From: Gammaproteobacteria bacterium
GTDB lineage: Bacteria; Pseudomonadota; Gammaproteobacteria; Steroidobacterales; PWYM01
NCBI GenBank assembly: GCA_003567855.1
Contig: PWYM01000144.1
Span: forward strand, 1 to 53,368
Length of the DNA stretch: 53,368 bases
Direction: 5' to 3'
Shown here: positions 1 through 53,368 of the stretch, piece by piece
Numbering within the stretch: the stretch's first letter is position 1
How the letters are laid out: the number at the start of each line of letters is the position of its first letter
Translations under genes and position numbers: made by a program
Notes under the pieces: generated by a model
What the model saw: the letters and a program-made list of their open reading frames with translations, nothing else
Databases searched by the model: none
Told to the model about the DNA's origin: nothing

Positions 1-662
1 ATCAGGAAATCGACGACCTCGGCGGGCAGCGTGCGCGCCATCGCCCAGCGTTGACGCTTGCGCTGGCCGGTCGCGTCCTGCAGCACGAAGTACATCGACA
101 TCATCGTCAGGATGCTGTCCTCGGCGCGCCACGGCTCGGGCGCCGCGCGCAGCAGGCGGTACTCCGGGGGCACGCCGTCGAGTGCCGCGAGCCCGGCGTT
201 GACGCCGGCGGCATAGGCGCCGAGCAGCCGGCGATACTCGAGCGGCCACGCGTTGAGTGCCCGGCCGGCCACGTCGCGCAGGCCGTGCCGCCGGTGGCTC
301 AGGTCGACTTCGACGGCGGCCTCGCCGAGCAGCGCCGCCAGCTCTCCGGATGCGAGCCGGCGCGCGAGGTCCATCTGAAAGAAGCGTTCCTGGGCATGCA
401 CGAAACCGACTGCACGGGCCTGGTCGAAACGGTCGTCGGCGCGCACCGTGACCGTGCCGTTGACGTCGCGTTCGACGTCCACGGCTGAGCGCAGGCCCGC
501 GACCGCGCGCTCACCGTCGAGCTGCGGACGGCTTGCGCCGAGCTGCTGCCAGGTGATCGCCGCCGCGGTGAGCGCGAGTACGACGCAGAACGCGCCGACG
601 AAGGGCAGGACCCGCGTCAGCAGCAGGCGCCCCGGCGCGGGCCGTGCGGAGTGCGTCGCCAT
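1..662 (-). CDS. Penicillin acylase family protein, N-terminal part, runs off window
   Basis: This open frame is absent from the ORF track because its stop lies beyond the left edge. About 220 residues are visible. A hydrophobic N-terminal segment near residues 17-37 (signal or anchor) is followed by the family's hallmark N-terminal block: VERDVNGTVTVRADD, then GFVHAQERFFQMDLARR, LASGELAALLG and AYAAGVNAGL. Penicillin acylases are Ntn hydrolases that hydrolyse amide bonds (penicillins, acyl-homoserine lactones or other N-acyl compounds) in the periplasm after self-cleavage. The nucleophilic Ser that starts the beta chain is outside the window, so activity and substrate cannot be judged. The ATG lies 8 bases after the stop of the GGDEF-EAL gene, which suggests co-transcription. 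Confidence 0.85.
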   Translation of the reverse strand, partial: MATHSARPAPGRLLLTRVLPFVGAFCVVLALTAAAITWQQLGASRPQLDGERAVAGLRSAVDVERDVNGTVTVRADDRFDQARAVGFVHAQERFFQMDLARRLASGELAALLGEAAVEVDLSHRRHGLRDVAGRALNAWPLEYRRLLGAYAAGVNAGLAALDGVPPEYRLLRAAPEPWRAEDSILTMMSMYFVLQDATGQRKRQRWAMARTLPAEVVDFL

Positions 663-670
663 CTTCCGCG

Positions 671-2797
671 TCACGCGAACAGCGTGCGGTGGCGGTCGGT
701 GCCCTCGATCTGGCGCAGCAGCAGGTCGGCGTAGTCGTCAGCCGAGAACGGTTCGCCGAACAGCATGCCCTGCACGTAGTCGCAGTCGTGCTCGCGCAGG
801 AAGGCGAGCTGTGCCTCGGTCTCGACGCCCTCGGCGACGACTTCCATCTCGAGGTTGTGGGCCATCTGGATCACCGTCGCGACGATCGTGGCGTTGTTGC
901 GGTCGGCGGGCAGGTCGCGGATGAAGCTGCGGTCGATCTTCAGCGTGCTGATCGGGAAGTGCTGCATCGCGCTCAGCGACGAGTAGCCGGTGCCGAAATC
1001 ATCAATGGCCAGGTGCAGGCCCATACGGTAGAGCGCCTCGAGCATGCGTATGGTGCGTTCGGCATCCTCCATCAGCGTGGTCTCGGTGATCTCGAGTTCC
1101 AGGCAGGTCGGCGAGACCTGGTGGCGGGTGAAGATGTCCTTCACCCGCTCGAGGAAGTTCTGCTGGCGAAGCTGCTTCAGCGACAGGTTGACCGATACCC
1201 GGCCGGGCGAGGCGATCGAGCGCTGCCAGTGGCGGTAGTCGGCGCAGACCTGGTCGAGCACCCATTCTCCGAGGTCGAGAATCAGGTTGGTTTCCTCGGC
1301 GAGCGGGACGAAGTCGGCGGGCAGCACCATGCCGCGCTCAGGCATCTCCCAGCGCACCAGCGCCTCGGCCCCCATGACGCGCCCGTCGTGGGTGCCATAC
1401 TTGGGCTGGTAGCGCAGAGTGAGCTCGTTGCGCTCGAACGCGCGGCGCAGCTTGCTCTTGAGCATCAGCCGCTCGACCGCCTCGGCGTTCATGTCGGGGG
1501 TATAGAACGCGTGGCAGTTCCCACCGACCTTCTTGGCGTGGTAGAGCGCGGCGTCGGCGTTGCGGATCAGGTCGATCACGTCGCCGCCGTCGAGTGGGTA
1601 GCGTGCCACACCCATGCTCGCGGTCAGGTAGAGCTCGTGGCCCTGAACGCGCATTGAACGGCCGACGCTGCGCAGTATGTCGGGAATCACGGTGTCGAGC
1701 GTTGCCATCATCGCATCGAGCGTGCGGAAGTCGCGCAGGCACACCGCAAATTCGTCACCGGCGAGCCGGCCGACGATCGCGGTGTCGGGCAGCACCTCGC
1801 AGACGCGTTGGCAGAACGTTTCGAGGCTGACGTCGCCGGCGAGGTGACCAAAGGTGTCGTTGACGTCCTTGAACCTGTCCACGTCGATGTAGAGCAGCGC
1901 CAGGTATTCGCCGCGCTTGCGCGCGCGCGCGAGTGCCCGCTGCAGCAGGTGCTGGAACTGCATGCGGTTGGGCACCTTGGTGAGCGAGTCGATGCGGGCG
2001 AGGTAACGGATGCGCTGTTCGGCCCGCTTGCGCTCGCTGATGTCGCGCGCGGAAATGATGCGCCCGCTGAAGTCCGTCTCCGGGTGGGTGACCCGTGAGC
2101 ACGTGAGCGAAACGGGGACCTGGGTGTCGTCACCGCGTACGAATACCGATTCGCGCGCGCGCTGGTCATCGTGGCCGGCGAGCGAGTCGCGACGATCCTC
2201 CGGGAGCAGCTCGGCGAGCGTCATGCCCTGCATGGTGTCGGCGGTCCGGCACAGCAGGCGGCATGCCGCGGGATTGGTGCGCACGATGCGGTCGTCGTCG
2301 TCGACGACGATCAGTGCCTCGTTGAGCCCGGCGAGCAGCTGGTCGAGGTAGTCGCGAGAGATCGTCGTCTCGCGCAGGCGCTCGCGCAGTTGCCGGAACG
2401 CGTGGCCCAGCTTGCCGAGCTCGTCGCGGCGACCGGTGTCGGCCGGTGGTGCGTAGTCGCCGTCACCGAGCTGACGGGCTTCGCCGGCGAGTTCGCTGAG
2501 TGGCCGAGTGATGCCGCGCATCGCGAGCGCGCCGATGCCGAGCGCCAGCACGAGCAGGCCGAGGCCGGCGAGCAGCGTCAGGTAGAGTGCATCGCGGCGC
2601 ATGTTTTGCTGCGTCGCATCAAGCCGGGCACGCCCCGCGGCGCGCTCGGCTTCCGGGTACTGCTGCAGGCTCTGTTCGATGAGGGCTTCGGTGGCGACGC
2701 GCGACAGGTGCAGGTGCAGCGCCGCGGTCGCGATCACGATCACCAGTGCGATCGTGACAACCGCGAGCATGAACTTGCTGACCAGGCGTCGACTCAT
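671..2797 (-). CDS. Membrane GGDEF-EAL protein with HAMP and PAS domains
   Basis: Bifunctional-type cyclic-di-GMP enzyme of 708 residues. Order: TM1 (about 9-30), a short periplasmic loop of about 40 residues, TM2 (71-94), HAMP (95-148), PAS (about 150-262), GGDEF (268-430) and EAL (440-700). The cyclase signature is AGDEF at 346-350, a variant usually compatible with activity. The EAL domain keeps EALVRW (478-483), IDDFGTGYSS (598-607) and VVAEGVE, so phosphodiesterase activity is expected. The periplasmic loop is too small for a classic sensor domain; signals probably enter through TM/HAMP or PAS. It precedes the penicillin acylase gene by 8 bp on the same strand. Which activity dominates cannot be told from sequence. 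Confidence 0.93.
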   Translation of the reverse strand: MSRRLVSKFMLAVVTIALVIVIATAALHLHLSRVATEALIEQSLQQYPEAERAAGRARLDATQQNMRRDALYLTLLAGLGLLVLALGIGALAMRGITRPLSELAGEARQLGDGDYAPPADTGRRDELGKLGHAFRQLRERLRETTISRDYLDQLLAGLNEALIVVDDDDRIVRTNPAACRLLCRTADTMQGMTLAELLPEDRRDSLAGHDDQRARESVFVRGDDTQVPVSLTCSRVTHPETDFSGRIISARDISERKRAEQRIRYLARIDSLTKVPNRMQFQHLLQRALARARKRGEYLALLYIDVDRFKDVNDTFGHLAGDVSLETFCQRVCEVLPDTAIVGRLAGDEFAVCLRDFRTLDAMMATLDTVIPDILRSVGRSMRVQGHELYLTASMGVARYPLDGGDVIDLIRNADAALYHAKKVGGNCHAFYTPDMNAEAVERLMLKSKLRRAFERNELTLRYQPKYGTHDGRVMGAEALVRWEMPERGMVLPADFVPLAEETNLILDLGEWVLDQVCADYRHWQRSIASPGRVSVNLSLKQLRQQNFLERVKDIFTRHQVSPTCLELEITETTLMEDAERTIRMLEALYRMGLHLAIDDFGTGYSSLSAMQHFPISTLKIDRSFIRDLPADRNNATIVATVIQMAHNLEMEVVAEGVETEAQLAFLREHDCDYVQGMLFGEPFSADDYADLLLRQIEGTDRHRTLFA

Positions 2798-3065
2798 CGG
2801 TGTGCTGCGTCCATCTCCTGGCCGTACGCACCTGCGTGGTCACGCTCGTTAGGTAACGGCCATCGTTGTTGGTGTTGTTGTCGTGCTGGCACAACCCGTG
2901 ACGCAAGGCGCCGGCGGCGCGGCCCGGCCTGGCGTCAAGAATCCGGTCTGGCGTCAAGAATAGCGCCGATCGGTGGGCCGGTACACAGTCGCGCCCGGCG
3001 GCGGGTATGGCCATCACCCGCCCGGGTAGACAGAATGGCGGCTTTTCGCACTGCCCGGACCGTAC

Positions 3066-4667
3066 ATGTCGGACGACCCGCCACCGCCCGGCCCCGTTGA
3101 GCGCAGCCAGCGTCGCGGCGCCTTCACCCGCTTCCTCGACACCGTCGAGTGGCTCGGCAACCTGCTGCCTCACCCGGTCACGCTGTTTGCGCTGCTCGCA
3201 CTCGCCGTGCTGCTGCTCTCGGGCCTCATGGGTGCGCTCGGCGTTGCGGTGCCGGATCCGCGTCCGGAAGGCGCCGCCGGACGTGCCGAGGACGGCATGA
3301 TTCGCGCGATCAGCCTGCTCAACGGTGACGGGCTGCGCATGATTGTGCTGAACCTCGTCGACAACTTCACGGGCTTCGTCCCGCTCGGCACGGTACTCGT
3401 CGCGCTGCTCGGTGTCGGCGTCGCCGAGCGCTCCGGGCTGCTCGGCGCGGTGATCCGCGGCATGGTGCTGCGCGCGCCGACCCACGTGGTCACGGTTGCG
3501 GTGGTGTTCGGCGGCGTGGTCTCGAACACCGCGTCGGAGATGGGCTACGTGGTGCTCGTGCCGCTGGCCGCGGTGGTCTTCTATTCGCTCGGGCGTCATC
3601 CGCTGGCCGGGCTCGCCGCGGCCTTCGCCGGCGTGTCCGGCGGCTACAGCGCGAACCTGCTGCTCGGTACCGTCGACCCGCTGCTCGCCGGCATCACGCA
3701 GGAGGCCGCGCGGCTGATCGACCCCGACTACGTCGTCGACGCGAGCGCGAACTGGTATTTCATGATCGTCAGCACGTTCATGATCACCGCGGTCGGCGCG
3801 TGGGTGACGATACGCATCGTCGAGCCCAAGCTCGGGCAATACGATCCGTCACTGGCCGAGGCCGACCTCGACGAGGAGTCGCGCCTCGAGCCGCTGTCGC
3901 GCGAGGAAAAGCGTGGCCTTGCCTGGGCGGGCGTCGCGGTGCTCATCGTCAGCGTGTTGCTCGCGCTGTCGGTGGTGCCCGAGTGGGGCGTGCTGCGCAA
4001 CCCCGACACCGGGGAAGTGCGCCACTCGCCGTTCCTGCGCGGCATCGTCGCGCTGATCTTCGTGTTCTTCCTGATTCCGGGAATCGCCTACGGCTGGGTG
4101 ACCGGCGAATTCCGCTCCGACCGTGACGTCATCAACGCGATGGCGCAGACGATGAGTACGCTCGGGCTGTACATCACGCTGGTGTTCTTCGCCGCGCAGT
4201 TCGTCGCCTTCTTCGGCTGGACCAACCTCGGTGCGATCACCGCGGTGACCGGCGCCGAGGCGCTCGAGACCATCGGCCTGACCGGCCCGCTGGTCTTCGT
4301 GCTGTTCATCCTGATGTGCTGCTTCGTGAACCTCATGCTCGGGTCGGCATCGGCGCAGTGGGCGGTGACGGCGCCGATCTTCGTGCCGATGCTGATGCTG
4401 ATCGGCTATAGCCCCGAGGTGATACAGGCCGCGTATCGTATCGGCGACTCCTCCACCAACATCATCACGCCGATGATGAGCTACTTCGGGCTGATTCTTG
4501 CGTTCGCATCGCGCTACATCAGAAACCTCGGAATAGGCACGCTCATCGCGACGATGCTGCCGTACTCGATTGCGTTCCTGACCGGATGGATCCTGCTGTT
4601 CTACACGTGGGTATTCTTGCTTGGCATGCCGGTAGGGCCGGCGGCACCGACCTACTACGGCAACTGA
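3066..4667 (+). CDS. AbgT family transporter (first copy)
   Basis: Polytopic inner-membrane protein of 533 residues, close to the usual size of AbgT proteins. The family exports sulfonamides or takes up p-aminobenzoyl-glutamate. Recognisable features are the N-terminal RFLDTVEWLGNLLPHP, GFVPLGTVLVALLGVGVAERSG, the SNTASEMGYVVLVPLAA hairpin, GGYSANLLLGTVDPLLAG, FVNLMLGSASAQWAVTAPIF and YRIGDSSTNIITPMMSYFG, which carry the substrate and Na+ binding residues. It stands alone, without abgA/abgB peptidase genes, so folate-catabolite use is not supported by context. A paralogue lies at 20944-22503. The gene is convergent with the DUF1318 gene, and the two ends share a hairpin. Confidence 0.93.
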   Translation: MSDDPPPPGPVERSQRRGAFTRFLDTVEWLGNLLPHPVTLFALLALAVLLLSGLMGALGVAVPDPRPEGAAGRAEDGMIRAISLLNGDGLRMIVLNLVDNFTGFVPLGTVLVALLGVGVAERSGLLGAVIRGMVLRAPTHVVTVAVVFGGVVSNTASEMGYVVLVPLAAVVFYSLGRHPLAGLAAAFAGVSGGYSANLLLGTVDPLLAGITQEAARLIDPDYVVDASANWYFMIVSTFMITAVGAWVTIRIVEPKLGQYDPSLAEADLDEESRLEPLSREEKRGLAWAGVAVLIVSVLLALSVVPEWGVLRNPDTGEVRHSPFLRGIVALIFVFFLIPGIAYGWVTGEFRSDRDVINAMAQTMSTLGLYITLVFFAAQFVAFFGWTNLGAITAVTGAEALETIGLTGPLVFVLFILMCCFVNLMLGSASAQWAVTAPIFVPMLMLIGYSPEVIQAAYRIGDSSTNIITPMMSYFGLILAFASRYIRNLGIGTLIATMLPYSIAFLTGWILLFYTWVFLLGMPVGPAAPTYYGN

Positions 4668-4698
4668 GCAGGCAGCCTTACTTCTGCTGCCAGTTGCC
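4659..4698. terminator. Bidirectional hairpin spanning two convergent stops
   Basis: GGCAACTG (4659-4666) pairs perfectly with CAGTTGCC (4691-4698). Inside, GCAG/CTGC and CAG/CTG extend the stem with small bulges around the loop CCTTACTT. It covers the stop of the AbgT gene (TGA 4665-4667) and of the opposing DUF1318 gene (4678-4680). No T-run follows on either strand, so it is a terminator or 3'-end stabiliser by inference. Confidence 0.55.
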
Positions 4699-5298
4699 GT
4701 CGCCGTCGCGGTAGTACCAGCCGCTGCGCGCGCGCTCGATCCAGCGCCGGGCAAACACCTCGCGGATGCGCGACTCCCACTGCGGGTTGTCGTTGGCGAC
4801 GGCGATCTCGCGGTAGAGGTTGTTGCGGTCGGTGTTTTCGTCGGCGACCAGCCTGCGCACGTTGTTGCGCTCGGCGAGCGGGACCGCGTTGGCATCCCGG
4901 ATCTCGACGAGGCCGTCGCGGTTCAGGCCGACCGCGCCCGAGGCGTAGTAGGGCTCGAGTTCGCGATGGCGCGCCTGCATAGACGCCTCGATGCGGCGGA
5001 TCGCCGGGCTCGAGATGTCGAAGTCGGCCGGCTGCGCGTGCGCCGCGGGCAGCAGGAAGTTGCCGATCGCCGCGAACGCGGCGGCGCCGCGTGCCGGGGG
5101 CGCGAATGCACCCTCGGTGCCGTCCCCGGTGCGTGGTGCGTCACCTTCGCGGCGGCGCGTCTCGCTGCCCCAGACGCCGTCAATGAACTGGTCGGCGGCC
5201 TGCTCGGCGGCCGCCGCCGGGAAATAGACGTTGATCGTCACGCAGGCCGAGACCAGCGCGACGCAGCCGGCGAGGCCGAAGATCCAGCGGGTATTCAT
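4678..5298 (-). CDS. DUF1318 (YdbL-like) lipoprotein
   Basis: A 206-residue lipoprotein. The signal peptide ends in lipobox VSAC with Cys19, followed by VTINVYFPAAAAEQAADQ, typical of DUF1318 lipoproteins, and a low-complexity Gly/Ala/Arg-rich middle. The C-terminal part (about 120-206) is the YdbL/DUF1318 domain: a stretch around SGAVGLNRDGLVEIRDA, then NNVRRLVADENTDRNNLYREIA. In E. coli the family forms the ydbH-ynbE-ydbL operon, implicated in phospholipid transport between membranes. Here it lies downstream of a large YdbH-like gene on the same strand with a 151-bp gap. Unlike E. coli YdbL, it carries its own lipid anchor. Confidence 0.8.
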   Translation of the reverse strand: MNTRWIFGLAGCVALVSACVTINVYFPAAAAEQAADQFIDGVWGSETRRREGDAPRTGDGTEGAFAPPARGAAAFAAIGNFLLPAAHAQPADFDISSPAIRRIEASMQARHRELEPYYASGAVGLNRDGLVEIRDANAVPLAERNNVRRLVADENTDRNNLYREIAVANDNPQWESRIREVFARRWIERARSGWYYRDGDGNWQQK

Positions 5299-5449
5299 GT
5301 TGGACTCACTTCACATGCAGGGGGCGGGGCTTCACCCGGATATCGTCCGATTATCCGCGGCGGGCCGGGTGTACGCCAGCGCCGTGCCGGGAGTCTTCAT
5401 GGCCACTGTGCGCCGCGTTGCCTGAACGCGCGCTGAAGGCGTGGTCCGG

Positions 5450-7588
5450 TCAGCGGATTACCGCCTCGTCGAGCTGCTGCAGGCTTGCGAGCTGCTGGAG
5501 CAGCAGCGGCCACGCGACCCGGTCGGCGCTGCCGATGACGTCGATACGCGGCAGGCCTCGGCCGCGGACGAGGTAGTAGCCGCCATTGGCTGCGCCGGCG
5601 CCGCCCATGTGGCACACCTCGTTGCGCAGCGTGCAGCTCAGGCCGATCTCGGCGTAGTTGAACTCGTCAAAGAAACGCATGAACCCCCCCGACAGTGCCC
5701 CACCCATGCCGCCGGTGCCGATGCTAGAGAGGTTGTCGATCGCGCGCTGGCTGATCCGTCGCCGGCCGGTGTAGCCGGGCGTCGTGTAGAGCCGCGCGCG
5801 AAACGCGCTCGGCTGCCAGTTGACCAGCCGCAGGCCGAGCAGCTCGCCGTCGACGCGTCCGGAGATCTGCCCGAAGGCGAAGGTCCCGGTGAGCGTCTCG
5901 AGGTCGAGCTGGCGCATCGTCACGTCGGCCTCGAGGCGCGGCAGCGGGCTGAGCAGCCCCTCGATCCGCAGGTTGTCTACGGTGATGTCGCCGTCGAACA
6001 CCCTGGCGCGCAGCGTCCCGTCGGTGGTCAGCGTCCTGTCGTGGTAGGCGATGCCCGGTAGCGAACCGGCCAGCGTGCCACGCATCTCGGGCCACTCCAG
6101 CGCGGCGGTCAACCGGCGCAGGCTGATCGGCTCGAGCTCGGCCTCGACACGAAGTCGGGGCGCGCCGTCGGCAAGGCCGGTGAGCGCAAGCTCGCCAATG
6201 ACCATCGCGCCGTCGAGCACCGGGATGCGCTGCCGGCCGGGTGCGCTGACCTGGTCACCGGCGGCGCGGAACTCGAGCCGGCTGGGGCCGAGCGCCATGC
6301 GCAGCAGGCCCCCGCCCGACCACTCGATCCACGAGCGTCGGGCTTCGCCTGCGCGCGACCAATGCACTTCGGCGCCGAGCCCGTCGAAGTCGAGCCGCTC
6401 CTGCCGGTCGGTGATCGACGCGTCGCGCAGGTAGGCGGTGAGTGAATCGATACCGCCGTCGCGCCACCGCACGCTGGCCTGCAGCGTGCCGCGTGGAGTG
6501 AGCGTGTCCAGCGGCGTACCGAGCAGGAACGGCTGGGCGTAACGCGCATAGGCGCCCTCGAGTCCGGCGTCGATCCGTTCGACGTCGAAGTGCCCGGCTC
6601 CATCGGCGGTGAGGGCGCCACGGCCGTCGACGGCGAGTACTTCGGGGTCGCGGTAGCGCAGGCGGGTGAGGACCGGCTCGGCGTCGGGGCCTTCGCGGTG
6701 TCCGGCGATCTCGAACTGCACCGGCCCGTCGTCGAAGTCGAGGAATACAGGCTCGAAGTAGGCCTGGCCACGCACCATGCGCACGAGGCCGCGGAACTCG
6801 ATGCGCGCGTCGAGCCGTCCGTGCAGGTGCGCATCGACGGTCATGCCGATGTGCTCGGCGGCGAGTGAACCGTCCGCATCGGAGAAGCCGACATGTTGGG
6901 GCATCGTCGTCGCCCGCACGTCGACAGCGCCGTCCGCGCCGACGCGCGCCACCACGTTACCGTCGAGCCGGCCCGTGACCGCAAAGCCGTCGGGCAGCGG
7001 CAGTAGGGCAAGCCATGCCCGCGGTGTCTGTTCGACGTCGAGGTCGCGCAGTCGCAGTTCGGCGCGCAGCGCGCCGTTGCCACGCCGGTTCAGCGTCAGC
7101 GACACCTGGCCGCCGGCGACGCCCACACCGGTCAGTTCGGCGCGCACGTGTCCGTCGGTGACGAGCTCCAGCGACAGGCGTGCGTTGCTGGTGTCGATCT
7201 CGGGCCATGGCCCCTGCAGTCGTCCGTCGCCGCAGCTGACGCCGTTGCGGTGCACTCGCAGGGTCCCGCACTGCAGGGCGACGGGGCCCTGCGTGCCGGT
7301 CGGCGGCGGCAGTTCCAGCGCGCCGATGCGCAGCACGCCGGCGAACGCGTCGTCGGCCGGCGTGAGCGCGACGGTGACGTCGCGCGCGGCGAAGCCGGGG
7401 CCCGTGACGTCGGCGAGCGACAGCTCGAGCGACGCGGCCCCGGCGCAGTGCGCAGCGAACGCCCACACCAGTGCGAGCGTGCCCGCCGTGGCGCGCGGCC
7501 GCCCGGTCCGGCGCAGCCGGAGACGCTTACGGGCGGCGTCGGTGAATGCGACGGTCGTCCTCGTCTGCAGCGGCGGGCGGGCTATCAT
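5450..7588 (-). CDS. YdbH/AsmA-like intermembrane protein
   Basis: A 712-residue protein with a hydrophobic N-terminal segment (about 34-54) and then a long, beta-rich, repetitive periplasmic body, as in YdbH, TamB and AsmA-like bridge proteins. The C-terminal block contains ISQRAIDNLSSIGTGG, FMRFFDEFNYAEIGLSC, GGYYLVRGRGLPRIDVIG, a pattern I associate with gammaproteobacterial YdbH-like proteins found next to DUF1318 genes. The expected role is an inner-membrane-anchored groove that moves phospholipids to the outer membrane. The downstream DUF1318 lipoprotein supports this. The start at 7588 overlaps the possible upstream start of the divergent regulator; a shorter start is possible. Family call fairly firm, function inferred. 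Confidence 0.68.
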   Translation of the reverse strand: MIARPPLQTRTTVAFTDAARKRLRLRRTGRPRATAGTLALVWAFAAHCAGAASLELSLADVTGPGFAARDVTVALTPADDAFAGVLRIGALELPPPTGTQGPVALQCGTLRVHRNGVSCGDGRLQGPWPEIDTSNARLSLELVTDGHVRAELTGVGVAGGQVSLTLNRRGNGALRAELRLRDLDVEQTPRAWLALLPLPDGFAVTGRLDGNVVARVGADGAVDVRATTMPQHVGFSDADGSLAAEHIGMTVDAHLHGRLDARIEFRGLVRMVRGQAYFEPVFLDFDDGPVQFEIAGHREGPDAEPVLTRLRYRDPEVLAVDGRGALTADGAGHFDVERIDAGLEGAYARYAQPFLLGTPLDTLTPRGTLQASVRWRDGGIDSLTAYLRDASITDRQERLDFDGLGAEVHWSRAGEARRSWIEWSGGGLLRMALGPSRLEFRAAGDQVSAPGRQRIPVLDGAMVIGELALTGLADGAPRLRVEAELEPISLRRLTAALEWPEMRGTLAGSLPGIAYHDRTLTTDGTLRARVFDGDITVDNLRIEGLLSPLPRLEADVTMRQLDLETLTGTFAFGQISGRVDGELLGLRLVNWQPSAFRARLYTTPGYTGRRRISQRAIDNLSSIGTGGMGGALSGGFMRFFDEFNYAEIGLSCTLRNEVCHMGGAGAANGGYYLVRGRGLPRIDVIGSADRVAWPLLLQQLASLQQLDEAVIR

Positions 7589-7619
7589 GCGCGCATGCTA
7601 CCCCGCCCGTGGAGCCCTG

Positions 7620-8843
7620 ATGGCCGCAAAGCGTGCGCTCATCGTCGACGATTCCGCCACTGCCAGGCTCGTGCTCGGCCGGTTGCTGACCGGGCACGGC
7701 ATCAAGGTGGACGGCGCGCGTTCGGCCGAGGAGGCGCTGGAATACCTGGAGCACGCGCGTCCGGACGTGGTGTTCATGGACCACCAGATGCCGGGCATGG
7801 ACGGCCTCGAGGCACTGCAGGCGATCAAGGCCAATCCCGACACGGCGACCATCCCGGTAATGATGTACACCTCGCAGGAGGGCGAGGTGTACGTGGGGCA
7901 GGCGCGCGCGCTCGGGGCGATCGGGGTGCTGCCCAAGCAGGTCGCGCCGGTGGAGGTCTCGGAGATCCTGCGCTCGCTCCGGCTGATCGGCGACGCCGCC
8001 GCGGCCGACGATGCATCGCTGGAATCGGCCGCTGAAGCTGCCGAGGCGGCACTCGAGTCGCTGCCCGAAGACGGTGGCAGCGCCGAGTTGCGCGACCTGC
8101 TCCGGACGCTGTTCCGTCAGCAACGTGACCTGTTGCGTCGTGAACTGGAGTCGGTGCGCGCCGCCACAGCGGCGGCGCAGCCCGGGCGGGGGCCCTGGCG
8201 CGCGCTGAGCCTGGCGCTGGCGGTGGTTTCGGTCATCATGGCCGCGCTATGGGTCGATGCGCGGCGTGCACCGCCGCCGACCGACATGGCTGCCGGCGCC
8301 CAGCCGCCCACTGCGGCCGCCGCGCCTGCGACTGCGCCGCCTGCCGCCACCGCTTCTGGCGAGGTCATCGAGGCTCTGGGCTGGGCGTTGGGTCAGAACA
8401 GCACCTTCGGCATCGACGAGGCGCCTCTGGACGCGCCTCGCGCGGCGATGCTCGAGTCGCTGTTCGACCGGCTCGACGCGCTGGGTTTCGCCGGCACCGT
8501 CGTGCTGCGCACCCACCTCGGACGCTTCTGTCTCGTCGAGGGTGCCGATGGCGGCTGGTTGTTGCCGCCACCGGGGGCGCTGCTCGGCGACTGTGACCGG
8601 CTCGGCTGGCCGGAGTCGGAGGCGGTGCGCCTCGGTGGGCGACAGACGCTCGGGTTCGCCAACGGCGTCGCCCGGCTCGCGACCCGGCATGGTGAGCGCA
8701 TCAGGCTCGAACTCGAAACCGCCGGCGGCGAGGCGCCCCGCAGCGCTTATCCGGAACCCCACGAGGCGCTGCCGGTCTCGGAATGGAATACCATCGCTGC
8801 CGACAACCAGCGCGTCGAGATCATGCTGTTTCCCGATGACTGA
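7620..8843 (+). CDS. Response regulator: REC, transmembrane helix, OmpA-like tail
   Basis: The track ORF begins far upstream, but the REC domain starts at MAAKRALIVDD (7620), with a GGAG ribosome site a few bases before it, giving 407 residues. REC (1-125) has acidic Asp10/11, phospho-acceptor Asp54 (VFMDHQMPGMDG), Thr84 and Lys106. A helical linker follows, then one TM helix (about 194-212), a Pro/Ala-rich linker and a C-terminal domain ending NQRVEIMLFPDD. The C-terminus (LGFAGTVVLRTHLG, LGGRQTLGFANGVAR, final NQRVEI) resembles a degenerate OmpA/MotB-like fold; that is tentative. With REC in the cytoplasm, the tail would be periplasmic, an unusual layout. Its stop overlaps the next gene by 8 bp. 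Confidence 0.8.
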   Translation: MAAKRALIVDDSATARLVLGRLLTGHGIKVDGARSAEEALEYLEHARPDVVFMDHQMPGMDGLEALQAIKANPDTATIPVMMYTSQEGEVYVGQARALGAIGVLPKQVAPVEVSEILRSLRLIGDAAAADDASLESAAEAAEAALESLPEDGGSAELRDLLRTLFRQQRDLLRRELESVRAATAAAQPGRGPWRALSLALAVVSVIMAALWVDARRAPPPTDMAAGAQPPTAAAAPATAPPAATASGEVIEALGWALGQNSTFGIDEAPLDAPRAAMLESLFDRLDALGFAGTVVLRTHLGRFCLVEGADGGWLLPPPGALLGDCDRLGWPESEAVRLGGRQTLGFANGVARLATRHGERIRLELETAGGEAPRSAYPEPHEALPVSEWNTIAADNQRVEIMLFPDD

Positions 8844-9888
8844 TCCGTTGTTCCAACGTTTCCCCGTCGACCGCCGCTACCGTCCCCCGCCGGGGCTCGG
8901 CAGCCCGCACCTGCAGTCGATGCTCGCCAGTTTCCGGCTGCGCCGCCCGCTCGTTGAGGGCCGGGCGCGCTCGTTGCTGGCGGGCAGCCAAAGCGTGCTG
9001 CTGGAGTGCGCGGACGGCGTGCGCCTGATGGGGGAATACACGCCGGGCGCCGGCCGCGGGCTCGTCGTCCTGATTCATGGCTGGGAGGGCAGCGCGTCGT
9101 CGTTGTACATCATCGGTGCCGGTGCCGAGCTGTTCGCCGAAGGCTATGACGTGTTCCGCCTGAACCTTCGCGATCACGGGCCCACGCATCATCTCAACGA
9201 GGGGCTGTTCCACTCGTGCCTGATCGACGAGGCGGTGGCAGCCGCCGCGGCGATCGAGGCGCGCTACGCACCGAAGGCGATGCACCTGGTCGGCTTTTCG
9301 CTCGGCGGCAATTTCGCGCTGCGCATCGCCGCGCGCGCACCGGCCGCCGGTATCGGGCTCGGGCGCGTGGTCGCGGTGTGCCCGGTACTCGACCCGGTGC
9401 GCACGATGCACCGGCTCGAAACCGGCTGGTTCGGGTATCGCCAGTACTTTCTCGCGAAGTGGCGACGCAGCCTGAAGCTGAAGCAGTCGCTTTTTCCGCA
9501 CCGCTACCGGTTCGGTGATCTGCGCGGGCTGGCGACGCTGACCGCGACCACCGAGTTTTTCGTCGAGCACTACACCGACTTCGCGCACATCGACGACTAC
9601 CTCAACGGTTACGCAATCACCGGTGATGCGCTCGCGGGGCTGGCCGTCCCGAGCCGGATCCTCTTTGCGCGCGACGACCCGGTGATCCCGGCCGAGGATC
9701 TGCTCGAGCTCGCATGCCCCGATGCGCTGGAGGTGGTGCTGACCGAGGCCGGCGGGCACTGCGGCTTTCTCGCTGACTGGCAGCTGCGCAGCTGGGTCAA
9801 CGGCGCGATCGCGGAGACCCTGGCGGAGCAGCCGTTCGGGGCGCCGGCCGCCAATGGGGGCGCGGCCGCAGCCGGCTACTTGTGGTAG
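8836..9888 (+). CDS. YheT-like alpha/beta hydrolase
   Basis: True start is ATG 8836, overlapping the preceding stop (ATGACTGA); this gives 350 residues. The N-terminus GLGSPHLQSMLASF is characteristic of the YheT/ABHD1-3-like family. The catalytic set is visible: oxyanion strand VVLIHGWEG, nucleophile elbow GFSLGGN, acid in FARDDPVIP and His in AGGHCGF. These proteins act as esterases or acyl hydrolases of unknown natural substrate. The overlap suggests translational coupling to the membrane response regulator. The 3' end runs 13 bp into the convergent DUF2845 gene. Confidence 0.9.
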   Translation: MTDPLFQRFPVDRRYRPPPGLGSPHLQSMLASFRLRRPLVEGRARSLLAGSQSVLLECADGVRLMGEYTPGAGRGLVVLIHGWEGSASSLYIIGAGAELFAEGYDVFRLNLRDHGPTHHLNEGLFHSCLIDEAVAAAAAIEARYAPKAMHLVGFSLGGNFALRIAARAPAAGIGLGRVVAVCPVLDPVRTMHRLETGWFGYRQYFLAKWRRSLKLKQSLFPHRYRFGDLRGLATLTATTEFFVEHYTDFAHIDDYLNGYAITGDALAGLAVPSRILFARDDPVIPAEDLLELACPDALEVVLTEAGGHCGFLADWQLRSWVNGAIAETLAEQPFGAPAANGGAAAAGYLW

Positions 9889-9891
9889 CCG
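9873..9891. terminator. Hairpin containing both convergent stop codons
   Basis: CGGCTAC (9873-9879) and GTAGCCG (9885-9891) form a perfect 7-bp stem with a 5-base loop. The left arm contains the minus-strand stop (CTA at 9876-9878), and the right arm contains the plus-strand stop (TAG at 9886-9888). No T-run follows. Confidence 0.5.
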
Positions 9892-10226
9892 TATCCCAGT
9901 CGCTCTATCCTCACCAGTCGGCCGTTCTCGAAGCGCAGTTCGCGCATCAGCCGGCGCGGGCCGAAGTTGTACAGCCAGGTCTCGATCGTCACTTCCTCGA
10001 GATTGACCGCTGGACCGGACACGAGCCGGCCTTCGATCAGGCGTACCGCGGGAGCGCGGCGCACCGCCACGCGCCTTTCGATACTGGTCGGCTCACCGCA
10101 GTGGGAGAGCACCCGTCCCTTCGGGTCACCGTCGGAGATCAGGCGGCCATCACAGCGCAGCGCCTGCGCCGGTGCGGCCACGAGCGCGAACAACAGCGTG
10201 AACGCAACGCAGCAGGTGACACGCAT
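9876..10226 (-). CDS. Secreted DUF2845 protein
   Basis: The track ORF starts too far upstream; the likely start is ATG 10226, giving 116 residues with a clean signal peptide ending at AQA. The mature part begins LRCDGRLISDGDPKGRVLSHCGEP, the two-Cys signature of DUF2845, followed by VNLEEVTIETWLYNFGPRRLMRELRFENGRLVRIE, which reads like a small beta fold. Proteins of this family are small periplasmic proteins without known function. It follows the 265-aa secreted gene by 20 bp on the same strand, so the two probably form an operon. Confidence 0.83.
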   Translation of the reverse strand: MRVTCCVAFTLLFALVAAPAQALRCDGRLISDGDPKGRVLSHCGEPTSIERRVAVRRAPAVRLIEGRLVSGPAVNLEEVTIETWLYNFGPRRLMRELRFENGRLVRIERLGYGYHK

Positions 10227-10246
10227 TACCGCAGCCTCCGGCCCGC

Positions 10247-11044
10247 TCAGCGCATGCCCATTTCCATCGACCGATAGCCGCGCGGCACTTCGAAATAACC
10301 GGGGTCGACCGTGGTGCGCTCGATGCGCAGCAGTTCGGTTTCGATCGCATCTTCCTCGTCGTCGCGCTGCTCGAACGAACGTATGGGCAGGCCCGACAGG
10401 TCGGTGAGCGGCAGGATCGGGTTGGCCGGCAATATCATCGGCACCCGTCCGGCCATCTGTGACAGCAGTTCCTCGTAGAACTCGCCCATCGCCGACATCA
10501 TCGCGAGCATGTCCTCGCCGCCGGGGACGTCGGTATGGGCCGCGACGCATGCCCGGCCGATGGTGCGATCTTCCTCGAGGATGTCGTACCAGCGGCAGTC
10601 GATGCCGGCCGCGGAACCGCGTTCGTCGGTTTCGCTGAAGGTGCGCTCGGGCGGCGCTTCGGTGGTGTCGCCGAACATCGAACCCATCTGCTGTTCGATC
10701 ATCTCGCGCTGCTGCGGCGGCATCTGGTCGAGCTGGGCGCGCATTTCCTGCATCGCGCGATCGATCTCGTCGACCATCACCGAGACGTTGTCGCGGTTGA
10801 GTTCGAGGTAGGCGCGATCATCGTGATCGATGGTGATCAGAGAGCCGCTTTCGCGCACGAAGATCATCGTGACCTGGCCGTCTTCGTTCATCGACGCGAG
10901 GCGACCTTCGGAGACCATCATGCGGATTTCCTCGATGTCGTCACCGTGGCGCTCCTCGAGCGTGAGCACGACGTCGTCGGCGAGGGCCGGGGCGGTCGAC
11001 GCCAGGAACAGCAGCACGGCGGAGAGGGTTATCGTTCTCATCAT
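10247..11044 (-). CDS. Secreted protein of unknown function (DUF4412-like)
   Basis: A 265-residue protein with signal peptide (cleavage after APALA). The mature N-terminal half is a series of short beta strands (VVLTLEERHG, VTMIFVRESGSLITIDHDDRAYLEL), followed by a Met/Gln/Glu-rich helical stretch, a segment with two Cys (GIDCRWYDIL, IGRACVAAH) and the closing VDPGYFEVPRGYRSM. The last motif and overall order resemble DUF4412-type periplasmic proteins, but the match is by eye only. It probably leads an operon with the DUF2845 gene. No enzymatic residues are evident. Confidence 0.7.
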   Translation of the reverse strand: MMRTITLSAVLLFLASTAPALADDVVLTLEERHGDDIEEIRMMVSEGRLASMNEDGQVTMIFVRESGSLITIDHDDRAYLELNRDNVSVMVDEIDRAMQEMRAQLDQMPPQQREMIEQQMGSMFGDTTEAPPERTFSETDERGSAAGIDCRWYDILEEDRTIGRACVAAHTDVPGGEDMLAMMSAMGEFYEELLSQMAGRVPMILPANPILPLTDLSGLPIRSFEQRDDEEDAIETELLRIERTTVDPGYFEVPRGYRSMEMGMR

Positions 11045-11187
11045 GGAATCCTCTGCAGGGTCTGGAGGGCAGGACCCGATGGCCCGCGTTCAGGTCATCA
11101 GGATACCAGACGCCCGCGGCGCCTTGACCGGCCGTCGGGCGCGGGCAAGACTCCATGACGGCATAGGGATGTGTAAGGGGTGAGGGC

Positions 11188-11463
11188 ATGGATGGCGCCG
11201 CACAGCACCTCGAAGACCCGCCACCGCCCGGCGTCGGCGCGCCGCCGCCGGCGTGGCTGGCATGGACGCGGACACTGCTCGCGGCGGGCGTCGCGCGCAA
11301 TGCCGACGGGCCGTACACCGGACAGCTCGCGACGGTCGACGCGGCGGGTGCGCCAACGGTTCGCACCCAGATCAATGTGCTGCGGCTGTCAGCCGACGGG
11401 CACCGGCGGCTGCGCTTTGCATTCGACGGCGAAGGCTTCCAGGGTACGTGGGTGCTGCCGTGA
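11188..11463 (+). CDS. Small PNPOx-like split-barrel protein
   Basis: A 91-residue product with a Pro-rich N-terminus, then WTRTLLAAGVARNADGPYTGQLATVDAAGAPTVRT and LRFAFDGEGFQGTWVLP. This resembles the first half of pyridoxamine-phosphate-oxidase-like FMN-binding split barrels (Alr4036 type: LATVD..G.P.VRT). A good ribosome site (GGGGTGAGGG) precedes ATG 11188. The stop overlaps the GTG start of the photolyase fusion (GTGA), implying coupling. It is about half the usual domain length, so it may be a minimal barrel or a truncated relic. Binding of FMN is not established; the neighbour is a double flavoprotein. Confidence 0.6.
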   Translation: MDGAAQHLEDPPPPGVGAPPPAWLAWTRTLLAAGVARNADGPYTGQLATVDAAGAPTVRTQINVLRLSADGHRRLRFAFDGEGFQGTWVLP

Positions 11464-13871
11464 GCGGGCACGCCGACATCGGGCCGCTGCCCCCGCACCT
11501 CGCCGTGCGTTGTGACGTGCTGCGCTCGGCGCCGCCATACGCCGGGGGTTACGTCCTGTGGTGGGCGCATCATGCGCTGCGCGACCATGACAACGCGTGC
11601 CTGGACGCGGCGTTGTGGCTCGGGCAGCGGCTGGGTCTGCCGGTGCTCGCCTACGCGGGGCTGCACGGCGCACATCCCTATGCGAGTGACCGTCACCACG
11701 CTTTCATCCTCCAGGCGCTGGCCGACTGGCAGAGCGCGCTCGAGGCGCGCGGGGTGCACACGCGGGTGTCGTTGCCTGTCGGCGGCGCGCGCAGTCCCCT
11801 GCCGGCCCTGGCCGCCGATGCCGCAGCGGTGGTCGTCGAGCAGTTCCCGGTGCCGCCGATGGTGGCGTGGACCCGTCGTCTCGCGCATCAGGCGCGCGGG
11901 CCGGTGTGGGCAATGGATGCCCGCTGCATCGTGCCCGCGCCTGCGGTTGCGGGGCGGCACACGCGCGCGTACCGCTTTCGTGATGCGATCGCGGCGGCGT
12001 TCGATGCGGCGCTGGCCTCGCCGTGGCCCGCGTGCGAGGACGAGCCGCGCCCGCACGCGTTGCCAGCGCTGCCGGGAGCGGGCTGGGTACGCCCGGCCGA
12101 CACCGATCTGGCGGCGCTGCTCGCGGCGATGCCCATCGATCACGCCGTGGGCCCCGTCGCCGATACGCCGGGCGGAATGGCGGCCGGCTATGCGCGCTGG
12201 CATGCGTTCCGTGACCAGGGCCTGGCGCGGTATCACCGGGACCGTAACGACCCGGTGCTGGCGCCGCCGCAGGGTGTCAGCCGACTGTCGCCGTACCTGC
12301 ACTACGGCTGCGTCTCGGCGCTCGCCATCGCGCGCGAGGCGCACGCGTTGGGCGGTCCGGGCGCGCGCAAGTTTCTCGACGAACTCGTCGTCTGGCGGGA
12401 ACTCGCCCACCATTTCTGCCGCCACGCGAAGTCGCTGCGCACGCTGGACGTGCTGCCGGACTGGGCGCGCGAAACCCTGCTTGCCCATGCCGACGACGCG
12501 CGCGAGCGCGAACCGGGCTGGGAGGCGCTCGCCCGGGCGCGCAGCGGCGATGCGCTGTGGGATCTCGCGCAGCGTTCGCTGCTCGTGCATGGCGAGCTGC
12601 ACAACAACATGCGCATGACCTGGGGCAAGGCGATCGTGCAGTGGACCGACGGGCCGGCGCAGGCGCTCGACTGGCTGCTTGATCTCAATCACCGCTATGC
12701 GCTCGACGGCTGCGATCCGAACTCGTGGGGCGGGCTGCTGTGGTGCCTGGGCCAGTTCGATCGGCCGTTCCCGCCCGAGCGCCCCGTACTCGGCACCGTG
12801 CGACCGCGGGATACCGCGACGCATCGTCGGCGCCTGACGCCCGAGCGATGGGCGCCGCGCATCGACAGACCGAACGGGGCGCCGCTGCGGATCGCGGTGA
12901 TCGGCGCCGGCGCCGCCGGTGCGATGGCGGCCCGCACGCTCGCCGACCACGGCCACGCGGTCTGCGTGCTCGACAAGGGCCGTGGCCCCGGCGGCCGCAC
13001 CGCGACGCGGCGCGAAGGTGCGCTGCGCTTCGACCACGGTGCCCAGTACCTGACCTTCGATGACCCGCGGCTGGCACGGCTCGTCACGGCCTGGCGCGAG
13101 GCCGGCCTGCTGGAGCCGTGGCCGGCCGCCGGCAGCGACGGGCGCCGCGTGGTGCCGGTGCCCGCAATGAAGGCGCTCGTCTCGCACCTGCTCGCCGACA
13201 TCGACGACTGCCGCTTCGCGACCGAAATCGTCACTCTCGAGCGTCGCGATCGCCAGTGGGTGCTGCACACCGCTGACGGCGCGCTGGCGCCGGCGTTCGA
13301 CGTCGTACTCGTCACCGCGCCTGCGCCGCAGGCGGCCACGCTGCTCGAGGGTGCTTCGCCGGAGTTGTCCCTCGCAGCGGCAGGGGCGCAGGTCGCGCCG
13401 TGCTGGACGCTGATGATCGCGGACCCGACGCTCGCGCTCGCTGCGGGCGGCGACACCCATCGCGGCGCCAGTGGCGAGTCGATCGCCTGGGCCGCGCGCG
13501 ATGCCGGCAAGCCGGGACGCGACGCCGCCGGTGGCACCTGGGTCGTACAGGCGTCGGTGGACTGGAGCATGCGCTGGCTCGAGCTCGACCGCGATGCGGC
13601 CGGCGAAAAGCTCTGGGCCGAGGCCGCGCCGCTGTTCGGGGTCGCCGCCGACGCGCCGCCGCCCGGCTTTCTGCGGGCGCATCGCTGGCGTTACGCGCGC
13701 GTGATTCGGGCACTGGACCGCGAGGCGTTGTGGGATGACGCCCGTGCGGTCGGCGCCGGTGGTGACTGGTGCCTGGGGCCGCGGGTCGAGTGTGCGCTGC
13801 TGTCGGGGGCAGCACTCGCCGGCCGCGTTCTGTGCCATGCCGCGCTGGCGGCTGCGAGGGTCGACGGCTGA
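11460..13871 (+). CDS. Class II CPD photolyase fused to renalase-like FAD oxidoreductase
   Basis: GTG 11460 overlaps the upstream stop by 4 bp; the product is 803 residues, against about 450-480 for a class II photolyase. Residues 1-470 are the photolyase: YVLWWAHHALRDHDNACLDAAL, SRLSPYLHYGCVS, FLDELVVWRELAHHFC, the helix around LLVHGELHNNMRMTWGK, and HRYALDGCDPNSWGGLLWC. From about residue 476 a second flavoprotein begins: LRIAVIGAGAAGAMAARTLADHG, LDKGRGPGGRTATRR and FDHGAQYLTFDD, typical of bacterial renalase/amine-oxidase-like proteins (COG3380). The photolyase repairs cyclobutane pyrimidine dimers with light; the second domain may oxidise reduced nicotinamides or supply electrons, which is inference. 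No frameshift is visible at the junction. Confidence 0.9.
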   Translation: MSGHADIGPLPPHLAVRCDVLRSAPPYAGGYVLWWAHHALRDHDNACLDAALWLGQRLGLPVLAYAGLHGAHPYASDRHHAFILQALADWQSALEARGVHTRVSLPVGGARSPLPALAADAAAVVVEQFPVPPMVAWTRRLAHQARGPVWAMDARCIVPAPAVAGRHTRAYRFRDAIAAAFDAALASPWPACEDEPRPHALPALPGAGWVRPADTDLAALLAAMPIDHAVGPVADTPGGMAAGYARWHAFRDQGLARYHRDRNDPVLAPPQGVSRLSPYLHYGCVSALAIAREAHALGGPGARKFLDELVVWRELAHHFCRHAKSLRTLDVLPDWARETLLAHADDAREREPGWEALARARSGDALWDLAQRSLLVHGELHNNMRMTWGKAIVQWTDGPAQALDWLLDLNHRYALDGCDPNSWGGLLWCLGQFDRPFPPERPVLGTVRPRDTATHRRRLTPERWAPRIDRPNGAPLRIAVIGAGAAGAMAARTLADHGHAVCVLDKGRGPGGRTATRREGALRFDHGAQYLTFDDPRLARLVTAWREAGLLEPWPAAGSDGRRVVPVPAMKALVSHLLADIDDCRFATEIVTLERRDRQWVLHTADGALAPAFDVVLVTAPAPQAATLLEGASPELSLAAAGAQVAPCWTLMIADPTLALAAGGDTHRGASGESIAWAARDAGKPGRDAAGGTWVVQASVDWSMRWLELDRDAAGEKLWAEAAPLFGVAADAPPPGFLRAHRWRYARVIRALDREALWDDARAVGAGGDWCLGPRVECALLSGAALAGRVLCHAALAAARVDG

Positions 13872-13880
13872 CTCTATAAT
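13852..13880 (+). promoter_or_regulatory. Possible sigma70 promoter of gshA
   Basis: A perfect TATAAT (13875-13880) lies directly after the photolyase-fusion stop. The hexamer 17 bases upstream is CTGCGA, a weak -35 match (3 of 6). It would give a leader of roughly 140 bases before the gshA ATG. Confidence 0.35.
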
Positions 13881-14025
13881 GCGCGCACCGCGGACGCGCT
13901 GGTCGTCGCGGTACGCGACCATTCACGCTGCACGGACGCATCGAGCATGCCCCATCCCCGCGACCCCGGCCGCCCCGGCTCGCCCGCACTGCCCGGCACA
14001 CCTGCGCCGGCCAGGCTGCGCTGAT

Positions 14026-15603
14026 ATGCTGGAACTCGCGCGACGGCGGCTCGAGCGGCTCGGCGCCGCCGCGCAGGGTGTGATCGCCGGCGGGCTGCGC
14101 GGCGTCGAGAAGGAGGCGCTGCGCATCGCGCCCGATGGTCGGCTCGCGGCGACGCCGCATCCGCGCGCGCTCGGGTCCGCGCTGACCCACGCGTACATCA
14201 CCACCGACTACTCCGAGGCGTTGCTGGAATTCGTGACGCCACCGATGCCGAGCTCGGTCGAGGTTATCGACTTTCTTGCCGATCTGCACCGCTACACCGC
14301 CACGCGTATCGGCGACGAACTGCTGTGGGCGACGAGCATGCCGTGCATGCTCAGCGGCGATGACCATATCCCGCTCGCGCGGTACGGCGATTCGAACGTG
14401 GGCCGCATGAAGACCATCTACCGTCGTGGCCTCGGCTATCGTTACGGGCGCACGATGCAGACGATTTCCGGTGTGCATTTCAACTACTCGCTGCCGGAGT
14501 CTTTCTGGGCGGTTTACCAGGCCGTGGAAGGCCATGCCGGGGGTATGGAGGCGTTGCGCTCGGAGGCCTACATGGCACTGGTGCGAAACTTCCACCGCCT
14601 GGGCTGGCTGGTGCTTTACCTGTTCGGCGCATCGCCTGCCGTCTGCCGATCGTTCTTCGCGGGTCGCGAGTCGGGCCTCCAGGCCTTCGACAGCGGCACC
14701 GTCTACACGCCGTATGCAACCTCGCTGCGCATGAGCGACCTCGGCTACAAGAACCGTGACCAGGCGCGGCTGCGCATCCCGCTGAACAGTCTTGAGGAAT
14801 ACATCGATGGCCTCACGCACGCCATCGCGACGCCGAACCCGGCCTACGAGCGCATCGGCGTCGAGGTCGACGGCGAGTGGCGCCAGCTTTCGACGAGCTG
14901 GCTGCAGATCGAAAACGAGTACTACAGCGTGATCCGTCCCAAGCGCGTGGCGCGTTCGGGCGAGCGCCCGACGCAGGCGCTGAAGCGCTGCGGCGTGCAG
15001 TACGTGGAGGTGCGCGCGCTCGATGTGAACGCCTTCGAACCTGTAGGTGTCAGCGCCTGCCAGTTGCGTTTTCTCGAGGCGCTGCTGCTGCACTGCATGC
15101 TCAGCGAGTCACCGCCGATTCACGACAGCGAGTACGACGCCATTGAGCGCAACCAGCGGCGCGTGGCATGGGAAGGCCGCCGGCCGGGTTTCATGCTCGA
15201 GCGTGGTGGCGGGGAGGTCGCGCTGGCGGAATGGGCCAGCGAGGTGCTCGACCACGTCGCCGAAGTTGCCGAGCTGTTAGACGCGCCCGGCGACGGCAGT
15301 TACACGCGTGCGGTCGCCGCGCAGCGCGCGGTGCTCGAGGACCCGGCGCGCCTGCCCTCGGCGCGCCTGCTCGCCGAGATGGCCGCCCACGACGAGTCGT
15401 TTTTCCAGCTCGCGCGGCGGCTGTCTGCCGATCACGCCTCGGCGCTGCTGGCCGATGCCGCCGATCCGGCACGCGAAGGCTGTTTTACCGCCGAGGCCGA
15501 ATCGTCGCTGGAACGCCAGCGGGCGCTAGAGGCGGCTGAGCGCATCGACTTCAGAACGCACCTCGCCAACTATTACGCCGGAGTCGACACCGTCGGCGGC
15601 TGA
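14026..15603 (+). CDS. gshA: Glutamate-cysteine ligase
   Basis: First step of glutathione synthesis: ATP-dependent joining of glutamate gamma-carboxyl to cysteine, in the cytoplasm. From ATG 14026 the product has 525 residues, near the 518 of E. coli GshA; the longer track ORF includes upstream non-coding sequence. Conserved blocks: GGLRGVEKEALRI, YITTDYSEALLEFVTPP, MKTIYRRGLGYRYGRTMQTISGVHFNYS, MSDLGYKN, LQIENEYYSVIRPKR and YVEVRALDVNAFEPVG. These belong to the gammaproteobacterial (type 1) family. gshB is not in the window. It lies 86 bp upstream of two unknown membrane-anchored proteins on the same strand. Confidence 0.96.
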   Translation: MLELARRRLERLGAAAQGVIAGGLRGVEKEALRIAPDGRLAATPHPRALGSALTHAYITTDYSEALLEFVTPPMPSSVEVIDFLADLHRYTATRIGDELLWATSMPCMLSGDDHIPLARYGDSNVGRMKTIYRRGLGYRYGRTMQTISGVHFNYSLPESFWAVYQAVEGHAGGMEALRSEAYMALVRNFHRLGWLVLYLFGASPAVCRSFFAGRESGLQAFDSGTVYTPYATSLRMSDLGYKNRDQARLRIPLNSLEEYIDGLTHAIATPNPAYERIGVEVDGEWRQLSTSWLQIENEYYSVIRPKRVARSGERPTQALKRCGVQYVEVRALDVNAFEPVGVSACQLRFLEALLLHCMLSESPPIHDSEYDAIERNQRRVAWEGRRPGFMLERGGGEVALAEWASEVLDHVAEVAELLDAPGDGSYTRAVAAQRAVLEDPARLPSARLLAEMAAHDESFFQLARRLSADHASALLADAADPAREGCFTAEAESSLERQRALEAAERIDFRTHLANYYAGVDTVGG

Positions 15604-15688
15604 AATGTGAGCTGCATCGGGCCGGCACCGCGCGGTGCGTGGCACCATGTCGACGCTTGTTCACCGTTCGAGGTCGACGATACACACC

Positions 15689-16360
15689 ATGGCGAAGCGC
15701 CGTTTCAGGGTCTACAGGTGGCTGTTCACGATCGGTCTGCTCGGCGGCGCCGCGGCGACGCTGTGGCTCGCGACGAACTGGTCGTGGGTCGAACACCCGC
15801 GTGTGCGCGCCCATATCGACGTGCGCCAGAACGGGGGCGCCGAGGAGCACTTCGTGATCCGCCTGCCGCGCGACCGCATCGTCGACGGTGGGCGCGAAGG
15901 TAGCTTGCCGGCGGCGTACCCGGCGGGCGTATCGCTGCCCGCAGCGGTGCAGGATGCCGGTCACGTGGAGCAGTTCAAGCTGCGTGATCGCGAGGGCGAG
16001 GTCGTCGGCGTGGCGGTCCGGCACGCGCTGCGCGACGGTGACGCCGAGGATGCCGGCTGGATCCTGTTCCTGCCCGCCCGTGGCGCGCTGATGCTGCAGC
16101 ACGCCGAAGGCGGTGGCGGACTCGCCGGCGCGCTGTCGCGGGCGGGTCTGCGCCCGGGCAATGCGTGGACCGGCAACCTGGAGCTGCAGCGCACCGCCGG
16201 CCCGGTCGACGGCGGTCGCGGTCGCGTCGTAGGCGGCACGCGGGAGTTCTCGCGTCACAGCGGCAGTTACGCCGAACGCTGGCGGCTCACCGGCATGGAC
16301 GAACAGGGCGTGCTGCGCGGCACGATCGAGCTGGAGACGCTGACGGTGATCGGACGATGA
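15689..16360 (+). CDS. Membrane-anchored protein of unknown function, paralogue 1
   Basis: Start chosen at ATG 15689 (MAKRRFRVYRW), just before the hydrophobic helix; ATG 15635 or 15647 are alternatives and no strong ribosome site decides. About 223 residues: a short basic cytoplasmic tip, one TM helix (LFTIGLLGGAAATLWLA), then an extracytoplasmic beta-rich domain. The C-terminal half (DAGWILFLPARGALMLQ, later W.G.LELQRTAGPVDGG) is similar in order and spacing to the next gene, so the two look like a tandem duplication. The stop overlaps the next start (ATGA). I recognise no family. A GC-rich palindrome (GCACCGCGCGGTGC, 15625-15638) lies between gshA and this gene. Confidence 0.7.
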   Translation: MAKRRFRVYRWLFTIGLLGGAAATLWLATNWSWVEHPRVRAHIDVRQNGGAEEHFVIRLPRDRIVDGGREGSLPAAYPAGVSLPAAVQDAGHVEQFKLRDREGEVVGVAVRHALRDGDAEDAGWILFLPARGALMLQHAEGGGGLAGALSRAGLRPGNAWTGNLELQRTAGPVDGGRGRVVGGTREFSRHSGSYAERWRLTGMDEQGVLRGTIELETLTVIGR

Positions 16361-17094
16361 AATACCTCCTGACGCTGCTGCTCGGCATGCTCGCGGGCGC
16401 GGTGCTCGCGGTCGCCGTGATCTGGTTCAATCCGTTCGTCGGGGAACGTGGTGCGCCGGTGACGCCCGAGGGCGCGGTCACCGACCGCTGGCATTTCGAC
16501 CTCGACGCCGGGGCGACGCCGGTGATCGCGCACAGCGGCGAGCGCCGCCTCGTGCGTCGTCCGGAGGCGGTGTCCGAGTTGTGGGAGACACCGATCCGCG
16601 GCGTCACCAGCGGCGTGATCGTGATGCGCGGCGAAGACGATGTGATCGCCGGCGTCGCGAGCCGCGTCGGCGCGTGGAGTCGAGACGCCGATCCGCTGCG
16701 CTCTGGCGCGCTCTACGACTCGGTGTGGCTGCTGACGTTGCCGGGCCGGGGGCTCGCGTTCGTGACGCAGCGTGAGGATTACTGGTCGCTGCTGCGCGAG
16801 GTCGCCGTGCCGTCCGCGGTGCGCCGGGAGGCGTGGCAGGGCAGTTTCGAGACCTCACCGGCCGCGGGCCCGGCGTCCGGCGGCGCCGCGCGCGTGCACG
16901 GTGCGAGCGGCGCACTCGACGGCCTGCAGGGCAGCCTGGTCGCACGCTATGCGCTCGGCGCCTACGACCCGCGCGTAGGTCCGACCTCGATGACGGCCGA
17001 GCTGCTGGTGTCGCTGGCACCGTCCGAATCCGAATCCGAGCCCGAACCTGACGCAGAACCTGCGGGGTCAGACGACGCCCCCGTCGCCGACTGA
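16357..17094 (+). CDS. Membrane-anchored protein of unknown function, paralogue 2
   Basis: ATG 16357 overlaps the upstream stop by 4 bp. The 245-residue product starts with an N-terminal TM helix (MKYLLTLLLGMLAGAVLAVA), followed by a periplasmic domain with DSVWLLTLPGRGLAFVTQREDYWSLL and AWQGSFETSPAAGPASGG, aligning with the C-terminal half of the preceding protein. It ends in an acidic Ser/Glu/Pro-rich tail. No catalytic motif or known family is visible. The two proteins probably form a hetero-oligomer or act in one process at the membrane; nothing shows a link to glutathione beyond position. Confidence 0.72.
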   Translation: MKYLLTLLLGMLAGAVLAVAVIWFNPFVGERGAPVTPEGAVTDRWHFDLDAGATPVIAHSGERRLVRRPEAVSELWETPIRGVTSGVIVMRGEDDVIAGVASRVGAWSRDADPLRSGALYDSVWLLTLPGRGLAFVTQREDYWSLLREVAVPSAVRREAWQGSFETSPAAGPASGGAARVHGASGALDGLQGSLVARYALGAYDPRVGPTSMTAELLVSLAPSESESEPEPDAEPAGSDDAPVAD

Positions 17095-17109
17095 GCGCCC
17101 GGCTCAGTC
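17089..17109. terminator. Hairpin containing both convergent stop codons
   Basis: GACTGAGC (17089-17096) and GCTCAGTC (17102-17109) form a perfect 8-bp stem with loop GCCCG. The plus-strand stop (17092-17094) sits in one arm and the minus-strand stop (17104-17106) in the other. There is no T-run. Confidence 0.55.
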
Positions 17110-18327
17110 TTCAGCGGCGTCGCGCAGCGACGCCGACGCATCCGCGAGCCGTGCGAGGTTCACCCGCACCGGTCCGTCGGCGAGCAGCTTTTTCGCCTGC
17201 ATGAAGTCGCGAGGCTGGTTGACCGCGTCGACCGCGAGCAGCAGGTCGTCGCGCAGGTAGCACGCCGAAAAACTCCGCTGTTCCGGGTCACCGCGTACGA
17301 CGACGCGGTCGTGCTCACCGGTCAGCCCGGCGATCTGCAGCTTCACGTCGTACTGGTCGGACCAGAACCACGGCAGCTGCGTGTAAGCGCGCGGTTGGCC
17401 GCAGAGGCTCGCGGCGGCGGTGCGCGCCTGTTCGAGTGCGTTGTGCACCGACTCCAGCCGCAGCCGACGCCCGAGCAGTGCGTTGGGGTGGCGCGTGCAG
17501 TCGCCGGCAGCGTATACGTGCGCCGCACTGGTGGCGGCGTACTCGTCGACGCAGATTCCGTCGTCGCACGTCAGCCCCGCGTCGGCGGCGATGCCGGTCA
17601 CCGGCACGATGCCTGCGCCGATGATCACGAGGTCTGCCGGGAGCACCTCACCGGCGGAGACGCGCACCCCCTGCACGCGGTCGCCACCCTCGAAACCCTG
17701 GACCGGCGTGCCCAGGCGCAGGCGTACGCCCGCGGCCTCGTGTAGCGCCTGGTAGAACGCGGAGATTTCGGGGCAGACCACGCGCGCCATGACCCGGTCG
17801 GCCATTTCGACGACGGTGACGTCGAGACCGAGCTCGCGTGCGATCGCGGCGACCTCCAGGCCGATGTAGCCGCCGCCGACGACGACCAGCCGGGCACCCT
17901 CGCGCAGCGAGGGCTGGATCGCGCGCACGTCGTCGATCGTACGCAGGTAATGGATGCCGGGCAGGTTGACCTCGGGCACCGGGATCCGGCGAACGGCGCT
18001 GCCGGTGCACACGAGCAGGCGGTCGTAATCCACATGGTTGCCGTCGGCCATGCGCACCCGGTGGCCGGCGACATCCAGCGACTCGGCAGGACACCCCAGG
18101 CGCAGCGTCGCGCCCTTCTCCGCGTACCAGCCCTCGGGCTTCACGTACAGGCGTTCGACCTCGAGATCGCCGGCGAGGAACTTCTTCGACAACGGCGGGC
18201 GCTGGTAGGGCGGGTAGCGCTCGTCACCGAGCACCGTGATCGGTCCCGCATGGCCGAGTTGACGCAGGCTCACCACCGCCTGTCCGGCGGCCTGGCCGGC
18301 GCCAAGAATTACGATCCGTTCGTCCAT
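17104..18327 (-). CDS. FAD-dependent ferredoxin/rubredoxin reductase-like oxidoreductase
   Basis: A 407-residue two-dinucleotide-fold flavoprotein: FAD motif ILGAGQAAGQA at residues 7-17, the family motif YPPYQRPPLSKKFLAGD, the NAD(P)H fold LVVVGGGYIGLEVAAI, and second FAD contact VYAAGDCTRHPN. The C-terminal reductase domain (WFWSDQYDVKLQIAG) is present. This class passes electrons from NAD(P)H to ferredoxins or rubredoxins that feed cytochrome P450s and ring hydroxylases. No ferredoxin or P450 gene is in the window, so the partner is unknown. It lies 50 bp after the SDR gene on the same strand, probably one operon. Confidence 0.92.
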   Translation of the reverse strand: MDERIVILGAGQAAGQAVVSLRQLGHAGPITVLGDERYPPYQRPPLSKKFLAGDLEVERLYVKPEGWYAEKGATLRLGCPAESLDVAGHRVRMADGNHVDYDRLLVCTGSAVRRIPVPEVNLPGIHYLRTIDDVRAIQPSLREGARLVVVGGGYIGLEVAAIARELGLDVTVVEMADRVMARVVCPEISAFYQALHEAAGVRLRLGTPVQGFEGGDRVQGVRVSAGEVLPADLVIIGAGIVPVTGIAADAGLTCDDGICVDEYAATSAAHVYAAGDCTRHPNALLGRRLRLESVHNALEQARTAAASLCGQPRAYTQLPWFWSDQYDVKLQIAGLTGEHDRVVVRGDPEQRSFSACYLRDDLLLAVDAVNQPRDFMQAKKLLADGPVRVNLARLADASASLRDAAED

Positions 18328-18377
18328 GTCATGCTCCCTGCCGGCGGCGCGCGGACCGCCTGTCCCCTCGGCGGCGG

Positions 18378-19154
18378 CTACATCGCGCTGATGCCGCCGT
18401 CCACCTTGATTTCCGCCCCGGTCACGAACTTCGATTCGTCCGAGGCGAGGTAAAGCACCGCGTAGGCGACATCGTCCGGATCGCCGACGCGGCCCAGCGG
18501 CACCTGGCGGCCGAGCTTTGCGAGTGCCGCCTCGCGCTCATGCGCGCCGACAATGTCGTCGAGGATAGGCGTGTCGATGAATACCGGGTGCACCGAGTTG
18601 CAGCGGATGTTGCTGCCGTCGCGCGCGCAACCCAGCGCCACCGACTTGGACAGGTGACGTACCGCCGCCTTCGCACTGTTGTAGGCGGCGAAGTTGTGGC
18701 CGGCGATGATGCCCGAGATCGACGAGATGTTGACGATGGAACCGCCGCCACTTTCACGTATCAGCGGTATAGAGTACTTGCAGCCCAGGAAGACGCTGTC
18801 GAGGTCTATGCGGTGCAGTCGCTGCCAGTCCGTGTAGCTGGTCTGCTCTACGGTTCCGGTAAAGCCGATGCCGGCGTTGTTGACCAGGACGTGCAGCCCG
18901 CCGAAGGTGCCCCGGATGGCGGTGAGCACCTCCTGCCAGCGCTGTTCGTCGGTGACGTCCTGTGTCATCGCCATCGCCACGGACGCGCCGCCGGACGCGG
19001 CGTTGATCTCCGCGGCGAGCTGCTCGGCGCCGTCGGCGTTGATGTCGGTGATGACCACGCGCGCACCCTCGCGTGCGAGCAGCGCCGCGGTGGCCGCGCC
19101 CAGTCCCTGCGCCGCACCGGAAATCAGCGCGACCTTGTTCGCAACGCGCCCCAT
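18378..19154 (-). CDS. SDR family NAD-dependent oxidoreductase
   Basis: A classical short-chain dehydrogenase of 258 residues. Cofactor motif GAAQGLG (13-19); the Asp in VVITDINA after beta-2 indicates NAD(H) preference. NNAG structural motif, catalytic Ser (NISSISG), Tyr and Lys (YNSAK), and the C-terminal VTGAEIKVDGG are all present. It oxidises or reduces a hydroxyl/keto group on an unknown substrate; cyclic alcohol or hydroxysteroid dehydrogenases are the closest style, but this is impression only. It is followed by the ferredoxin-reductase-like gene and is divergent from the quinone reductase gene with a 116-bp gap. Confidence 0.93.
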   Translation of the reverse strand: MGRVANKVALISGAAQGLGAATAALLAREGARVVITDINADGAEQLAAEINAASGGASVAMAMTQDVTDEQRWQEVLTAIRGTFGGLHVLVNNAGIGFTGTVEQTSYTDWQRLHRIDLDSVFLGCKYSIPLIRESGGGSIVNISSISGIIAGHNFAAYNSAKAAVRHLSKSVALGCARDGSNIRCNSVHPVFIDTPILDDIVGAHEREAALAKLGRQVPLGRVGDPDDVAYAVLYLASDESKFVTGAEIKVDGGISAM

Positions 19155-19270
19155 GGTGTCCTGTTTCCTCAGGTCTACGTCGTGTGATTGTATCCGAAGC
19201 GTTGCCGGCCGCGCGGGGCGCCGCGGCGCCGCTGCTAGAATATCCGGCGGCCTGAGCCTGGAGTACAGCG

Positions 19271-20248
19271 ATGCCCGGAGCGATACGCTTTCACGAGCCC
19301 GGTGGCCCCGAAGTGCTGCGGTGGGAGCACGTCGAGGTCGGTGAACCGGGTCCCGGCGAGGTGCGCGTGCGCCATACGGCGGCCGGTCTGAACTTCATCG
19401 ACACCTACCATCGCAGCGGGCTGTACCCGCTGCCGCTGCCGAGCGGTCTGGGCAGCGAGGCCGCGGGGCGTATCGAGGCCGTCGGCGTCGGCGTGACCGT
19501 ATTCGCCCCGGGCGACCGCGTCTGCTACGTGCACCGCCCGCCCGACAGCTACACGGAGGCGCGCAACCTGCCCGCCTCGAGCGTGCTGCACGTGCCCGAC
19601 GCGATCGACGACGAGACCGCGGCTGCGATGCTGCTCAAGGGGCTCACGGCGTGGTACCTGTTGCGCCGCAGTTATCCGGTACAGCGCGGTGACAGCGTCC
19701 TGCTCTACGCCGCGGCCGGCGGCGTGGGCCAGATCGCGGCCCAGTGGGCAAACCACCTCGGCGCGCGCGTGATCGGCGTGGTTTCCAGCGACGCGAAGGC
19801 CGAGCAGGCCCGCGCCGCCGGCTGCAGCGAAGTCCTCATGGCCGACGAACCGGTCGCCGAGCGCGTGCGGGCCCTCACCGACGGTGAGGGCGTGGCCGCG
19901 GTCTACGACTCGGTGGGTCGCGACACCTTCTTCGCGTCGCTCGATGCGCTGCGACGCCACGGCACGATGGTGAGCTTCGGCAACGCGTCGGGGCCGGTCG
20001 AGCCGTTCGCGCTGCTCGAGCTGGCCCGCCGGGGCTCGCTGTACGTCACCCGACCGGTGCTGTTCGACTTCATCGACACGCGCGCCGGGCTCGAGGCCGC
20101 CGCCGGCGAACTGTTCGACGTGGTCGGCAGCGGGATCGTTCGCGTCGGCGTGAACCAGCGCTACGCGCTGCGTGACGCGGCGCGTGCCCATGCGGACCTC
20201 GAGGCCAGGCGGACCACCGGATCCAGCGTGCTGCTTCCGGACGCGTAG
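19271..20248 (+). CDS. Zinc-independent quinone oxidoreductase (MDR superfamily)
   Basis: A 325-residue NADPH:quinone reductase-like enzyme. Typical blocks: NFIDTYHRSGLYPLPLPSGLG, SEAAGRIEAVG, the nucleotide-binding LLYAAAGGVGQIAAQWANHLGA, GVVSSDAKAEQARAAG and VYDSVGRDTFFASLDALRRHG. No structural-zinc Cys cluster is present, matching QorA-type proteins. It is a cytoplasmic enzyme reducing quinones or enones with NADPH. It is divergent from the SDR gene; TAGAAT at 19236-19241 is a possible -10 without a clear -35. Confidence 0.93.
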   Translation: MPGAIRFHEPGGPEVLRWEHVEVGEPGPGEVRVRHTAAGLNFIDTYHRSGLYPLPLPSGLGSEAAGRIEAVGVGVTVFAPGDRVCYVHRPPDSYTEARNLPASSVLHVPDAIDDETAAAMLLKGLTAWYLLRRSYPVQRGDSVLLYAAAGGVGQIAAQWANHLGARVIGVVSSDAKAEQARAAGCSEVLMADEPVAERVRALTDGEGVAAVYDSVGRDTFFASLDALRRHGTMVSFGNASGPVEPFALLELARRGSLYVTRPVLFDFIDTRAGLEAAAGELFDVVGSGIVRVGVNQRYALRDAARAHADLEARRTTGSSVLLPDA

Positions 20249-20272
20249 CCGCGCCGGCCGCCGCACGTGGCG

Positions 20273-20300
20273 GGAATCTTTCGAGCCGGTAACGCTCTGA
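20273..20300 (+). promoter_or_regulatory. Possible ECF-sigma (RpoE-like) promoter
   Basis: GGAATCTT (20273-20280) and TCTGA (20296-20300) are spaced 17 bases apart (counted from the end of GGAATC), like the GGAAC / TCTGA layout of extracytoplasmic-function sigma promoters. It lies 41 bases upstream of the ATG of the secreted TPR protein, an envelope-type target. Pattern match only. Confidence 0.35.
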
Positions 20301-20341
20301 GACAGTATGACCTGTCGCGTCCACTGACGGGGGACTGCCCG

Positions 20342-20902
20342 ATGAACCGCCTGCATCTCGTGCTCTACACCCTGGTTGCCACGGCAGCCGTCGCGTCGGT
20401 TGCCGCCCACGCGCAGCCGACCGGCACGCGCATCAAGGAGAGCGGGTCCACCCAACCGCTGGCGGTGCTGCAGCTGGACATCGAGAGCCAGTTCGAAAGC
20501 ATCCGTCATGCGCTCGCGAGGGGCGATGTCGACGACGCCGAGCGCAAGGCCCGGACGCTGCTGATCATCGACCAGCAGCCGTCGACGCGCTACGCGGCAC
20601 TGAACGCGCTGTGCGCGGTCAGCAACCAGCGCCGCGACTGGTCGGAGGCCGTGGCCCGCTGCGGCCAGGCGATCGACATGCGCCCGCGGCACTGGATGGC
20701 ATGGAATACCCGCGGGACCGCATACCTGATGAGCGGCGACACCGAGGCCGCCGCGGCCGATTACCAGCGGGCGCTGGAACTGCTGCCCTCCGGGCATCGC
20801 ATGGGCGACGCCGTGCGCCACAACATCGAGCTCGCCGAGCGCGTGATGCGCGGTGAACTCACCATAGGCGGCGAGCCGGGCGCCGCCGGCGATCGCGGCT
20901 GA
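20342..20902 (+). CDS. Secreted TPR-repeat protein
   Basis: Start at ATG 20342, after a G-rich ribosome site, gives 186 residues with a signal peptide ending near AHAQ. The mature protein carries two to three tetratricopeptide-like helical pairs: DVDDAERKARTLLIIDQ, DWSEAVARCGQAIDM, HWMAWNTRGTAYLMSGDTEAAAADYQRALEL. TPR proteins are scaffolds; this one would act in the periplasm. The possible ECF promoter suggests envelope-stress control. It is convergent with the second AbgT gene, with a GC-rich hairpin between. Confidence 0.83.
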   Translation: MNRLHLVLYTLVATAAVASVAAHAQPTGTRIKESGSTQPLAVLQLDIESQFESIRHALARGDVDDAERKARTLLIIDQQPSTRYAALNALCAVSNQRRDWSEAVARCGQAIDMRPRHWMAWNTRGTAYLMSGDTEAAAADYQRALELLPSGHRMGDAVRHNIELAERVMRGELTIGGEPGAAGDRG

Positions 20903-20934
20903 CCGGCGCCGGGCGTGCCCGGTGTTTGCGCCGG
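20903..20934. terminator. GC-rich hairpin between convergent genes
   Basis: CCGGCGC (20903-20909) pairs with GCGCCGG (20928-20934), and the alternative inner stem CCGGG/CCCGG (20909-20913, 20918-20922) has a 4-base loop. It lies between the TPR and AbgT stops. No T-run. Confidence 0.4.
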
Positions 20935-20943
20935 CAGGTTGCG

Positions 20944-22503
20944 TCAGTTCGGCGGGTAGACGTAGCTCGCGCCGAACCCGAGCGGCAGCCCGGTTGCCCA
21001 GTACAGCAGGAGGAACGCGGTCCACAGCACCGCGAACATCACCGAGTACGGCAGCATCATCGCGACCAGCGTGCCGATGCCCGAGTCGCGCACGTACCGG
21101 CGGCAGAAGACGACGATCAGCGGGAAGTAGGGCAGCAGTGGCGTGATGATGTTGGTCGCCGAGTCACCGACGCGGTAGGCGGCCTGGGTCAGGTCCGGCG
21201 AAATACCCAGCTGCATGAACATAGGCACCAGGATCGGCGCCAGCAGCGCCCACTTCGCCGACGCCGAGCCGACCAGCAGGTTGACGACGCCGGTGATCAC
21301 GACGAAGCCGATCAGCGTGAACTGCGGCGGCAGCGCAAGCGCGCGCAGCCAGTTCGCACCCTCGATCGCGATCAGCGCCCCGAGGTTCGACTGTCCGAAC
21401 GCGTAGATGAACTGCGACGCACAGAACGCGAGCACGATGTAGTAGGCCATGTCGCCCATCGACTTGGTCATGCCCTCGACGATGTCGCGATGCGAGTTCA
21501 CGGTGCCCGCCGCGTAGCCGTAGACCACGCCCGGCAGCAGGAACAGCAGGAAGATCAGCGGCACGATCGACTGCATCAGCGGCGCCGAGAACGCGGTCAG
21601 CGTGCCGTCTTCGCCGCGCCAGGAAGACCCCGCCGGCAGCGCGGTGATCACGACGAATACCAGTCCCGCAAGCATTGCGGCGCCTGCGAAGGTCAGCCCG
21701 CGCCGCTCGCGCGCGGTGAGCGGCTCCATCGTCGGCATGTCGGTCATGTCCCCGTCGACGGCAGTGCGCCGCAGGCGCGGCTCGACGAACAGGTCGGTCA
21801 GGGCCCAGGCGCCGAGGATCAGCGGCAGCGCCGACGCCGTCGTGAAGAAGTAGTTGTTCAGCGTGTTGAGCTGCAGCGCCGGGTCGAGGATCTGTCCGGC
21901 GGCCTGCGAGATGCCCTGCAGCAGCGGGTCGAGCGCCGAGGGGACGAAGTTCGCCGAGAACCCGCCCGAGACGCCGGCAAATGCCGCCGCGATGCCTGCC
22001 AGCGGGTGCCGGCCGGCGGCGTAGAAGATCACCGCACCCAGCGGCACCACGAGCACGTAGCCGGCGTCTACCGCGATGTTGGAGACGATGCCGACGGTAA
22101 TGACCATCGGCGTGAGCAGCCAGCGCGCGGTGAACGACAGCATCGCCCGCAGCGCGGCGTTGATGAAGCCGGTGTGTTCGGCGACGCCGATGCCGAGCAT
22201 TGCGAGCAGGACCACGCCGAGCGGATGGAAGCCCACGAAGGTGCTTACCATGTCGGCCATGAAGCGGGTCATTGCCTCGCCCGACAGCAGGTTGTTGACG
22301 ACAAGCGGATCGCCGCTGCGCGGGTCTATGGCGGTGAACGAGACCGGCGCGAGCAGCGCCGAGATGACCCACGTCAGCAGCATCATCAGCACGAACAGCA
22401 CTGCCGGGTCGGGCAGCTTGTTGCCGGCCCACTCGATGCCGTCGAGGGCACGCGTGAGCCAGCTTCTCGGCGCGGGGGCCGCTTCGGGTCCGGTGTCGCT
22501 CAT
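20944..22503 (-). CDS. AbgT family transporter (second copy)
   Basis: The track ORF is extended by upstream sequence; the real start is the Met of MSDTGPEAAPAPRSW at 22503, giving 519 residues. AbgT features: LDGIEWAGNKLPDP, FVGFHPLGVVLLAMLGIGVAEHTG, SNIAVDAGYVLVVPLGA, GGFSANFVPSALDPLLQG, VNLLVGSASAKWALLAPI and YRVGDSATNIITPLLPYFP. It shares the family fold with the copy at 3066 but differs clearly in loops, so these are old paralogues rather than a recent duplication. No peptidase partner genes are nearby. Drug export or uptake of an aromatic acylglutamate are both possible. Confidence 0.93.
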   Translation of the reverse strand: MSDTGPEAAPAPRSWLTRALDGIEWAGNKLPDPAVLFVLMMLLTWVISALLAPVSFTAIDPRSGDPLVVNNLLSGEAMTRFMADMVSTFVGFHPLGVVLLAMLGIGVAEHTGFINAALRAMLSFTARWLLTPMVITVGIVSNIAVDAGYVLVVPLGAVIFYAAGRHPLAGIAAAFAGVSGGFSANFVPSALDPLLQGISQAAGQILDPALQLNTLNNYFFTTASALPLILGAWALTDLFVEPRLRRTAVDGDMTDMPTMEPLTARERRGLTFAGAAMLAGLVFVVITALPAGSSWRGEDGTLTAFSAPLMQSIVPLIFLLFLLPGVVYGYAAGTVNSHRDIVEGMTKSMGDMAYYIVLAFCASQFIYAFGQSNLGALIAIEGANWLRALALPPQFTLIGFVVITGVVNLLVGSASAKWALLAPILVPMFMQLGISPDLTQAAYRVGDSATNIITPLLPYFPLIVVFCRRYVRDSGIGTLVAMMLPYSVMFAVLWTAFLLLYWATGLPLGFGASYVYPPN

Positions 22504-22835
22504 CGGGAGAGTTCCGTCGTTGGTGTACGCTGCCGTGGGTGGGCGATGCGCGTCGCCCGTGGCAAGCCTAGCCGGTTTGGGCGCGATGTGCAGCGTGCGC
22601 GCGTGGCCGCCGAGGCGGTGGCCGGCTCGCGGGCGCCGCATCTGCGCACCGTGTCTTTTCCCGCGCCATGCAAACGCGCTAGCATTCACGCGTCGAATAA
22701 CAAAAGCGCAAGCATGCGCTCCTGGCCTCACGGGCCGCAGGGGGAACAGATGTTCCGGACTCTGAATTCCACGGGCCGTGTCGGGTTCGTGGGCGCATGC
22801 CTCGGCTGCGTGGTGTCCGCGTATGGGCGCGCGCG
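22504..22835. other. Divergent intergenic region AbgT / OmpR regulator
   Basis: This 332-bp gap contains an unusually A-rich patch (about 22690-22710), a small stem AGCGCA-AGCA-TGCGCT (22705-22720), and a 29-codon ORF with a good ribosome site that runs into the regulator start. I see no clear -10/-35 pair. Both flanking genes must have promoters here. Confidence 0.5.
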
Positions 22836-22839
22836 ATGA
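22750..22839 (+). CDS. Possible 29-aa leader peptide coupled to the OmpR regulator
   Basis: ATG 22750 is preceded by an AGGGGGA ribosome site with good spacing and encodes 29 residues with a hydrophobic core (VGFVGACLGCVVSAY). Its stop overlaps the regulator start as ATGA (22836-22839). The regulator's own ATG lacks a ribosome site, so coupled translation is plausible. It is shorter than the ORF-track cutoff, and its reality rests only on these signals. Confidence 0.35.
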   Translation: MFRTLNSTGRVGFVGACLGCVVSAYGRAR

Positions 22840-23558
22840 GCGCACGGCTGCTGGTCGTCGAAGACCAGGTCGACGTGCGCCATGCCGTCTGCAACTACCT
22901 GCGCCTGCGCGGCTACTCGGTGACCGAGGCGTCTACGGGCGGCGCCTTCGTCGCCGCACTGCGCGATGACGCGTTCGAGCTCGTACTGCTCGATCTGAAC
23001 CTGCCCGACGCCGACGGCCTGCAGCTGCTGCGCGAGGCGCGCACCGAGTCGAATGCGCCGATATTCGTCGTCTCCGGTCGCTGCACCGAGGCCGACCGCA
23101 TCCGCGCGCTCGAATACGGCGCCGACGACTTCGTCGTCAAGCCGTTCAGCATCCGCGAGCTGGAGCTCAGGATCCGCAACTTTCTGCTGCGCCAGACGCT
23201 GCGCACGCGCCAGGAAGACGATGCAGAGGTGTGGACCTTCGCTGACTGGCGCGTGGATCTGCCGCGCCGCGTCGTCGTTTCGCTCACCGGCGAGCCGGTC
23301 GCGCTGACCCGGGGCGAGTTCGAACTGCTCTGCTGCCTGGTGCGTGCCGAGGGCGCCGTCGTGAGCCGGCGCGCCATCCTCGAGGCCCTGCACGACACCG
23401 GCGTGCTCATGGGGGACGAATCGCTGACCACGCTCGTCTACAGGCTGCGCCGAAAGCTCGGTCGTGACGACGCCGGGGGTGCGCTGATCGAGACCGCGCC
23501 CGCGGTCGGGTTCCGGATCGCGGTCCCGGTATACAGGGGTGCGATCACCGGCGACTGA
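22836..23558 (+). CDS. Orphan OmpR-family response regulator
   Basis: From ATG 22836 (MSARLLVVEDQ) the product has 240 residues; an ATG at 22797 would add a 13-residue tail. REC domain: Glu9/Asp10, phospho-Asp53 (LLDLNLPDADG), Ser80 in the Thr/Ser position, Lys102 (VVKPFS). The C-terminal winged helix (about 130-235) has LTRGEFELLCCLVRAEGAVVSRRAILEAL and SLTTLVYRLRRKLG, so it binds DNA. No histidine kinase is adjacent; the neighbour is another REC protein. Targets unknown. Confidence 0.92.
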   Translation: MSARLLVVEDQVDVRHAVCNYLRLRGYSVTEASTGGAFVAALRDDAFELVLLDLNLPDADGLQLLREARTESNAPIFVVSGRCTEADRIRALEYGADDFVVKPFSIRELELRIRNFLLRQTLRTRQEDDAEVWTFADWRVDLPRRVVVSLTGEPVALTRGEFELLCCLVRAEGAVVSRRAILEALHDTGVLMGDESLTTLVYRLRRKLGRDDAGGALIETAPAVGFRIAVPVYRGAITGD

Positions 23559-23697
23559 GCGCCGCTCCCGGAACCCGTTCGCATTCCGCTGTGTCGCCGC
23601 GGCCCGTTCAGGTCCTGTCGAGTTCACGTTCAGGACAGGTCCAGCTCGTCATGCCTATGGTCCGGGGGTCGTGGCCGAGCCGCATACGGGAGATGTC

Positions 23698-24918
23698 GTG
23701 GGTACCGTCCTTCTGCTCGATGACGACGCACTCGTCGCACGCACCGTCCAGGCGATCGTTGCGTCCTCCGGGTTCCGACTGGTGGCCTGCACGACGGCAG
23801 ACGCGTTCTTCGACCTCCTCGACAGCGGTCCCGACTACGTCATGGTCGACCTGGTGATGCCGGACACGGACGGCGTGGAGGTGATCCGCAGGCTCGCCGA
23901 GCGCCCCGCGCCGCCGCCGGTGATCCTCTATTCGGGCTCGGCGCCGGATGTGCTCGAAGCCGCGCGGCGCATCGCGTGCGAGCGGCGACTCGAGGTGCTC
24001 GGTGCACTGCGCAAGCCCTTTGTGCCTGCGGCGCTGCGTGATCTCCTCACTGGCCGCGATGCTGCGCCGAGCACCGAGGACAGATCGCAGGCCGCGGCGC
24101 GGGCGGCGGATCTCGGCACGACCGCGTTCGCGCTGATGCCACGCCGTGATGCAGCCGGTCGGCTGCGGGGCCTCGAGCTGGCGCCGGCGGGTCGGGCGGG
24201 CTCGGCCGACATCCCGTCTACTGCGCGTGACGCGCACACCGACATCCGGCGTCGGGCCGTACGCGAGGCGATCGCATGGCTCGGCAGCGTGGATGCCCGC
24301 AGCGACACCACGCTGTCGCTCGACCTGGGTGAATCCGATCTGCTCGACGTCGGCGTCGTCGACGCGCTGTGCGCGCATTGCGCCGAGAGCGGCGTGGAAA
24401 CCGCGCGCATCGTCGTCGAACTCCCTGAGAGCCAGAGCGTGACGACCGCGGCCAGCGCCCTCGACGTGCTGACGCGGCTCAGCCTGGCCGGCTTCCAGCT
24501 CGCGCTCGATCACTTCGGCACCGGCCATTCCTCGATCACGCACCTGGCCCGGCTGCCGCTTTCGGAACTCAAGCTCGACCACAGTTTCGTCGCCGCCGCG
24601 CTCGAGTCGCGCTCGGCGCTTGCGATCGTGCGCACCAGCATAGGTCTGGCCCGCAATCTCGGACTGCGCTCGGCTGCCGTCGGCGTCGACGACGGTGAAA
24701 TACTGCAGCTGCTGGTCAGCCTGGGGTGCGACCTGATGCAGGGCGCCGCGGTCGGCGGCGTGCTCCACCCCGCGCAGGCGCACCGCCTGGTCGCCGCGTG
24801 CGCCAGCGCGGAGGCGCGACGGACCGACCCGATGGGCTGCGCCGAACATGCGCGCGACGGGGCCGACGCCGCGCGCGGCACCCGTGCCCCCGCCGGCGCC
24901 GCGGGGTCCGCAGAATAA
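23698..24918 (+). CDS. Response regulator with degenerate EAL domain
   Basis: GTG 23698 has GGGAG upstream and opens directly into MGTVLLLDDD, giving 406 residues; the track ORF is over-extended and GTG 23671 is an alternative. REC (1-120) is intact: Asp8-10, phospho-Asp51, Ser79, Lys106. The C-terminal part (about 150-390) is EAL-like but lacks key residues. No EAL-type ExLxR segment is visible, DDFGTG is LDHFGTG, and the AEGVE loop is AAVGVDD. It is therefore probably catalytically dead and acts as a phosphorylation-controlled binding module, with or without c-di-GMP. It follows the OmpR regulator by 139 bp. Confidence 0.87.
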   Translation: MGTVLLLDDDALVARTVQAIVASSGFRLVACTTADAFFDLLDSGPDYVMVDLVMPDTDGVEVIRRLAERPAPPPVILYSGSAPDVLEAARRIACERRLEVLGALRKPFVPAALRDLLTGRDAAPSTEDRSQAAARAADLGTTAFALMPRRDAAGRLRGLELAPAGRAGSADIPSTARDAHTDIRRRAVREAIAWLGSVDARSDTTLSLDLGESDLLDVGVVDALCAHCAESGVETARIVVELPESQSVTTAASALDVLTRLSLAGFQLALDHFGTGHSSITHLARLPLSELKLDHSFVAAALESRSALAIVRTSIGLARNLGLRSAAVGVDDGEILQLLVSLGCDLMQGAAVGGVLHPAQAHRLVAACASAEARRTDPMGCAEHARDGADAARGTRAPAGAAGSAE

Positions 24919-24958
24919 AAAAAGGGGAAACCCGGGCCAATGGCCGATGGGTTTCCCC
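24914..24958 (-). terminator. Rho-independent terminator of the KamA gene
   Basis: Perfect 10-bp inverted repeat GGGGAAACCC (24924-24933) / GGGTTTCCCC (24949-24958). Read on the minus strand it is followed by TTTTTTT. It lies 50 bp past the KamA stop. The T-run overlaps the TAA stop of the convergent REC-EAL gene. This is the only textbook intrinsic terminator I see in the window. Confidence 0.9.
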
Positions 24959-25008
24959 GGACTACCCCGGCGAAGAAACGGGGCTGCTTCGAAGTCTGCT
25001 GTAGGGCG

Positions 25009-26349
25009 TCAGCGCAGCGGCATCTCGTCCTCGAAGAAGAATTTCGGTTCACCGAAAGCCGGCTGCAACTGGTTGAGCCAGGTCGCCGTTTCGTCGTAGC
25101 GGGCGAAGAAGGGGCGTTGCACCCAGTCGGCGTTGCGGCCCTGGATGAAGCGCAGCACGAACACCTTCTCGCCGCCGATTTCGGTGACGCCCTGCACCTC
25201 GACCTTGCCGGGGTTGGCGCTCATCGACGGCCCGCGCGCGGTGCGCCCGAGGCCCGAGACCTGTTTGATCGCCCCGCGGTAGATTTCCCAGGCGCGCGCC
25301 AGCGGTACCTCGAAATAGCGCCGGGCACCGGTGTCTCGCTCGACGAACATGTAGTAGGGCACGATGCCGAGGCGCACCTGTGTCTCCCACAGCCGTGCCC
25401 AGGTGTCGGCGTCGTCGTTGATGTGGCGCAGCAGCGGCCCCTGCGCCCGCACGACTGCACCGGTGGCGCGCACGCGGCGGATCGCTTCGCGCGCGATCGG
25501 CGTTTCGAGCTCGCGCCAGTGGTTGTAGTGCGCCATCAGCGCGACGTGCTTGCCGGCACGTACCAGGCGTTCGAGCAGGCGCAGCAGGTCGTCGGCATCG
25601 GCATCGCTGACGAACCGATAGGGCCAGAAGGTCAGGGCCTTGGTGCCGATGCGGATGGTCTGGATGTGGTCGTAGGCCGGCTGGGTCAGCGCGTCGAGAT
25701 AGCCCTCGAGGTGGTGTGTCTTCATCACCATCGGGTCGCCGCCGGTGACGAGCAGGTCCGAGAGCTCCGGGTGCGCGGCGAGGTAGCGGTGCAGCTTGTC
25801 GGCTTCACCCAGCGCAAAGCGCAGCTCCTTGTCGCCCACGAACTGCGCCCATCGGAAACAGAACGTGCAGTAGCTGTGGCAGACCTGGCCCTGGCTGGGG
25901 AAGAACAGCACCGTTTCGCGGTACTTGTGCTGCAGACCGTCGACCGTCTCGTCATCGAGCCGGGGCACGTTGAGTTCCATCTGCCCCGCCGGATGCGGGT
26001 TGAGGTCGCCGCGCAGCTCGGTGGCGAGCGCGCGCACCTCGGCGCGTGACGGGTCGCCGCGCAGCAGATCGGCCATGCGCGAAAACGATTCGGGCGCGAG
26101 CATGTCGCGCTGCGGAAAGACCAGCTGGAAAATCGGATCGTCGGGCACGCGGTCCCAGTCGATCAGGTCTTCGATCACGTATTCGTTGACCCGGAAGGGC
26201 AGCACGTTGGCGACCACCTGCATCTCGAAGCGCTGCTCCGCCGGGAGTCCGGCCAGTGCCGGGATCTGGTCGAGCTGGTGGTGCGTGTAGACCTTGAACT
26301 TGCGCGGTTCCACCGCGTGCAGTCGGCGTGCATCGCGTGCGTATTCCAT
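25009..26349 (-). CDS. KamA-family radical SAM aminomutase (lysine 2,3-aminomutase-like)
   Basis: A 446-residue radical SAM enzyme with the CX3CX2C cluster at Cys157, Cys161, Cys164 (CHSYCTFCFRW), the VTGGDP SAM-contact strand and the family's C-terminal ANPGKVEV, where a lysine would hold PLP. Canonical members convert L-lysine to L-beta-lysine. No beta-lysine acetyltransferase (ablB) is nearby, and it is longer than EpmB, so neither osmolyte synthesis nor EF-P modification is supported by context. Start at 26349 has AGGAGG eight bases upstream. Transcription ends at a strong terminator. It appears monocistronic. Substrate uncertain. Confidence 0.88.
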   Translation of the reverse strand: MEYARDARRLHAVEPRKFKVYTHHQLDQIPALAGLPAEQRFEMQVVANVLPFRVNEYVIEDLIDWDRVPDDPIFQLVFPQRDMLAPESFSRMADLLRGDPSRAEVRALATELRGDLNPHPAGQMELNVPRLDDETVDGLQHKYRETVLFFPSQGQVCHSYCTFCFRWAQFVGDKELRFALGEADKLHRYLAAHPELSDLLVTGGDPMVMKTHHLEGYLDALTQPAYDHIQTIRIGTKALTFWPYRFVSDADADDLLRLLERLVRAGKHVALMAHYNHWRELETPIAREAIRRVRATGAVVRAQGPLLRHINDDADTWARLWETQVRLGIVPYYMFVERDTGARRYFEVPLARAWEIYRGAIKQVSGLGRTARGPSMSANPGKVEVQGVTEIGGEKVFVLRFIQGRNADWVQRPFFARYDETATWLNQLQPAFGEPKFFFEDEMPLR

Positions 26350-26858
26350 CGCTGCTTCCTCCTTGGCGTGTCGCGGCTCGGGCGACGGCGAAAGCCGTCC
26401 CGCAGGCGCCGTCAGTGACGATGGCGCTTAGGCGGCCTGTGCCGCGGCCTGCTCGTAATCCAGTGATGCCCCGCCGGGGCCCGGTCAGCCGGACATTGCG
26501 CCCGGCCAGTGGCGTCTCGCTTGCCCGGCTGGTCGGTGTGCGCTTGCCGTCACCTGGGGTGCCGACCGTGACCGATGGGGCGCGATCCAGACGGTTGCAA
26601 GCATAGCGACTGCGCTGCCATCTGGCCACAGCAAGCGCGAAAATATCTCAATCGGGCATAAAAAAACGCGAAAATGCTGCTAACTGTTCGTATCGTCCAT
26701 GTGCTCGCTGCTTCGAATGCCGGCAGTGAAGATGCAGGCCGCAGCGGAGTTTCTTCCGGAAGCGCCCGAATAGTGCGCTCGGCGCGCTGCGGGGGGTGGT
26801 CTACCGTGTGTCACGCGGCCCGGCGTGCGGGCCGGGCAAGGATGCCGGGAGGTCACAC
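26350..26858. other. Long intergenic region KamA / SRPBCC
   Basis: This 509-bp gap lies between divergent genes. Frames crossing it are short or look like shadows. The central part (about 26636-26700) is markedly A/T-rich against a GC-rich background and holds a 9-bp direct repeat. No RNA gene or clear promoter hexamers are recognised. It most likely carries the control regions for both genes. Confidence 0.5.
26636..26675. repeat. Direct repeat CGCGAAAAT in A/T-rich patch
   Basis: CGCGAAAAT occurs at 26636-26644 and 26667-26675, 31 bp apart start to start (about three helical turns), around an A-run. It could be a pair of regulator sites. Confidence 0.35.
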
Positions 26859-27323
26859 ATGCACCGACGTCGTTTTCGCCTCGAGGTCGAGGCGCCGCTC
26901 GAACACGTGCACACCGCCCTCGCCGCCGTGCACTGGCCCCGGCTGGAGTCCGATGCACGCCTGCGGCCGGGGCTCCGGTTCACCCGCCGTGAGGGTCGTG
27001 TCGAATACCGCGGGCGCATCATCGACTGTCAGTCGCCGCTCAGGCTCACGCTGCGGGAGTTGCTTCTGGCGCCTTGGCCGGTGCTGCGAATGTATGCGCG
27101 CTACAGCCTCGAACCCACGCGTACCGGCACCCTGGTGCTCGTCGAGTGGCGCCTGACATTGTTCGCGCCCGGTCGCGTCGCGCCCTGGCTGTGGGTGGCG
27201 CGTGCCACCGAGGAGGCGCATTACCGCCTGCGTCGCGCGCGCGTACACGCCGAGTTCGCGGCCGAGCGGGCATTGCGCGGCCAGGGGGCGGCGCCTCGCG
27301 CGGCCGGGGGCGTGGCGCGTTAA
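26859..27323 (+). CDS. SRPBCC (START/Bet v1-like) family protein
   Basis: ATG 26859 has a strong GGGAGG site six bases upstream, so the track start at 26796 is rejected; the product has 154 residues. It opens FRLEVEAPLEHVHTALAAVHWP and continues with alternating strands (RVEYRGRIIDCQSPLRLTLREL, GTLVLVEWRLTLFAPG) and a final long helix (ATEEAHYRLRRARVHAEFAAE), the helix-grip order of polyketide-cyclase/START-like proteins. Such folds bind hydrophobic ligands. No specific ligand or partner can be named. The next gene is 101 bp downstream. Confidence 0.75.
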   Translation: MHRRRFRLEVEAPLEHVHTALAAVHWPRLESDARLRPGLRFTRREGRVEYRGRIIDCQSPLRLTLRELLLAPWPVLRMYARYSLEPTRTGTLVLVEWRLTLFAPGRVAPWLWVARATEEAHYRLRRARVHAEFAAERALRGQGAAPRAAGGVAR

Positions 27324-27424
27324 GTGCCGGGTCCCGGCGCCGCCGGTGTGCAGACGGGACTACCGGGCACCGGGCTTTTCTGGCAGCTTGAGCGCTTCGT
27401 CGCCGCCGGAGCCCAGCGCGCCTG

Positions 27425-29287
27425 ATGCCCGCCCTGCCTGATCCACACGCGCTGGCCGCGCTGCTGCTCGCTGTCGGCGCGCTGGTGCTGTTCTCGCGCG
27501 ACCGCATCCCGCTGGAGGCCACGGGCCTGGGCGTGCTGCTCGTGCTGCTGCTGATGTTCCAGCTGTTCCCGTACGAGGTGCGCGGCCAGGCCCTCGCGCC
27601 CACGGTTTTCCTCGCGGGCTTCGGTAACTCCGCCCTGATCACGATCATCTCGCTGCTGATCTGTGCCAAGGGGCTCGAGTGCACGGGGGCCCTGCAGCCG
27701 GTCGCCCAGACACTGGCGCGTAACTGGAAGACGCATCCACGGCTCGTATTCCTCGCCACGCTGGTGCTCGCGGCCGTGCTGAGCATGTTCCTGAACAACA
27801 CGCCGCTGGTGGCGATGCTGCTGCCCATCCTGGTGACGGTCTGCCTGCGCACCGGTGTGCCGTCTTCGGGTGTGCTGATGCCAGTCGGGTACGCGACGAT
27901 CATCGGCGGCATGTGTACGACGATCGGCACTTCGACCAACCTGCTGGTCGTCGGGCTCGCGTCGGATTTCGGCGTCGCCGACTTCGGAATGTTCGACTTC
28001 TTCGTGCCGGCGGTGCTTGCCGCCAGCGTGGGCATCGTGTTTTTGTGGCTGGTCGCGCCGAGGCTCGTGCCCAACCGCCGGCCGCCGATGCCGGACAATT
28101 CGCCGCGCGCGTTCCGCGGGGTGCTGCGCGTGGAGGAAGACAGCTACCCGGCAGGCCGCTCGCTGATGGAGGTGCTCGCGCGCACCGACAACCGGATGCG
28201 CGTGGACCGCATCGAGCGCGGCGAGGGCGGGCCACGTCTTGCGCGGCTGCCCAACGTGCACATTCAGCCGGGAGATCGCCTCTACGTCGTCGACACGCCC
28301 GAAAATCTCAAGGAGTTCGAGAAGCTGTTGCAGGCGCCGCTCTACGGCGGTGTGGACTTTTCTCGCCAGGTGGCCGAAGGCGCCGAACTCGATGCCGGCG
28401 GGGAACGTCTCGCCGAAGTTGTGGTGCGACCGGGCTCGCCACTGGACGGCCAGCGGCTCGACCGCGCCGAGTTCCTCAACCGCTACCGGTTGCAGCCGCT
28501 GGCGGTACATCGCCCGCGCGCGGCCGAAGGGCAGGAGGAAGGCGAAGATCCGGCGCGCATGGATCCCGCCCGGCTGCTGCGCGGCGGCGACGTGGTGCTG
28601 GTGCAGGGCAACCGCCGCCACATCCGCGCGTTGCAGGCCAGCGGCAAGCTGCTGGTGCTCGACGGCCAGATGGACCTGCCGCGCACCGAGAAGGCCACCC
28701 TGTCGCTGATGATCGTCGGTGCGGTGGTCGTTTTCGCGGCCTTCGGGCTGGTGCCCATCGCGGTCGGTGCGGTCGCCGGCGTGGCGGCGATGCTGGTCAC
28801 GCGGTGCCTGGACTGGGCGCAGCTGCGCGAAGCCCTGGACCGCAAGCTCATCATGGTGATCGTCGCGGCACTGGGGCTTGGCCAGGCGCTGTTCGTCACC
28901 GGTGCCACCGACTGGCTCGCGTCGTGGTTCGTGTTCACGGTGGGTGACCTGCCGGTGCCGCTGGTGCTCGCCGGGCTGATGCTCGCGTGGGCGCTGCTCA
29001 CCGAGCTCGTCACCAACAACGCCGCGGCGGTGATCGGTACGCCCATTGCCATCGCGATTGCCCAGCAGCTTGGCGTGGATCCCGTGCCTTTCGTGCTCGC
29101 GGTGCTTTTCGCCGCGAACATGAGCTATCTCACGCCCATGGGTTACCAGACGAACCTGCTCGTGCTGTCGGCCGGCGGCTACCGCTTTACCGACTTTTTC
29201 CGCATCGGCATTCCGCTGCAGCTGCTGATGTGGCTGTCGCTGTCGCTGCTGCTGCCGCTCCTGTACGACCTCACGCCGATCGGTTGA
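27425..29287 (+). CDS. SLC13-family permease with RCK_C domains (first copy)
   Basis: A 620-residue inner-membrane transporter of the divalent anion/Na+ symporter superfamily. N-terminal helices include the NNTPLVAMLLPILV and TTIGTSTNLLVVG signature (SNT-type Na+ motif), repeated in the second half as VTNNAAAVIGTPIAIA and TPMGYQTNLLV. Between the halves are two TrkA-C/RCK_C-like cytoplasmic modules (about 225-295 and 310-410). Substrates in this family include sulfate, di- and tricarboxylates. Sulfate would fit the cys genes 4-6 kb downstream, but that is inference. It is followed at 61 bp by the zinc-peptidase operon. Confidence 0.9.
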   Translation: MPALPDPHALAALLLAVGALVLFSRDRIPLEATGLGVLLVLLLMFQLFPYEVRGQALAPTVFLAGFGNSALITIISLLICAKGLECTGALQPVAQTLARNWKTHPRLVFLATLVLAAVLSMFLNNTPLVAMLLPILVTVCLRTGVPSSGVLMPVGYATIIGGMCTTIGTSTNLLVVGLASDFGVADFGMFDFFVPAVLAASVGIVFLWLVAPRLVPNRRPPMPDNSPRAFRGVLRVEEDSYPAGRSLMEVLARTDNRMRVDRIERGEGGPRLARLPNVHIQPGDRLYVVDTPENLKEFEKLLQAPLYGGVDFSRQVAEGAELDAGGERLAEVVVRPGSPLDGQRLDRAEFLNRYRLQPLAVHRPRAAEGQEEGEDPARMDPARLLRGGDVVLVQGNRRHIRALQASGKLLVLDGQMDLPRTEKATLSLMIVGAVVVFAAFGLVPIAVGAVAGVAAMLVTRCLDWAQLREALDRKLIMVIVAALGLGQALFVTGATDWLASWFVFTVGDLPVPLVLAGLMLAWALLTELVTNNAAAVIGTPIAIAIAQQLGVDPVPFVLAVLFAANMSYLTPMGYQTNLLVLSAGGYRFTDFFRIGIPLQLLMWLSLSLLLPLLYDLTPIG

Positions 29288-29348
29288 CCGGTGGCCCGCA
29301 CGTGTTCCAATTGCCGTTGCGGCGTAACCCCCCGGAGTCCCTGACCCG

Positions 29349-30443
29349 ATGCGGACATTCACCTGTACCTGTGGCAACCGCCTGTTCTTCGAGAACCACC
29401 GCTGCGTGGCCTGCGGCCGTGATACCGGTTTCGTTCCGGAGTTCGGCGAGCTGGTGGCCATCGAGGGCAGCGACGCCGCGGGCTGGCGAGCGCTGCATCC
29501 GAGGCTCGCCGGCCGCCAGTTCCGCCGCTGCTCGAACTACGCGCACCAAGGCGTATGCAACTGGATGGTGTCGGATGACGAGGATCACGCGTTCTGCCAG
29601 GCGTGCCGGCTCAACCAGGTCATTCCGGACCTCACGCGGCCCATGCATCGGCTGTACTGGGCGCGCATAGAGGCAGCCAAGCGACGCCTGATCTATGAAC
29701 TCAACGTGCTGGAGCTGCCGGTTTTCTCGCGGATGGTCGATCCCGAGAAGGGACTGGGCTTCGCCTTCATGGCGGATGCCGCGCCGGTGCAGGAGTTCAG
29801 CGACCCGCTCGAGGGCAACTCGCGTGTATTGACCGGCCACAACCAGGGGCTGATCACGATCAACATCGCCGAAGCCGACGACATCGCGCGCGAGAACATG
29901 CGCCAGAGCATGGGCGAACGTTACCGGTCGCTGCTCGGACATTTCAGGCATGAGATCGGGCACTACTACTGGCTGCTGCTGGTCAGCGATGCGCCGGCGC
30001 TGCTCGAAGCGTTCCGGCAGTCCTTCGGCGACGAGCGTGCCGACTACCAGCAGGCGCTCGATGCCTACTACGCGAACGGACCGCTCACGGACTGGCCACA
30101 ACACTTCATCAGCGCCTATGCTTCATCCCATCCGTGGGAAGACTGGGCCGAAACCTTCAGCCACTACCTGCACATGACCGACACGCTGGAAGCCGCCGTG
30201 CAGCTGCGTTTCAGTGCCGTGGATCTCTCCGACCGGAGCCTCGGCAACTTCGACGCGTGGCTGTCGGCTTGGGTCGAGCTCACCACCGGGCTGAACGAGC
30301 TCAACCGCTGCATGGGTCACAGCGACCTGTATCCCTTCGTGCTGTCACCGGGCGCACGCGCGAAGCTGTACTGCGTGCACGAGCTGCTGACCGTCAATTC
30401 CGCCCGACCGCTGCGAGAACTCGGGGTCGTGACCCATGCCTGA
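29349..30443 (+). CDS. Zinc-ribbon putative zinc-binding metallopeptidase (COG4307-like)
   Basis: A 364-residue protein. The N-terminus has a Cys4 ribbon (CTCGNRLFFENHRCVACG), then a second Cys-rich patch (RRCSNYAHQGVCNW, FCQACR). The catalytic zinc motif HEIGH is at 201-205 (FRHEIGHYYW), with a likely third ligand in HPWEDWAETFSHYLH. This is the family regularly encoded beside COG2308 ATP-grasp and alpha-E proteins. It ends by overlapping the ATP-grasp start by 8 bp, so the genes are coupled. It probably cleaves a peptide or conjugate made or modified by its partners; no substrate is known to me. Confidence 0.88.
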   Translation: MRTFTCTCGNRLFFENHRCVACGRDTGFVPEFGELVAIEGSDAAGWRALHPRLAGRQFRRCSNYAHQGVCNWMVSDDEDHAFCQACRLNQVIPDLTRPMHRLYWARIEAAKRRLIYELNVLELPVFSRMVDPEKGLGFAFMADAAPVQEFSDPLEGNSRVLTGHNQGLITINIAEADDIARENMRQSMGERYRSLLGHFRHEIGHYYWLLLVSDAPALLEAFRQSFGDERADYQQALDAYYANGPLTDWPQHFISAYASSHPWEDWAETFSHYLHMTDTLEAAVQLRFSAVDLSDRSLGNFDAWLSAWVELTTGLNELNRCMGHSDLYPFVLSPGARAKLYCVHELLTVNSARPLRELGVVTHA

Positions 30444-31896
30444 TCTCCTGCACGGCTACGATCCCGGTGCCTGCTGGGATGAGCTGCTCCGCGGCGACGG
30501 CCGCGCCCGGCCCGGCGCCGCGAGCCTGATGACGTACCTTGCGTCGCTGGACCCCGATGAACTGCTGGTGCGCCAGGACGCCGCCGATCTCGCGATCAAG
30601 GCGATGGGCATCACCTTCACGGTCTACCACCAGGAGGAAGGCTCCATAGACCGCGCGTGGCCGCTCGACATCATCCCCAGGGTGCTGTCGGCGCGCGAGT
30701 GGTCGCGTATCCACAAGGGCCTGGAGCAGCGCGTGCGCGCGCTCAACTGCTTCATCGATGACATCTACCACGATCGGCGCATCGTCGCGGACGGCTGGTT
30801 TCCGGGCGGCTACATCGACGACAACAGCAACTACCGCGCCGAGTGCCAGGGCGTGTCGCCACCGCTCGGGGTATGGGCGCACGTCTGCGGCAGTGACCTG
30901 GTCCGCGACGCCGACGGCACCGTGTATGTGCTCGAGGACAACCTGCGAGTGCCGTCGGGCGTCGCCTACATGCTGGAGAACCGCAAGGTCATCAAGCGCG
31001 TGTTCCCGGAGCTCTTCGAGCGCAGCACCATTCTGCCGGTCGACGACTATCCGTCGCAGCTCTTCGATACGCTAGCGGCGCTGTCGCCGCGACCCGCCGA
31101 CTACCCGGAGGTGGTCGTACTTACGCCGGGCATCTACAACTCCGCCTACTTCGAGCACACTCACCTCGCGCAGCAGATGGGCTGTGAACTCGTCGAGGGC
31201 CGTGACCTCGTCGTCGGCGACGACGACTGCGTCTACCTGCGCACGGTCGCCGGTCTGACGCGCGTCGACGTCATCTACCGGCGCGTCGACGACCAGTTCA
31301 TCGACCCGGAGGTATTCCGCGAGGACTCGATGCTGGGCGTGCGCGGCCTGATGCGCGCATGGAAGGCGGGCAACGTCGCGCTGGCCAATGCGCCCGGCGC
31401 GGGCGTCGCCGACGACAAGCTCGTCTATACCTACGTCCCCGACATGATCCGCTACTATCTGGGCGAGAAGCCGTTGCTGCCGAACGTGCCGTCGTGGCGC
31501 TGCGCGGACGCCGAAGCGCGCGCCTACGTGCTCGACAACCTGCATGATCTCGTCGTCAAGCCGGTCAACGAGTCGGGCGGCTACGGCATGCTGATCGGTC
31601 CCGCATCGACGCGCGCCGAACGCGACGAGTTCGCCGCGCGCGTCAGGCGCCGGCCGCGCGACTACATCGCCCAGCCCACGCTTGCGCTGTCGACGACGCC
31701 TACGCTGGTCGGCAATCGGATCGAACCCCGCCACGTGGACCTGCGCCCGTTCATCCTGTCCAGTGACCGCTGCCAGATCACCACCGGCGGGCTCACGCGG
31801 GTGGCGATGCGCAAGGGCTCGCTGATCGTGAACTCCTCGCAGGGCGGCGGCAGCAAAGACACCTGGGTGGTGTCGGCTGCACGGGGGGTGCGCTGA
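30436..31896 (+). CDS. Circularly permuted ATP-grasp protein (COG2308, DUF404/DUF407)
   Basis: A 486-residue ATP-grasp ligase-like protein. Visible blocks: GITFTVYHQEEGSIDRAWPLDIIPR, ALNCFIDDIYHDRRIVADG, VLEDNLRVPSGVAYMLENR, VVKPVNESGGYGMLIGP and the C-terminal RHVDLRPFILSSD...GGLTRVAMRKGSLIVNSSQGGGSKDTWV. The family is predicted to form amide bonds on a peptide or small molecule and occurs with alpha-E proteins, transglutaminase-like peptidases and metallopeptidases. Here the set is peptidase, ATP-grasp, alpha-E, all overlapping; the transglutaminase-like member is absent. ATP 434... binding Lys and Asn residues sit in VVKPVNE. Confidence 0.92.
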   Translation: MPDLLHGYDPGACWDELLRGDGRARPGAASLMTYLASLDPDELLVRQDAADLAIKAMGITFTVYHQEEGSIDRAWPLDIIPRVLSAREWSRIHKGLEQRVRALNCFIDDIYHDRRIVADGWFPGGYIDDNSNYRAECQGVSPPLGVWAHVCGSDLVRDADGTVYVLEDNLRVPSGVAYMLENRKVIKRVFPELFERSTILPVDDYPSQLFDTLAALSPRPADYPEVVVLTPGIYNSAYFEHTHLAQQMGCELVEGRDLVVGDDDCVYLRTVAGLTRVDVIYRRVDDQFIDPEVFREDSMLGVRGLMRAWKAGNVALANAPGAGVADDKLVYTYVPDMIRYYLGEKPLLPNVPSWRCADAEARAYVLDNLHDLVVKPVNESGGYGMLIGPASTRAERDEFAARVRRRPRDYIAQPTLALSTTPTLVGNRIEPRHVDLRPFILSSDRCQITTGGLTRVAMRKGSLIVNSSQGGGSKDTWVVSAARGVR

Positions 31897-32840
31897 TGCT
31901 GTCGCGGGTCGCAGAAAACCTCTACTGGCTCGCCCGCTACATGGAACGCGCCGAGAACACCGCGCGGCTGATCCTCGTCAACGCCAACCTGCTGCTCGAC
32001 CTGCCACGCGGCGTGTCCCCCGGCTGGGCGCCGCTGGTGCGCATCGTCGATGGCATCGAGGCGTACCGCGAGAGCGGCCGCAAGTTCACCGAGCGTGGCG
32101 TGACCGGCTTCCTCGTCGGTGACGTGTCCAACCCCGGTTCCATCGTCTCGTGCCTGTCGTCTGCGCGCGAGGATGCGCGCACGGTGCGTGACAGCATCCC
32201 GCGTGAGGTGTGGGAGCACGTGAACGACCTGCACCTGTACGCGCTGGCGCACCTCAAGGGCGGTGTGCTCAAGAGCGAGCGTCACCGGCACCTGCAGACG
32301 GTGATCCAGGGCGCCCAGACCTTCACCGGCATGCTCGAGGGCACGATGAACACGGGCCTGGGCCACGCGTTCCTGTGCACCGGCCGCTACCTCGAACGCG
32401 CCGACATGACCAGCCGCATCGTCAACGTACGCTCCGAGCCGCTGTTGCAGGACGAGGGTATAGAAGGCCTGCGCCCGTTCGAGAACATCCAGTGGATGAG
32501 CGTGCTGAAGTCGCTCACCGCCTACCAGATGTATCGCCTGCGGATGCGGATGCGTGTCAACCAGGCGGCGGTGCTGCAGTTCCTCGTGCTGGATGAGGAG
32601 TTCCCGCGTGCGCTGCTGTACTGCGTGAATGCGGCCGAGGCGCAGATTTCGCGCCTGCCCGAGCCCGATGACACGCTGCGCGTGATCGCGCGCGTCAAAC
32701 GCCAGCTGCGTGAGAGCCGGTTACAGCGCGTGACGGTGGACAGCCTGGGCGGCTATATCGACGCGCTGCAGGCGGGGCTGGCGGAGGTGCACGATGCGCT
32801 GGTCGCCGCCTACTTCGACCCCGACATCACGACCGACTGA
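31896..32840 (+). CDS. Alpha-E domain protein (DUF403)
   Basis: A 314-residue, almost wholly helical protein. [26 protein letters not shown] is the diagnostic N-terminus, repeated internally in [18 protein letters not shown]. The ATG overlaps the ATP-grasp stop by one base (TGATG). Alpha-E proteins are constant partners of COG2308 ATP-grasp proteins and may be subunits or carriers in the same reaction. Its last 31 bp overlap the convergent cysH gene, so both C-termini are encoded on opposite strands of the same DNA. Confidence 0.92.
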
Positions 32841-33607
32841 GCGGCTTCCACGCGCTGTGGGCCGGGTGCTGCACTGTCTCCGGCGCCGCCGAAGTCCATC
32901 AGGTGTATGCCGCATTCGCGGCGCAGCCCGAAGAACCGCAGTTCCGACGGGTCGTCGACCTCGTGCAGCGCGCGGGTGGTGTGCACGTCACCGATGGACG
33001 CGTAGCCGCGGTGCCAGAGCGGGTGGTAGGGCAGGTCGTGGTCGCGCAGGTAGCGGTAGATGTCGCGGTCGGTCCAGTCGGCGATGGGGTGGACCTTGCA
33101 GCGTCCGCCGCGTGCCACCAGCAGCGACGTCTCGGCGCGTTCATCCGCCTGGCTGCGCCGCAGGCCCGCGAACCACGTACCGACGCCGATCTCGTCCAGC
33201 GCGCGCTGTAGCGGCTCGACCTTGTTCTCCAGGTTGTACGCGTCTATGCCCTCGGCGCCGTGTTCCCAGCGCCGGCCCGCTACGGCTTCCTGCCATGCGG
33301 GGCTGCGCCGCGCGCGGTAGACCCTCAGATCCAGCGATAGCCGGGTCGTGAGCGTGTCGATGAAGCGGTAGGTCTCCGGAAACAGGTAGCCGGTATCGAC
33401 GAGGATCACCGGTATGTCCGGTCGCTCGCGCGTGACCAGGTGCAGCATCACCGCCGACTGCGCACCGAAACTCGATGTGAGTGCGAAGGCACCGGGCAGG
33501 TGTTCCAGCGCCCAGCGTACGCGCCCCCGCGCATCGAGGCGCGCAAGCGTGGCTTCGACGCCGCTGGCGTCTGCGTGCGCCCGTGGTGCGCCGGAACCGT
33601 CAGGCAT
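32810..33607 (-). CDS. cysH: Phosphoadenosine phosphosulfate reductase
   Basis: Reduces PAPS to sulfite using thioredoxin. The true start is ATG 33607, overlapping the cysI stop by 8 bp; 265 residues (E. coli 244). Motifs: [16 protein letters not shown] (PAPS loop), [13 protein letters not shown], the KVEPL region, and the catalytic RRECGIHL near the C-terminus. The two CC pairs of APS reductases are absent, so this is the cluster-free PAPS-specific type. Last gene of cysJIH. The C-terminus extends past ECGIH by about 30 residues and overlaps the alpha-E gene. Confidence 0.95.
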
Positions 33608-35303
33608 CGGCCCGGCCTTCGCCGCCCGCATGCGCGCCGAGCACGCCCGAGCGGTGCAGAAAATCGCCGAAGGGCTCATCGGTGTCGCGCTCGGCGGAGT
33701 ACTTGGCGAACAGCCCGTCGAGCGTGTCGAGGATCCGGTCCTCGGGCAGGTTCTCGGCGTAGAGCCGGTTGAGCCGTTCACCGCGCAGGTCGCCGCCGAG
33801 GTGGAGGTTATAGCGCCCCGGCGCCTTGCCGACCAGCGCGATCTCCGCGAGGTAGGGGCGCGAGCAGCCGTTCGGGCAGCCCGATACCCGCAGCGAAACG
33901 GGCTGGTCGCCGAGCCCGTGGCGCTCGAGGCGGGCATGCACCTCGCCCGTGAGCGAGGGTAGCGCGCGTTCGGCCTCGGCCATCGCCAGCGCGCACGTCG
34001 GCAGCGCCACACAGGCGATCGCACGCGCCTCGAGCGGGTGGGCAGGCTGCAGCGCCGCCAGCCCCGATTCGGCGAGCAGCGCATCGACCGTTTCACGGCT
34101 GGCTGCATCGATCCCGGTGACGACGACATTCTGGTTGCCGGTGAGGATGAAGCCTCGGGCGTGATCTTCGGCGAGCTGCTCGAGCGCGCGCAACGAGCGC
34201 ACCTTGTCGTTGTCGAGCAGCCGGCCGCCAGGCACGAACAGCGTCAGGTTCCATCGGTCATCGTCGCACCGGGTCCAGCCGAACGCGTCGCCGTTCGTTT
34301 CGAAGGCCGTCTCGCGGGGCGGCTGCAGCGCGAAACCTAGCCGTGCCTCGACCTCGCCCCGGAACCAGTCCAGGCCGCGGTCGGCGATTGTGTACTTCAG
34401 TCGCGCATGCTTGCGGTTGCCGCGGTCGCCATAGTCGCGCTGCACGCAGACGACCTGCTCGGCCACTGCGACGACCTGGTCGCGCGTCACGAAGCCGAGT
34501 GGATCAGCCAGCCGTGGATAGGTTGCGTCGTCGCCGTGCGTGACGCCCATGCCCCCGCCGACGGTGACGGTGTAGCCGGCAAGCGCGCCATTTTCGACGA
34601 CCGCGACGAAGCCGAGATCCTGCGCGTACACGTCGACGTCGTTGACCGGTGGGATCGCGAACGAGATCTTGAACTTGCGCGGCAGGTAGGTGGCGCCGTA
34701 GATCGGTTCCTCGTCGGTTTCGCCGGCGAGTTTTTCACCGTCGAGCCAGATCTCGTGGTAGGCGCGGGTGCGCGGCAGCAGGTGCTCGCTGACCGCACGC
34801 GCATCAGCGACCGCGGCCTCGTGCACTGCGGCGAGCTCACTGCGAGCGGTGACCATCACGTTGCGATTGACGTCGCCGCATGCCGCGATGGTGTCCAGCA
34901 GGGTGGCGTTGATGCCCTGCATCGTCGCCTTGAGCTCGCGCTTGATCACGCCGTGATACTGGAACGCCTGGCGGGTCGTCAGCCGGAGCGTGCCGTTGGC
35001 ATGGGTGCGTGCCAGCGCACTCAGCGCCAGCCACTGTTGCGGCGAGCACAGCCCTGCAGGCATGCGCACGCGGATCATGTACGACCACGCGGGCTCGAGC
35101 TTGCGCCGCAGGCGCTCGACGCGAAGGTCACGGTCGTCCTGCTGGTAGAACCCGTGGAACTTGCCGAGCTGCGGGTCGCCCTCGCGCAGCGCGCCGGTGA
35201 CGGCGTCGTCGAGGCTCTGCTCCAGCGTGCCGCGCAGATGGCGGCTGCGTTGCTTGAGGTGCTCGACCTCGGAGCGCTGGTCGTCGTTGCTGTCCTGGCT
35301 CAT
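33600..35303 (-). CDS. cysI: Sulfite reductase hemoprotein beta subunit
   Basis: A 567-residue siroheme/4Fe-4S protein (E. coli 570) that reduces sulfite to sulfide with electrons from CysJ. Cluster and siroheme ligands are in [17 protein letters not shown] and [33 protein letters not shown]. Two ferredoxin-like nitrite/sulfite reductase half-domains flank them ([28 protein letters not shown]). It lies between cysJ (64 bp upstream) and cysH (8-bp overlap). Siroheme would come from the divergent cysG. Confidence 0.97.
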
Positions 35304-35367
35304 ATGCGTGATCCGTCGCCCTTCGTCCCTGGCGTGCGCGTGGCAGGCTGCCGGCGCAACGTCCGTG

Positions 35368-37164
35368 TCAGTAGACGTCCTTGCGGAACCGGCCGTCGAT
35401 GCGCAGGCGCCTGACCGCCTCGCGTGCTGCCTCGTCGTCCAGCGCGCGGTGCTCGCAATGCACGTCGACCAGCGCCTGCTCTACCGCCGGCGCCATGCGC
35501 TCGGCGTCGCCGCACAGGTACAGGCATGCGCCGTCGTCGAGCCAGCGCAACAGTTCGGCGCCGTGTTCGCGAACGCGGTCCTGCACGTAGACCTTCTGCG
35601 CGCCGTCACGCGAGAACGCGACGTCGAGCCGCGACAGGTCGCCGTCCTTGAGCGCCTGCTGCCACTCCAACTGGTAGAGAAAGTCGTCGCGGAAGGTGCG
35701 GTCGCCATAGATCAGCCAAGCCGGGCCGCGGGTGCCGAGTGCGCGGCGGTGCTGGACGAAGGCGCGATACGGTGCGACGCCGGTGCCGGCGCCGATCATC
35801 ACGATAGGCACCGCGGGGTCGTCGGGCAGGCGGAAATCAGGGTTTCGCTCGACGTAGACCGACACCTGCCCGGCGCGGTGCGCGAGCGCCGTCGACGCGC
35901 AGCCCGGCTGGGGGCGACCGAAGCGCGCCGATTCGACCACCGATACCGTGAGGTGCACATCGTCGGGATTGGCCTCCGGGCTGCTCGCGATCGAATACAG
36001 GCGTGGCGCGAGCCGCGGCAGCAGTGCGACGAGCGTTGCCGCGTCGACGTCCACCGGGTGTTCGGCGAGCACGTCGGCGAGCTGACGTGCTCGCAGGAAG
36101 GCTTTAAGCGCGGCCGGATCGAGCGCTTCGAGGCGTTCGGCCAGTCCGCGCGCACCCGCCTCGGCGGCGAGCTTGCGCAGCACCCCGGCGGTCAGCCGGG
36201 TGAGCTCGCGGTGGCGAGCGAGTGCATCGCCCAGCGCGATCGCCTGGCCGTCGACGCTGACCTGTGTGGCGGCATCGAGGCCCGTGAGTTCGAGGACCGC
36301 GCTGACAGCGTCCGGCGGATTCTCGGTGAAGACCCCGAGTGCGTCACCGGGCGCCCACTCGAATCCCGAGTCCTCGAGCGAAATCTCGAGGTGGCGTACA
36401 TCCTTGCTCGAGTCCACGCCGGTGATCGGCTGGTTGACGAGCACTTCGGCGACGAACGGGTGGTCGCGGTCATGGCGTGGGCGCTGTGACAGCACCGTGA
36501 GGTGCGGTGCGCTGCCGGCGCGCGGCGCCTCGGCGGCGACGCTGCGGGCATGCTCGAAGCGCGCATTGCTCCATTCGGTGGCCGGGTCTTCGTAGTCGAC
36601 GTCGCAGGTCTGCACCGGCGCGAGGCGCCGGGCGCCAAGTTCTGCGAGGCGCTCGTCGAGCTGCACGCCGGTCGCGCAGTACTGTTCGTAGCTGCTGTCG
36701 CCGAGCGCGAGCACCGCGTATTCGAGGTGTTCGAGTTTCGGTGCGCGCTCACCGAGCAGGCCGTCGAAAAAAGCGACCGACGAATCCGGCGGCTCGCCGT
36801 CACCGTGGGTGCTGACGACCGCGAGCAGGCGCGCGGTCTTCTTCAGCCGTGCGACGGGGAAGTCACGCGCGTCGGTGAGGCGGCTCGCGAGGCCGTCGGC
36901 GGCCATGCGCTCGTGCAGGCGTTCGGCGACGCGCCGCCCGTTGCCGGTCTGGCTGCCGTAGAGAATCACCCATTCGGGCTGCGCGTCGGCCTGCGTGCCC
37001 GGTGCGGCCGCGGGTGCGCCGCCGAGCGCGGCGGCCCGGCCGGCGAGATAGCCGCTCGCCCAGACGAGCTGGGTCGCGTCGAGTCGCTGCGCGAGCGCGT
37101 CCAGCGCGCCGACCTCGTCGGCCGCGAGCAGCGCGTGGGCCGCGGTGATGTTCGCCTGCGTCAT
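35368..37164 (-). CDS. cysJ: Sulfite reductase flavoprotein alpha subunit
   Basis: Start is ATG 37164 with AGGAGG upstream, giving 598 residues (E. coli 599); the track start at 37311 is too long. Order: flavodoxin-like FMN domain (about 65-205; [37 protein letters not shown]), FAD domain ([11 protein letters not shown]), and NADPH domain ([17 protein letters not shown]-type loop, [12 protein letters not shown]-terminal RFRKDVY). It carries electrons from NADPH to CysI. First gene of cysJIH, divergent from cysG. Confidence 0.97.
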
Positions 37165-37226
37165 GGTGCCTTCCTCCTGAGCCGGCATTAGAGCGGCGTG
37201 CGCCCGCGCTGTGAAAGACCGGCTGG

Positions 37227-37321
37227 TTATCCACTTATGCTTCGCAACGCCGCCAGCGCGTATCGGGGGCGTCGGTCGGGTCGCCGCCAGCGCCATCGCC
37301 GGCCACGGCATAAGCTGATAA
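37227..37321. promoter_or_regulatory. Divergent cysJ/cysG control region with paired inverted 14-mers
   Basis: TTATCCACTTATGC (37227-37240) and GCATAAGCTGATAA (37308-37321) are inverted copies with 12 of 14 bases matching, separated by 67 bp. The first ends 62 bp before cysJ and the second 73 bp before cysG, an almost symmetric layout. The A/T-rich ATAAG half-sites suggest a LysR-type regulator such as CysB; no cysB gene is in the window. Confidence 0.5.
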
Positions 37322-37394
37322 GCAAGCGGTATTGGACGCTGCAGGCGTTGCCCGGCCGAATGAGCGCTCGGCCCGGATCATGGAGAGCAACGCG

Positions 37395-38864
37395 ATGGAT
37401 TACCTGCCGGTGGCGCTCGAGCTGCGCGGTCGAGCCGTGCTCGTCGTCGGCGGTGGCGAAGTCGCCGCGCGCAAGGTGTCGCTGGTGGCGCGTGCCGGCG
37501 CGCGCGTCACCGTGCTCGCGCCTGCACTGTGTGAGGGCCTTGCCCGCATGGCCGGGCGCGGCGAGCTCGAGCACGCGGCAGCGGACTGGGACGAGCGGCC
37601 GCTGACCGATTACTGGCTGGTGATCGCCGCTACCGACGATCCGGCGGTCAACGCGGGCGTAAAAGCCGCCGCCGATGCGGCCGGGCGCTACTGCAACGTG
37701 GTCGACGACCGTCCGCTGTGCAGCTTCATCATGCCGGCGATCGTCGACCGATCGCCAATACAGGTCGCGATCTCCACCGGCGGCGCATCGCCGACGCTGG
37801 CCCGCCGCCTGCGCGCGTGGCTGGAGACCGCGCTGCCACAGAATCTCGGAGCGGTCGCGCGCTTCGCTGACGGCTGGCGCGATGCCGCCAAGCGCGTGCT
37901 GCCCGACGCAGCCGCGCGGCGCGCATTCCAGGAGCGCCTCGTCGAGGGCGCGATCGCCGATCACGTGCTGGCCGGGCGCGAGGCCGATGCGCGTCGCCAG
38001 GCCGCACGTGAACTCGATGCGCTCGCCGGCGGTGCGACGCCGTCGGGCGCCGGCGAGGTGCGCCTGGTCGGTGCCGGCCCCGGTGATCCGGGGCTGCTGA
38101 CGCTGCATGGCCTGCAAGCGCTGCAGTGGGCTGACGTGATCCTGCACGATCGCCTGGTCTCAAGGGACGTGCTCGACCTCGCGCGTCGCGATGCTGAGTG
38201 CATCTCGGTCGGCAAGGCGAGCGGCCGTGGCTACGATCGCCAGCTCGAGATCAACGCGAGGATGGTCGCAGAGGCCCGCGCGGGACGGCGCGTAGTGCGC
38301 CTGAAGGGGGGGGATGCGACGCTGTTCGCGCGACTCGGCGAGGAAATCGCAGCGCTCGACGCCGCCGGCATCGCGTGGCGCGTCGTGCCCGGTGTCACCG
38401 CCGCGTCCGGCTGCGCCGCCTATGCCGGCATTCCGCTGACCGACCGCGACGCCGGCCAGGAAGTGAGTTTCGTCACGGCCCACGGCCGCGACGGGCTGGA
38501 CCGCCTCGACTGGGCGGCGCTGGCGCGCCCCGGCCGTACCGTCGTGTTCTACATGGGGGTGTCGCGCGCCGGCCACGTGGCCGCGAGCCTGGTCGCCGCG
38601 GGCGCATCGCCCGACCGCCCGGCCGCGGTGATCGCCAGCGGCACGACCGCATCCCAGGTCGTGCGGCGCGGAAGTCTCGCCGAGCTCGAGTCGCTCGCCG
38701 AGGGCCTGGCACCGCCGGCGCTGCTCGTCGTTGGCGACGTGGCGAGGGCGGCGCGGCAGGGTCTGCCTGCGGCCTTGCCGGATTCGGATCCGTGGTCGGA
38801 TACCGCGTGGTGCGGGTCCGCGGTCGGCGCCGTGGCGCCCGTCGGTACGCCTGCGGCCGGCTGA
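37395..38864 (+). CDS. cysG: Siroheme synthase (methyltransferase/dehydrogenase/ferrochelatase)
   Basis: Start at ATG 37395 (MDYLPVALELRG) fits both a GGAGAG ribosome site and the conserved family N-terminus; 489 residues. The N-terminal SirC-type part has VVGGGEVAARKVSL and VAISTGGASPTLARRLRAWLE. The C-terminal SUMT part (about 220-460) has VRLVGAGPGDPGLLTLHG, RLKGGDATLFARLGEE, VVPGVTAASGCAAYAGIPLTDR. Together they convert uroporphyrinogen III to siroheme for CysI. A Pro/Ala-rich tail of about 25 residues extends beyond the E. coli length. Divergent from cysJIH. Confidence 0.96.
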   Translation: MDYLPVALELRGRAVLVVGGGEVAARKVSLVARAGARVTVLAPALCEGLARMAGRGELEHAAADWDERPLTDYWLVIAATDDPAVNAGVKAAADAAGRYCNVVDDRPLCSFIMPAIVDRSPIQVAISTGGASPTLARRLRAWLETALPQNLGAVARFADGWRDAAKRVLPDAAARRAFQERLVEGAIADHVLAGREADARRQAARELDALAGGATPSGAGEVRLVGAGPGDPGLLTLHGLQALQWADVILHDRLVSRDVLDLARRDAECISVGKASGRGYDRQLEINARMVAEARAGRRVVRLKGGDATLFARLGEEIAALDAAGIAWRVVPGVTAASGCAAYAGIPLTDRDAGQEVSFVTAHGRDGLDRLDWAALARPGRTVVFYMGVSRAGHVAASLVAAGASPDRPAAVIASGTTASQVVRRGSLAELESLAEGLAPPALLVVGDVARAARQGLPAALPDSDPWSDTAWCGSAVGAVAPVGTPAAG

Positions 38865-38900
38865 AGGCCTTCCCGGAACGCGGCGCCGGCGCCCGCCGGT

Positions 38901-38970
38901 TCGGTAGAACTACGCGTCATTCAGTCGGTAGATACCGATATCCTGTTTCTGCCGATTCGTCGAGAATCGG
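38901..38970. promoter_or_regulatory. Operator-like cluster of CCGAT half-sites
   Basis: TCGGTAGA is directly repeated (38901-38908, 38925-38932). The second copy forms the palindrome TCGGTAGATACCGA (38925-38938). CCGATTC-GTCGA-GAATCGG (38952-38970) is a perfect 7-bp inverted repeat. All share the CCGAT/ATCGG core and lie 31-101 bp upstream of the next gene. Confidence 0.45.
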
Positions 38971-39001
38971 TGCCTTATCTGGAACCGGTAAGTCGTGCGC
39001 C

Positions 39002-39577
39002 ATGAGTCGAGCTTCCGACACGATCGTCTACGTGCTTGACGAGCATGACCGCATCATCGCGGTAGACGGCCCGTGGGACCGGATTGCACGCGAGGGCGGT
39101 GCGCCGACGCTGACCGCCAGCAGCGTGATCGGCACCGCGCTCCTCGATTACGTGAACGGGGACTCGCTTCGTCACCTGCTGTCGCGGCTGCTCGCGCGGG
39201 TGCGCGTCGAGCGTGAGCCGATACAGCTTGCTTGCCGGTGCGACTCGCCTACACAGCGGGCCGCGCTCGAGCTGGAACTCAAGTCGGACGACGGCATGCG
39301 CGTGCGCGTCAACAGCCGGATAGTCTTCGAGGCCCTGTCGGAGGAGACCGCAACGCCCGCCGCCCCGCGTTCGGCCGACACGGTACAGATGCTGTCGATG
39401 TGCGGTTGGTGCAACCGCTGCTTCGTCGATGGCCGGTGGCTTGAACTCGAGGATGCGGCTGCGCGCCTGGGGCTGCTGCGCGTCGACATCGTCCCCGATT
39501 TCTCGCACGGGCTGTGCGGCGACTGCGCCGCGTCGCTCGAGGCGGAGGTTCACGACCGGCGGACGAGCTCCCGCTGA
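39002..39577 (+). CDS. Small PAS-like protein with C-terminal Cys/SHG metal-binding motif
   Basis: ATG 39002 gives 191 residues; the track ORF is over-extended through cysG. The N-terminal 120 residues (TIVYVLDEHDRIIAVDGPWDRIA, ATSV-like loop, RVNSRIVFEAL) read like a PAS-type sensory fold. The C-terminus is MCGWCNRCFVDGRWLELEDA...DFSHGLCGDC, the CxWC-W-E-SHGxCxxC module found at the end of many bacterial PAS, GAF and REC proteins, where it probably binds a metal. No output domain is attached, so it may signal through a partner. It follows an operator-like region, and its stop abuts the opposing microprotein stop (TGATCA). Confidence 0.7.
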   Translation: MSRASDTIVYVLDEHDRIIAVDGPWDRIAREGGAPTLTASSVIGTALLDYVNGDSLRHLLSRLLARVRVEREPIQLACRCDSPTQRAALELELKSDDGMRVRVNSRIVFEALSEETATPAAPRSADTVQMLSMCGWCNRCFVDGRWLELEDAAARLGLLRVDIVPDFSHGLCGDCAASLEAEVHDRRTSSR

Positions 39578-39733
39578 TCAGGCGCTGAAGAAGTCCGCGT
39601 GCGGCCGATCCTCGGGGTCAAGGCTGGGCTCGATGAGGTCGATGCGCTGCCTGTGCGTCCCGGCCGCAATACTGCCGACCCCCTGCAGGTGCGCCAGCAT
39701 GCCCCGGTACGGGGTGCCGGCGATGATGCTCAT
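39578..39733 (-). CDS. 51-residue microprotein coupled to SnoaL-like gene
   Basis: Below the track cutoff. ATG 39733 overlaps the SnoaL stop as ATGA, and the frame encodes 51 residues beginning MSIIAGTPYRGMLAHLQGVG and ending DPEDRPHADFFSA. It is soluble-looking, with no signal peptide or TM helix. The tight overlap and the stop placed exactly against the converging gene support a real gene. I recognise no family. Confidence 0.5.
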   Translation of the reverse strand: MSIIAGTPYRGMLAHLQGVGSIAAGTHRQRIDLIEPSLDPEDRPHADFFSA

Positions 39734-40140
39734 GACAGCCCACCCTGCAGCTGGTGCCAGATCCGATAGGTACGGTGGGCGAAACGCCAGCCGTTCGCGG
39801 TACGCGTGTAGCGGTCATCGTAGCGGCCGAACAGGTCGAGCCGGCTGCCGTCCTCACTGCTGACCAGCGTCTCGCGCACCCACACGCGTCCATCTCCGGA
39901 GTCACCGTCGAGCGCGATCGGTCCCGGCTGGCAGAAGAAACCGACGAACGAGTACGGTGACATCGCCTCGCGCCACGTCGCGAGGATGCGGTCGCGGCCC
40001 TCGATGGTGTTGCCGAGCAGGTCCCAGCTCGCATCCTCGGCCCAGGTGGCAGCCCATGCGTCGCCGTCGCGGCAGAACACCGCGTCGGCGTAGGTCTCGA
40101 TCAGCGCCCGGATCGCGTCGCGGTCTTCGGTGCCGGTCAT
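39730..40140 (-). CDS. SnoaL/NTF2-like protein
   Basis: A 136-residue cone-shaped fold protein: DRDAIRALIETYADAVFCRDGDAWAATWAEDASWDL, IEGRDRILATWREAM, DGRVWVRETLVSSEDG, RYDDRYTRTANGWRFAHRTYRIW. The family includes ketosteroid-isomerase-like enzymes, dehydratases and ligand-binding proteins; the catalytic residues are too variable to assign a reaction. It lies 45 bp downstream of the four-RCK SLC13 permease on the same strand and upstream of a coupled microprotein. It may process a compound imported by that permease, by inference. Confidence 0.85.
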   Translation of the reverse strand: MTGTEDRDAIRALIETYADAVFCRDGDAWAATWAEDASWDLLGNTIEGRDRILATWREAMSPYSFVGFFCQPGPIALDGDSGDGRVWVRETLVSSEDGSRLDLFGRYDDRYTRTANGWRFAHRTYRIWHQLQGGLS

Positions 40141-40185
40141 CGTGTCTCCTTCGTCAAAGCAACAGCAGTACTTGCGCCCGCCGGA

Positions 40186-42546
40186 TCACAGGGGGCGCAG
40201 CGGCCAGAATATCGGCAGCACGAGGAAGGTCGCGATCATCACGACCGTCGCCACGGGCACGCCGAGCTTGATGTAGTCGCGGAAGCGGTAGCCGCCCGGT
40301 CCCATCACGAGCACGTTCGCCGGATGCGAGATCGGGCTCATGAAGCTCGCGGCGGCCATCGCGATGGCCATCATCGCGGTATGCGGCGCGATGCCCATGC
40401 TGACGCTGACCGAGATCGCGATCGGCGACATCAGCACCACGAGTGCGGGCACCGGCATCACCAGCGTGCCCAGCGCGGTCGCGACGTACAGGCCCACGAT
40501 CACGGTCCACGGGCCGAAACCGCCGAGGGCGTCGAGCAGCACTTCCGACAGGTAGGCATCGGCGCCGGTCTGCTGCATCGCCGCGCCCAGCGGCAGCATG
40601 CCGGCGATCAGGAAGATCGCGCGCCACTCGATCGCGCGGTACGCGCCTTCCATGTTCAGGCAGCCCGTCAGCACCATCAGCGCGGCGCCGCTGATGGCGG
40701 CGATGTAGATGGGTACGAAACCGGTGAGCACCGCGATCACCACGCCCGCCATGATCGCCGCAGCCAGGGGCGCGCGCCCCAGGTTGGTCGGACCGCTGGA
40801 CAGGCCTGTGAGCACGAGGAAGTCCGGGTCGCGCTCGAGCATCTGCAGGCGCTCGCGCGGCCCGAGCAGCAGCAGCGCGTCGCCGAGCTGCAGCACCATC
40901 TGGTCGAGATTGGTGCGAATGGTGTTTCCGTGACGCCAGATACCGACCAGCTCCAGACCGTAGCGTTCGCGGAAGTTGATGTCCTGTACCGGCTTGCCGA
41001 CGTGGTCCGAGCGCGGCTCGAGCGTGGCCTCGAGCATCGCCAGGCGGTCGGACTGGAACTCGCCGATCATCGGCACGTTGGTCGGCTCTACGTTGAGCGC
41101 CTGCAGCCCGCGCAGCACCTCGATGTCGTCGGGCCGCCCCTGGATGATCAGCAGGTCGCCGCCCTTCAGCGGCAGGTCCGGGTCCGGCATAGTCGTCAGT
41201 TCGCCTTCGCGGAACAGCGCCAGCATGCGGAAGTCGAACGCATCGCCGAGCCGGCTGCCCGCCATCGTGCTGCCGGCAAGCTCCGATTCCTTCGGCACGC
41301 GCGCGACGAATACCCGCTCCTGCAGCCGGTAGGTGTCGCGCAGCTCGTCCTCGGTGACCGCGCGCATGTCGGTGAAGTCCGGCGATGCCTCCAGGTCCTC
41401 GAGGATGTCCTCGTTGCCCTGCAGCAGCAGCACGTCGCCGGCACGCAGCGGCACATACGCGAGGTTCACGCGGCGCACGAGCTCGCCGCGGCGTATCGCG
41501 AGCACGTTCGCGTCGTAGCGGCGCCGGAACTCGCTGTGGTGCAGCAGCTCCGACACCAGTGCCGAGTTCTTGGCGACGGTGGCCTCGGCGAGACGCACGC
41601 GTTCGGACATCAGCGCCGCGAGCACCGGCGCCTCGCGCTCGATCACCAGTTCCGACCAGCGACGGAAGTCGTTGAAGCGGTCGAGCCGGCCCTGCACGAG
41701 CAGCCGGTCGCCCGCCTGCAGCACGGTCTGACGGCTGGGCAGCGTCTCGGTACGTCCGCCGCGCACCAGCGCGAGCACGATCAGGCCCGCCGCGGTGCCG
41801 ATGCGGCTCTGGCCCAGCGTGCGCCCGACCAGCGGCGAATCCTTGCCTATGGTCATGTTGAAGGTCTTGGCCTGCAGCCCGTACTGCGTGCGCAGATTGC
41901 GCTGGCTGAGGCGGCGGGTGTCGCGCTTGGGACGGACCTTGGGCAGCAGGAAGCGCCCGATGAACGCGACGAACAGCGCCCCCGCGATCAGCGCGACGCC
42001 GCCCACCGGCGTGAAGTCGAACAGCCCGAACGGCTCGAAGCCGGCTTCCTGCAGCGCGCTGCTGACAATCAGGTTCGGCGGCGTGCCGACCTGTGTGGTC
42101 AGCCCGCCGAGCAGCGTCGAGAACGCCATCGGCATCAGCAGTCGCGACGGTGCAAGGCGCGTACGGCGGGCGAGGTCTATGGTGACCGGCAGCATCAGCG
42201 CGGCGACGCCGATGTTGTTCATGAACGCCGACAGCCCGCCGGCGGTGATCATCAGCACGACGATCATCCGGAACTCGCTCGGCCCGGCAAGGCGCAGCAC
42301 CCAGCGCCCGATGATCCCCGAAATGCCCGTGCGCGTGAGTCCTTCGCTGAGGATGAACATCGCCCAGACCGTGATCACCGCGGGGTTGCTGAAGCCGGCG
42401 ATCGCGCCTTCAGGGTCGACCAGCCCGGTGAGCGCGAGCGTCGACAGCACCAGCAGGGCGATCAGGTCGACCCGCAGCCGCTCGCTGATGAACAGCACGA
42501 GTGCGACCAGCAGGATGGTCAGGACGAGGGCGATTTCGAGGGTCAA
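40186..42546 (-). CDS. SLC13-family permease with four RCK_C modules (second copy)
   Basis: A 786-residue transporter. Membrane halves: N-terminal LNMF-type helices with FMNNIGVAALMLPVTIDLARR and TTQVGTPPNLIVSSAL; C-terminal MVLTGCLNMEGAYRAIEWRAIFLIAGMLPLG and SPISHPANVLVMGPGGYRFRDY. Between them are four TrkA-C-like modules (about 220-290, 295-395, 405-480, 490-575), each ending in a DxLLxxG strand such as AGDRLLVQG, AGDVLLLQG, GGDLLIIQG, LGDALLLLG. The copy at 27425 has two. RCK_C modules gate transport in response to a ligand. Substrate unknown; neighbours suggest an organic anion. Confidence 0.9.
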   Translation of the reverse strand: MTLEIALVLTILLVALVLFISERLRVDLIALLVLSTLALTGLVDPEGAIAGFSNPAVITVWAMFILSEGLTRTGISGIIGRWVLRLAGPSEFRMIVVLMITAGGLSAFMNNIGVAALMLPVTIDLARRTRLAPSRLLMPMAFSTLLGGLTTQVGTPPNLIVSSALQEAGFEPFGLFDFTPVGGVALIAGALFVAFIGRFLLPKVRPKRDTRRLSQRNLRTQYGLQAKTFNMTIGKDSPLVGRTLGQSRIGTAAGLIVLALVRGGRTETLPSRQTVLQAGDRLLVQGRLDRFNDFRRWSELVIEREAPVLAALMSERVRLAEATVAKNSALVSELLHHSEFRRRYDANVLAIRRGELVRRVNLAYVPLRAGDVLLLQGNEDILEDLEASPDFTDMRAVTEDELRDTYRLQERVFVARVPKESELAGSTMAGSRLGDAFDFRMLALFREGELTTMPDPDLPLKGGDLLIIQGRPDDIEVLRGLQALNVEPTNVPMIGEFQSDRLAMLEATLEPRSDHVGKPVQDINFRERYGLELVGIWRHGNTIRTNLDQMVLQLGDALLLLGPRERLQMLERDPDFLVLTGLSSGPTNLGRAPLAAAIMAGVVIAVLTGFVPIYIAAISGAALMVLTGCLNMEGAYRAIEWRAIFLIAGMLPLGAAMQQTGADAYLSEVLLDALGGFGPWTVIVGLYVATALGTLVMPVPALVVLMSPIAISVSVSMGIAPHTAMMAIAMAAASFMSPISHPANVLVMGPGGYRFRDYIKLGVPVATVVMIATFLVLPIFWPLRPL

Positions 42547-42737
42547 CGGCCCGCTCCCTGCAGCGATCGGCGGGGGTCGGGGCGGAGGCGGTGGGCGGGA
42601 CCGGTGGCGGAGGGGTGGCTTCGCCGACGTGAGGGACCCGCCATGGATCTATAGCACTGCCGTGGCTCGAGGATGCCGATGCCACTAGTGTAATACGAAT
42701 CGTTGCGCGTCGAGCGGGCGGTGACGCCACGCAGTGA

Positions 42738-43805
42738 TCAGTCGGCGGCACCCTCGCGGCGCGCGAATGCCGCCTTCCCTTCGAGGATCAGGTCGTAGAG
42801 CTCCTGGGCGCGGCCGCCGATGCGCCGGATCAGGCGCGGGTGTTCCTGCCATGCGCGCTCGGCCCACACCGCGCGATTCGCATCGCTCCATTCGTGCACT
42901 TCTATACCGCTCTGCACGAGGTGCTCGAGCGTTTCCTCCACCGACGCGCGGGCCACCCCGCGCACCCGCTCGTGGCCGCCGAAGGCGTGGCGCAGCACCT
43001 CCTGGTCGGCCGGGTCGAGCTGCTCGAACCAGCGCGCGTTGGCGACGATCGCGCCGAAGTCGTAGCTGTGGCGGCTGAGCGAGAGGTGGCCGGCCTCGTC
43101 GCGCACGCCACCGTAGTGGTACATCGTGATCGAGGTCGCGCCGCCGCGGATCAGCCCGGTCTGCAGCGCCGGCACGATTTCGGTGAACGGCAGCGGCTTG
43201 GTGTCGGCGCCGATGGTCTCGACGAAGTGCAGCGCTGCGAGTGACGATGCCGCGCGCAGCGGGTAGCCGCGCACGTCGTCGAGTTCGACGATAGGCTTCT
43301 GCGCGTAGATGTTGACCCAGCCGACCTCGGTGTACTGGAACAGCACCACGCCCTGTTCGGCGAACAGCTCGGCGAGCGGCTCGAAGACGTACTCGTCCAT
43401 GACGAAGTCGACTTCCTCGACACTGTCGAACAGAAACGGCGCCGAGATCACCGCGATCTCCGGCACGATCGTGGCCATGCCCTGGAACGAGCCGCCGGCA
43501 ACCTGTATGCGCCGGCCGCGGCGCATCTCGGCGATCATCGACTCTTCCGGCCCGGCCTCGCCACGGATCAGCATCGCCGGCTTGAGCCGGCCCTCGGTGC
43601 CCTCGATGATGCGACGCTCGAAATCGCGCCACAGCCGCTCGTCGGGGGAGCCCGGCATCGAGAACCCGCCGACCGCGACCCGCTGCGGTGCATCGGGGTC
43701 GGGGGTGTCGCAGCCGCCGAGCGCCAGCGCCGCGGCGCCGAGCAGCGCGAGCGACGTCAGCCGTGCGCCTGAACGCCGAGCGCGGCGGAGCACGCCGCGC
43801 GTCAC
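42738..43805 (-). CDS. TRAP-type (DctP family) solute-binding lipoprotein, orphan
   Basis: A 355-residue binding protein with a lipobox (LALGGC). DctP features: GSPDERLWRDFERRIIEGTEGRLKPAMLI, a central helix around VDFVMDEYVFEPLAELF, the VRGYPLRAASSLAALHFVETIGADTKPLPFTEIVPALQTG block containing the carboxylate-binding Arg region, and a C-terminal helix. These proteins deliver carboxylates to DctQ/DctM permeases, but neither permease gene is in the window; the adjacent transporter is SLC13 type. The ATG overlaps the DUF1838 stop by 4 bp (ATGA). Confidence 0.88.
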   Translation of the reverse strand: MTRGVLRRARRSGARLTSLALLGAAALALGGCDTPDPDAPQRVAVGGFSMPGSPDERLWRDFERRIIEGTEGRLKPAMLIRGEAGPEESMIAEMRRGRRIQVAGGSFQGMATIVPEIAVISAPFLFDSVEEVDFVMDEYVFEPLAELFAEQGVVLFQYTEVGWVNIYAQKPIVELDDVRGYPLRAASSLAALHFVETIGADTKPLPFTEIVPALQTGLIRGGATSITMYHYGGVRDEAGHLSLSRHSYDFGAIVANARWFEQLDPADQEVLRHAFGGHERVRGVARASVEETLEHLVQSGIEVHEWSDANRAVWAERAWQEHPRLIRRIGGRAQELYDLILEGKAAFARREGAAD

Positions 43806-44689
43806 TCGTGGCCCGCCTCGTCGAGGTCGATCTCGCCGTCGAGCACCTTGCGGAACAGTGTCCAGCTCGTCTCCGACGGCTCACTCCATTCCTCAGGCGC
43901 CCGCAGGTACTTCGGATAGTCCTGTTCGATCGCCTCGCGCACGTGGTCGGGCAGTTCCGCGGCGCCGTCCATGAGCTTGACCGAGCGCCCGTGGTAGACG
44001 AGCCACCCCGGGCGGTTGCCCATCTCCATCCACGGCAGCCAGGGCCCGACGCGCGTCCACGAGCCGGTGCCGGGCGCCGAGGTGATCTCCGGATCCTCGA
44101 GATCGGCGAGGCTCACGAAGTTGTTGAACAGTTCCATCGCCTCGTACCAGTCGCCGGTCGAGTGCAGCGGGTACTCCGAATACGGCAGCGGATTCGGGTA
44201 GCGCAGCGGGATCTCGCGGTAGAAGGTCACGTGGTCGCCGTGGCGCATGTAGTTCACCGACCAGCCCCCGCCCTGTTCGTCAATCACGTGGCGGCGGTTC
44301 ACCGGGTCGTTGAGTACGGGGATCACGCGCACCTCGCGGTCGATCCACGGGTTGTGCCAGCTGTCGAGGATCTCGCCGGTATCCGGATCGGTGTAGAACG
44401 CGATCTCGCGCTGGACGCGCTGCCAGCCGCCCTCGATACGCTCGTAGCGCTTCACGCCGACGACTTCCATGCCGAGGATCGGGCGACCGCGATGGCCCGG
44501 CACGAACGCGAACACCGTGCTCTGCGCATAGACCATGGTCTCGCGTTCGGACGTGTCACCGACGGTCTTCACGTAGGCGTCGAGCAGCTGGTGCGGGTCG
44601 TCGAGGTCGAGTCCGTCGGCCGACGCGGCCGTGGTGAAGGCAAGCAGCGTGGCCGCGAGCGCGGCGCGCGGGCAGGAGGTGAAGTTCAT
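43802..44689 (-). CDS. Secreted DUF1838 protein
   Basis: A 295-residue protein with a signal peptide (cleavage near ASA). Typical DUF1838 features: ERETMVYAQSTVFAFVPGHRGRPILGMEVVGVKRYE, FYTDPDTGEILDSWHNPW, VNYMRHGDHVTFYREIPLRYPNPL, SWTRVGPWLPWMEMGNRPGWLVYHGRSVKL. Function of the family is unknown; the Trp/His-rich beta body suggests a lipocalin-like ligand binder, which is inference. It is translationally coupled to the DctP lipoprotein downstream and lies 28 bp after the CpcT-like gene. Confidence 0.85.
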   Translation of the reverse strand: MNFTSCPRAALAATLLAFTTAASADGLDLDDPHQLLDAYVKTVGDTSERETMVYAQSTVFAFVPGHRGRPILGMEVVGVKRYERIEGGWQRVQREIAFYTDPDTGEILDSWHNPWIDREVRVIPVLNDPVNRRHVIDEQGGGWSVNYMRHGDHVTFYREIPLRYPNPLPYSEYPLHSTGDWYEAMELFNNFVSLADLEDPEITSAPGTGSWTRVGPWLPWMEMGNRPGWLVYHGRSVKLMDGAAELPDHVREAIEQDYPKYLRAPEEWSEPSETSWTLFRKVLDGEIDLDEAGHE

Positions 44690-44717
44690 CCGGTGCGCTC
44701 TCCCTGGTCGTCAGAGT

Positions 44718-45368
44718 TCATTGTGTATCGATTCGCTCGAAGCGGTAGCCGCCGTCGGCGGGGCCCCAGACGTGGTTGTCGTCGTCGTCGAAGCCGCGGT
44801 CCCAGTTCTCGAAGCGCCCGGACTCGATGCGCGAGACCGAACGCATGTAGCTCGCGCCGCGCCACGCGTTGCGGCAGCGTCGCCCGTCGGTGCCGCCCTC
44901 GAACACGCCGGGCGCGGTCTGGCGGTAGAAATTGTCGCAGTCGGGGTCGGCCTCGAGTGCGTCGCGTTCGAGGCCGGCGAGCTTCGATGCGTCGCGCCAC
45001 GCGCCGACATGGCGTTCGGGCGACGCCAGCGTGTACACGCGCAACCGGATGCGCCCGTCTGAATCGCGGAACAGCTGCTGCACGCGCTGTCGGTACGGCG
45101 TCTCCTGGCCTTCGATCTGCTGCTCGGTATAGAACCAGTAGCCATCGCCGGCGTCCGGCCAGATGCGCGTCGTGCGGTAGTGCACGAGCAGGTAGGTGCC
45201 GTCTTCGGCGGCCTGCGCCTCGGAACTGAAGACGCCGGAGTAGTGGTCGGCGAGCAGCGAAAGTTCGTCATCGGCGGCAGCGGACTGAGATGCCAGCATA
45301 CAGGCGATCAGGGCAGCGAGCAGTATCCGCACCTGGCGCGCGCGACGTGGGGGTCGTGTGTGGGTCAC
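44718..45368 (-). CDS. Secreted CpcT/CpeT-family (chromophore lyase fold) protein
   Basis: Start set at GTG 45368 (GGAG six bases upstream), directly before a signal peptide ending QSAAA; ATG 45386 is an alternative. About 216 residues. The mature part follows the CpcT/CpeT pattern closely: LLADHYSGVFSSEAQA, FYTEQQIEGQETPYRQRVQQLF, DPDCDNFYRQTAPGVFEGGTDGRRCRN and a closing VWGPADGGYRFERI. In cyanobacteria these calyx-shaped proteins attach bilins to phycobiliproteins. Nothing here is phototrophic, and this one is exported, so it more likely binds a hydrophobic or tetrapyrrole-like ligand in the periplasm. First gene of the run leading to DUF1838 and DctP. Confidence 0.83.
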   Translation of the reverse strand: MTHTRPPRRARQVRILLAALIACMLASQSAAADDELSLLADHYSGVFSSEAQAAEDGTYLLVHYRTTRIWPDAGDGYWFYTEQQIEGQETPYRQRVQQLFRDSDGRIRLRVYTLASPERHVGAWRDASKLAGLERDALEADPDCDNFYRQTAPGVFEGGTDGRRCRNAWRGASYMRSVSRIESGRFENWDRGFDDDDNHVWGPADGGYRFERIDTQ

Positions 45369-45499
45369 GAAGGGCTCCGGCGGCATGGATCGGGGACGCA
45401 AATATACCGCGCGCACCGGCACGCGTGCGGCCACCCGCCGGTCCGCGTCGCCGGATCGTGATCGCTACAATGGTTGTTTGTGGATGAACGGAGCAGCCC

Positions 45500-46399
45500 T
45501 TGGGCACACGACACGGAACCTACGAGGCCCGCCGGCCACCCGGGCGGCATTTCGTCGATCTGCGGGGCATGCGCTACCGGTTATGGACCTGGGGGCCGGA
45601 AGCGGGCATGCCGGTCGTGCTGCTGCATGGCTGGGGCGACTGCGGCGCGACCTGGCAGTTCGTCGCCGATCACCTGCCCGAACACTGGCGACTGGTCGCC
45701 CCGGACTGGCGGGGCTTCGGCGACAGCGCGTGGAGCAGCGGCGGCTACTGGTTTCCAGATTATCTGGCCGATCTGGACGCGCTGCTGCACACGCTCTGCC
45801 CCGATCGACCCGTGGCGCTGGTCGGGCACAGCATGGGCGGCAACGTCGCGTCGATCTACGCCGCGGCCCGGCCGGAGCGCGTCGCGCGCATCGCCAACCT
45901 CGAGGGCTTCGGGCTGCGCGATGCCGACCCGGTCGAGGCGCCTGCGCGCTACCGGCGCTGGCTCGATGAGCTGTCCGAACCGGTGCCGTTCAGTACGTAC
46001 AGAGATATCGATGCGCTCGCTCGCCGCCTGGCGCGCCGCAACCCGCACCTGCCGCACGACCGCGCGCTTTTCGTCGCCGAAGCCTGGACTGCGCCGACCG
46101 CGACCGGAGAGCGCGCGCTGCGCACCGATCCGGCACACCGTCGCGTCAACCCCATCCTCTACCGGCGGGCCGAGGCCGAGGCCTGCTGGCACGAAGTCGC
46201 GGCGCCGGTGCTGTTCATGGTCGCGCGCGACTCGCATTTTCTCGAGCGCGGGCGCCAGCAGTTCGTGGACCCTGACTTCGGCGCGGCGCATTACCGCGAC
46301 CTGACCGAAACGTGGCTCGACGACTGCGGCCACATGATGCACTGGGAGCGCCCCGAGGCCGTCGCCGAGGCACTGGCGGCGTTCATCGACCCGGGTTGA
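45500..46399 (+). CDS. Alpha/beta hydrolase
   Basis: TTG 45500 has GGAG six bases upstream and is accepted as start; 299 residues. Catalytic set: VVLLHGWGDCGATW (oxyanion), APDWRGFGDS, nucleophile GHSMGGN, acid in VARDSHFLE and His in DDCGHMMHWERPE. The fold matches soluble esterases, haloalkane-dehalogenase-like and meta-cleavage hydrolases, and no substrate is implied. TACAAT (45466-45471) is a possible -10. Divergent from the CpcT-like gene across about 130 bp, so the two may share regulation. Confidence 0.9.
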   Translation: MGTRHGTYEARRPPGRHFVDLRGMRYRLWTWGPEAGMPVVLLHGWGDCGATWQFVADHLPEHWRLVAPDWRGFGDSAWSSGGYWFPDYLADLDALLHTLCPDRPVALVGHSMGGNVASIYAAARPERVARIANLEGFGLRDADPVEAPARYRRWLDELSEPVPFSTYRDIDALARRLARRNPHLPHDRALFVAEAWTAPTATGERALRTDPAHRRVNPILYRRAEAEACWHEVAAPVLFMVARDSHFLERGRQQFVDPDFGAAHYRDLTETWLDDCGHMMHWERPEAVAEALAAFIDPG

Positions 46400-46412
46400 G
46401 CGTCGGCGCGGC

Positions 46413-46446
46413 CTGTATGTACATACAGATACCGCGCGTCTATAGT
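46413..46446 (+). promoter_or_regulatory. LexA (SOS) operator overlapping helicase promoter
   Basis: CTGTATGTACATACAG (46413-46428) is a perfect 16-bp palindrome and an exact CTGT-N8-ACAG SOS box. TGTACA inside it (46418-46423) and TATAGT (46441-46446), spaced 17 bp, form a plausible sigma70 promoter. LexA binding would cover the -35. The start codon is 29 bp downstream of the -10. Confidence 0.8.
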
Positions 46447-46474
46447 CGCCCGAGGTTTGCGCCTGCCGATACCG

Positions 46475-48565
46475 ATGACCGAAACCCGAGCCGATCCGTT
46501 CGCCGGCCTGAATACGGCCCAGCGCAGCGCCGTCGAACACGGCGAGCGCACGCCGCGCGGGGTCGACGCGGCCCCGCTGCTGGTGATCGCCGGCGCCGGC
46601 ACCGGCAAGACCGCCACGCTCGCCCATCGCGTGGCCTGGCTCGTGCTCGCCGGCGTCGATCCGGCGCGCATCCTGCTGCTGACGTTCAGTCGACGCGCCG
46701 CGCTCGAGATGCACCGGCGCGCCTGCGGCATCGTCGCCGCGGCGCTGCGCGCACCGCAGGGCGCCGCACCCGAGGTGCGCCTGCCCTGGTCGGGTACTTT
46801 CCACGCCATTGCCAACCGCCTGCTGCGCGGTTACGCGGCGAACCTCGGGCTCGCGCCGGGGTTCTCGGTGCTCGACCGCGGTGACGCGGCCGACCTGATG
46901 GACGTGGCCCGCCAGGACACCGGCGTTGCGCGCGGCCACCGCCGGTTTCCGCGCAAGCAGACGTGCCTCGACATCTACTCGCGCGTCGTCAACGCGCAGG
47001 CCGAACTCGACGACGTGCTGCAGTCGCGGTTTCCGTTCTGCGCCGAGTGGTCCGACCGGCTGCGCACGCTCTTTCGCCGCTACACCGAGCTCAAGCAGGA
47101 GACCGACGTGCTCGACTACGACGACCTGCTGCTGTGCTGGGTCCACCTGATGCGCGAGCCGGCACTTGCCGCCGATGTTGCCGGGCGCTTCGACCACGTG
47201 CTCGTCGACGAGTACCAGGACACCAATCGCCTGCAGGGCGAGATCGTCCGGCGGCTGCGTCCCGACGGGCGCGGCGTGACCGTCGTCGGCGACGATGCCC
47301 AGAGCATCTACGCGTTCCGCGCCGCCGACGTCGGCAACATCCTCGACTTTCCGGCGCAGTACGACCCGCCGGCCCGTGTCGTCACGCTCGAGCAGAACTA
47401 CCGCTCGCGCAGTCCGGTGCTCGACACCGCGAACGTGCTGATCGGCCAGGGTGCCCGCCAGTATCCGAAGCGGCTGTGGTCGGCACGCGGCACCGGTGAG
47501 GCGCCCGCCTACGTGTGCGTCGAGGATGAGCACGCCCAGACCGATTACGTCGTCGCCCAGGTGCTCGCCCGCCGCGAGGCCGGCACGCTGCTGCGCGCGC
47601 AGGCGGTGCTGTTTCGCAACGCCCATCACGGCGACGCGCTGGAGCTCGAACTCGTCCGGCGCAACATTCCCTACGTGAAGTACGGCGGCCTGAAGTTCCT
47701 GGAGGCGGCACACGTCAAGGACCTGCTCGCGCTGCTGCGCCTGGCGGAGAATCCGCGTGACCGGATCGCGGTGTATCGCGTGCTGCAGCTGTTGCCCGGC
47801 ATCGGGCCGGCGAGCGCCGAACGCTGTTACCGGCACCTTTCGGCGAGCGACTGGCGGCTCACGGCGCTGTCGGGTTTCACGCCGCCGCCGGCAGCACGCG
47901 AGGATTACGCGACGCTGTGCGCGCTGTTGGCGCGTCTCGACGTGGCCGACACGCAGGCCGCATGGCACCCGCAGGTGGGCCTCGCGCGGGCGTGGTACCA
48001 GCCGCAGCTCGAGCGTCTCTACGACGGCGCACTGGCCCGCGCCGGTGACCTCGACCAGCTCGAGCAGGCCGCGTCGCGCTACCCGTCGCGCGAACGTTTC
48101 CTCTCGGAGCTCGTGCTCGACCCGCCACAGGCCACCGGCGACCTGTCCGGCGCGCCGCTGATCGACGAGGACTTCCTGGTGCTGTCGACGGTGCACTCGG
48201 CAAAGGGACAGGAGTGGGACACCGTGTACGTGCTCAACGTCGCCGACGGTCATTTCCCCAGCGAGTTCGCGACCGGCAGCGATACGCTGATCGACGAAGA
48301 GCGTCGGCTGCTCTATGTCGCGATGACGCGTGCGCGGGAGTCGCTGCATCTGCTCGCGCCATTGCGCCATTACGTGCCGGGCCAGGCGCGGCACGGCGAT
48401 CGGCACGTCTACGGCGCGCGCAGCCGCTTCATCACGCCGGAAGTGCTCGCAACGATGCGACGCGTGTTCCATGCACGCGATGATGCGATGTCCGGTGACG
48501 GAGGCGGCGGCCGCCGGCCCGCGGTCACCGTCGACGTGGCCGCGAAGCTGCGCGCGCAGTGGTGA
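46475..48565 (+). CDS. UvrD/Rep-like superfamily 1 ATP-dependent DNA helicase
   Basis: Start taken at ATG 46475 (MTETRADPFAGLN); TTG 46457 is possible but would sit almost at the predicted transcription start. 696 residues. SF1A motifs in order: Q motif LNTAQRSAVEHG, Walker A GAGTGKTATLAHR, motif Ib WSGTFHAIANRLL, motif II DEYQDTNRLQ, motif III GDDAQSIYAFRAA, motif IV LEQNYRS, motif V VHSAKGQEWDTVYVL and motif VI LYVAMTRARESL. It is a 3'-5' helicase/translocase likely used in repair or restart. Under an SOS box, consistent with damage induction. It is not clearly uvrD itself (shorter, different C-terminus). Confidence 0.93.
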   Translation: MTETRADPFAGLNTAQRSAVEHGERTPRGVDAAPLLVIAGAGTGKTATLAHRVAWLVLAGVDPARILLLTFSRRAALEMHRRACGIVAAALRAPQGAAPEVRLPWSGTFHAIANRLLRGYAANLGLAPGFSVLDRGDAADLMDVARQDTGVARGHRRFPRKQTCLDIYSRVVNAQAELDDVLQSRFPFCAEWSDRLRTLFRRYTELKQETDVLDYDDLLLCWVHLMREPALAADVAGRFDHVLVDEYQDTNRLQGEIVRRLRPDGRGVTVVGDDAQSIYAFRAADVGNILDFPAQYDPPARVVTLEQNYRSRSPVLDTANVLIGQGARQYPKRLWSARGTGEAPAYVCVEDEHAQTDYVVAQVLARREAGTLLRAQAVLFRNAHHGDALELELVRRNIPYVKYGGLKFLEAAHVKDLLALLRLAENPRDRIAVYRVLQLLPGIGPASAERCYRHLSASDWRLTALSGFTPPPAAREDYATLCALLARLDVADTQAAWHPQVGLARAWYQPQLERLYDGALARAGDLDQLEQAASRYPSRERFLSELVLDPPQATGDLSGAPLIDEDFLVLSTVHSAKGQEWDTVYVLNVADGHFPSEFATGSDTLIDEERRLLYVAMTRARESLHLLAPLRHYVPGQARHGDRHVYGARSRFITPEVLATMRRVFHARDDAMSGDGGGGRRPAVTVDVAAKLRAQW

Positions 48566-48585
48566 AGGCGCGGGTGTGCATCCAG

Positions 48586-48605
48586 GCGCCACCTGAAAGT
48601 GGCGC
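48586..48605. terminator. Hairpin between convergent helicase and TspO genes
   Basis: GCGCCAC (48586-48592) and GTGGCGC (48599-48605) form a perfect 7-bp stem with loop CTGAAA, lying between two converging stops. No T-run. Confidence 0.4.
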
Positions 48606-48619
48606 GATGCCGGCGGGCT

Positions 48620-49102
48620 TCAGTTCAGGCGCCAGATCTCGAAGTTGAGCGCGAGCGCGAAGCTTGCCCAGACGAGGTAGGGCACGAGCAGCGCACCCGC
48701 CACCGTAGCGACACGGAAGAACAGCGCACATGTCAGCGCGAGCACCGCCCAGACGGCGGTCAGCGTGAGCAGCGCGCCGCCGATGTCCTGCGCGCTGAAG
48801 TACATCCATGACCACAGGGCATTGAGGATGAGCTGCAGTGCGAAGGCCGCAAGTGCGGGCCAGCGCAGCAGGTGCAGGTGATGGCGCCAGACGATCCAGG
48901 CGCCGACCGCCATCATCACGTGCAGCAGCGTCCAGATCGGCGCGAACAGAGCCCGGGGCGGGGTCCATGGAGGCTTGGTGATCTGCGACTGCCAGTCGCC
49001 TGGCATGTACACGGTGCCGAAGAACGCCACCACCAGGCTGACCACGACGAACAGCGCGAGTACGAGGTGGCGATGCCGCCGCTTCTTACGCCGCAGCACC
49101 AT
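48620..49102 (-). CDS. TspO/MBR family tryptophan-rich membrane protein
   Basis: Start taken at ATG 49102 (MVLRRKKRRHRH), giving 160 residues, the usual TspO size; ATG 49159 is an alternative. Five TM helices with hallmark residues: ITKPPWTPPRALFAPIWTLLHVMMAVGAWIVW, ALQLILNALWSWMYF, VPYLVWASFALALNFEIWRLN. TspO binds porphyrins and cholesterol-like ligands and affects tetrapyrrole and stress physiology. The basic N-terminal tip is richer in Arg/Lys/His than usual. Possible link to the CpcT-like tetrapyrrole-fold protein is speculative. Confidence 0.93.
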   Translation of the reverse strand: MVLRRKKRRHRHLVLALFVVVSLVVAFFGTVYMPGDWQSQITKPPWTPPRALFAPIWTLLHVMMAVGAWIVWRHHLHLLRWPALAAFALQLILNALWSWMYFSAQDIGGALLTLTAVWAVLALTCALFFRVATVAGALLVPYLVWASFALALNFEIWRLN

Positions 49103-49360
49103 CGTGCGCGTGAGATCCGGCCTGGCGCCCGTTCGGGTGTTCAAACAGTTCCCCCGCATCGGCGTGGAACGCCGCTGGCAGCAATATGTCGTTATGAGTG
49201 CCAGTCGGCTGTTGCAAGTCCTCCCAGAATAATACAGTGCACCGAGTTCGCGAAAGCTTTTTCCGGAAGCCTTAAGACGCTATAAAAACAACATACAGGC
49301 GACTGAAAGTTCTGTTTTTCCGGACGACCTTCGCAGAAGCGCAACCGCAGGAGGCAAGCG

Positions 49361-49996
49361 ATGCAGGCACGACAGGGCCCCACGGGCAGGGTCGTCGCGG
49401 TGGAAAGCCTCGCGGCGTTTTTCCAGGAGTCGATGCAACGCGCGCTCGAACGCCAGCAGGTGTCGGTGCACGATCAGACGGCGCATTACGTCGTCAACCT
49501 GCTGACGCTGTTCTCGCGCTCTGAAGCCCTGCATGCGCAGGATTGCGAAGGGCGGCGCATGCGTCCGCTTGCGTTGATGCTCGCCGACGCGATGGAGGCG
49601 CCCAGCGACGAAGAGCGCAGTTTCCTCCTGCAGCGGCTCGGTGACGTTGCGCTGTTCATCGCGGGGTTCTTCGCCGATTCACTGTCACACCGCGCAGTCG
49701 ACGTGGACTACTACATCCGCATGGGTGGTGGTGCCTACGGGTCACTGTCGGACCAGGTCCGCGGCACGCGGCGCGGGCGGGCGTTCGCGCCGGTATTCGG
49801 TGAGCTCGCCGAGAAATTCCAGCCCATCGTCGATGTGCTCAACGATGTCAGCGAGTCGGCACGCGGTCACAACAGCCGCGACGTGCTCAGGCTATACGAA
49901 CTGTGGATCCGCACCGGCAGTCGCCGCGCGCGCAGCCTGCTGCGCGATCTCGGCATAGAGCCCACGCGCGAAGCGGTCACCCGCTTCGAGCACTGA
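49361..49996 (+). CDS. Conserved-looking cytoplasmic protein of unknown function
   Basis: A 211-residue, mostly helical protein without signal peptide or TM helix. Distinctive segments: AHYVVNLLTLFSRSEAL, FLLQRLGDVALFIAGFFADSLSHRAVDVDYYIRMGGGAYG, LAEKFQPIVDVLNDVSE, LYELWIRTGSRRARSLLRDLGI. I recognise the style of a proteobacterial hypothetical family but no named domain. A G-rich ribosome site precedes ATG 49361, and TATAAA (49281-49286) is a weak -10 candidate. The next unknown gene begins 5 bp after its stop, so they are one operon. Confidence 0.75.
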   Translation: MQARQGPTGRVVAVESLAAFFQESMQRALERQQVSVHDQTAHYVVNLLTLFSRSEALHAQDCEGRRMRPLALMLADAMEAPSDEERSFLLQRLGDVALFIAGFFADSLSHRAVDVDYYIRMGGGAYGSLSDQVRGTRRGRAFAPVFGELAEKFQPIVDVLNDVSESARGHNSRDVLRLYELWIRTGSRRARSLLRDLGIEPTREAVTRFEH

Positions 49997-50001
49997 CGCA
50001 C

Positions 50002-50694
50002 ATGCACGACGCGCCCCTGTCCGGTGCAGTACCGGATCGCGCCCAGGCCGATGTACTCGGTGCACTCGAGACGCTGCTGAAGGATCTCTACGACGCCGAC
50101 AGTCCGCACCGCGCGGTCGACTTCGTGATCACCGATGCGGCGCTCGCCGGGGGGCTGTCCGGCGGCGCGCCGCTGCGGTCACAGGAAACGCTGCTCGTAC
50201 GCCAGGCGCCGGATGGCCTCGACCTGTCGCTGTACCTGGACGCCGATGTGCTCAGCGGTCTCGTGCGCGAAAACCCGCTGCAGGCACTCGGTGATGCCAA
50301 CCTGCAGGACTTCTGCACGGTGCTCGAGGGGCTCAGCCATTTCCTGTACGTGTCCTGGAACGCGGGCTTCGACCGCGCGGTCACGCCGCTGGAGCTCGAG
50401 ATGCAGGCCGAGGTCGACAAGTACGTGAGTGCAGTGCTGCTCAGGCGGCACCAGGGCAGTGACTGGGACACGCTGCACACTCACCTGTTCGAGGCGTTCC
50501 GGCTCGTCGACGACCTGTCGCCGGCGCTCGCTGCGCGCTACTTGGATGCCAGCCGACTCGCGGCGCGTTACTGCCTCGCGCTCAGGCAGCGTTTTCTTGA
50601 GCAGGGTGATATCGGCGGACTGCTCACCGAGCTGCGCCGCTTCTGGCGGCTGACCCGCGACGCGAAGATCCGCCACATCCATGCGGGCCACTGA
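50002..50694 (+). CDS. Partner protein of unknown function
   Basis: True start is ATG 50002, giving 230 residues. Mixed alpha/beta to helical, soluble. Segments: LLKDLYDADSPHRAVDFVITDAAL, QETLLVRQAPDGLDLSLYLDADVLSGL, DFCTVLEGLSHFLYVSWNA, TPLELEMQAEVDKYVSAVLLRR, ARYLDASRLAARYCLALRQRFL. No catalytic motif is obvious. The 5-bp gap to the preceding gene indicates a two-gene operon whose products probably interact. Convergent with the mini membrane proteins. Confidence 0.75.
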   Translation: MHDAPLSGAVPDRAQADVLGALETLLKDLYDADSPHRAVDFVITDAALAGGLSGGAPLRSQETLLVRQAPDGLDLSLYLDADVLSGLVRENPLQALGDANLQDFCTVLEGLSHFLYVSWNAGFDRAVTPLELEMQAEVDKYVSAVLLRRHQGSDWDTLHTHLFEAFRLVDDLSPALAARYLDASRLAARYCLALRQRFLEQGDIGGLLTELRRFWRLTRDAKIRHIHAGH

Positions 50695-50703
50695 CGCGGA
50701 ACG

Positions 50704-50730
50704 GCCGGCACCCGCGTGACGGGCGCCGGC
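50704..50730. terminator. Strong hairpin between convergent genes
   Basis: GCCGGC-A-CCCG (50704-50714) pairs with CGGG-C-GCCGGC (50720-50730), loop CGTGA: ten pairs with one mismatch. It lies ten bases after the plus-strand stop and eight before the minus-strand stop. No T-run. Confidence 0.5.
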
Positions 50731-50738
50731 CCCGGGAC

Positions 50739-50954
50739 TCAGGCGCCGGGCGTGCCGGCATCTCCGCCGACCGGTCCCCCGGCGCGACGTTCGAGCGGCC
50801 ATTCGCTGAACGCCAGCCAGACCAGCATGCCGAGGTTCACGAGCGGGACCAGCATCAGCAGTCCCAGCCACTGGTTGTTGCCGGTCTTGCCGAAGATCCG
50901 GACCCAGATGTAGGCGAACAGTGCCGCGAGTGCGAGAGTAATCAGAAGCTCCAT
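50739..50954 (-). CDS. Mini membrane protein, paralogue A
   Basis: ATG 50954 is preceded by AGGAGG with short spacing; 71 residues. Two hydrophobic segments (MELLITLALAALFAYIWVRIF and WLGLLMLVPLVNLGMLVWLAF) with KTGNNQW between them and a short polar tail after SEWP. It is clearly similar to the gene 57 bp upstream on the same strand: TGNNQWLGLLMLVPLVNLGMLVWLAFSEWP against TGHNRWLGLLLAVPLLQLGLLVWLATAEWP in full alignment. Function unknown; such proteins often assist larger membrane complexes. Confidence 0.8.
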   Translation of the reverse strand: MELLITLALAALFAYIWVRIFGKTGNNQWLGLLMLVPLVNLGMLVWLAFSEWPLERRAGGPVGGDAGTPGA

Positions 50955-51011
50955 GTAACCTCCTGGTCTGTTGGCGGGAGAGAACGGGACAGGCCGCAAC
51001 GCGATGCGCGA

Positions 51012-51224
51012 TTACGGGCCTTCGAAGTCGTCGTCGGGGGGCGGGAGCGCGCGGGGGTTGCGGTGGGCCGGCCACTCGGCGGTTGCGAGCCAGACCAGCA
51101 GTCCGAGCTGCAGCAGCGGCACCGCGAGCAACAGGCCGAGCCAGCGGTTGTGCCCGGTGCGCTCGACGATGCGTATGCCGCACCATGCGAGGATGCCGAT
51201 GATCAGCGCGGTAATGACTGGCAC
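51012..51224 (-). CDS. Mini membrane protein, paralogue B
   Basis: GTG 51224 has GGAG nine bases upstream; 70 residues. Same two-helix plan as its neighbour: MPVITALIIGILAWCGIRIV, ERTGHNRW turn, LGLLLAVPLLQLGLLVWLATAEWP, then a polar acidic tail (PPPDDDFEGP). The tandem arrangement and shared TGxNxWLGLL...P...LGxLVWLAxxEWP pattern show duplication. It is probably co-transcribed with paralogue A and divergent from rlmI. Confidence 0.78.
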   Translation of the reverse strand: MPVITALIIGILAWCGIRIVERTGHNRWLGLLLAVPLLQLGLLVWLATAEWPAHRNPRALPPPDDDFEGP

Positions 51225-51355
51225 GCGGTGTTTCTCCGTGAACCGTGCGATCTGAACCGGCTTTCATTGTAGGGGCTGTACCCGGGCGCGTCAGGTCGGC
51301 GTGGGTGGCGCTCTGCGTGGCATAATCCGCGACCGCTTTGCATGGGGTGACGCGC

Positions 51356-52549
51356 ATGGCCGACCTGACCGTGTTCCTGCGCAAGGGCAGGGAAGCCTCG
51401 CTGCTGCGCCGCCACCCGTGGGTGTTCACGGGCGCCATCGACCGGGTCACCGGTGAACCGGCAAGCGGCGAGACCGTAGAGGTGCGCGCCGCCGATGGCC
51501 GCTGGCTGGCGCGCGGCGCCTGGTCGCCGGCATCGCAGATCCGCGTGCGCATCTGGACTTTCGACGAGGACGAGGCCGTCGACCGGGACTTCCTGCTCCG
51601 GCGCGTGCAGTTCGCCGCCGGGCATCGCCAGGCGGATCCGTGGCTTGCCGATACCGACAGCTGGCGCGTCGTCAACAGCGAATCGGACGGTCTGCCCGGG
51701 CTCATCGTCGACCGCTACGTCGACACCGTCGTGTTCCAGCTGCTGTCGGCCGGTGCCGAACACTGGCGTGACGCCATCATCGAGGTGCTCGAAGGCGTGC
51801 TGCGCCCCGTGACGCTGCACGAACGCTCCGACACCGACGTCAGGCGCAAGGAAGGGCTGAAGCCCAGGCGTGGCCATGTCAGCGGCACGCCGCTCGACGG
51901 CCCGGTGCTGATGCGCGAAGGCCCGGTGCGCTACGCGGTCGACTGCATCGCGGGTCACAAGACGGGTTTCTACCTCGACCAGCGCGCCAACCGCGCGCTC
52001 ATGGACCGGCTGGCCAGCGGCGGACGCGTGCTGAATGCTTTCTCTTACACCGGCGGTTTCGGCGTGCGCGCGCTTGCGGCCGGCGCCGCCGGCGTCACGC
52101 ACATCGACAGCTCGGCCGATGCGCTGGAACGCGCACGCGGGAATTCGCAGCTCAACGGCCACGATCCGGCGCGCATCGAGCTGCTTTGCGGCAACGCCTT
52201 CGAACAGCTGCGGGCGCTGTCGCGCGTGGAGCGGCGCTTCGACGTCGTCATCCTCGATCCGCCGCGCTTCGTGTCCTCGGCGGCGCAGCTGCGCCGCGGC
52301 GCGCGCGGCTACAAGGACATCAACCTGCAGGCGCTGTCGCTGCTGCCGCGCGGCGGCTGGCTGGCGACCTTCTCGTGCTCGGGCCTGGTCGAGCCGCGAC
52401 TGTTCCAGAAGATCGTCGCCGACGCCGCGCTCGATGCGGGCCGCACGCTCGACATCGTCCACTGGCTGCACGCCGATGGTGATCACCCTGTCCGTGCAAG
52501 CTTTCCCGAGGGACAGTACCTCAAGGGTCTGCTGTGCCGGGTTGGCTGA
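51356..52549 (+). CDS. rlmI: 23S rRNA (cytosine-5) methyltransferase RlmI
   Basis: ATG 51356 after GGGGTGA gives 397 residues (E. coli 396). N-terminal PUA domain (LRKGREASLLRRHPWVFTGAI), middle EEHI-like segment (GHKTGFYLDQRANRALM) and C-terminal Rossmann methyltransferase: GRVLNAFSYTGGFGVRALAAGA (motif I), VILDPPRFV (motif IV), and ATFSCSGLVEP with the catalytic Cys. It methylates C1962 (E. coli numbering) of 23S rRNA using SAM. CATAAT at 51320-51325 is a weak -10 candidate. Monocistronic in appearance. Confidence 0.95.
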   Translation: MADLTVFLRKGREASLLRRHPWVFTGAIDRVTGEPASGETVEVRAADGRWLARGAWSPASQIRVRIWTFDEDEAVDRDFLLRRVQFAAGHRQADPWLADTDSWRVVNSESDGLPGLIVDRYVDTVVFQLLSAGAEHWRDAIIEVLEGVLRPVTLHERSDTDVRRKEGLKPRRGHVSGTPLDGPVLMREGPVRYAVDCIAGHKTGFYLDQRANRALMDRLASGGRVLNAFSYTGGFGVRALAAGAAGVTHIDSSADALERARGNSQLNGHDPARIELLCGNAFEQLRALSRVERRFDVVILDPPRFVSSAAQLRRGARGYKDINLQALSLLPRGGWLATFSCSGLVEPRLFQKIVADAALDAGRTLDIVHWLHADGDHPVRASFPEGQYLKGLLCRVG

Positions 52550-52644
52550 AGCGGCCGCGATTGACAATAATCAGGCACGGCGCGTGCGACAATCGGGCGC
52601 AGGCCCGCGCGGTGCACTCCGCGTCCCGACGAAGGAGGTCCATC

Positions 52645-53368
52645 ATGAACAGGTTGCTGCTGTCTCTCTGCCTCGCACTGGTGCTTGCCGCGTGTGAACG
52701 CGACGCACCCCCGGACCCGATCGCCGACGCCGACCCACCGGCCGAAGTGCCGCCCGATGCGATGCCGGCCGACGCCGCGCGCGAGCCCGCGACGCCGGCC
52801 GACGACGCTGCCGCGCGCCTGCAGACCATCATCGATGGTGACCACCGCAGCGACGAGCAGCGCGCGCGCGACCGCTACCGCAACCCGCTCGAGACGCTGA
52901 CCTTCTTCGGGCTGACGTCCGACATGACGGTCGTCGAGATGTGGCCCGGCGGCGGCTGGTACACCGAGATCATCGCGCCGTACGTCGCGGCGGACGGCCA
53001 GTACATCGCTGCGCACTGGTCACCGGATGCCGAGCAGGATTTCTTCCGGCAGGGGCTCGAGCGCTATCGCGATCGCTTCCTCGGTGACCCGGATCTGTAC
53101 GGCGAGCCCCGCATCGGTGTCGCGATGTGCCCCGATGAATTCGACATCGCCGAGCCCGATTCCGTTGACCTGGTGCTCACGTTCCGCAGCCTGCACAACT
53201 GGATGGGCGCCGGTTGCCTGGAACGCGTGATCGACGAAATGCACCGCGTGCTGCGCCCCGGCGGCACGCTCGGTGTCGTGCAGCACCGCGCGCGCGACGA
53301 TGCCGAGCAGGACCCCGAAGCACCGACCGGTTACGTGCGCGAGGACTGGGCGATCGAGCGTTTCGAGG
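52645..53368 (+). CDS. Lipoprotein SAM-methyltransferase-like protein (COG4798 type), C-terminus missing
   Basis: Not in the ORF track because it runs off the right edge; about 241 codons are visible. A perfect AAGGAGG site precedes ATG 52645. The signal peptide has a lipobox (LAAC, Cys17), then a Pro/Ala/Asp-rich linker and a class I methyltransferase fold: RNPLETLTFFGLTSDMTVVEMWPGGGWYTEIIAPY, SVDLVLTFRSLHNWM, MHRVLRPGGTLGVVQHRA. Exported methyltransferase-like proteins of this family are common in proteobacteria, although SAM is not expected in the periplasm, so the true role is unclear. Confidence 0.87.
   Translation, partial: MNRLLLSLCLALVLAACERDAPPDPIADADPPAEVPPDAMPADAAREPATPADDAAARLQTIIDGDHRSDEQRARDRYRNPLETLTFFGLTSDMTVVEMWPGGGWYTEIIAPYVAADGQYIAAHWSPDAEQDFFRQGLERYRDRFLGDPDLYGEPRIGVAMCPDEFDIAEPDSVDLVLTFRSLHNWMGAGCLERVIDEMHRVLRPGGTLGVVQHRARDDAEQDPEAPTGYVREDWAIERFE

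Follow-up and report, generated by a model that had tools for sequence, protein, structure and literature searches.

CpcT-like, DUF1838 and DctP proteins as a candidate uptake and processing set beside an SLC13 permease in a gammaproteobacterial genus

The solute-binding proteins (SBPs) and membrane components of TRAP transporters usually form unique pairs (PMC12599236). Two systems of Bordetella provide further points of reference for the locus described here. The Bordetella TTT family comprises many SBPs and few membrane components, and its orphan SBPs are scattered (PMC5812351), while the TAXI-GltS system of Bordetella pertussis pairs a lipoprotein TRAP-type SBP with a non-TRAP carrier (PMC12344293). 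Our locus lies on a contig of 53,368 nucleotides, analyzed over its whole length (the window; contig C204 of genome G000), from a metagenome-assembled genome (MAG) that is 87.55% complete. An initial annotation had read six neighboring genes of the window as a single cassette, in which exported CpcT-like, DUF1838 and DctP proteins would scavenge a hydrophobic or tetrapyrrole-like carboxylate for transport by an SLC13 permease.

The locus in the window and in its genus

The six minus-strand ORFs of the initial annotation are all present (Table 1), and domain searches agree with the families it had named, the 51-aa ORF being without a Pfam match. The signal peptide of the CpcT-like protein was judged by eye. 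Of the two ATGA overlaps that had been reported, the one between the SnoaL gene and the microprotein ORF is correct, while the one between DUF1838 and DctP is actually GTGA since DctP begins with GTG; translation of DUF1838 and DctP is likely coupled through this overlap. Inside the gap between DctP and SLC13, neither a sigma-70-like nor a terminator-like site was detected. A TspO gene (48620-49159) is also found near the CpcT/DctP locus, and its counterpart adjoins UvrD in congener G043 (L073) and not in G001 (L075).

Table 1. Features of the locus in window coordinates.
Feature	Position	Strand	Basis or remark
CpcT/CpeT-family exported protein	44718..45368	-	GTG start; Pfam PF06206 4.3e-39, 134.7 bits (cut-off 21)
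DUF1838 exported protein	43802..44689	-	Pfam PF08894 3.1e-65; alignments
DctP-type TRAP solute-binding lipoprotein	42738..43805	-	PF03480 8.7e-39, NF037995 above cut-off; GTG start
GTGA start/stop overlap, DUF1838-DctP	43802..43805	-	Read from sequence
DctP-SLC13 gap, 191 bp	42547..42737	-	40-44 bp in congeners
SLC13/CitMHS permease, four TrkA_C (RCK) domains, TTG start	40186..42546	-	Domain search
SnoaL_4 protein	39730..40140	-	SnoaL_4 profile 1.5e-20
"Microprotein", 51 aa, ABM monooxygenase remnant	39578..39733	-	Alignment to congener ABM protein
Divergent alpha/beta-hydrolase, edge marker of the putatively inserted block	45500..46399	+	Conserved in 4/4 congeners; adjoins SLC13 in family f6
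UvrD/PcrA-like helicase, same edge marker as the divergent hydrolase	46457..48565	+	Profile match; locus comparison

We compared the locus among five genomes of the genus, the window's own (G000) and the congeners G001, G017, G031 and G043. The congener MAGs are fragmented and the genomes compared throughout this study are mostly draft MAGs, in which genes were called with a simple GC-frame script, so gene starts in the relatives are approximate. All four congeners carry UvrD and the alpha/beta-hydrolase in the orientation opposite to the run from CpcT to SLC13, which consists of a CpcT ortholog at the same position in each, a double alpha/beta-hydrolase, DUF1838 (in G043 only), DctP and SLC13. 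The six genes of the window are therefore not conserved together as one cassette: CpcT, DctP and SLC13 occur at the locus in 5/5 genomes, DUF1838 in 2/5, and SnoaL with its small neighbor in 1/5. G001, G017 and G031 encode DUF1838 proteins of 64-66% identity on a different contig. The window locus has lost the double alpha/beta-hydrolase and gained SnoaL and the ABM remnant. Downstream of SLC13, three congener loci (L073, L074 and L076) have convergent genes that we named by eye as Alpha-E-like, ATP-grasp-like and zinc-peptidase-like, and these are absent from that place in the window.

The two genes at the downstream end of the run were rejected as members of the set. SnoaL homologues of 62-63% identity exist in G001 and G017 at loci other than the SLC13/DctP one, no homologue was found in G031 or G043, and none of the four congeners has SnoaL at the window-type locus. 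In G017 and G001, SnoaL is followed by an ABM monooxygenase (called as ORFs of 114 and 133 aa, respectively). The 51-aa ORF aligns to both ends of the 114-aa protein with ~62 internal residues missing, and it contains no complete ABM domain by Pfam; on this alignment, the presumed microprotein is a deletion remnant of an ABM monooxygenase rather than an intact gene.

The SLC13 gene occurs in 93/196 genomes of the order. At two loci from two genera of family f6 (L208 and L209), it adjoins the hydrolase and UvrD genes known from the window locus, and neither CpcT nor DctP intervenes; the block from CpcT to DctP therefore looks like an insertion upstream of an SLC13 already in residence. The simplest reading, which takes these two f6 loci as the ancestral arrangement, is that the block appears to have entered between the hydrolase and SLC13 in this genus.

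Linkage between CpcT and DUF1838

CpcT and DUF1838 are linked across genomes. Among 196 genomes of the order, DUF1838 (present by E at most 1e-25) was found in 49/55 genomes with CpcT vs 30/141 without it, and the same held within families, with 4/4 vs 0/18 in f5 and 4/4 vs 2/36 in f6. CpcT itself is scarce across the phylum (4/399 sampled genomes). Seven whole-order gene pairings were assessed by Fisher's test uncorrected for phylogeny, and related loci are non-independent; presence calls used E-value thresholds that differed among families, and the genome lists and per-genome counts behind the Fisher and proximity tests were copied by hand. Weaker pairings were obtained for SLC13 (odds ratios of 1.7 to 3.5) and for CpcT with DctM (5.2).

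The link was not a prior hypothesis, but was noticed in L214 and the earliest DUF1838 loci and then measured. DUF1838 lies within 4 kb of CpcT in 13/80 CpcT loci outside the cassette, a cut-off that was set once the distances had been seen and a count that includes L214 itself, compared with ~1 expected from the per-genome DUF1838 counts; the observed 13 was still higher when these counts were tripled. A nearby DUF1838 is missing from most CpcT loci. The pair also lies close together in a Saprospiraceae MAG (L025), a deltaproteobacterial MAG (L028) and Rhodospirillaceae MAGs (L040 and L041), and L028, L040 and L041 have a DctP relative nearby as well; tight linkage of CpcT to DctP was seen only in the window's genus. 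Recurrent neighbors of CpcT/DUF1838 are a TonB receptor, an ADH_N_2 reductase, VOC proteins, hydrolases, MFS proteins and aldehyde dehydrogenase, joined in relatives by UbiD and amine oxidase. The comparison of gene neighborhoods that had been proposed as a check on the initial annotation came out divided: CpcT, DUF1838 and DctP are associated, both by genome-wide co-occurrence and by recurrent proximity in other lineages, while SLC13, SnoaL and the microprotein fall outside the linked group.

A larger CpcT/DUF1838 cluster recurs in Gammaproteobacteria and one Saprospiraceae MAG, and at L251, L253, L254, L250 and L025 the two genes are accompanied by varying sets of genes for VOC, ADH_N_2 and MFS proteins, aldehyde dehydrogenase and the TonB receptor.

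The window's CpcT-like protein is a sequence relative of the solved CpcT (4o4o) and of the plant protein CRL (6lix). The DUF1838 protein gave an AlphaFold2 model that is rich in beta-strands (pLDDT 90.5). A fold search of the PDB with this model returned one match at E <0.001 (TM-score 0.25), none of the matches listed exceeded a TM-score of 0.31 by query length, and a sequence search of the PDB gave only one insignificant match; because there is no convincing PDB relative, we read no function from the fold. In our literature search, DUF1838 was nearly absent, appearing only in a gene table, no assigned role was found for CpcT-like proteins of non-phototrophs, and nothing relevant turned up for CpcT either in heterotrophs or in combination with TonB receptors.

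A probable membrane partner of the DctP lipoprotein

DctP is a lipoprotein with the lipobox LGGC and has the characteristics of a family-7 extracytoplasmic SBP. Its residue R184, which we take from SiaP to be the TRAP ligand arginine, was aligned in 34/34 sequences compared. A natural break in the scores (at least 164 bits, the next being 77) delimits a DctP clade, across which the lipobox and the arginine are both kept. The initial annotation had described DctP as lacking DctQM, and this holds within the window, where neither DctQ nor DctM is encoded alongside, but not genome-wide, as an unlinked pair sits on another contig of the same genome (G000:C25). There, DctQ and DctM are encoded with a DctP paralogue that is sister to the window DctP in our tree (support 0.85).

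DctM of this C25 type follows the DctP clade closely. It is present in 46/50 order genomes with the clade vs 3/146 without, and inside family f15 in 23/25 vs 2/14; by Fisher's test over the 196 genomes, the odds ratio of the clade with this DctM is 548, compared with 3.5 for the clade with SLC13. It is always single copy, it is found in every genome of the genus, and 47/49 genomes having it also encode DUF1838. SLC13 is present without the DctP clade in 58 order genomes and missing from 15/50 genomes that have the clade. On this co-occurrence and the insertion pattern, SLC13 was rejected as the permease of the CpcT/DUF1838/DctP set, the role it had initially been given, and it is probably a resident neighbor outside the linked group.

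In the four congeners (L328-L331), the C25-type DctM has no adjacent DctP, DctQ was called beside it in 3/4 by our own gene caller, and several orphan DctPs of the clade lie at other loci. From the single-copy co-occurrence of DctM, its position away from any DctP, and the scattering of the DctPs, we therefore infer a shared DctQM hub, and the window DctP most likely feeds this distant DctQM rather than SLC13. In L332, L338, L339 and L340, orphan DctPs of the clade adjoin the gene of a large flavin oxidoreductase, which is Oxidored_FMN in L332 and a look-alike in the other three; this suggests that each orphan DctP may travel with catabolic genes of its own. L335 (G001:C74, 1769-7735) carries a second cluster, in which an alpha/beta-hydrolase (35% identical to the double hydrolase) and a DUF1838 protein (31%) accompany another TRAP system that has a separate DctP and DctM.

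Proposed role and relation to known systems

Working from gene linkage, co-occurrence, the insertion pattern, the remnant, the conserved arginine and the lipobox, all established by computation, we consider it fairly probable that CpcT, DUF1838 and DctP belong to a peripheral uptake-and-processing set for an organic acid or ester, with DctP feeding a DctQM encoded elsewhere and SLC13 as a resident. The substrate is probably hydrophobic or aromatic, a class that we infer. The set would also include the alpha/beta-hydrolase, lost from the locus in this genome. In the periplasm, the exported CpcT and DUF1838 proteins may bind the compound or process it; in relatives, they would often work behind a TonB-dependent outer-membrane receptor. 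The DctP lipoprotein would capture a carboxylate and hand it over, presumably by docking, to the DctQM of G000:C25, which may serve several such lipoproteins. The set would have landed in front of the resident SLC13, with which it could share a transcript, and SnoaL and the ABM remnant would be unrelated later arrivals.

Counter to this explanation, DUF1838 is at the locus in just 2/5 genus genomes, and the spacing of DctP and SLC13 in the congeners (40-44 bp) fits one operon. This spacing, together with a gene order kept in 5/5 genomes, also speaks for DctP passing its ligand directly to the adjacent SLC13 as a binding-protein-dependent transporter of the DASS type, analogous to TAXI-GltS. 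TRAP systems have membrane components of the DASS fold, and GltS is known to work with a lipoprotein SBP of the TRAP type (PMC12344293), a precedent that makes the idea reasonable, though not favored. Against it stand the many genomes that have SLC13 or the DctP clade without the other, the f6 loci where SLC13 borders the same edge genes with no DctP, the 191-bp gap in the window, the finding of no fusion at these loci, and the existence of a DctM partner in all genus genomes, and we regard such a transporter as very unlikely. Slighter still is the chance that the SLC13 of this genus has acquired, as its partner, the DctP lipoprotein inserted in front of it; if true, this would be the first DctP-dependent DASS-type secondary transporter.

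A second possibility is that the six genes are chance neighbors and that no two of them are functionally related, as the varying content of the genus loci might indicate, with the hydrolase lost, DUF1838 in 2/5 and SnoaL and the remnant in 1/5. We consider this unlikely, since CpcT co-occurs with DUF1838 and DUF1838 with DctM, and since the proximity recurs across several families and extends to a second phylum. Least probable of all is a role of the set in scavenging tetrapyrroles such as bilins. The CpcT family name, the kinship to the solved phycocyanobilin lyase CpcT, and the closeness of TspO and CysG in the window would suit such a substrate. However, the VOC, ADH_N_2, aldehyde dehydrogenase, UbiD and amine oxidase neighbors suggest catabolism of small organic compounds, the CpeT family also takes in plant CRL, and TspO does not adjoin UvrD in L075. 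Apart from the CpeT family name, we see no pointer to the tetrapyrrole-like substrate initially proposed, and we retain the organic-acid or ester set as the preferred reading.

With regard to the CpcT/CpeT bilin lyases and plant CRL, the window protein shares the Pfam CpeT domain and similarity to 4o4o and 6lix, but differs in being exported and linked to DUF1838 and TonB receptors. To our knowledge, the organisms carrying linked CpcT and DUF1838 are not known as phycobilin users. The association of these genes, extending into a second phylum, offers a testable setting for them in periplasmic organic-acid handling beside TonB/TRAP uptake. Like TAXI-GltS, the locus has a gene for a lipoprotein TRAP-type SBP adjoining a non-TRAP secondary transporter, but DctP and SLC13 have neither translational overlap nor fusion, and co-occurrence favors DctM. 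In common with the Bordetella TTT orphan SBPs, there are many scattered SBPs and few membrane components, although those are TTT proteins and the window's SBP is of the DctP type. A further comparison is with DctPQM itself, as the window DctP is an SBP that has the conserved arginine and whose genome also encodes a matching DctQM; the differences are that its gene is unlinked from DctQM and that it is a lipoprotein. The pattern of one DctQM and several DctP lipoproteins at scattered loci is suggestive of a hub, and a single DctQM that appears to serve several SBPs would be unusual among TRAP systems, whose cognate partners are usually unique (PMC12599236).
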